Position numbers and translations under genes: made by a program. Shown here one piece after another: positions 1-28,689 of a stretch of DNA of 28,689 nt (position 1 is its first letter; each line of letters begins with the position of its first letter). Source of the stretch: a virus; the IMG/VR virus record IMGVR_UViG_3300044733_003165, positions 1 to 28,689 of that record; one strand, 5' to 3'. Below the pieces are notes generated by a model. It did no database searches. It was not told the DNA's origin and was given only the letters and a program-made list of their open reading frames with translations.

Positions 1-627
1 TTGTGTATTGATTAAATCTTCACACAATAATGCGTTATCATATTTAAACATCCCACGACTAGTTTTTGGATTTTGAATATCTTCCATAAAATAATATCCA
101 TTTTGTTTTACTAAATCTTTTGCTTGCCACAAACTTACTGCCATATGATTTGGCCAATGACTACCATCTTCAATAAAAAAATCAAAATTATTTGGGCATT
201 GTTCTTTTATTTCATTCCAATCGCAAAAATTTCCTTGATCAGCATATATAAAATTTACACCCAATTCATTTAAAAAATTTATATCTTTAGTTTTATCTTC
301 TAAATAATTACCCCAAAAATTATCCATCCCATATAATTCTACATTTTTAAAAAATGTTAACCACATTTTTTGTGAAGCGTATGGAAATCTTTTATCACAA
401 ATTCCTATTTCAAATAATTTAACATGATCTTCTCTATAATTATTCATATACTTTTCATAGGTTATAGTATATGACATAGAAAAGTGCTCTGGATAATCTT
501 TACTCCATGATAAAGATTTTGAATCAGCATTACCTTTATCTGTTTCAAACAAATTTGCAATTTCTGTTAATGATTTAGTATTGTCATACAGTGAACGATT
601 ATAATTTGTATTTTTAAAAAGTTTCAT
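1..627 (-). CDS. Class I SAM-dependent methyltransferase, C-terminus cut by window edge
   Basis: This open frame starts at ATG 627 and runs off the window start with no stop, giving 209 codons. Visible parts are YEKYM, then a motif-I-like strand LFEIGI, then YGMDN, and later FFIEDGSHWPNH. The IEDGSH element recurs in class I methyltransferases that act on sugars or macrolide sugars. The likely role is O-methylation of a sugar made or attached by the neighbouring cassette, which is an inference from context. Its start joins the upstream gene through TAATATG (stop, one T, start) with no Shine-Dalgarno sequence, suggesting coupled translation. Methyltransferase class is fairly sure; the substrate is unknown. 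It could instead belong to the related cephalosporin-hydroxylase-like group. Confidence 0.7.
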   Translation of the reverse strand, partial: MKLFKNTNYNRSLYDNTKSLTEIANLFETDKGNADSKSLSWSKDYPEHFSMSYTITYEKYMNNYREDHVKLFEIGICDKRFPYASQKMWLTFFKNVELYGMDNFWGNYLEDKTKDINFLNELGVNFIYADQGNFCDWNEIKEQCPNNFDFFIEDGSHWPNHMAVSLWQAKDLVKQNGYYFMEDIQNPKTSRGMFKYDNALLCEDLINTQ

Positions 628-628
628 A

Positions 629-2365
629 TTAAGTTTTCACATTCATATCTGTCAATTCGCCTGGAATAATTTTTCCATTTTTATCAATTCCTTTAGAAAT
701 AACTTTTGGTTCGTGTTGTTCATTAGGATCACTGAATATTTCAATTAAAATACTTTCTTTATTTGAAAATACTTCATTTAATTTAGGATCTAACATATCA
801 TTTGTTTTAATAGAAATATACTTCAAACCAAATGCATTAGCTATTTTTTCAAATGAAGGAATTGAAACACCAGAAGAAATTTCAGAAGCAACTAAATTTC
901 CTTTAAAAAATGAATTTTGAGTTAATTTGATTGATAAGTAACCACAATTATTTAGAATAAATATTTTTATTGGTACTTTATTATGACAAACTGTTTCTAA
1001 TTCTTGTAGATTCATCATAATACTTCCATCTCCTTCTATGCATATTATCTCTTTTTTACTTCCATAATGTGCTCCAATTGCTGCTGGCAATCCATAACCC
1101 ATTGGAGCAGTTCCTTCATTACTAAAAAGTCTTTGTTTGCCTTTTAAGGTTATAGTTTTTAAAGGTACTACATGAGCTGTTCCATCACTAGTTACTATAA
1201 TTGAATCTTCTGATAAATATTTTTCTAATTTATTAGAAAAAACATAGCTACTAACATAATCTTTTAAAAACTTATGTTTTTCTAAAACTAATATTTCATT
1301 ATTTCTATATTTTTTAATATTATTTTGCCATTCACTTATATCATTTACTTTAACATTTTTAATCATGTTAAAAAACAAACGAAGATCAATACACCAACCT
1401 ATTTTATTTTTAAATTTTAATTTTTTAATTTCGTTTTTATCAACATCGATTATAAATTTAGTTGCCCCAGGAGCAAATTTTGATTGATCATATCCAATCA
1501 TTTTTGGATTTAATCTAGATCCAAGAGATATTACTAAATCTGACTCCTGTATAATTTGATTTGATGTGCGTTGTCCTAAAATTCCAAACCTACCAGCATA
1601 ATATTCATAATCAGAATTTACAACATCAACCGCTGAATGGGGTCCAGTTAAGACTGGAATACCTGTTTTATTTAAAAATTCTAGTAAATTATCAACATTA
1701 TTTGACACACGAACACCATTACCAACAACAACAACTGGTCTTTTACTTTTTAACAGTAATTTTTGAAGTTTATTTAAATATAACGAATTGATTATTTTAT
1801 TATTTTTTTGCTTTGGTAAAATAAATTTTTTTAATTTAGAAATATTAACTTCGCTGCTCTGTATGTCAAGTGGTATATCTAACCACACAGGCCCAGGACG
1901 CCCAGAAACTGCTAAATGATATGCCTTTTCTAAATGGTACAATATACTGTTTTTATCTGTTATAGTAACAGCATATTTCGTCATAGGTCTTACTGTATCA
2001 ACAATATTATATTCTTGCTGTCCTATTTGCCTACAACCAGTTCCATTTGACAATTGATCAGATGGAACTTGTCCAGAAATTACAATCATAGGAATAGAAT
2101 CCTGAAAAGCACATAAAACTCCTGTAAGAGCATTTGTTCCACCAGGACCAGTAGTGACCAAAACACAACCAGGTATATTTTTTATTCTTGCATATGCTTC
2201 TGCTGCCATAGAACAAGCTTGTTCATGATGATTGCAGATATATTTTAATTCTTTATTTTTCCCCAAAGAATCAATTAAATGCATACATCCACCACCAGAC
2301 ACAGTAAAAACTGTGTCTATTCCTTTATCTTTTATAAATTTAAAAACTAAATCAGAAATTTTCAT
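629..2365 (-). CDS. Thiamine diphosphate-dependent enzyme, acetolactate synthase family
   Basis: A 578-residue protein with the full three-domain ThDP fold. The cofactor-activating Glu is E48 in NHHEQACSMAAEAYAR. TTGPGGTNA follows near residue 75, and the ThDP/metal motif runs from GDG (about 445) to NN (about 473). This family decarboxylates pyruvate and transfers the two-carbon unit. Relatives such as YerE of yersiniose synthesis add it to a keto-sugar to make a branched-chain sugar. The neighbouring 4,6-dehydratase would supply a keto-sugar, so a sugar role is more likely than branched-chain amino-acid synthesis; this is inference. An in-frame ATG at 2377 exists, but family members usually begin M-K-x-S-D as at 2365, and the TAATATG junction with the upstream stop supports 2365. 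Fold certain, substrate unknown. Confidence 0.85.
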   Translation of the reverse strand: MKISDLVFKFIKDKGIDTVFTVSGGGCMHLIDSLGKNKELKYICNHHEQACSMAAEAYARIKNIPGCVLVTTGPGGTNALTGVLCAFQDSIPMIVISGQVPSDQLSNGTGCRQIGQQEYNIVDTVRPMTKYAVTITDKNSILYHLEKAYHLAVSGRPGPVWLDIPLDIQSSEVNISKLKKFILPKQKNNKIINSLYLNKLQKLLLKSKRPVVVVGNGVRVSNNVDNLLEFLNKTGIPVLTGPHSAVDVVNSDYEYYAGRFGILGQRTSNQIIQESDLVISLGSRLNPKMIGYDQSKFAPGATKFIIDVDKNEIKKLKFKNKIGWCIDLRLFFNMIKNVKVNDISEWQNNIKKYRNNEILVLEKHKFLKDYVSSYVFSNKLEKYLSEDSIIVTSDGTAHVVPLKTITLKGKQRLFSNEGTAPMGYGLPAAIGAHYGSKKEIICIEGDGSIMMNLQELETVCHNKVPIKIFILNNCGYLSIKLTQNSFFKGNLVASEISSGVSIPSFEKIANAFGLKYISIKTNDMLDPKLNEVFSNKESILIEIFSDPNEQHEPKVISKGIDKNGKIIPGELTDMNVKT

Positions 2366-2366
2366 A

Positions 2367-3440
2367 TTAAATATCATCCACGATTAAAGGAGAATCCTTT
2401 TTTAAATTTCTCAAAGCAATCGCATCATTTTCAATAAAATCTCTTGAGGTTAATTGATTTATTTCTTTCTGATATGGAATAGCAGAATATAAATCATCTA
2501 AACTCACACTTTCTCCTTTATTTATATCTCTTTTTAGATACAATCCGCGATATAAAGATTCTAAATATTTTTTTTCCTTGTCATCAATAATTCTTCTAAT
2601 TAATGATGAAGAACCACACATTTCAACTGCTTTATTGTATGATTTAAACCAAGTATCAATTTGTTCTGGTGTTGAACAATAACTAGATATTTCAGTTTGT
2701 TGGTGATCTTTTGGATATGGAATATCTATGTGTCTCTCCCATGTTCTAACGCCCTTACCATATGATATCAACACAGAAGAATACCAATCATGATATTCGT
2801 GAGTAGATAATCCTATAACTATATTTGGATATTTTAGTTTTAAATAATCAATCTGATGTAATTCTAATTCATTATCTTCGCTTGGATATTTTGAAACACA
2901 ATGATTAACTGATATTAAAATATTTCTATTTGTAAAATACTTAACAACATCATCTATCTGTTTATCATTTGCTCCACCCGTTGAAATAATTACAGGTTTT
3001 TTTGTTGATGCTATTTTTTTAATTAATATCCAATCATTAATATCAGCACTTGCTATTTTTATGATAGGTAAATTCATAGAAACACACCAATCTACAGATT
3101 GCTCATCAAATGGAGTTGCCATTGGAATACAATCATGTTTACGAATATAATTAATGAGTTCTTCAAATTCGTCATATGTTAATTTTGTTTTACATGTTTT
3201 TTGAATATATCTACTTCTTTTAGGTAAATTAGTTAACTCTTCACCTTTTCCTTCAGTTTTAAAATCTTTATGAATAAATGTATCTACATCTCTAAACTGT
3301 AATTTAATTGCTGCTTTAACTTTATTTGTTTTTACAACTTTAGCAAATTGTTTTACAATTTGCTTTCCTCGTTTTAATGATCCCCAATGATTATTTGCTA
3401 ACTCAAGAACAAATAAATTTTCAAATATATTATTTACCAT
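2367..3440 (-). CDS. neuB: NeuB-type nonulosonic acid synthase (sialic acid synthase family)
   Basis: A 357-residue protein of normal NeuB length. The N-terminal TIM barrel has LELANNHWGS, IKLQFRD, KIASADINDW, PVIISTGGA, VNHCVSKYPSEDNE and GLSTHEYHDW, all typical of the family. The last 60 or so residues (RGLYLKRDINKGESVSLDDL) form the SAF (antifreeze-like) domain that lids the active site in the dimer. The enzyme condenses phosphoenolpyruvate with an aldose (N-acetylmannosamine-like or a modified hexosamine) to a nine-carbon acid. No NeuA-type CMP-transferase or NeuC-type epimerase is visible here, so the product and its activation are unresolved. It overlaps the dehydratase gene by 7 nt, indicating one operon. 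Family is sure; exact substrate is not. Confidence 0.85.
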   Translation of the reverse strand: MVNNIFENLFVLELANNHWGSLKRGKQIVKQFAKVVKTNKVKAAIKLQFRDVDTFIHKDFKTEGKGEELTNLPKRSRYIQKTCKTKLTYDEFEELINYIRKHDCIPMATPFDEQSVDWCVSMNLPIIKIASADINDWILIKKIASTKKPVIISTGGANDKQIDDVVKYFTNRNILISVNHCVSKYPSEDNELELHQIDYLKLKYPNIVIGLSTHEYHDWYSSVLISYGKGVRTWERHIDIPYPKDHQQTEISSYCSTPEQIDTWFKSYNKAVEMCGSSSLIRRIIDDKEKKYLESLYRGLYLKRDINKGESVSLDDLYSAIPYQKEINQLTSRDFIENDAIALRNLKKDSPLIVDDI

Positions 3441-4387
3441 ATAAATTTTTCCTGATAGTGTTTTACTATATCTTTTAATTCTTTTTCAAAAATTTTAATT
3501 GGATTCCAACCTAATGATCTTAGTTTAGAATCATTCAATGCATATCTTACATCCTGTCCAGTTCGATTGAAAGACAAATCAATATAATTTTGTAATTTTT
3601 CTTCTGGAATATTATGACATTTCAAAATTTGATTTACTGTTTCAAAATTACTTTGTTCAAATCCACCACAAATATTGTATATTTCATTTTTAACATCTTT
3701 ATCAATAATATTTAAAACTGCTCTTGCTGTATCTTCAGCATGTAACCAATTTCTTATAGGTGTTCCATTGTTATGAAGTGGTATTTTTCTCCCCAAAGCA
3801 AGATATTTACATGATTTTGGAATTAATTTTTCAACATATTGACCTATTCCATAATTATTTGTTGGTCTAACAATAACATATGGGATTCCATACGTTCTAG
3901 CCCAGGCTAATATTAGCATATCTGCTGCTGCTTTAGTCGCTGAATATGGATTGGATGGCTTAAGTAAATCTGTTTCTGTGTGAGCACCTTCTTCAATATC
4001 TCCATAAACTTCATCAGTGCTAAAATGAAACAAGGTTGGTATTTTTCCAGTTTCTTGCCTATAATTTCTTATCAATTCTAATAAATTATGTACACCGTCT
4101 ATATTTGATTTAATAAAATCATCACTATTTGCTATAGAATTTCCAACATGTGTTTCTGCTGCTGTATTAATTACATAATCACAGTCATATAAAAATTTAA
4201 GATCATTTATATCACAATGTACAAATGAAAAGTTTTCATATTTTGTAAATTCATTTAATAAATCTTTATTTGCAGCATATGTTATTTTATCAACACCTTT
4301 TACATACCATCCTCGCTGTAAACATAAACGAGTTATATATGAACCAATAAAGCCTAAACAACCTGTAACATATACAATTTTTTTCAT
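3434..4387 (-). CDS. rmlB: dTDP-glucose 4,6-dehydratase-like sugar-nucleotide dehydratase (extended SDR)
   Basis: A 317-residue extended short-chain dehydrogenase/reductase. The NAD-binding loop GCLGFIG is at residues 9-15, the dehydratase signature STDEVYGD has the catalytic Asp-Glu pair at D125-E126, and the catalytic Tyr/Lys pair is Y148 and K152 in NPYSATKAAAD. This combination is that of RmlB, which converts dTDP-glucose to dTDP-4-keto-6-deoxyglucose; a UDP- or CDP-sugar is also possible. The 4-keto product could feed an aminotransferase or the ThDP enzyme downstream. An in-frame ATG at 4405 exists, but 4387 puts the Rossmann strand at the N-terminus as usual and has an AGAG-type site upstream. 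The largest gap of the glycan cassette precedes it. Confidence 0.85.
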   Translation of the reverse strand: MKKIVYVTGCLGFIGSYITRLCLQRGWYVKGVDKITYAANKDLLNEFTKYENFSFVHCDINDLKFLYDCDYVINTAAETHVGNSIANSDDFIKSNIDGVHNLLELIRNYRQETGKIPTLFHFSTDEVYGDIEEGAHTETDLLKPSNPYSATKAAADMLILAWARTYGIPYVIVRPTNNYGIGQYVEKLIPKSCKYLALGRKIPLHNNGTPIRNWLHAEDTARAVLNIIDKDVKNEIYNICGGFEQSNFETVNQILKCHNIPEEKLQNYIDLSFNRTGQDVRYALNDSKLRSLGWNPIKIFEKELKDIVKHYQEKFIW

Positions 4388-4482
4388 TTTAAAATTCTCT
4401 ATCATATTTTATTAACAGATGTCAATATATAAAATATTTTTATTTAAATATAAGTAATAATTGATAACATATATTTATGTTC
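4388..4482 (-). promoter_or_regulatory. AT-rich 95-nt leader of the dehydratase/neuB operon with possible promoter
   Basis: No gene is visible in this gap. On the minus strand it holds CATAAATA at 4478-4471, one mismatch from the T4-type late box. That box lies within a short inverted repeat, AACATA/TATGTT. A TTGACA hexamer is at 4425-4420, but no convincing -10 follows at 16-18 nt. A promoter here would separate dehydratase, NeuB, the ThDP enzyme and the methyltransferase from the three glycosyltransferases upstream. AT-rich sequence makes such matches common, so this is weak. Confidence 0.25.
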
Positions 4483-5181
4483 TTATAAAAAATTATTAAA
4501 GTAAGATTTTAATATTCTTTCTCTATGTCTATTAGAGGCTCCAGTTAAATGACATAAAAAAGATTTTTCATTCCATGGATAAGGTATATCTCCTCTAGTG
4601 GCCCATTGTTCAGCATACATTTCTCTAGTTGGAGCTGCATTTAAATAATCATGATCAAGAATTTTCATCATATTTTTATAAGGTGTTCTAAAATATAAAA
4701 AATTCATAGCTTCTTGTTCATGTTTAGCTTTTCCAACAAGACTATAAAATACTTCAAGAAAATGTTCAGTATTTTTATTTTTAACAAACATAAAATTACC
4801 GCCACTTATACTATATTTTCCATTCCAATCATATGATGCATAGAATGTTATGTCTTCTTCTATTGGAAAATTTTCTATTTTAATTTGATCATTTGTTATT
4901 ATGGAATCGGCATCAATCCACACTACTATATCATAATAGTTTAACATATCGGATGTTCTAGCCGCTCTCATAAATCCCATATTACTTTCATCTATATTTT
5001 TTTCTTTATCAGAACCAAAATCTTCAATTTTTAATAAATCATAACCATGTTTAGAAGCATATCTTTGTTTAGAAGGAAATGTCATTTCTGCTATTTGTTT
5101 AATAGGCAAATCACCACCAGCAGAATAAACATCTAGTTGTAATTTCCCTATTCCAGTTACTAATAATACTCGCTTATTCAT
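4483..5181 (-). CDS. DxD glycosyltransferase, GT34-like (GT-A fold)
   Basis: A 232-residue protein. The metal- and nucleotide-sugar-binding DxD motif is D90-A91-D92 in VVWIDADSII. It is preceded by a Rossmann-like N-terminus (RVLLVTG) and the segment QRYASKHGYDLL, as in the galactosyl/mannosyltransferase GT34-like families. SGGNFMFVKN and HEQEAMNF fit the acceptor side and the second metal-contacting region. It has no signal peptide or membrane segment, so it would act in the cytoplasm. Its start overlaps the stop of the upstream GT10 gene as ATGA, a sign of coupled translation. Sugar donor and acceptor cannot be read from the sequence. The glycosyltransferase call is solid; the family number is a best guess. 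Confidence 0.75.
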   Translation of the reverse strand: MNKRVLLVTGIGKLQLDVYSAGGDLPIKQIAEMTFPSKQRYASKHGYDLLKIEDFGSDKEKNIDESNMGFMRAARTSDMLNYYDIVVWIDADSIITNDQIKIENFPIEEDITFYASYDWNGKYSISGGNFMFVKNKNTEHFLEVFYSLVGKAKHEQEAMNFLYFRTPYKNMMKILDHDYLNAAPTREMYAEQWATRGDIPYPWNEKSFLCHLTGASNRHRERILKSYFNNFL

Positions 5182-6011
5182 AATTTTAATATTCTTTCTA
5201 TAATGTTATCACAATATTGTTTTGATTTTTCAAAATTAATATTTATTTTTTCTAAATTACTATAGTAATAATCATCAGTAAATTTAAAATTTATAAGATC
5301 ATCAATATTTAACCAATATGATGTATCAAAAAAATCTGATATGTTTGGACATCCCCAATATATAGGGATTGTTTTAGTTATCAGACAATCTACTATTTTT
5401 TCAGAAAAATAATTTACTTCTTGTGTGCTTTCAATTGCTACTGAATACATGCTATTAAATAGATGTATTTTATCATCATTGGGTAATGTTGGAACATTTG
5501 GTATCATAAAACGTGTTGAACTATAAAATTTTTTAGATACTAAAATTTTATCTTGATTTTGAAATATAATATGTCTTAGATTATATCCAGGTTTTCCATA
5601 TAAAGATCCACATACCATAGAAAGACTTAATTCTTTCTGAAGAGTTACTAGATCATTAGTAAATTTTCCAAATGAATCTGGATGATGTTTTGACTTATTT
5701 AACCATGTTGTTCCGTACACCATGAACTTTGCGTTTGAACATTTATCTAAAACTTCTGGATTTGATGTTACAATTTTATCATACTTTTTGTGATGCTTTA
5801 TAATATTTTCTACAGGTTCAACCCATCTAGAAGTTGTTGGTTCATTTACATGACAAAATATTTTATATGAATTTTCACCAATAAACGATGGTTCTCCATT
5901 TGGAAATTTATTAGTACCAAATCTTGTAAAATATATTTCTGTTGGATGCATGATATCTGGAATATCTTCAGAAGATATCATATAATCAGCATTCAATATT
6001 ACAGGTTTCAT
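5178..6011 (-). CDS. Glycosyltransferase, GT10 (alpha-fucosyltransferase-like)
   Basis: A 277-residue protein whose C-terminal half carries the GT10 donor-binding signature: FNSMYSVAIEST, then YFSEKIVDCLITKTIPIYWGCP and SDFF. This corresponds to the GT10 pattern of Y-F-S/T-E-K-L/I, a long helix and P-V/I-Y-W-G. GT10 enzymes transfer fucose or a related 6-deoxysugar from GDP. The N-terminal half is divergent, as usual for the acceptor domain. It overlaps both neighbours by ATGA-type junctions (6011/6008 and 5181/5178). It is a diverged paralogue of the GT10 gene at 6702-7544, sharing the signature block but little elsewhere. The product is cytoplasmic by appearance, with no transmembrane segment. 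Confidence 0.75.
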   Translation of the reverse strand: MKPVILNADYMISSEDIPDIMHPTEIYFTRFGTNKFPNGEPSFIGENSYKIFCHVNEPTTSRWVEPVENIIKHHKKYDKIVTSNPEVLDKCSNAKFMVYGTTWLNKSKHHPDSFGKFTNDLVTLQKELSLSMVCGSLYGKPGYNLRHIIFQNQDKILVSKKFYSSTRFMIPNVPTLPNDDKIHLFNSMYSVAIESTQEVNYFSEKIVDCLITKTIPIYWGCPNISDFFDTSYWLNIDDLINFKFTDDYYYSNLEKININFEKSKQYCDNIIERILKL

Positions 6012-6691
6012 TGATTCACCAAAAACTTATTTCCTGGGCTTTGAAATTTAATATTGTGTTCATCAAAACCCATATCTCTCAATACCTGTTCTTTTGATTC
6101 TCCATCCGCTAATCCCATTGTAATTACTGGTTCTCCACCTTGAATCGGTATACCAGGCCAAACACAATAAGCATTTCCTAAAAAAGCCATACGAACACCA
6201 GTATTCTCGTTTATCATTTTCATGAATATCTTTAACAAAACTTCATGATCAAATGCAATATTTGCTTGTCGTTCTAATTCTTCACTTGCCTCAATCCAAG
6301 CATATATAAATTCATAAGATTTTGGTGTTTGATTTAAGTATATTGGTGATGCTTTTGGCATACCAATAGTTGTATCTTCCTTTGTAGGAACTTTAGGAAA
6401 TGCCATAGCTAAATCAACTTTATCGTGAAACTCATCAAAAACTTCAAGAGGTTTATGTACAATTGAATCTACATCTAACCAAACAAGTGGTGTTCTTAAT
6501 TCGTTCATCATCTCAAGAATAAATCTAGGTTTTGATAAACAATTAGAACGATAATTTCCCTTTGATGGTTTATGTCTAATAAAGTTTGGTACGGAATGTT
6601 CCTCAAGATTTTTTTTCAATCTTGTGGCATGATCGCTATAATAAGTGCGACCATCTACGTCAGCATAAAAAGAAATCACAGGTGTCTTCAT
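6008..6691 (-). CDS. DxD glycosyltransferase (GT-A-type nucleotide-diphospho-sugar transferase)
   Basis: A 227-residue protein. The DxD motif is D73-V74-D75 in TPLVWLDVDSIV, preceded by a CLSKPRFILEMM helix as in small GT-A enzymes. It shares general architecture with the 232-residue enzyme at 4483-5181 but is clearly diverged. ATG 6691 lies just after an exact late-type box (TATAAATA, 6706-6699) that also contains the stop codon of the preceding gene. There is no Shine-Dalgarno sequence, so this may begin a separate transcript covering three overlapping glycosyltransferase genes. Function in glycan assembly is inferred from fold and neighbours; donor and acceptor are unknown. Confidence 0.7.
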   Translation of the reverse strand: MKTPVISFYADVDGRTYYSDHATRLKKNLEEHSVPNFIRHKPSKGNYRSNCLSKPRFILEMMNELRTPLVWLDVDSIVHKPLEVFDEFHDKVDLAMAFPKVPTKEDTTIGMPKASPIYLNQTPKSYEFIYAWIEASEELERQANIAFDHEVLLKIFMKMINENTGVRMAFLGNAYCVWPGIPIQGGEPVITMGLADGESKEQVLRDMGFDEHNIKFQSPGNKFLVNQ

Positions 6692-6698
6692 GGTCTAG

Positions 6699-6706
6699 TA
6701 TTTATA
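6699..6706 (-). promoter_or_regulatory. T4-type late promoter box TATAAATA before the 227-aa glycosyltransferase gene
   Basis: The minus strand reads TATAAATACTAGACC followed by ATG 6691. This matches the first ten bases (TATAAATACT) of the extended T4 late consensus recognised by gp55-RNA polymerase. With the usual geometry (box at -13 to -6) the start of transcription would be at 6693, two bases before the ATG. Box and stop codon of the upstream gene overlap. The match is exact, but AT-rich DNA gives chance matches. Confidence 0.5.
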
Positions 6707-7544
6707 TTTGTTTTATCATGTGATAAAGAATGTCATCTGCATTCTCTAATTTTTTCACACGTTCGAAATTATGTTTAATTGCATCCATCTTACTATAATA
6801 TAATTCTTCTGTTAATTGTGATGGATCAAATGATGAATCAAGTGTAATAATTCCTTCTGAATTGAAATAATTACCAATATCAGGTGTACCCCAATATACA
6901 GGTATTGTTCCAGTTGCAAAACAGTCTGTTAATTTTTCTGTAAAGTAAGTTGGATACTTATCATTTTCAATAACAATTGAAAACATATATGGATTCAAGG
7001 CACGACTTTTATCTCCCCAAGGTCGTTTCTCATATCCAAATCTTTGTGATCCTAATACACCACCATATAAATCAACTTTATCTTTCCATTTGTCTGCCAA
7101 AGCATGACGAACTTGATGACCTATTGTTGCTTGTTTTGGTGATGCTATTAGAGATACTAATTTATTCTTTTCAAATATTTGTTGATCTTCTATCCAAGGA
7201 AGGTTACTTCCAGCAAACGAGAAATGTAATTTTTTATTTTTACTGCAAAATGTCCTATCAGAAAAATAAACAGCATCATAGCTGTCACAAATCCGTTCAA
7301 GATGTTTTTCAAATAAATCTTTAGGAAAATTAAATTCATAAAATATCGCCCTTGATTCACAAATCCATGCTATCTTTTTTTCGTTAGGCTTCTTTACGTA
7401 ATTTATTCCATGTGAAATAGCTGCATCTATAAAAACCTTGATATTGCTATCTTCTTTCGTCCATGAAAATAATTTAGGTTTCTTGTCAGAACAGGAAGAC
7501 TGATCTGTATTAAACGGTGCTCCAATTGCTTGCATTATATCCAT
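6702..7544 (-). CDS. Glycosyltransferase, GT10 (alpha-fucosyltransferase-like)
   Basis: A 280-residue protein with a clear GT10 C-terminal domain at about residues 184-227: NPYMFSIVIEN, YFTEKLTDCFATGTIPVYWG and PDIGNYF. The N-terminal part has KIAWICESRAI, resembling the acceptor half of bacterial fucosyltransferases. It is the first gene after regA, starting 12 nt past the regA stop, at the place where T4 carries gene 43. An alternative in-frame ATG at 7535 has a weak GGA upstream; neither start has a strong ribosome site. A GDP-fucose-like donor is the family norm, but no fucose-synthesis gene (gmd/fcl) is in the window, so the donor may come from the host. Confidence 0.78.
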   Translation of the reverse strand: MDIMQAIGAPFNTDQSSCSDKKPKLFSWTKEDSNIKVFIDAAISHGINYVKKPNEKKIAWICESRAIFYEFNFPKDLFEKHLERICDSYDAVYFSDRTFCSKNKKLHFSFAGSNLPWIEDQQIFEKNKLVSLIASPKQATIGHQVRHALADKWKDKVDLYGGVLGSQRFGYEKRPWGDKSRALNPYMFSIVIENDKYPTYFTEKLTDCFATGTIPVYWGTPDIGNYFNSEGIITLDSSFDPSQLTEELYYSKMDAIKHNFERVKKLENADDILYHMIKQI

Positions 7545-7556
7545 ATTAAAAACAAC

Positions 7557-7964
7557 TCACTTTCCTATATGGTATTTAGGAACGAGTTGCCAGTTAACTT
7601 TGTCTTTATGTGATACTATTTTAATTCTTGCTAAAGAAAGTTGTGGTGTGCTATATTCTTCAGGATCAACTGCATCACATAAACCCCACTCAATCAATAA
7701 TTTTACAATAGTATTTCTTCTACCAATATCATCATCAGAAATATCACTCTCTAGATTATCAAGTATAAACATTTCTTTAAAATGCATTATTGCATAACGA
7801 CCTCGCTTGTGCAGAATATGACAAGATTGAAATAGTTTATTTTCCTTTTTTGAGGATACGCCAATTCTTGTGAGGGTTTCCTTGATTTTTAAAAAGTCTT
7901 CTTTTGATTTTAGGGTCACTTCAACACCCAATCCATCAAAAATATCATCATTATTTTCTTCCAT
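7557..7964 (-). CDS. regA: RegA translational repressor
   Basis: A 135-residue homologue of T4 RegA (122 residues), with near-identical blocks along its length: VTLKSKEDFLKIKETLTRIG, QSCHILHKRGRY, HFKEMF and a C-terminal WQLVPKYHIGK. RegA binds the initiation regions of early phage mRNAs, including its own and those of the replication genes, and blocks ribosome entry. The start is ATG 7964, with GGAG six bases upstream (7974-7971). A TTG further upstream is in frame but lies next to the GGAG. A palindrome and a late-type promoter box precede it. Its position after 62 matches T4; the next gene does not, because gene 43 is replaced by the glycan cassette. Confidence 0.95.
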   Translation of the reverse strand: MEENNDDIFDGLGVEVTLKSKEDFLKIKETLTRIGVSSKKENKLFQSCHILHKRGRYAIMHFKEMFILDNLESDISDDDIGRRNTIVKLLIEWGLCDAVDPEEYSTPQLSLARIKIVSHKDKVNWQLVPKYHIGK

Positions 7965-7976
7965 TAAATACTCCAA

Positions 7977-8007
7977 AAATATTAAATATTTATATTATTT
8001 AATATTT
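7977..8007 (-). repeat. Perfect 12-bp inverted repeat between gene 62 and regA
   Basis: Arms 7977-7988 and 7996-8007 are exactly complementary with a 7-base spacer (7989-7995), and all 31 bases are A or T. The arm close to regA ends two bases before the GGAG ribosome site, and the other arm contains the gene 62 stop codon. In a read-through transcript this would form a hairpin touching the regA initiation region, so it may modulate regA translation or RNA processing. The function is inferred. Confidence 0.6.
7987..7994 (-). promoter_or_regulatory. T4-type late promoter box TATAAATA before regA
   Basis: There is an exact TATAAATA on the minus strand inside the palindrome's spacer and arm. Transcription would start near 7981, leaving a 16-nt leader that contains the GGAG site of regA. 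The spacing (22 nt from box end to the regA ATG) equals that seen before gene 22. RegA is made early in T4, so a late promoter would be a departure; a chance AT match is possible. Confidence 0.4.
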
Positions 8008-8384
8008 CCACCAGTATTTAATGCCTTCTTTAGATGATTTATTTGCTCTTTTGTTAGAATTTTGGAGGCTTCTACTGCCTTTTTATCCGAATATCCGTAA
8101 TATTGCTTGATAATTGATATATCATCAGAATCAGTGGTCTTTTCTTTATGCCACTTGCTAAATCGTTTCTTTTTTCGAATATTCAGAAGATAATAATCAT
8201 ATTGCATCTTTTTACTAATATTATTATAAAAATTCATCATATTTGCCTCAAAAAGAGTATCTGGAAAATATGATAAAGATTTATTGATAATATAAGGAAC
8301 GTAAACCCTCTCGCAACCAGGATCTACGTTCATTAGATTTTTCTTATTATCATTAATGCTATTGAGAAAATCAAAGATTTCCAT
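7995..8384 (-). CDS. 62: Clamp-loader small subunit gp62
   Basis: A 129-residue protein in the position of T4 gene 62, between 44 and regA. It is shorter than T4 gp62 (187 residues). Recognisable shared features are YVPYIINKSLSYFPD (compare YSKFMVENALSQFPE in T4), the basic KKKRFSKWHKE (GKRYGKWAK in T4), IIKQYYGYSDKKAVE and ILTKEQ. The T4 C-terminal extension after ILT is largely missing. gp62 joins four gp44 ATPases to form the loader that opens the gp45 clamp. The start overlaps the gene 44 stop as TAATG, as expected for the coupled pair. The call rests on position plus limited similarity. Confidence 0.82.
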   Translation of the reverse strand: MEIFDFLNSINDNKKNLMNVDPGCERVYVPYIINKSLSYFPDTLFEANMMNFYNNISKKMQYDYYLLNIRKKKRFSKWHKEKTTDSDDISIIKQYYGYSDKKAVEASKILTKEQINHLKKALNTGGNIK

Positions 8385-9328
8385 TAGATAAACTCACATG
8401 TCATCATAAGTTCTACCAAGCAAGCCACCATATTGATCTCCTGATCGCTCACAAATGCAGCCTTGTACTGATACTCCCCAAGAACAATAATGGCTCCAGG
8501 AATGCTCATAGGGGCTAGATATGCATTTAGATTATCATAAATCTTTCTAAAAATATCAGTTTCTGACAAATGCACATTTGTTGCAACCCACTTTCGAACA
8601 TTTGCGAAGTCCTTATTTTTCATAAATGAAATTAGATTCTTGATTTCATTATCAGCAATATTAATAAGAATACCTTCATCAATCTTACCAGAGACAGAAT
8701 ATCGCTGAAGTTCGTTTAGAATTCTACGAAAATCTGGGTAATGCTTCATGATAAGCTTGGCCAAAGCCTTTTTATCACAAATAACATTCTCATTTTTAAG
8801 AATATATTCACATCGTTCCAAAATTCCAGCACAGATAGAAGGACGTTCCTCGTTAGAGATTGTAAAATCGATACAAGTACATCGTGAATGAATTGGTTCA
8901 ATGATTCGTGACTTGTAGTTACAAGTCAAAATAAAACGACAATTACTTGAAAATTCTTCAATAGCTCCACGAAGTGCTGGTTGAATACTCTGTGCGTTTG
9001 AATAATCAAACTCATCAAGAATAACAACCTTTTTTGAATTTTCAGAAAATGAAACTGTGCTTGCAAATTGTCGAATCTTTGTTCGAAGTGTATCGATGTT
9101 TCCATCTTCAGAACAATTAATAAGAATCCAATCTGCATTCAATTCATTACAAAGTGCCTTGGCAACAGTAGTTTTTCCTGTACCAGCAGTACCAGAAAAT
9201 AGAAGATTTTGTGGTTCTCCTTTAGCAACCATGTCCTTGAAGGTCTTCTTCAAGGACGATGGGAGAATACATTGATCAATGGTTTGTGGTCGATATTTTT
9301 CGACCCAAAGAAATTCAGTATTATTCAT
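8384..9328 (-). CDS. 44: Clamp-loader large subunit gp44 (AAA+ ATPase)
   Basis: A 314-residue AAA+ protein (T4 gp44: 319). It has WVEKYRPQTIDQC at the N-terminus, Walker A SGTAGTGKTTVAKAL, Walker B VVILDEFDYS, the sensor-1 region FILTCNY and the arginine-finger SRC box IHSRCTCIDF. It hydrolyses ATP to load the sliding clamp at primer ends. The frame is open upstream to 9364 inside gene 45, but ATG 9328 gives the conserved start MNNTEFLWVEKYRP. It follows the gene 45 stop as TAATATG without a Shine-Dalgarno sequence. Base composition is visibly less AT-rich than the glycan genes. Confidence 0.95.
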   Translation of the reverse strand: MNNTEFLWVEKYRPQTIDQCILPSSLKKTFKDMVAKGEPQNLLFSGTAGTGKTTVAKALCNELNADWILINCSEDGNIDTLRTKIRQFASTVSFSENSKKVVILDEFDYSNAQSIQPALRGAIEEFSSNCRFILTCNYKSRIIEPIHSRCTCIDFTISNEERPSICAGILERCEYILKNENVICDKKALAKLIMKHYPDFRRILNELQRYSVSGKIDEGILINIADNEIKNLISFMKNKDFANVRKWVATNVHLSETDIFRKIYDNLNAYLAPMSIPGAIIVLGEYQYKAAFVSDQEINMVACLVELMMTCEFI

Positions 9329-9329
9329 A

Positions 9330-10016
9330 TTATGCAGTATACCGTGAGTTAGGTTCCATTGCAAACCAATAAGAGAGATTCAGATTTTCATTATCAAATT
9401 GAACTGCTACGTTCTTTGCAAATGAAATCTCATAATCTCCAGCCAAAAGACGAATATTTTCCATCTTAAAATTAAGTTCAAATTCAGCACCATCAGCATT
9501 ACCTTCAAGTTCTACCTTGTAGCTATTACTTGTTGGATCCTTAAGATCACAGATGATCGCGTAGATAATACTACCATCACTCTGGAATGAAAGATCTGGA
9601 AGTTGTAGAACTGATGAAATTCGCTGAAGTTCATTGAACATACCTTCTTCGATACGAGTCTTTACCGTAACTGGTGGCATATTTACTGACTTCGTTGGAT
9701 ATGTGAGAAGTCGAGGTTCCGAATAATAATAATTTACAACTGAATTATTCGGTCCAATGATCTTTACACTCTTTTCACCAAATTCAAACTGAGGGTTGCT
9801 GAAAAGACTCACGACTCCAAGGAATTTGTTAAGATCCCAGATACCAAATTCGACATCAAAAGTCTCTTCGATAACTGCCTCTCCCATACCACTCTTGGAT
9901 GGTGTGATTGTCTTGATTACATTCCCAGGCTTTACAAGAATATTTGAATTCATATTTGCAAAGTTCTTGAGAATAGAAAGTGTTGTTTTACTGATTGTAA
10001 TTGCTGTAGATGTCAT
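9330..10016 (-). CDS. 45: Sliding clamp gp45 (DNA polymerase processivity factor)
   Basis: A 228-residue protein, the same length as T4 gp45, beginning with ISKTTLSILKNFANMNSN (T4: LSKDTTALLKNFATINSG). It continues with the FDVEFGIWDLNKFLGVVSL block and the C-terminal NIRLLAGDYEISFAKN (T4: NMKMQPGNYKLLLWAK). The trimeric ring tethers the polymerase and, in T4, also activates late transcription by contacting gp55 and gp33. A good sigma70-type promoter lies immediately upstream, and the ATG is only about two bases from its predicted transcription start. The loader genes 44 and 62 follow in the same operon. Confidence 0.95.
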   Translation of the reverse strand: MTSTAITISKTTLSILKNFANMNSNILVKPGNVIKTITPSKSGMGEAVIEETFDVEFGIWDLNKFLGVVSLFSNPQFEFGEKSVKIIGPNNSVVNYYYSEPRLLTYPTKSVNMPPVTVKTRIEEGMFNELQRISSVLQLPDLSFQSDGSIIYAIICDLKDPTSNSYKVELEGNADGAEFELNFKMENIRLLAGDYEISFAKNVAVQFDNENLNLSYWFAMEPNSRYTA

Positions 10017-10024
10017 ATGTACTC

Positions 10025-10053
10025 ATTATAATTAGTTTATTCAAAGTCGTCAA
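10025..10053 (-). promoter_or_regulatory. Near-consensus sigma70 promoter for gene 45
   Basis: On the minus strand TTGACG (10053-10048) is separated by exactly 17 nt from TATAAT (10030-10025). That is 11 of 12 consensus positions with ideal spacing. It overlaps the 3' end of the small gene upstream. Transcription would begin near 10018, two bases before the gene 45 ATG. It suits host-polymerase (early) transcription of the replication genes 45-44-62-regA. Confidence 0.6.
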
Positions 10054-10219
10054 GGTCATCTTCATCAAGATGTTCTAAATTACCGTCAACATAACTTCGA
10101 AGTTTATTCTTAAAATCATTACGTTCTGAAGAACGCTCTTTATCTTTGATGCGACGATCAATATTTTTCATTGTTTGCTTGTGAACGCCCTTACCATTAC
10201 GATCTGTATTTTTCGACAT
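10037..10219 (-). CDS. Small charged hypothetical protein (60 aa)
   Basis: A 60-residue highly charged protein: the N-terminal two-thirds is basic (KNTDRNGKGV, IDRRIKDKERSSERNDFKNKLR) and the end is acidic (LEHLDEDDLDDFE). The frame is open to 10243, but ATG 10219 has GGAG five bases upstream, which decides the start. It sits between the 107-aa gene and gene 45. I do not recognise it. The acidic hydrophobic tail recalls short peptides that bind partner proteins, but no function can be assigned. Confidence 0.7.
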   Translation of the reverse strand: MSKNTDRNGKGVHKQTMKNIDRRIKDKERSSERNDFKNKLRSYVDGNLEHLDEDDLDDFE

Positions 10220-10227
10220 GTTTTCTC

Positions 10228-10551
10228 CTAAAATTCTACCCAATGAAGTCCATTGATATCGCGGACTCTAGTATATACGATACCAGTTGCGAGATCAAGC
10301 CATCTATCTCCTTCGTTAGTTTCAGATGGTTCAACTTCAGCTCTAAAAAATCTAGATGCTACTTCTAATTCTTTCCAATTTGTAGTGTTATTTAATGGTA
10401 TTATATTTTTAGTTGGTTTTACGGCAACATATTTCTTGCCAAGATATTCTACAACATCACCAGTATTATATACACTATAATAACCATCAGGATCATATTT
10501 CCTGTATTTTCCTCTAAAATTTAGTTCTTGTGGTGTTTCTTCTATAAACAT
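10228..10551 (-). CDS. Small protein with tail-fibre/carbohydrate-binding-like module (107 aa)
   Basis: A 107-residue protein. Residues 13-65 read like a repeat found in phage tail fibres and chitin-binding-like modules: GKYRKYDPDGYYSVYNTGD, VVEYLGKKYVAVKPT, then a final TNWKEL. The C-terminal part, GDRWLDLATGIVYTRV followed by HWVEF, resembles the short WLD-xxTG-xxY units of phage fibre and structural proteins. It starts one base after the gene 46 stop, inside the recombination/replication block, an unexpected place for a virion protein. It may be a small structural or decoration protein, or a fragment of a former fibre gene. The fold assignment is a guess from pattern, not a firm match. Confidence 0.65.
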   Translation of the reverse strand: MFIEETPQELNFRGKYRKYDPDGYYSVYNTGDVVEYLGKKYVAVKPTKNIIPLNNTTNWKELEVASRFFRAEVEPSETNEGDRWLDLATGIVYTRVRDINGLHWVEF

Positions 10552-10552
10552 C

Positions 10553-12262
10553 TCAGATCATCTTACTGAAATTATTTTTCTTTTCAAAGTGAATGACATG
10601 GTTGAATTTATCCACTATTTGATCGGCTTTATGACTGATTACAAACACGTTTGAATTTACACCTAATGTATTTAGTAATTTCATTACTTCATCTGTTCCA
10701 ACTGAATCCAGTGATGAATCAAAAACCTCATCCAAGATAAGCAAATTGCAATTAACACTATTTTTTAGTTTAGCAATTTCCCTCCATGCCAATAGAAGAG
10801 ATAGATCAATACGCATCTTTTCTCCCTCACTAAAATTCATGTAAGAAAACTCATCTCGATTTCGACTTTTAATAACTTCTTGAAAATTTTCATCTAGATA
10901 AAATTGAACAAAGAAATCCATAGATTTTAAATACTTATTGATATTTTTATTCATTGATGGAAGATAATGCTTGATGATCTTAGCCTTTACTCCACTATCC
11001 TTTAGAATATCTGATATTTGTTCAAGTTGAATATATTCTTCCTTCTTTGATTCCTTTTCTTCTTCAAATATTTTCAATTGAATATTATACTCATTCAATT
11101 TATCTTTTTCTTTTACAATGTCGGTTTGATTTGTTTCTGTCTTCTTCAACTTAGATTTAGCGTGTTCAATTGTCATATTAATTATGGCAATCTGATTCTT
11201 TAAATCTTTGATTTTATCATCAATATTATTATTTGCTTTAAGTTTTTCTTTGATGGAAGAGATGCTTGACGTTATCGTTTCGATTTGACTTTCGAACGTC
11301 TTGTTAGCTTCCTCGAACTGCTTAATATTTTTTTCGATCTCTTCGAGGTTAGTTTTTTTCGTTTCCTCTGTAATTTTGCCTTTACATTTCGAACAATTTT
11401 CTTCTTTCTCATAAAATTGTTTTTCCTCTATGGCATTTGCCATCTTAAGAGAGATCTGAGCAGTAAACCTCTGAAATTTAACTAAATCTTTTTCTAGAGT
11501 AATTAAATCTTGTTCATCAATCTTTATCTTATTATTATGATATTCTGATATAGTACTATTTAGAGTATCAATGGTGGATTGGTTACTTTGAATGGTGTTA
11601 TTCAATTCTTCGATTTCATCCTCTGACAATCCTACTGTTTTATTAATAATAATTTTTTGATAATCAATCTTTTGTTTTTGATTTTCAATCTTATTACTTA
11701 GTTCTCTAAGATTTTCTTTACTTTGTAATATCTTACCCTTCAATAATGTATTCATATTTGTAAATACATTAATATCTAAAATATTTTCAATAACGGATCT
11801 ACGATCAGCCGCTGTCAATTGCATGAATGGAATGAAGGATGAACTACCAAGAATTACTACTTGAGTAAATGTCTTGTAGTTCATTTTAATAATTTGCTGT
11901 TCAAGTAAGTCTTGGTAATCTGATGTTTTTGCATCCTGATTAATTAATTTACCATTTTTAATTATCTCAAATAATTTTGGACCAAGACCACGACGAATTA
12001 CATATTCGTCAGATCCAATTGAAAAATACAATTCAACTAAACATTCTTTCGTGTTGATTGAATTCTGAAGCTGTGGAATATTAATTTTTCTAAATGGTTT
12101 ACCAAACAAAGCAAAGGTAATCGAATCCAATAATGCAAATGATTTACCACTTCCATTTTTTCCACACACCAAAGTTGTTGGAGATTTTAACAAATCAAGT
12201 TCGGTAAACTTATTACCGAATGATCCGAAATTTTTAAACTTTATCTTCTTGAAGATGATCAT
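10553..12262 (-). CDS. 46: Recombination endonuclease subunit gp46 (Rad50/SbcC-like ATPase)
   Basis: A 569-residue SMC-type ATPase (T4 gp46: 560). Walker A CGKNGSGKS is at about residues 34-42. Long coiled coils flank a zinc-hook CSKC near residue 295. The ABC signature FSEGEKMRIDLS and Walker B LLILDEVFDSSLD are near the end. With gp47 it forms the Mre11/Rad50-like complex that resects DNA ends for recombination-dependent replication and breaks down host DNA. Its start lies inside the last codons of the 41-aa small gene, giving a 29-nt overlap. Order 47-46 on one strand matches T4. Confidence 0.95.
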   Translation of the reverse strand: MIIFKKIKFKNFGSFGNKFTELDLLKSPTTLVCGKNGSGKSFALLDSITFALFGKPFRKINIPQLQNSINTKECLVELYFSIGSDEYVIRRGLGPKLFEIIKNGKLINQDAKTSDYQDLLEQQIIKMNYKTFTQVVILGSSSFIPFMQLTAADRRSVIENILDINVFTNMNTLLKGKILQSKENLRELSNKIENQKQKIDYQKIIINKTVGLSEDEIEELNNTIQSNQSTIDTLNSTISEYHNNKIKIDEQDLITLEKDLVKFQRFTAQISLKMANAIEEKQFYEKEENCSKCKGKITEETKKTNLEEIEKNIKQFEEANKTFESQIETITSSISSIKEKLKANNNIDDKIKDLKNQIAIINMTIEHAKSKLKKTETNQTDIVKEKDKLNEYNIQLKIFEEEKESKKEEYIQLEQISDILKDSGVKAKIIKHYLPSMNKNINKYLKSMDFFVQFYLDENFQEVIKSRNRDEFSYMNFSEGEKMRIDLSLLLAWREIAKLKNSVNCNLLILDEVFDSSLDSVGTDEVMKLLNTLGVNSNVFVISHKADQIVDKFNHVIHFEKKNNFSKMI

Positions 12263-12359
12263 TATCTAATACCTTCTCTGGAACAATCATTGAACGAAAT
12301 ACAACTTTTTTTTCTTCGTCTTTTTCAAATAGAAATTCATCTGCTGATTTTTCAATCAT
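12234..12359 (-). CDS. 41-aa small gene bridging genes 47 and 46
   Basis: ATG 12359 overlaps the gene 47 stop as ATGA, and the frame stays open for 41 codons to a TAA at 12236-12234, inside the first ten codons of gene 46. The product is acidic with several hydrophobic patches: MIEKSADEFLFEKDEEKK, then VVFRSMIVPEKVLDND. A GGAG lies 11 bases upstream of the ATG, which is somewhat far. The ATGA coupling and the fact that it exactly fills the otherwise empty 93 nt between two coupled genes favour a real gene. No function is recognised. Confidence 0.6.
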   Translation of the reverse strand: MIEKSADEFLFEKDEEKKVVFRSMIVPEKVLDNDHLQEDKV

Positions 12360-13396
12360 AATGTCATACTCTCCATGTATAATTCTTTAATTATCATCTT
12401 GATCCTGTCTTTATGAATAATATTTTCATTCATATCAATCTCTGAAGCTATGATACTGATTGTATCTTGAGTAATATCAACTTCAGATTCTTCATTATCA
12501 TTATTTTCAAAATCTTCTACTACGGTCAATTCTTGTAATTCACATGTAGCCAATGCATCCATTAGCATATCAAAAATTTTAGGTTTTTTCTTATTTAAGA
12601 CAATAACCTTTACATGTGTATTTTTGATTTTATTTGCATCTGGTTTTTCGAATCCATTTACATCATCATATTTAATAATGTTGAATATTTTTCTAGTATT
12701 CTCAATGAATTCTAATTCTCTGGTATCTGTATCTAAAATAGAAAAACCCTTTTTAGAATTTACATCACCAAAACTCAATTCATATTGAGTACCCAAATAA
12801 TGAATATTTTGTTTGGATTGACGTAGATGAAAATGTCCAGATAATACTTTGTCGAATTTACTGAACATCTCTGAATCAGATCCAGAGGAATGACGGATAT
12901 TTGTAACTACTTCGAATCCGTTGATTTCGAAATGCCCAACAAGTATAGAAGCAGATGTAGTTTGAAGGAAATCCAAGCAATCATTTTCGTTATCATTTGT
13001 TATCCATGGCACTATGCCAATTTTGAGTGTATCAAATTGTAATTCTGTAGGTTTATCATATAAAATAATATTCTTAGAATCACCAAACAATTCATTTATT
13101 GAATTTATAAAATTGGTATTCTTGTAAAATGTATCATGATTACCAAGTGTAATGTGTAAATTAATATTATTGTCAGCAAAGAATCGAATAAATCTATCTT
13201 TTACTTGATGTAATGTATTAAAATTTACATACTTACGGCGATCCATCAAATCACCCATATGAATCACATCTTTGATGTTATTTTGATGTAGATATGGGAA
13301 AAACTGCTCTTCGAAGAATTTAAGTGATTCTTCCAAAAAGAACAGTGAGTCGTTTTTATGACCAAAATGTGTATCTGATATTATTGCAATTTTCAC
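12356..13396 (-). CDS. 47: Recombination endonuclease subunit gp47 (Mre11/SbcD-like)
   Basis: A 346-residue metallophosphoesterase (T4 gp47: 339). The metal-binding motifs are in order: SDTHFGH at residues 8-14, HMGDLMDRR, TLGNHDTF, VGHFEING and SGHFHLRQ. The nuclease works with gp46 to resect double-strand ends. The start codon is GTG at 13396, overlapping the gene 55 stop as GTGA, which suggests coupled translation from the sigma factor gene. The C-terminal third is acidic (VVEDFENNDNEESEVDI) and diverged. Identity is firm. Confidence 0.93.
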   Translation of the reverse strand: MKIAIISDTHFGHKNDSLFFLEESLKFFEEQFFPYLHQNNIKDVIHMGDLMDRRKYVNFNTLHQVKDRFIRFFADNNINLHITLGNHDTFYKNTNFINSINELFGDSKNIILYDKPTELQFDTLKIGIVPWITNDNENDCLDFLQTTSASILVGHFEINGFEVVTNIRHSSGSDSEMFSKFDKVLSGHFHLRQSKQNIHYLGTQYELSFGDVNSKKGFSILDTDTRELEFIENTRKIFNIIKYDDVNGFEKPDANKIKNTHVKVIVLNKKKPKIFDMLMDALATCELQELTVVEDFENNDNEESEVDITQDTISIIASEIDMNENIIHKDRIKMIIKELYMESMTL

Positions 13397-13953
13397 GACT
13401 TTTTACGTTTTCTTTTCTTTGGTTGAGTTTCTTTTTCCATCTTTTCTATATCATTCTCTGATAAATAAAAGTTTTTCTGTAGAAATTCAGCAAATGTAGC
13501 AGATTCGTTGTGTTCCTTTAACCATTCAGAAAATTTAGCATCTATATTATGCATTTCTAGACATTTATATTTAATATATGCTTGTTTCTTTTCTTTTTCG
13601 ATTCTTCGTAGAAATGCAAAATAAATTATTTGTGTGAAATATGAGAATGGATTCTTTGATTTGGAATCATCAAAATTATGTGCATATTGCAAACAATTTT
13701 CAACGCCATCACTTATCATATCTTCCCTGAATGGGTAGTTGATAAAATTAGGTCTTTGGGATAAATGTTCAGCAATCTTCATAAAGCATTCACCAATATA
13801 GTTTGTAACTGGTGGTATTGGTTGTTTCTTCTTTAATGCTTTATTCACAACCTTTTTCCAAGAATTCATTTCTGTTAGAAATTCTTCGTTATTTATATAA
13901 TGTTTTAACTTTTTGTCTTTTTTTATTTCTTCCATATCGTCATTATACATCAT
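13393..13953 (-). CDS. 55: Late-transcription sigma factor gp55
   Basis: A 186-residue protein (T4 gp55: 185) and a distant sigma70-family member that directs host RNA polymerase to TATAAATA late promoters. Shared features are YINNEEFLTEMNSWKK (T4: YVNNKELLQAIIDWKT), a sigma region 2-like block DMISDGVENCLQYAHNFDDSKSKNP (15-residue core also in T4), then YFTQIIYFAFLRRIEKEKK. The extreme C-terminus ends in PKKRKRKKS rather than the hydrophobic SLDFLYE-type motif by which T4 gp55 docks on the gp45 clamp. A terminator lies just upstream, so it needs its own promoter or read-through. Confidence 0.92.
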   Translation of the reverse strand: MMYNDDMEEIKKDKKLKHYINNEEFLTEMNSWKKVVNKALKKKQPIPPVTNYIGECFMKIAEHLSQRPNFINYPFREDMISDGVENCLQYAHNFDDSKSKNPFSYFTQIIYFAFLRRIEKEKKQAYIKYKCLEMHNIDAKFSEWLKEHNESATFAEFLQKNFYLSENDIEKMEKETQPKKRKRKKS

Positions 13954-14070
13954 ATTCGATATACTTTCAATATTAATTTAAAAAAATGTCAAGATTGCTC
14001 TTGACACGTTTTCAGTAGATAATTATAATTACTTTGTCTGGTATAAGGAAGACTAGGTTTCTTCAAGATC
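13954..14070 (-). other. 117-nt intergenic spacer upstream of gene 55
   Basis: This is the longest gene-free stretch in the replication block. It holds one clear terminator (listed separately) and, nearer the upstream gene, a short imperfect inverted repeat (GAAGA/TCTTC) and the palindrome TAATTATAATTA. The 26 nt between the terminator's T-run and the gene 55 ATG contain no convincing promoter or Shine-Dalgarno sequence. No small reading frame was found. Confidence 0.5.
13980..14006 (-). terminator. Rho-independent terminator after the Sm-like gene
   Basis: On the minus strand an exact 8-bp stem (TGTCAAGA pairing with TCTTGACA, 14006-13999 and 13994-13987) closes a GCAA tetraloop of the GNRA type and runs straight into seven T residues. 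It lies between the Sm-like gene and gene 55, so it should cut off the uvsY-uvsW transcript before the sigma factor gene. Confidence 0.8.
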
Positions 14071-14787
14071 TTAGAGATAATCATCTGACTTGGGATCTGG
14101 ATTCCAATCACTAAACTTGTTACCAAAATCTTTACGAGTTTTCTCATCACCAGTAAATTTTGCTTTCTTCTTTACCTGATCAATCATAGTTTGAATCATT
14201 TCTGGATCTAGTATACCAGCAGAAATTAGATTCATAATTGCTTCAGGTGGAATTACCATATTCAAATAAATCATTGGTCTATCCTGAAATTCTTTAGGAA
14301 TAATATTATTTTCTATATTCTTCTTACGCTTACGACGCTTTCTGCGTCGTTTTTCTTCTCTTTCAATTTCTTCATATGGAATTTCATCTTCAAAAGGAAT
14401 CTCATCTCCAGAGAATGATGGATTGAATATCTGTTCCATAATAGCATCAACATCTTTCATGTACTGTTCTATTTCTTGTTCAGAAAGATTATTTTTCAAT
14501 TTTTCTTCATTTTCATTTTTCTCTTTTTCAAGAGTATAATGACGTACACATTTCTTACTAGCATCAATTATTGCCACGACTCTATCTTTACTTAATTCAA
14601 TAGTTTTTATATCACTATTATTTAACCAATCCTTCATAAAAGTAACATCTACACCAAGTCCATTTTCATCGGACATAGTGGTTGTTAAAAATACCATCGG
14701 ATTGTTTACTATGTATTTTTCGGAGTCTTCTTGAACGTCGGCAATTAATTCTTCGCCATTGCTCAATTTGAGTATTTTACAATTCAT
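14071..14787 (-). CDS. Sm/Lsm-like N-terminal domain protein (238 aa)
   Basis: A 238-residue protein. The first 80 or so residues, starting MNCKILKLSNGEELIADV and continuing with YIVNNPMVFL, resemble the strand pattern of Sm/Hfq-like RNA-binding folds that appear in small proteins of marine T4-like phages. The middle is acidic (NEEKLKNNLSEQEIEQYMKD), followed by a very basic run (EEKRRRKRRKRKK, about residues 144-156) and a hydrophobic segment IYLNMVIPPEAIMNLISAG. A strong GGAG sits six bases before the ATG. Position between uvsW and 55 is shared with marine relatives as far as I recall. An RNA-related role is inferred from the fold resemblance only. Confidence 0.65.
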   Translation of the reverse strand: MNCKILKLSNGEELIADVQEDSEKYIVNNPMVFLTTTMSDENGLGVDVTFMKDWLNNSDIKTIELSKDRVVAIIDASKKCVRHYTLEKEKNENEEKLKNNLSEQEIEQYMKDVDAIMEQIFNPSFSGDEIPFEDEIPYEEIEREEKRRRKRRKRKKNIENNIIPKEFQDRPMIYLNMVIPPEAIMNLISAGILDPEMIQTMIDQVKKKAKFTGDEKTRKDFGNKFSDWNPDPKSDDYL

Positions 14788-14795
14788 TGCTCCTC

Positions 14796-16265
14796 CTATA
14801 ATCTTATGTTCTTGATATCGAACGTAAACTTCTCTTTAGTATATAGGTCAAGCCTCTCATCCATATGTCTAAGGGTGTGATTTCTGTATGACTTCCATGA
14901 TAAATTATCACCAATATCGAACACAGTAGCCTTATCTTTTCTGTCTGATTTACGAAGACCTCTACCAATAGATTGTAATATTCTTACGACGGATTTTGAT
15001 GGAGATGCAAATATAATTGCATTTATGTTTTTAATATTAATACCAGTACTACAAGTACCATAAGATGCAACAAGAATACTATTTGTATGCTTATCAACGA
15101 TATTTCTAATCAATTCTCGTTGTTCAATATCAGTCTTCCCATATATCATAAATGTATCTTTAGTTTTAGACTTATTTAATTGATTGAACAATGGTATACC
15201 ATGTTTTTCAACAAAATTAAATAGAACCAGAACATTACCAGGAATATTATTGGCCAAATTACAGATAAAATTATTTCTTTTCGTATTAGTAATGAGCCAT
15301 TCCATTTCATGTTGATAGCTGCACTTCTTAATATCTTGATATTCTTTAGTATCATAATTTAATAATATTGAATGGATAGTTAAATTTGATAAGATTTTAT
15401 CATCCATTAATATTTTAGTTGTAGTTACAGAAAAACATCTACCAAATAATCCCTCAATCATTAATTTATGAGCCTGGGTATTATCTAATGTACCAGTTGT
15501 TCCAGTTCTGAAAACACAATTCTTACATTTTTTCATCATGGTCGATAAAGATTTTGCTTTATAAAGATGAACTTCATCCCCAAAGACACCATAAAAGTTC
15601 TTGAAAAATGAATCTGGCTCCTTGTATATACTTTGCCATGTAGATATCACAATCCTTCGATTTATTTCTTTTGATTTTCCTTGAAATATTGTATGTATTT
15701 GTCTCAAGATGTTCTTATCATGATTACAATAATCTGAAAAATCACCAGCCATTTGAGTAACAAGACCAGTGGTAGGAACAATAATCAAATATTTACTATT
15801 TTCATTATGATCTAAAAGATACTTAAGTGTGAGATATATGATTAATGACTTACCAGAGCCAGTAGGAGACAGCAGGAGACTTCGATTCTTTGTAAGAGCA
15901 TGAATGACAGCATCTATTTGGTGGGCGTGTGGAATAATCTCCTTGCCTCCAGAATAAATCTTTTGTTTATTCAACCATTCCCTTATATCAGTCTCTGTTA
16001 TTTTTTTAATTTCAATTCCATGTATTTCGTATTTGTACATACGTTCTTCACAGAATTTTACAATATAATCCAACAATCCAACATATATCGTCTGGGCTGC
16101 TAAATTAAATAATTTAATCGTACCATCCCATTTTTTCTTTTTATATGCTGGTGTAAACTGATGATTTGGTACTTTAAATGTAAAAAATCCAGAAAGCTCT
16201 TTCGCAATCGAAGGCTCACAGTCGATTTTCAAATATACTTCATCGACCTTATGAATCTTTAACAT
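14796..16265 (-). CDS. uvsW: Recombination helicase UvsW (superfamily 2)
   Basis: A 489-residue helicase (T4 UvsW: about 500). The N-terminal substrate-recognition part matches T4: YLKIDCEPSIAKELSGFF and KKWDGTIKLFN. Helicase motifs follow: IYSGGKEIIPHAHQIDAV, Walker A SPTGSGKSLIIY, IIVPTTGLVTQMAGDF, a DEVH box in FGDEVH, VLVLFNF, ILVASYGTCSTGINIK and motif VI QSIGRGLRKS. UvsW drives branch migration and unwinds R-loops, shutting off origin-dependent replication late in infection. The ATG overlaps the uvsY stop as TAATG, so the two recombination genes are coupled. Confidence 0.95.
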   Translation of the reverse strand: MLKIHKVDEVYLKIDCEPSIAKELSGFFTFKVPNHQFTPAYKKKKWDGTIKLFNLAAQTIYVGLLDYIVKFCEERMYKYEIHGIEIKKITETDIREWLNKQKIYSGGKEIIPHAHQIDAVIHALTKNRSLLLSPTGSGKSLIIYLTLKYLLDHNENSKYLIIVPTTGLVTQMAGDFSDYCNHDKNILRQIHTIFQGKSKEINRRIVISTWQSIYKEPDSFFKNFYGVFGDEVHLYKAKSLSTMMKKCKNCVFRTGTTGTLDNTQAHKLMIEGLFGRCFSVTTTKILMDDKILSNLTIHSILLNYDTKEYQDIKKCSYQHEMEWLITNTKRNNFICNLANNIPGNVLVLFNFVEKHGIPLFNQLNKSKTKDTFMIYGKTDIEQRELIRNIVDKHTNSILVASYGTCSTGINIKNINAIIFASPSKSVVRILQSIGRGLRKSDRKDKATVFDIGDNLSWKSYRNHTLRHMDERLDLYTKEKFTFDIKNIRL

Positions 16266-16699
16266 TATACACCTTGAGTAAATTTAATCCATTCGATTGA
16301 TGCTCGAATAGACCAAATTTTGTTTGAAATAATTTTAACTACACTTTCTAGATAATTGACTTTTTCTTTTTGCATAGTTACCTTTAATTCAAGTTGAATT
16401 ACATCTTTATCGCTGTCAATAAATTTATCTAAATCTTGACGTATTAGTGCTAATTCAAATGGTTCCCAACCTAAATCGTGCAGTTGTTCTTCACTCAATT
16501 TTCCAGAGTAATATAGCCATTTATTTCTTTTTAGAACATTTAAATCTGTTTCAAACTTAGCCAATACTAGTTTTTCATCAGACAATATACAAAGATATTT
16601 GTTATGTTGTTGAGGAACAACCGAGGCTTCGTGATCTAAACTTGTATTATCAATGAGGACATCATCCTCTACCATTTTTTTAATATCATTTAGTGTCAT
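16265..16699 (-). CDS. uvsY: Recombination mediator UvsY
   Basis: A 144-residue protein (T4 UvsY: 137). Conserved features are DDVLIDNTSLDHEA (T4: KDVFIDSTKLQYEA), WLYYSGK (T4: RLDYYSGR), the DLKFIDSDKDVIQLELKV-like block (here DLDKFIDSDKDVIQLELKV) and the C-terminal IRASIEWIKF. UvsY loads the UvsX recombinase onto single-stranded DNA coated with gp32. The frame is open further upstream inside the preceding gene, but ATG 16699 gives the conserved start MTLNDIKKMVEDDV. It follows the upstream stop as TAATATG with no good Shine-Dalgarno sequence. The following uvsW overlaps it. Confidence 0.9.
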   Translation of the reverse strand: MTLNDIKKMVEDDVLIDNTSLDHEASVVPQQHNKYLCILSDEKLVLAKFETDLNVLKRNKWLYYSGKLSEEQLHDLGWEPFELALIRQDLDKFIDSDKDVIQLELKVTMQKEKVNYLESVVKIISNKIWSIRASIEWIKFTQGV

Positions 16700-16700
16700 A

Positions 16701-17267
16701 TTATAAAGTCTTATCTTCAAAAATATCAAAGTGTGTATATGTAAATACTGCCGAGGCAATCACAACATCAGTATCATTTAAAGTAACATCAAAATCTAAT
16801 CCAGATAAAAAACTAGGAAATATATTATAAAACTTATATGTGATAATTGGATTATATTGACTGTTCAAAATAACCAATGTAGCATCAGATGTTTTATGTA
16901 TATCCTTTAATTCCTCTACATTATCTGTGTATGGGGCCAAACCCTTCATCCAATCGAACAATTCTTTATAATTCATCATATATTCATCAACTGGAAAACT
17001 AACCTGTAAATCTTCGAATTGAAATCTATTTCCAGCTAGACGTATATCTATTGGTGTTGGGTTAGACTGCGGTGATATACCAATACTCAAAGAAGGTAAA
17101 TTTACTCGTTGAAGAAAATAACTCATTGTTGGGCATCTACTCAATGTAAATACAAATCTATTCTGTAGAAGAAAGTTTGTATTTACTGGTATAGATGGAT
17201 TTGATGAATAAAAATCACCAGGCAAATTTGCCTTCACAGAAGCTGGTATATTTGCTGGATTAAACAT
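16701..17267 (-). CDS. 3: Tail-tube-fold virion protein, probably tail completion protein gp3
   Basis: A 188-residue protein. Segments FVFTLSRCPTMSYFLQRVNL, LPSLSIG, FQFEDLQVSFPVDEY, ELFDWMKGL and the C-terminal YKFYNIFPSFLSGLDFD, then FTYTHFDIF, are typical of the tail-tube fold shared by gp19 and the tube terminator gp3. In marine T4-like phages a gp3-type gene lies between 23 and uvsY as I recall, which favours gp3. It could alternatively be a third gp19-like protein. The frame extends up to a GTG at 17306, but that lies inside the gene 23 terminator stem, so ATG 17267 is preferred. No Shine-Dalgarno sequence is present; a late-like box abuts the start. Confidence 0.65.
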   Translation of the reverse strand: MFNPANIPASVKANLPGDFYSSNPSIPVNTNFLLQNRFVFTLSRCPTMSYFLQRVNLPSLSIGISPQSNPTPIDIRLAGNRFQFEDLQVSFPVDEYMMNYKELFDWMKGLAPYTDNVEELKDIHKTSDATLVILNSQYNPIITYKFYNIFPSFLSGLDFDVTLNDTDVVIASAVFTYTHFDIFEDKTL

Positions 17268-17272
17268 ACTAT

Positions 17273-17280
17273 TATTTATG
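17273..17280 (-). promoter_or_regulatory. Late-like promoter box CATAAATA before the gp3-like gene
   Basis: The minus strand reads CATAAATA from 17280 to 17273, one mismatch from the late consensus. It is placed just after the gene 23 terminator and five bases before ATG 17267. Standard late geometry would put the first RNA base at the A of the ATG. It would restart transcription past the terminator. The mismatch and AT content keep this tentative. Confidence 0.3.
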
Positions 17281-17285
17281 CAATG

Positions 17286-17312
17286 AAAAAGGGTGGCTTT
17301 CGCCACCCTTTT
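17286..17312 (-). terminator. Strong Rho-independent terminator after gene 23
   Basis: On the minus strand AAAAGGGTGGC pairs with GCCACCCTTTT around a GAAA tetraloop (11-bp stem, arms 17312-17302 and 17297-17287), continuing in a run of five T. It begins 24 nt past the gene 23 stop. This is the most stable hairpin seen in the window and should isolate the very abundant capsid mRNA from the recombination genes. Confidence 0.9.
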
Positions 17313-17336
17313 CCTTATAAACCTTACGGGTTATTA

Positions 17337-18764
17337 TCAGGTATTGAAGCCTGAATCAAGACCATGGAGATTGACTACGCGAGTAAGTCTGTAATAGACG
17401 TTGCTATTAGCATCCAAACCTTCAGCGTTTGCGCTGATTACATCACGACCCTTGGCGAATGGATTTGCGACCATGCCGTAACGAGTCTTGAAGCCAATCT
17501 TGGGTTGGAAGGTATCTTGACCGACTGCACGTACCATTTGTAGCGGAACGTATGGGCAGTAGAACATACCAGCGTCATATGGGGATTGACCCTTATAACC
17601 AACCATGAAGAAGTCAACACCAGCAGGAACGAATGGATCGATGAAGACCTTGTACTTGCCGTTGAGAACGCCTGCGAAGACGTTACCAGTATCATCAACA
17701 TTCATATTGACGTTGAGTGCTGGTGAGAGATTAAGGAATCCACCCATTGCGAGAGCAGAAGCAACATCTGCGCTGCAAAGAATGAAGTTACCCTTGCCTC
17801 TACGAGTTTCTTTCGCAATGACGTTTGCTTCACGTTCGATTTGGAACATGAGGCCACGATATCTTTCAGCTGACCAACGACCGTCAGAATCTGTTGAGAG
17901 ATCGTATGAACCAGAGTATGAAAGATCTCTTTGTTGTGAACCTGTCTTGGCAATGGTGTAAACTGCACGGAGAATTTCGCGGTTGATTTCGTTCAAGATT
18001 TCAGTTGAAAGAATATTTGCGAGTTCCGCCTCAGCATCAAGACCGTGAACAGCCTTGAGATCTTGTGCAAGTTCAGTTGTGTATTCTGCCTTGAGTGCGC
18101 GTGTACGAGCTTGTACTGCGACACGTTCAATGCTGAATGACATTTCCTTGAATGGGTTGCCAGCTTCACCGAGTGATTCTGCATTTTGTGTAAGGAAACC
18201 ACGGAATGAATTAAACAAATCTTTACGATCTGGTGAAGCATTCCAGCTACCAGATGAAGCACCTAGACCAAATGGGTTGGTATAAGTAAAGCCAGTAGCA
18301 CCAGCACCAACACCAGTTGATCCAAGAGCACCAGCGAAGGATGCGATTGGTTCATCATACATTGCCTCAAGACCAGCTTGATTGTCGTATCTTGAACGGA
18401 ATGCAAAGATAAGACCAGTTGGTGCTGACATTGGTTGAACGCTTGCTACATCATAAGCAACGACGTTAGGCATTGCACGACGAACAAGGCTGATTAGGAT
18501 TGGATCATAACCAGCGAGAGCTGATGTTGATGCGCCACCTTGAGCTACTTGATTATTGGCAAAATTGCCACCCATAGCATTTACAGGTGCTTCTGTGAGG
18601 AAATCACTTGCACCTTCTCTGAGTGCCTTCTTTTGATTCTCAAGAAGAACTGCGGTATTACGACGACGTTGAATGTCATTGATCTTGTCTAATTCTGGGT
18701 GATCAATGATTGGGGACCACTTCTCAAGAAGTTGGTCATAAGGGGTTATTCCATTAAAATCCAT
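17337..18764 (-). CDS. 23: Major capsid protein gp23
   Basis: A 475-residue HK97-fold capsid protein (T4 gp23: 521). It contains the T4-like block LVRRAMPNVVAYDVASVQPM (residues 92-111), then SAPTGLIFAFRSRY, and a C-terminal half with YRGLMFQIEREANVIAKETR and NFILCSADVASALAMGG. A gp21-type cleavage site, LTE before APVN, lies after E58 and would remove a propeptide like that of T4 (cleaved after E65). GGAG lies seven bases before the ATG. The gene ends in three in-frame stops (TGA TAA TAA) followed by a strong terminator. It is clearly less AT-rich than its surroundings (29 of 60 G+C in 17461-17520), as expected for a highly expressed gene. Confidence 0.97.
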   Translation of the reverse strand: MDFNGITPYDQLLEKWSPIIDHPELDKINDIQRRRNTAVLLENQKKALREGASDFLTEAPVNAMGGNFANNQVAQGGASTSALAGYDPILISLVRRAMPNVVAYDVASVQPMSAPTGLIFAFRSRYDNQAGLEAMYDEPIASFAGALGSTGVGAGATGFTYTNPFGLGASSGSWNASPDRKDLFNSFRGFLTQNAESLGEAGNPFKEMSFSIERVAVQARTRALKAEYTTELAQDLKAVHGLDAEAELANILSTEILNEINREILRAVYTIAKTGSQQRDLSYSGSYDLSTDSDGRWSAERYRGLMFQIEREANVIAKETRRGKGNFILCSADVASALAMGGFLNLSPALNVNMNVDDTGNVFAGVLNGKYKVFIDPFVPAGVDFFMVGYKGQSPYDAGMFYCPYVPLQMVRAVGQDTFQPKIGFKTRYGMVANPFAKGRDVISANAEGLDANSNVYYRLTRVVNLHGLDSGFNT

Positions 18765-18793
18765 TTTATTTCTCCTATTTTCTTTTTGTTAAA

Positions 18794-19729
18794 TTAACCT
18801 TTTATGGCTTTGAGATGCTTACTGATTGAATTGACATAAACATTCATATCTTCATTGATAAATGGTTTAGATGAAGTAGTAGTTTCTTCGGTGAGGCTTT
18901 CTGCTTCAGGTGACTTACCATTAAAATATGACTCTTTGAGTATTTTTACTTTTTCTTTGTATTGATCAACTGAATTGAATTCAATAGACTCGCAGAGTGA
19001 AGCAAGTTTTTCAACTTCTGTATCTGCAAGATCTGATGAAAGTTCCATGAAAACATTAGCACATTCATTTACAATATTTTTCTCTTGTAATTCCATGTGC
19101 TGTTTCATGAGTTGATTAAGATTTTCTTCAAGTTGACGATTCTCGGCAAATAATTCATCAACGAGATCGACCTTTTCTTCTGGAACTTCAATATAGTTAT
19201 TTTCAAACAACTCTTTGAGTCCTTGGATAAAGTTTTCGGCAATCTCGGTACGGAAACCTTGCTCGACTTGAAGACGATTTTCTTCCATCCATTCATTGAG
19301 AACATATCCAAGATAACCGTCTACTTGCTCAGTGAGAGTAGATGCTACTGCGGATACTTCTTCCTCAATTACTTCTTGTGATGCTTGTAAAATTGCTTGT
19401 TCGATGATTGCTACTTTTTCATTCAAAGCAGCTTCAAACAAGGTTGCAGCCTTTGCTTTGAATTCATCTGAAAGATCTTGTCCTTCAAAAAGTGCATCAA
19501 CATAATCAGTAATATCTAATTGTACTGATTCTTTGGTTTCTTCCATATCATCTTCTGGTTCTTCTGTGGTGTTTTGCTTTGGTGCTGCACCACCTTGAGG
19601 TGAAAGTGAAGCCATGTTTGCTTTTGCTAAACCGTCTTTTGCAATTGGTTTAGCAAACATAGGAGTTACGCCATTCGAGGCGAAAGTTCCCTTTCCTGTT
19701 GCATCTTGTACATCTTGACCTTGATTCAT
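18794..19729 (-). CDS. 22: Prohead scaffold protein gp22
   Basis: A 311-residue acidic, mostly helical protein (T4 gp22: 269) between the protease and capsid genes, as in T4. The first 70 residues are low-complexity and Gly/Pro rich. From LDITDYVDALFEGQDLSDEF (about 74-93) onward it is predicted coiled helix with many Glu. It contains candidate gp21 sites, for example LTE-Q in STLTEQVDGY and ELE-type steps, in line with scaffold being digested during maturation. A GGAG site lies seven bases before the ATG, and an exact late promoter box lies 22 nt upstream. It forms the assembly core around which gp23 polymerises. Confidence 0.88.
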   Translation of the reverse strand: MNQGQDVQDATGKGTFASNGVTPMFAKPIAKDGLAKANMASLSPQGGAAPKQNTTEEPEDDMEETKESVQLDITDYVDALFEGQDLSDEFKAKAATLFEAALNEKVAIIEQAILQASQEVIEEEVSAVASTLTEQVDGYLGYVLNEWMEENRLQVEQGFRTEIAENFIQGLKELFENNYIEVPEEKVDLVDELFAENRQLEENLNQLMKQHMELQEKNIVNECANVFMELSSDLADTEVEKLASLCESIEFNSVDQYKEKVKILKESYFNGKSPEAESLTEETTTSSKPFINEDMNVYVNSISKHLKAIKG

Positions 19730-19750
19730 AATTTTCTCCGTAAGTAATAT

Positions 19751-19758
19751 TATTTATA
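19751..19758 (-). promoter_or_regulatory. T4-type late promoter box TATAAATA for genes 22-23
   Basis: An exact TATAAATA lies on the minus strand in the 72-nt gap before gene 22. The transcript would start near 19745, giving a 16-nt leader with the GGAG site. Upstream of the box the gap has a short hairpin. This is the best-placed late promoter in the window: it precedes the two most abundant assembly proteins, and the run ends at the gene 23 terminator. Confidence 0.65.
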
Positions 19759-19769
19759 TTTTTTATTAT

Positions 19770-19787
19770 TTACATAACGATATGTAA
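19770..19787 (-). repeat. 7-bp hairpin downstream of the 252-aa gene
   Basis: Exact inverted repeat TTACATA/TATGTAA with a 4-base loop, 14 nt past the stop of the 252-aa gene and upstream of the late box. It is followed on the minus strand by an A-rich, not T-rich, stretch, so it is not a classical terminator. It may mark an mRNA 3' end or processing site. Confidence 0.4.
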
Positions 19788-19801
19788 CGTCTATTGTTGG
19801 A

Positions 19802-20560
19802 CTAATTCGTAGGGTCTGGATTATTTGGTGGTTTGTATAAATTTGGTTTGGGATATACATCATCCTCATCATATTTAAATCCCAATATACCTGTATTTTG
19901 TGCTTGAAGATCTTTTAATCTTTGTTCTGTTGCTCTCAATGCAGCAATACGACTTATTCTAGATGATCTTGGTAATAAATCTATTTCTTGAGTAGATCTT
20001 CTCGCTAATTCTTGTTGTGTTGATCTTATCTGTGATGCTAATTGAGCAGCAGTCATTAATGGTTTTGGACCAGATCTAGCTGTTACTGGAGATGTAGATG
20101 TTTGTGGTTCTTGAGGTTGATTTGTTCTAAAAGCATTTGATACAGCTCTGCCAGCTCTCAAAACACTACCTAAGTTTGTTACTCCCTTTAAAGGATTAGT
20201 TACATTACCACGTGCGGTTGGAAAATTTAAACCACTAGATATAGCAGCTCTTAATCCCATTGTGGCGAGTTTAGGTAAAGCAGCCGCCATAATAGATGGT
20301 TTTTGTACAGGCAATGCACCCATTTTTTGACTATATTGACCAGTTGTTATTGGACCCCTAACAGTTCTCAATCCTTTTCTGGCAGCAAGTGCTAATCTAC
20401 TACCTAATTTCTGAAATAGTGGAGTACCACCACTAAAGAATTTTTCATTGATTTGTTTTATACTATTATTTTCTTTTAAATCATTATGAACTTTACAGTA
20501 AATAGCATATCTTGCATTTCTGCAAGATATGCTTGATGAAATATTTGTTTCGTTTTTCAT
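19802..20560 (-). CDS. Basic hypothetical protein between protease and scaffold genes (252 aa)
   Basis: A 252-residue basic, Ala/Arg/Thr/Pro-rich protein with no recognised domain. The ATG overlaps the gene 21 stop as ATGA and has GAGGA four bases upstream, so the start is well supported. The first 39 residues are polar, with two cysteines (C13, C22), and end at INE, which fits the loose gp21 cleavage pattern (L/I-x-E). After this the protein is basic (SRLALAARKGLRTVRG) with a Pro-rich tail. Its place inside the head-assembly block suggests a head component, perhaps an internal protein packaged with DNA and trimmed by gp21, but this is inference. A perfect 13-bp hairpin lies within its first 20 codons. 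Confidence 0.75.
   Translation of the reverse strand: MKNETNISSSISCRNARYAIYCKVHNDLKENNSIKQINEKFFSGGTPLFQKLGSRLALAARKGLRTVRGPITTGQYSQKMGALPVQKPSIMAAALPKLATMGLRAAISSGLNFPTARGNVTNPLKGVTNLGSVLRAGRAVSNAFRTNQPQEPQTSTSPVTARSGPKPLMTAAQLASQIRSTQQELARRSTQEIDLLPRSSRISRIAALRATEQRLKDLQAQNTGILGFKYDEDDVYPKPNLYKPPNNPDPTN
20504..20533 (-). repeat. Perfect 13-bp hairpin with GAAA tetraloop inside the start of the 252-aa gene
   Basis: Arms 20504-20516 and 20521-20533 are exactly complementary, and the loop on the transcribed strand is GAAA, a GNRA tetraloop. It begins about 25 nt after the gene 21 stop, within codons 10-19 of the next gene. No T-run follows, so it is not a standard terminator. It could be an RNase processing site or a brake on translation of the downstream gene. 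Confidence 0.7.
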
Positions 20561-21198
20561 AACTTCCTCAAAAAGTTTTCAAACATTTTTATGGCTTTTT
20601 TTTCCATATCTTTTTTACTGGTCTTTTGCAATTGTTTTTTCATTTCAGACAATTCTTTTTCTCTAAGTAATCCATTGTGCCATACCCACTCTTTTCCTTC
20701 CAGAATACCATTTACAAAGGCATCTGGAGCTGATGGATCAGCAACAATATCAATAGCACTTAAAGTAAAGTCTGATTGAACTTCATTAATTTCGTTTACT
20801 CTTTTTAATGTTCCCATACCTCTTGAAGAAACACCCAATAAAGCACCTTCATCAATCAATGATTTAACAATTTTACCCATCGGTGTATCTAATATTTTAG
20901 CTTTACCGATGAAATTATTACCTTCTTGATTTAATTCTACAATCATGTGTGAGACACGATCTAGATTTACAGATGGACCAGATGGGTGATTTAATTCACC
21001 TAGAGCACGTTTTTTATCAACGTATTCCTTGACATAACGGCCACACTCGTTTTCAAGAATATTAATGCTATATTTTCTTCCATTACGATTCACAGTTTCA
21101 CCTTGCATCATAATACCTTCAATATAATAATTTTTACCATTGTCGGTAGACTCTACAAGAGTTTTTACGTTTTCAATTGTTTCTGTGATTAACTTCAT
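20557..21198 (-). CDS. 21: Prohead core protease gp21
   Basis: A 213-residue serine protease (T4 gp21: 212). The catalytic His is H71 in GELNHPSGP, and the catalytic Ser lies in LLGVSSRGMG (S124/S125), followed by the conserved LSAIDIVADPSAPDA. The fold and His-Ser arrangement are those of the T4/herpesvirus prohead protease group. It is activated inside the prohead, cuts gp23, gp22 and core proteins after L/I-x-E, then degrades itself. An AAGGA site lies five bases before the ATG. It sits between the core protein gene and the 252-aa gene, where T4 has scaffold gene 22 directly after 21. Confidence 0.95.
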   Translation of the reverse strand: MKLITETIENVKTLVESTDNGKNYYIEGIMMQGETVNRNGRKYSINILENECGRYVKEYVDKKRALGELNHPSGPSVNLDRVSHMIVELNQEGNNFIGKAKILDTPMGKIVKSLIDEGALLGVSSRGMGTLKRVNEINEVQSDFTLSAIDIVADPSAPDAFVNGILEGKEWVWHNGLLREKELSEMKKQLQKTSKKDMEKKAIKMFENFLRKL

Positions 21199-21206
21199 GG
21201 AATTCC

Positions 21207-21725
21207 TTATTCTTGGGTTTCTTCTTCACAGTCTTCGCAAATTTCTTCTTCTGAAAGTAATTCTTCTGCTATTTCGGCTATTTCTTCTTCTGTTAGTTCT
21301 TCACCAAGTTCTGCTTCTATTTCTTCGACAATGGCAGTCAATTCTGTCATAAATTCTTCTTCAATGATATCGTCATCATCAGAATCTATTTCTTCATTTG
21401 TATTTTTTTTAATTTTCTCAGATCTATTTTTTAAATACTCATCACTATCGTCTTTATCACCATCTTCATCAATATCACCATCATTATCTTCGTCTTCATA
21501 ATCTATTTCATCTTCACTGTCTTCTTTATCATCTTCTTCCATTTTTTTCTTAGCTTCATGAATTTCCAACTCTTCTTGTGTCATGAACACAGTTGGTGCG
21601 TAGTCTTCTAGACGTTGCTCAAGCATTACACCAAGTTTAGTGTAAAGGCGTTCATTTAATATATCTTTAGCTTGTGATAACTTATTTTCCATTATAAGGG
21701 GTATAAGATCAGAAAAATTATTCAT
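21207..21725 (-). CDS. 67: Acidic prohead core protein, gp67-like
   Basis: A 172-residue protein whose N-terminus, NFSDLIPLIMENKLSQAKDI, followed by LNERLYTKLGVMLEQR, resembles T4 gp67 (LIEAIK-type helix, then a short arm). From about residue 64 it has an extreme acidic tract of Asp/Glu (for example DDKEDSEDEIDYEDEDNDGD), then a second acidic segment rich in E-x-E and two CxxC-like cysteines near the end. It is about twice the length of T4 gp67 (80 residues), perhaps combining the roles of 67 and 68. GGAG lies upstream of ATG 21725. The position after 20 and before 21 agrees with T4's 20-67-68-21. Confidence 0.75.
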   Translation of the reverse strand: MNNFSDLIPLIMENKLSQAKDILNERLYTKLGVMLEQRLEDYAPTVFMTQEELEIHEAKKKMEEDDKEDSEDEIDYEDEDNDGDIDEDGDKDDSDEYLKNRSEKIKKNTNEEIDSDDDDIIEEEFMTELTAIVEEIEAELGEELTEEEIAEIAEELLSEEEICEDCEEETQE

Positions 21726-21991
21726 TGTTTGCTCCTAGTTCTTTTATTATTTATTTTTTTAAGATTTTCTGTAAAATGTCCAAGAAAATTATTTATGGTT
21801 TTTTTATCCGATAACAGCATTTTTAATTTTTTATTATCACTATTCACAAAAGATTGAATCATTTGTACTTGAGGTGGATTTAAAATTATTGTGTTTCTAT
21901 CTCTTAAATAAATTGTAACTGGCAATTTTAACTTTTTTGATGAATTGAATAATTTAACCAATCTTTCCTTTTCATGATAATAATATCTCAT
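21722..21991 (-). CDS. Small basic hypothetical protein after the portal gene (89 aa)
   Basis: An 89-residue basic protein beginning MRYYYHEKERLVKLFNSSKK and ending in a Lys/Arg-rich NNKRTRSKQ. It overlaps the portal stop and the gp67-like start (both ATGA-type junctions), so it is translated as part of the head operon. The strand-like stretch LPVTIYLRDRNTIILNPPQV is followed by helices. It takes the place of T4 gene 67, but its basic character does not match gp67 or gp68. It may be a small prohead core or portal-associated protein; I do not recognise it. Confidence 0.75.
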   Translation of the reverse strand: MRYYYHEKERLVKLFNSSKKLKLPVTIYLRDRNTIILNPPQVQMIQSFVNSDNKKLKMLLSDKKTINNFLGHFTENLKKINNKRTRSKQ

Positions 21992-23559
21992 TTTTTAGGT
22001 TCTTCCTCTTGTTGCGGTGGACCTTGCATCATTTGTTGTTGTGCTTGTGCCTGTGCAGCAAGTGCTTGTTCTGATGATATTTCTACATCAATTTGACGCA
22101 TCATTTCATCGGATTGTCGTAAAATATGCTTACGAATATACTTAGAAGAGAAATATTTACCTTCATAAGAAGCCAATATATTTAACATATCCACTTTTTC
22201 TCTAAGAATTTCATTTTCCTTTAATTCTGTGAAATATGAATCTTTAGTGAAAGTGAAGTTTATATCTTGGTATATCTTTTCCCAATCATTTAATGTACAG
22301 ATGCCTTTAAGAATTAATTGTTTCTTTAAAAGATCTAAGAACAACATGGCAAATTTTGCTCGTAATCTTTCAATAAATTTAAAGAATTTTACTTCATCGC
22401 GGCTTATTTCGCTGGATCTACCCATATTAAAACCAGTTGTTGTTTCAAGTCTTGATATGGGAACATTCAATGCTCTATATAATTTTCTTTGAAGATATTC
22501 GACATCTTCCATTTGGCCTAAATTTTGACCGCCATCTAAAGTAGATATTTCAGTACCACGACCACCTTCTCTTCGTGGAATCCAATAATCCTCAAGCATT
22601 GTTAAATGAGCACGATCATCTTTAACTTCACCAGTTTTTTGATCGTAAACTAATCGATTTCTATATCGATTCATTAACTCACGCATATATTGTTCGGCTT
22701 TATTTTTTGGTAAATTACCAACATCAATATAAAAAATACGTCTTTCGGGTGCTCTTGTCATTCTGTAGATGACAACTGCATCTTCAATTTGACGTAACAT
22801 ATTAAGAGGGCGAATAGCCTTATGTAGATAGCCTATAACACGTTTTGAATTTAAATCAATCAAACCAGAGTGAACATACGTTATCGAATCTAATGCGATT
22901 TTAAGGCCAGAAGAACTGGTTTGCATGATTGCATCAGGATCCAGATCTGTATAAACAAAATATTCTTCGATATTCTTAATTAGATTTGTCTGAATACCAT
23001 TAATATTTTTAATTTCTTTATCTACTTTACGAACCTTCTTAATCTTTAATGGATCAATTAAACGAAGTTCCTGTATACCCTTTTCTGGTCTGGTTACATC
23101 AATAATCGTATGATAATATAATCTTCCATCGATATACCATTTTCTAAAAATATCGCAACCTTGATGATTAAATTTTAATAATTTAAGAATACCCTTAAAT
23201 TCTTTATGAATTTTATCCTTGATCTGTGGAGATAAATTATCTACGTTTGAAAGATCTAAGAAAACTGCATTATGATCTTCATCATATACAATAGTTTCAT
23301 TAATAATATCTTCAATTGCCATATCCACTTCTGGATACAATGACATAGATCTATAATGAGATAATTGTGTATTGTCATCTCGTATAGAACCACCGAAATC
23401 ATAAACTGTAGAGAAGAAACCACCAGATTCTGCGGTTATTGTTCCGTCATAATCATCTGGTGCAGCAAATGATGGTTGATTGCCTACCTCTTGAGTTATT
23501 GGAGATAGTTCATTATTATTATTTTTTCCGAATAAAAAACCAAAAAAATTGTTAGCCAT
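21988..23559 (-). CDS. 20: Portal vertex protein gp20
   Basis: A 523-residue protein (T4 gp20: 524). Typical T4-type portal blocks are YRSMSLYPEVDMAIEDIINE, YIDGRLYYHTIID, LRLIDPLKIKKVRKV, IRPLNMLRQIEDAVVIYRMT, APERRIFYIDVGNLP, RYRNRLVYDQKTGEV, MLEDYWIPRREGGRGTEIST and the ALNVPISRLE-type segment. The end is Gln/Ala-rich (SSEQALAAQAQAQQQMMQGP). The dodecameric ring starts prohead assembly and passes DNA during packaging. No Shine-Dalgarno sequence precedes ATG 23559, which is eight nt after the upstream tail-tube stop. T4-type portal identity is firm. Confidence 0.95.
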   Translation of the reverse strand: MANNFFGFLFGKNNNNELSPITQEVGNQPSFAAPDDYDGTITAESGGFFSTVYDFGGSIRDDNTQLSHYRSMSLYPEVDMAIEDIINETIVYDEDHNAVFLDLSNVDNLSPQIKDKIHKEFKGILKLLKFNHQGCDIFRKWYIDGRLYYHTIIDVTRPEKGIQELRLIDPLKIKKVRKVDKEIKNINGIQTNLIKNIEEYFVYTDLDPDAIMQTSSSGLKIALDSITYVHSGLIDLNSKRVIGYLHKAIRPLNMLRQIEDAVVIYRMTRAPERRIFYIDVGNLPKNKAEQYMRELMNRYRNRLVYDQKTGEVKDDRAHLTMLEDYWIPRREGGRGTEISTLDGGQNLGQMEDVEYLQRKLYRALNVPISRLETTTGFNMGRSSEISRDEVKFFKFIERLRAKFAMLFLDLLKKQLILKGICTLNDWEKIYQDINFTFTKDSYFTELKENEILREKVDMLNILASYEGKYFSSKYIRKHILRQSDEMMRQIDVEISSEQALAAQAQAQQQMMQGPPQQEEEPKK

Positions 23560-23567
23560 AATACTAT

Positions 23568-24110
23568 TTAGGGATAAAATACAGAATAATCATAACTCAA
23601 TGTCACAGTAAATTCTGCAAAAACATCAGTGGCATCGTTTGTCAATTCTATTGGAGAAATATCAATAGGAAATACGTTAATTAAAGAACAAAAAGTTTTA
23701 TATTTAGAGTTGGATTGAGCAGCAGTCATATCGTTATAGGAAACTACCCATTCTGCAGCATAGGCTTTCCAATTCATCTTGTCATGATTACCACTGTTGA
23801 TGAAATCAATCCATCTTTGGAAAAAAGTTCTTAAATCTTCTGATTGGTGTTCTGATGAATATACCTGTATTGCCCAATCAGCTGCTGATCTTTCTGCTGG
23901 GAATTTCACAGGTCTACCTCTATAATTTAGATTTATAGAACCAACACTAGAACCTGGAAATTGAGTTGCTTTGCAATAAATTTCAAGTGCCTGGTTAAAG
24001 ACACTTGAATTGATTTGTGATCTTAATGAAGATGGAATGCCACCAGTTACTTTAAATCTGTTGGACTTTACTCCTACGAAATATTTTCTAAAATCATCTA
24101 TTTTACCCAT
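23568..24110 (-). CDS. 19: Tail tube protein gp19, second paralogue
   Basis: A 180-residue tail-tube protein, paralogous to its upstream neighbour. Shared elements are MGKIDDFRKYF, FPGSSVGSINL, YRGRPVKFPAERSAADWAIQ, then the VSYNDMTAAQSN, VFPIDISPIEL and FAEFTVTLSYDY segments. It carries an insertion of about ten residues in the N-terminal quarter (SQINSSVFNQALEI) relative to its twin. ATG 24110 overlaps the twin's stop as TAATG; a TTG further upstream is in frame but lacks a site. Tube subunits stack as hexamers inside the sheath. Two gene copies suggest that one may be a specialised ring, for example a cap or terminator, but this is inference. Confidence 0.85.
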   Translation of the reverse strand: MGKIDDFRKYFVGVKSNRFKVTGGIPSSLRSQINSSVFNQALEIYCKATQFPGSSVGSINLNYRGRPVKFPAERSAADWAIQVYSSEHQSEDLRTFFQRWIDFINSGNHDKMNWKAYAAEWVVSYNDMTAAQSNSKYKTFCSLINVFPIDISPIELTNDATDVFAEFTVTLSYDYSVFYP

Positions 24111-24616
24111 TAGATATATTGCCAATAATCGTAAGTGAGTGTTAAAGTGAATTCAGCGAATGTATCTGGTGCATCATAGCTCAAATCTACAGGTGAAATG
24201 TCTACTGGAAAACAATGAACCAGTTTAATTTTACGTTTGTATAATGGGGTAGATGATGTATTTGTCATGTCCTGATAATGAACTTCCCAATCAGCAGTGT
24301 AATCATAATTTACTTCGTGATCTGATCTACTATCCATTTTATCGATCCAGTCTTCAATAACTTTACGAAGGTCAGTTTTTGATGAATCATATACCTGTAC
24401 TGCCCAATCAGTATATGTTCTTTCACCTGAGAATTTCACAGGTCTTCCTTTGAAACCAACTGGAATGATTCCTATACTTGAACCAGGCACAGATCCTGCC
24501 TTAGCATAGATTTTAAAATCTGGAATATCAACATTAACTGGTGTTTTACCAAAAATTTCAAATCTATTTGCTCTTACACCCTTAAAAGATTGTCTGAAAA
24601 TATCTATCTTTCCCAT
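24110..24616 (-). CDS. 19: Tail tube protein gp19, first paralogue
   Basis: A 168-residue protein close to T4 gp19 in length (163). It has MGKIDIFRQSFKGVRANRFE, VPGSSIGIIPVGFKGRPVKF, then SGERTYTDWAVQVYDSS and the C-terminal CFPVDISPVDL, FAEFTLTLTYDYW. A GGAG site lies seven bases before the ATG, unlike its downstream twin, so it is likely the more strongly translated copy and the main tube subunit. It lies directly after the sheath gene, as in T4's 18-19 order. The twin begins by overlapping this stop. Confidence 0.9.
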   Translation of the reverse strand: MGKIDIFRQSFKGVRANRFEIFGKTPVNVDIPDFKIYAKAGSVPGSSIGIIPVGFKGRPVKFSGERTYTDWAVQVYDSSKTDLRKVIEDWIDKMDSRSDHEVNYDYTADWEVHYQDMTNTSSTPLYKRKIKLVHCFPVDISPVDLSYDAPDTFAEFTLTLTYDYWQYI

Positions 24617-24630
24617 TATTATCTCCTAGA

Positions 24631-25818
24631 TTAAAGGGTCGAACTTAAATCCTTATTTGTAAGAGTAAGTCTTACAAAGTTTATTGATGGAATTGGCTTA
24701 ACTAAAATATCTGCTACGAAATTCTTAGCCTCTATAATTTCGGCAGTGTTATTTGTTTCATCACAAATAACTCTATATTCGGAAATTCCTCTACCAGCCT
24801 GTACTTCTCTAAGCACACTATCTGCTGCTGATGCAAATGTTTCTCTAGTAGTAGCATCATTTTGTTCAAATAACACACCTCTTGCAAGTGGACCAAGTGT
24901 TCTCTTAAGATAGATAAACAATCTTGCAACATTTATTGATCCCAATGTTGAAGTGCCTGAATACAATGACTTATCACCAAATAGAAGTGTACCTTCTCCT
25001 GGAACATTAAATACTGGATTTACTTTATTTGTGTAAAGAGATCCCTTATCTGCTTCTGAAAGAACTTTTGTAAGTCCAGCGACATTGTTAATTCTACCTC
25101 TTCTTGCCCCTGCTGGAGAGAACCACGGGAATGAATCTCTATCAGTTCTTATAATACATCCTGCTACGTCAGGAGCTAGTGATGAAATTATGAGATTTGT
25201 TGGATCACCAGCGACATTAAAGTGCTTCTTTTCTCCATAAACTGCACAAGTATTTTCACCGTATGTTGCTGTTGGTGCAGTTACTGCTGGTGGAGCAGTA
25301 CTCGAATTTACACCTAAAACACCAAATACTGGAAGTGGACCATCCGCTCTGGCACTTACAACATTGTTTACAAAACTTTGATTTGTACTGGCAGTACCAC
25401 CTTGGAAAACTACATCAAAATCTTGCATATAGAAATCACCAGAACCTCCAGAATCTTGCCATGAGACATAACATGGTGCTCCGTATTGCAAGAAGTTATG
25501 AACGTGATACCATTCATCAGTCCAACCAGTTACACCGTTGGTCGCTAAATCTCTAGCAGCAAGTGTTGTACCATTGGTTGCTGAAAATCCTGGATAATAT
25601 GTATTGTAAAAATAAGTTAATCTATTGAACCAATCATTTAAATTTTCTACGTAGTAATATCCTTGAGCTGTCTCGGTAGCACTCTTAGAAAATAATTTCA
25701 TAGAGTAAGTTCCACCCTGACCCAACATTGCACCAACTGCTGGTGAATTTAGTTCAGATGTGCTTCTTGTTAACGATTCATCAAGTATTCTTACAGTTAC
25801 TCCTGGGTAGCTGCTCAT
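24631..25818 (-). CDS. 18: Contractile tail sheath protein gp18 (short form)
   Basis: A 395-residue sheath protein, much shorter than T4 gp18 (659) and near the size of phage P2's. It has the N-terminal arm SSYPGVTVRILDESLTRSTS, and the C-terminal core with TNKVNPVFNVPGEGTLLFGD, SINVARLFIYLKRTLGPLAR, LFEQNDATTRETF and the final strand exchange segment VADILVKPIPSINFVRLT. The central part is reduced, implying loss of the outer protruding domains. GGAG lies six bases upstream of the ATG. Subunits form the contractile outer cylinder around gp19. The short form appears genuine, not a truncation: both ends are intact. Confidence 0.93.
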   Translation of the reverse strand: MSSYPGVTVRILDESLTRSTSELNSPAVGAMLGQGGTYSMKLFSKSATETAQGYYYVENLNDWFNRLTYFYNTYYPGFSATNGTTLAARDLATNGVTGWTDEWYHVHNFLQYGAPCYVSWQDSGGSGDFYMQDFDVVFQGGTASTNQSFVNNVVSARADGPLPVFGVLGVNSSTAPPAVTAPTATYGENTCAVYGEKKHFNVAGDPTNLIISSLAPDVAGCIIRTDRDSFPWFSPAGARRGRINNVAGLTKVLSEADKGSLYTNKVNPVFNVPGEGTLLFGDKSLYSGTSTLGSINVARLFIYLKRTLGPLARGVLFEQNDATTRETFASAADSVLREVQAGRGISEYRVICDETNNTAEIIEAKNFVADILVKPIPSINFVRLTLTNKDLSSTL

Positions 25819-25863
25819 AATTTTCTCCTATTCTAATAATATATATTTTTTTAGCTTTTTTGA

Positions 25864-27576
25864 CTAAAAAACCCAGAATTGAGTGGAAATATTATTTTTA
25901 CGATCATTACGATCAAACCAGACATCATTGTTCAAGACTTCACCAATATCACCTCTTCCGTCCTCAATAAATCCAAACGGAACTATCTCAGCCTCTATTT
26001 TTTCTATTTCCTCATTGAACATCTCAACACGTATATCTTTATTTGTTAATGTTTCAAAAAAGTCTTGACGTGTTGCCCAAGAAAATAAAACTAAACACAT
26101 AACAAGATCGTCTGTATGACCATCATCTGCTCTGAAAGAAACACCATCTGCAATAAAAGTTGTTAATTCATCAATTGTATCTGAATCCTCAACAACGATT
26201 TTATCTTGTTCTATAAGATTCTTGAGTATCGCACAACCTAACTTCTTGACAGGATTTGTTGTTCTGACTCCTAACAGAAGTCTATTACCACCACCCATTT
26301 CAGTGATTGTCTGACCCTTAGTTCCTTTGAAATTAGATTTAATCAAATTTTCATATTCTAAATCATTATGCAAGATGTCGGCAACCTGTGAGCCAATATC
26401 ATTTACTTCTACTAAAACATATGCATTATTATATTTTTTACCAACTGCACGTATATAAGATGGAAGAAGTAATGGAGATACTACATTGCTTTTAAATCTA
26501 GCTACGACTCTATAAGGCATTGTAGTAATATCAACTACTACGAATGCACTGTTATCTTTTCCTTGCCCTCTAGCCACATCCACGGTTATGAAATACTGAT
26601 GATCTGGATTTTCTTTTTCATCCGTCCCTTTTATTGGATCTTCATAAACCAATAAACCTTCACCATTTCTATGTCTTGGTTTACCATAACTTAATTGATT
26701 TAATTTATTAGCATCTATAAGAGTATTAGCAGAACCTATGAATGAGCAATTAAATTCCGCATCAAATTGCCTTTCAGAAGTATTTTTGATTTGCTGTTCT
26801 TTCCATGCATCATCACGTAGTGGACCGCCTGGATATTGTGGAATCTCTTTCCAATTAACTTCAAATGGAACATATTCATTTTGTTTTGATATAGCAGCTT
26901 TCCATAGCTGATAATACATATTCAACCCTTTAGGCGTTGAAATGATAATCATTTGAGTACTTTGACCAGCAGTAATTGTTGGATACACAGATGAAAAGAA
27001 TTCTTCGGCTACTGTAGTTGGAACGAACGCAAATTCATCCAAAAAAATTATATTGTAACTTCCACCACGAACAGCAGATGATGACGTTGCTGCTGCTAAT
27101 ATTTTAGAACCATTCTCTAAAACAATAGATCCTTTATTCCACTCAACAATACCTTGTTGAAGCCAGTTTGGTAAATATTCATATGCTTCACGAATTCTTG
27201 CAAGAATATCTCTAGCTGTATTCAATTTATTTGCAAGAATACAGACATTCATATTTTGATTAAATAAAACTTTATGTAAAAGATAACAACAACCAACGGT
27301 AGTTGTTTTTCCAGCCTGCCGAGCAAGTTTACCAATAACGAATCTATTTTTTTCTAAAGTACGAATAAGTCTTTCTTGGTAATCATATAGATCAAAGTCT
27401 GTTATACCTTTATCTAATGTAACTACTTTGACATATTTTCTAGCAAAATATACAGGATCACCAGCACATTTCACATATTCTTCTACTTGCTCTTTTGTAA
27501 AGTCAATCTTAACACCAATGGGTTTTAGATTGGCATTTCCAAGATAACCAGGTTTTTTCTGATATTGACTAGACAT
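25864..27576 (-). CDS. 17: Terminase large subunit gp17
   Basis: A 570-residue DNA-packaging motor (T4 gp17: 610). Walker A is ARQAGKTTT (around 85-93) and Walker B is IIFLDEFAF with the catalytic D180-E181. The coupling motif follows as IIISTPKGLNMY. The nuclease domain has TVDVARGQGKDNSA with the metal Asp D333, VEVNDIGSQV, and HTDDLVMCLVLF near the end. It pumps DNA into the prohead and cuts the concatemer. An AAGGA site precedes ATG 27576. The start overlaps the end of gene 16 by 8 nt, a usual terminase arrangement. Identity is firm. Confidence 0.97.
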   Translation of the reverse strand: MSSQYQKKPGYLGNANLKPIGVKIDFTKEQVEEYVKCAGDPVYFARKYVKVVTLDKGITDFDLYDYQERLIRTLEKNRFVIGKLARQAGKTTTVGCCYLLHKVLFNQNMNVCILANKLNTARDILARIREAYEYLPNWLQQGIVEWNKGSIVLENGSKILAAATSSSAVRGGSYNIIFLDEFAFVPTTVAEEFFSSVYPTITAGQSTQMIIISTPKGLNMYYQLWKAAISKQNEYVPFEVNWKEIPQYPGGPLRDDAWKEQQIKNTSERQFDAEFNCSFIGSANTLIDANKLNQLSYGKPRHRNGEGLLVYEDPIKGTDEKENPDHQYFITVDVARGQGKDNSAFVVVDITTMPYRVVARFKSNVVSPLLLPSYIRAVGKKYNNAYVLVEVNDIGSQVADILHNDLEYENLIKSNFKGTKGQTITEMGGGNRLLLGVRTTNPVKKLGCAILKNLIEQDKIVVEDSDTIDELTTFIADGVSFRADDGHTDDLVMCLVLFSWATRQDFFETLTNKDIRVEMFNEEIEKIEAEIVPFGFIEDGRGDIGEVLNNDVWFDRNDRKNNISTQFWVF

Positions 27577-28000
27577 CAGGTAATTCCTTAGCTTGAGATC
27601 GTGATTTATTAATCAGATTCTGTAAATCTGTTGTAGATCCGACATATATTGAATTATTAGTAATATTTGTAACTTTTTCTTTTTGAATATTTTCTGATTT
27701 TTCATGAACAACCATTAGATCTTTATTCATATCAGATAATGTTTTTAATAATAATGCTGCAACTTCATACGCTCTTGGAGAATCACTTGCAGAGGCAACT
27801 TTCATAATTCCATCTAACGCATCCATGCCATTATTAATAAGTTCTTTCATATTAGTTCTTGCTGAATTAAAATCAGCCTCAAGAACTTCTTCTTTAGATC
27901 TCTTGATTTCTTTTACAATTTGAATATCTTTCTTTTCAGGATTTTTTTCAAATGTAGTTTCTAAAGCTTTTGATATATTTTCAAATGGATCTTTTGACAT
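27569..28000 (-). CDS. 16: Terminase small subunit gp16
   Basis: A 143-residue protein (T4 gp16: 164) with the central helical pair and the T4-like signature ASDSPRAYEVAALLLKTLSD (T4: [20 protein letters not shown]) and a C-terminal YVGSTTDLQNLI (T4: FMGSPTELMDEI). The ring-forming protein binds DNA and regulates gp17 nuclease and ATPase activity. The N-terminal 40 residues are charged and diverged. It starts two bases after the gp15 stop (TAATTATG) without a clear Shine-Dalgarno sequence and overlaps gene 17. Both sequence signature and position support the call. Confidence 0.92.
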   Translation of the reverse strand: MSKDPFENISKALETTFEKNPEKKDIQIVKEIKRSKEEVLEADFNSARTNMKELINNGMDALDGIMKVASASDSPRAYEVAALLLKTLSDMNKDLMVVHEKSENIQKEKVTNITNNSIYVGSTTDLQNLINKSRSQAKELPDV

Positions 28001-28002
28001 AA

Positions 28003-28689
28003 TTAAACACCATCATAATAAGTAATACTTCCTGTTTCTGCATTTCCAGTATATCCTGGGCTTGAAACAAGATTTGAAGGAGCTGATTGCATAGTCATTC
28101 CATTGTAAATATTTACACGTGCATTTTCTATGATTCCTCCAATATCTCTCTTAATGTTTCCATAAACATAAGATTTCATAGTAAAATTAAAAACACTTGT
28201 AACACTTCTTCTTGTACTAAAATCACCTTCGTAGTCTTCAGATGTACTAACATCATTTAATACAATCGGAACATCAACTTTTTCATTTAATGAATTATAA
28301 TTTATCGTTACGGTAAAATCTGGCGCAAAGAACGGAACGATTTGTTCTATAATTTGTAAATTATCTTCTAAATTTCTAGTGAAAGAGTATAAATTTAAAT
28401 TAATATTATATGGTATTTCAGTAAATGTACTTTCGTTATATCCAGAAACAGAACTCTTTTTCTTATAAATTCTATTCAATTTTCTTGTTGGATCATAAAG
28501 AATATTAATTATTTCAAATCCCATTTTTGGAAATGTTGATTGAATATGTGTATTATCCGTAATACCAGTTTCTGTTGTTAATCTATAAATAAACTTTTCT
28601 TTAGGACCATATAAAATAGGAACTTTTATCCTATTTGTAATATTATCATTGCTATCTTTTCGTAATATAGTTATTTGATTAAATAAAGT
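28003..28689 (-). CDS. 15: Tail sheath stabiliser gp15, N-terminus cut by window edge
   Basis: The frame stays open from the stop at 28003 to the window end, 228 codons, so the ATG at 28524 is internal. The preserved part matches T4 gp15 (272 residues) along its length: KVPILYGPKEKFIYRL (T4: RVPITYASKEHFMMKL), then FPKMGFEIINILYD (T4: LPRINLHLVDFSYN) and LYSFTRNLEDNLQIIEQIVP (T4: LSIFTRYEDDMFQIVEQILP). gp15 forms the hexameric ring at the head-proximal end of the tail that caps sheath and tube and joins the neck. Gene order 15-16-17 matches T4. Confidence 0.92.
   Translation of the reverse strand, partial: TLFNQITILRKDSNDNITNRIKVPILYGPKEKFIYRLTTETGITDNTHIQSTFPKMGFEIINILYDPTRKLNRIYKKKSSVSGYNESTFTEIPYNINLNLYSFTRNLEDNLQIIEQIVPFFAPDFTVTINYNSLNEKVDVPIVLNDVSTSEDYEGDFSTRRSVTSVFNFTMKSYVYGNIKRDIGGIIENARVNIYNGMTMQSAPSNLVSSPGYTGNAETGSITYYDGV

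Follow-up and report, generated by a model that had tools for sequence, protein, structure and literature searches.

Stem-loops processed by RNase III occur in phage operons, and the hairpin described here resembles them in standing near a gene junction within a multi-gene transcript; it differs in lying inside an open reading frame (ORF) and in having a stem of only 13 bp. Structured gene starts have been described in T4, with hairpins in the initiation regions of genes e, 25, 38 and 43 (PMC3014915). Our hairpin likewise places structured RNA at a gene start of a T4-type phage, and its structure is conserved by paired changes, as in the leaders of T4 genes e and 25. The T4 hairpins, however, are located either ahead of the start codon or across it (PMC3014915), whereas ours begins 27 nt downstream, with the SD and AUG outside the stem. 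Strong folding 30–70 nt past the start codon, the ‘transition peak’, is under selection in 45% of the species surveyed (PMC7063772). Position, excess over synonymous shuffles and a proposed role in translation are common to this peak and to our hairpin, but the peak is a statistical mean over many genes, whereas here we find a discrete perfect hairpin with paired changes in one gene and, in related phages, a signal that is very strong in one gene, that of the portal. Reduced structure in the vicinity of start codons is the general rule among double-stranded DNA viruses (PMC3072339), so the pattern reported here is unusual, though the zones differ. Coding palindromes of unproven role also exist: the perfect inverted repeats in protein-coding genes of Nematomorpha mitochondria are dispersed, are gained and lost, and can be as long as 284 bp (PMC6649704), whereas ours is short and fixed in place. 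In the literature covered, which leaves aside preprints and most subscription papers, we found no report of this hairpin or of start-proximal structure in cyanophage portal genes.

We analysed a 28,689-nt stretch of viral DNA, hereafter the window (IMG/VR record IMGVR_UViG_3300044733_003165, positions 1 to 28,689). The hairpin lies in a 252-aa ORF within a head-gene cluster, in the order gp21-type protease, 252-aa ORF, gp22-type scaffold and gp23-type major head protein (phrog_138). The features of the locus are:

20557–21198, minus strand: gp21-type head maturation protease, the upstream gene (phrog_207, E 7.4e-79)
20563–20569, minus strand: GAGGAAG, plausible ribosome-binding site of the ORF, 3–9 nt upstream of the ATG and weaker in relatives
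20557–20560, minus strand: ATGA, in which the gp21 stop codon and the start codon of the ORF overlap, present in all three versions of the locus
19802–20560, minus strand: 252-aa ORF carrying the hairpin, basic (pI 10.6), fast-evolving and without a family match
20504–20533, minus strand: perfect stem-loop with a 13-bp stem and a GAAA loop (20517–20520) in the mRNA sense, in codons 10–19 of the ORF
19751–19758, minus strand: TATAAATA, directly upstream of gp22, which we take to be a T4-type late promoter motif
18794–19729, minus strand: gp22-type head scaffold gene, downstream

The late promoter motif occurs in the window about as often as chance predicts (6 occurrences against 5.6), and its occurrence upstream of gp22 is kept in place in the relatives examined. 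Elsewhere, positions 1–7544 (minus strand) hold a series of ORFs resembling sugar or surface-modification genes, which from their translations we presume to be thiamine-diphosphate enzyme-like, NeuB-like, epimerase-like and glycosyltransferase-like.

The product of the hairpin-carrying ORF is basic across its family (pI 10.4–11.2) and evolves fast (dN/dS 0.59–0.82), with the residues I-S-x-R-N-x-R-Y invariant in six members and forming the most conserved stretch. It is possibly an internal head protein. An AlphaFold model was uninformative (pLDDT 51.7, pTM 0.26). A gp21 cleavage motif at residues 28–30 (LKE or IME) was considered and is not relied on because L014 has LLR there, and a likeness of a SIS motif to gp22 C-termini was too weak to retain. 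An in-frame ATG in all versions, together with synonymous differences right after the stem, supports translation of the hairpin region.

The arms of the hairpin (20504–20516 and 20521–20533) are complementary at 13/13 positions with 4 nt between them, and in the mRNA sense the minus strand from 20533 to 20504 reads AGCATATCTTGCA-GAAA-TGCAAGATATGCT. An earlier note, made from the window alone, had described this exact stem with its GAAA loop in codons 10–19, behind a good ribosome site, and had judged that coding DNA rarely keeps such a stem by chance; the stem is as described, the ribosome site is plausible, and the judgement is supported. This is the longest perfect Watson–Crick hairpin of the window (loops of 3–9 nt), where first-order Markov sequences of the same composition yield stems of at least 13 bp about 0.017 times per window. 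Folded as the plus strand, the hairpin stretch reaches −18.8 kcal/mol (z −4.84), a value equalled by 0/200 shuffles. The first 120 nt of the ORF have a synonymous-shuffle z of −4.12, the minimum for the window's 32 gene starts, and all three versions of the stem exceed synonymous shuffles in stability (z −3.6, −3.4 and −3.2). The stem spans nt 28–57 of the ORF, with its first base 27 nt past the A of the ATG and 23 nt beyond the gp21 stop codon. The local folding excess is confined to nt 20–60 (−12.6 to −14.9 kcal/mol) and is near 0 at nt 0–40. The 13-bp helix is the sole helix stable across all versions, with SD/AUG pairing elsewhere differing among relatives, and the start codon is not hidden by the hairpin. 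A candidate helix between the start codon and nt 19–25 was dropped, its pair probabilities at 37 °C being at most 0.07 in 5/6 sequences and 0.21 in L014.

Although a crude pattern scanner lists the site as terminator-like, a leaky terminator or attenuator that reduces transcription beyond gp21 is highly improbable here, since G-C pairs make up only 5 of the 13 and no U-run is present in the 3′ flank (ATTTACTG); by these features the site is not a canonical terminator. The note's remarks that a T-run is missing and that a terminator is unlikely are thus right in substance. In contrast, a typical G-C-rich stem with a U-run is seen in the hairpin that follows the major head gene of this lineage. 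That hairpin (17287–17312, minus strand) comprises 11 bp with a GAAA loop, is extended to 13 bp in L074, and is likely a real terminator.

Searching with the protein sequence of the ORF identified four IMG/VR contigs, and a profile of six members identified nine. The complete stem, with 13/13 pairs, is present in 9/9 of these contigs; among 40 IMG/VR stretches matching a looser hairpin pattern, the nine that are fully paired are the same nine contigs, each with the stem directly after gp21. Three stem versions occur: the window type (the window and four contigs), the L015 type (four contigs) and the L014 type (one contig). As several contigs are near-identical, these amount to about three independent observations, not ten.

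To this group we compared 22 protease relatives at 53–64% identity (L019–L040). Neither the ORF start nor the hairpin follows gp21 in the 21 whose post-gp21 sequence was examined (L038, in which the match ends before the gene's end, was omitted; L025 ends 55 nt past the gene). Gp21 is followed by gp22 in named T4-like phages including S-CAM1, Melnitz, Sf-FS3, S-RIM2, RB14, KVP40, RB49 and Aes012. Searching 50,697 phage records by tblastn with two ORF-family members gave no match. A scan of genome contigs with the ORF-family profile gave 11 pattern matches and no relatives, and the same scan with the hairpin pattern gave two matches, both with mismatches among the variable stem positions (the neighbourhood of L099 is not a gp21 locus; L100 was examined around the match only). 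No further copy of the palindrome with up to three mismatches was found in the window or in the records of five relatives, each of which holds it in one place, and in the records searched the hairpin is not a mobile or repeated palindrome. Rfam returned no match at the gathering threshold and only microRNA-like ones below it.

To assess pairing across versions we used an alignment of six rows (five distinct) picked from ten sequences to cover the stem versions. None of the 65 pair cells is unpaired. Ten of the 13 pairs are invariant and the other three vary, each time on both sides, with one position occurring as A-U, U-A and G-C. The covariation score was reached by 1/500 shuffles, and slid controls had no two-sided change. 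Synonymous sites of gp21 differ by 43–54% among the three versions, so an intact stem is not merely the result of recent descent. The 27-nt distance from ATG to stem is constant in the three versions despite divergence of the nine preceding codons, and over the first 84 nt of the window and L015 the stem region is the best kept (28/30 identical, against 21/27 and 19/27 on its flanks).

The invariant I-S-x-R-N-x-R-Y residues may add to the conservation of the stem region, and one could suppose that this motif, being the most conserved stretch of the family, happens to have complementary codons. Such a coincidence is scarcely credible. Given the amino acids and phage codon usage, a perfect stem has a probability of 4.7e-5, 1.3e-5 and 8.1e-5 in the three versions (codon choice alone, about 1e-5), and the variable positions change as matched pairs, which by this comparison protein constraint cannot explain. 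Judged by these changes, the stem is a base-paired element kept in evolution, and the hairpin probably serves as a genuine control element of the mRNA. Loss of the stem through synonymous changes in close relatives, which the earlier note had named as the outcome that would count against it, is the reverse of what we found, as paired changes keep the stem in all nine contigs; its view that the element acts at the RNA level is most likely correct.

Perfect pairing could also be maintained by mutation, if template switching during DNA replication copied one arm onto the other and so kept the palindrome perfect without a function. Such copying has been documented in RNA genes (PMC8794818) and suggested for the Nematomorpha coding palindromes (PMC6649704); in the L014 version three pairs have changed jointly, and the lineage has a further perfect coding hairpin whose arms show paired changes. 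This second hairpin (23982–24009, minus strand; 11 pairs) lies at about nt 100 of a 177/185-aa gene at 23568–24125. Its arms differ by paired changes among the window, L015, L067 and L042, one of which, between L067 and L042, is synonymous on both sides. Its place shows that the coding hairpins of the lineage are not restricted to the start zone. We nevertheless regard mutational upkeep as rather unlikely for the post-gp21 stem, though still as a serious rival. The loop reads GAAA on the coding strand in all three versions, with no loop inversion, and length, frame and place are identical in three diverged versions. Moreover, most other coding hairpins of the window, with stems of 8–9 bp, have lost pairs in relatives. 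Six with stems of at least 8 bp, the post-gp21 hairpin among them, could be compared with relatives beyond L009, and four of these lost pairs in at least one relative, whereas the post-gp21 hairpin keeps all of its pairs everywhere; being shorter (8–9 bp), the compared hairpins are an imperfect control. One of them, an 8-bp hairpin 43 nt into a 569-aa gene (12200–12220, minus strand), is paired at 8/8 positions in the single diverged relative L057, with three base differences and G-U allowed.

The constancy of the GAAA loop on the coding strand, together with the portal start structure (below), which is kept through synonymous covariation, leads us to infer that the hairpin works as RNA. One way in which it might do so is through processing or stability, with an RNase cutting the stem (the earlier note had suggested RNase III or RNase E), or the stem blocking 3′-exonucleases, so that the gp21 mRNA would end at a defined point, separate from the ORF. 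A stable perfect stem right past the end of gp21, with its pairing kept and a GNRA-type loop, would suit this. We consider it unlikely, though a serious rival, because the stem sits inside a translated ORF, its constant distance from the ATG would not be required, and 13 bp is short for RNase III. A still less probable alternative is that the hairpin, or the DNA palindrome, is a protein operator, for example for autoregulation by the basic ORF product. Hairpin translational operators are known in T4 for gene 43 (PMC3014915), the product has a high pI (given above), and the loop and 10/13 pairs are invariant. The invariant pairs, however, coincide with the invariant amino acids IS and RY, so sequence specificity is inseparable from protein constraint. 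In addition, the product has no match to an RNA-binding family, and its structure prediction does not inform on the question.

Our best explanation, which we put forward tentatively from position and conservation, is that the start-proximal hairpin acts on early translation of the ORF, a role that is less certain than action at the RNA level. A ribosome is about 28–30 nt long, and the stem starts roughly one ribosome length past the start codon, which would leave the initiation site open. If a ribosome halted at the base of the stem, it would continue to occupy the start site and so restrict how often the next one could initiate. The outcome would be that the yield of the basic head-region protein is set relative to gp21. 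The ATGA overlap is the usual layout for termination–reinitiation (PMC6728339). That the stem holds a ribosome over the start site is our own reading, which we did not find stated for this case in the literature covered. The ORF shows its folding excess about 30–70 nt past an open start region, and this suggests that the hairpin is an extreme, discrete instance of the strong-folding zone found there. The ‘brake on translation’ proposed in the earlier note fits the position of the stem and the start-proximal folding in related phages, whereas the effect itself is something we infer. Several observations count against a translational role: the stem has only three independent versions, the signal is absent from the portal genes of the lineage itself, the start-zone effect is weak in the window's 31 other genes, and the second covarying hairpin lies outside the start zone.

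The connection to portal (gp20) genes came from a hairpin census of 43 non-redundant loci (383,776 bases), a non-random set in which many loci were chosen via gp21 or the hairpin itself. It contained 13 perfect hairpins of at least 12 bp with loops of 3–8 nt, six of them within ORFs of at least 120 aa. All six start 28–72 nt past the start codon; three are the post-gp21 hairpin and three lie in cyanophage-type portal genes. In a first test, z over nt 1–120 was at or below −2.8 in 8/13 portal genes, while the portals of the window's lineage (L015, L014) were without a start-folding signal. We then used the best 80 of 596 confirmed portal genes (L101–L180), ranked by similarity to a cyanophage portal and with near-duplicates kept. 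Within this best 80, nt 1–120 had a mean z of −4.50 (68/80 below −2.5), and later segments of the same genes had means between −0.18 and −1.67. In 207 other ORFs from the same loci, the mean z over nt 1–120 was −1.13 (31/207 below −2.5). The top portal hairpin of these 80 starts at a median of nt 42, and hairpins reach about 30 pairs.

For covariation we took 34 of the 80 portals, selected by eye for equal length and register. Their consensus structure has 35 two-sided changed cells against 11.7 in shuffles (0/500 reach it) and 1–11 in slid controls; the number of pairs with two-sided change in this consensus (five) is not above shuffles. Two covarying pairs link third codon positions (codons 6/11 and 7/10) and leave the amino acids unaffected. 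The signal is present in the isolates Bellamy (L181, z −6.5) and S-RIM2 (L182, z −2.7). Four T4-like phages outside the cyanophage group showed no clear portal signal (RB14 −2.1, KVP40 −1.7, RB49 +1.0, Aes012 −1.3), and the same four are without the post-gp21 ORF. In a 40-nt profile the 207 other ORFs are also lowest in the segment starting at nt 30, and a start-zone effect is visible at nt 20–30 in 48 ORFs of the window's relatives, the hairpin ORF itself being counted among them.

Between the post-gp21 hairpin and those of the portal genes the connection is, on this comparison, one of analogy and not of homology, and the post-gp21 hairpin may exemplify a broader pattern among these viruses. 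A more far-reaching reading, which we hold to be doubtful, is that discrete hairpins about one ribosome length inside coding sequences would be an undescribed post-transcriptional control of head-protein ratios, acting on the portal in cyanophage-type T4-like phages and on the post-gp21 ORF in a related lineage. A hairpin kept by paired changes close to the start of a head-region gene, together with the much larger portal signal of related aquatic phages, would make head-protein dosage control directly testable by synonymous changes. Since the portal gene also serves as a diversity marker for cyanophages, trees built from it would be affected by constraint on its synonymous positions.

Within the window itself, the second most structured gene start (z −3.6) belongs to a gene at 8384–9364, presumably clamp-loader-like, which carries a perfect 10-bp hairpin (9233–9257, minus strand) about 75 nt into its coding sequence.
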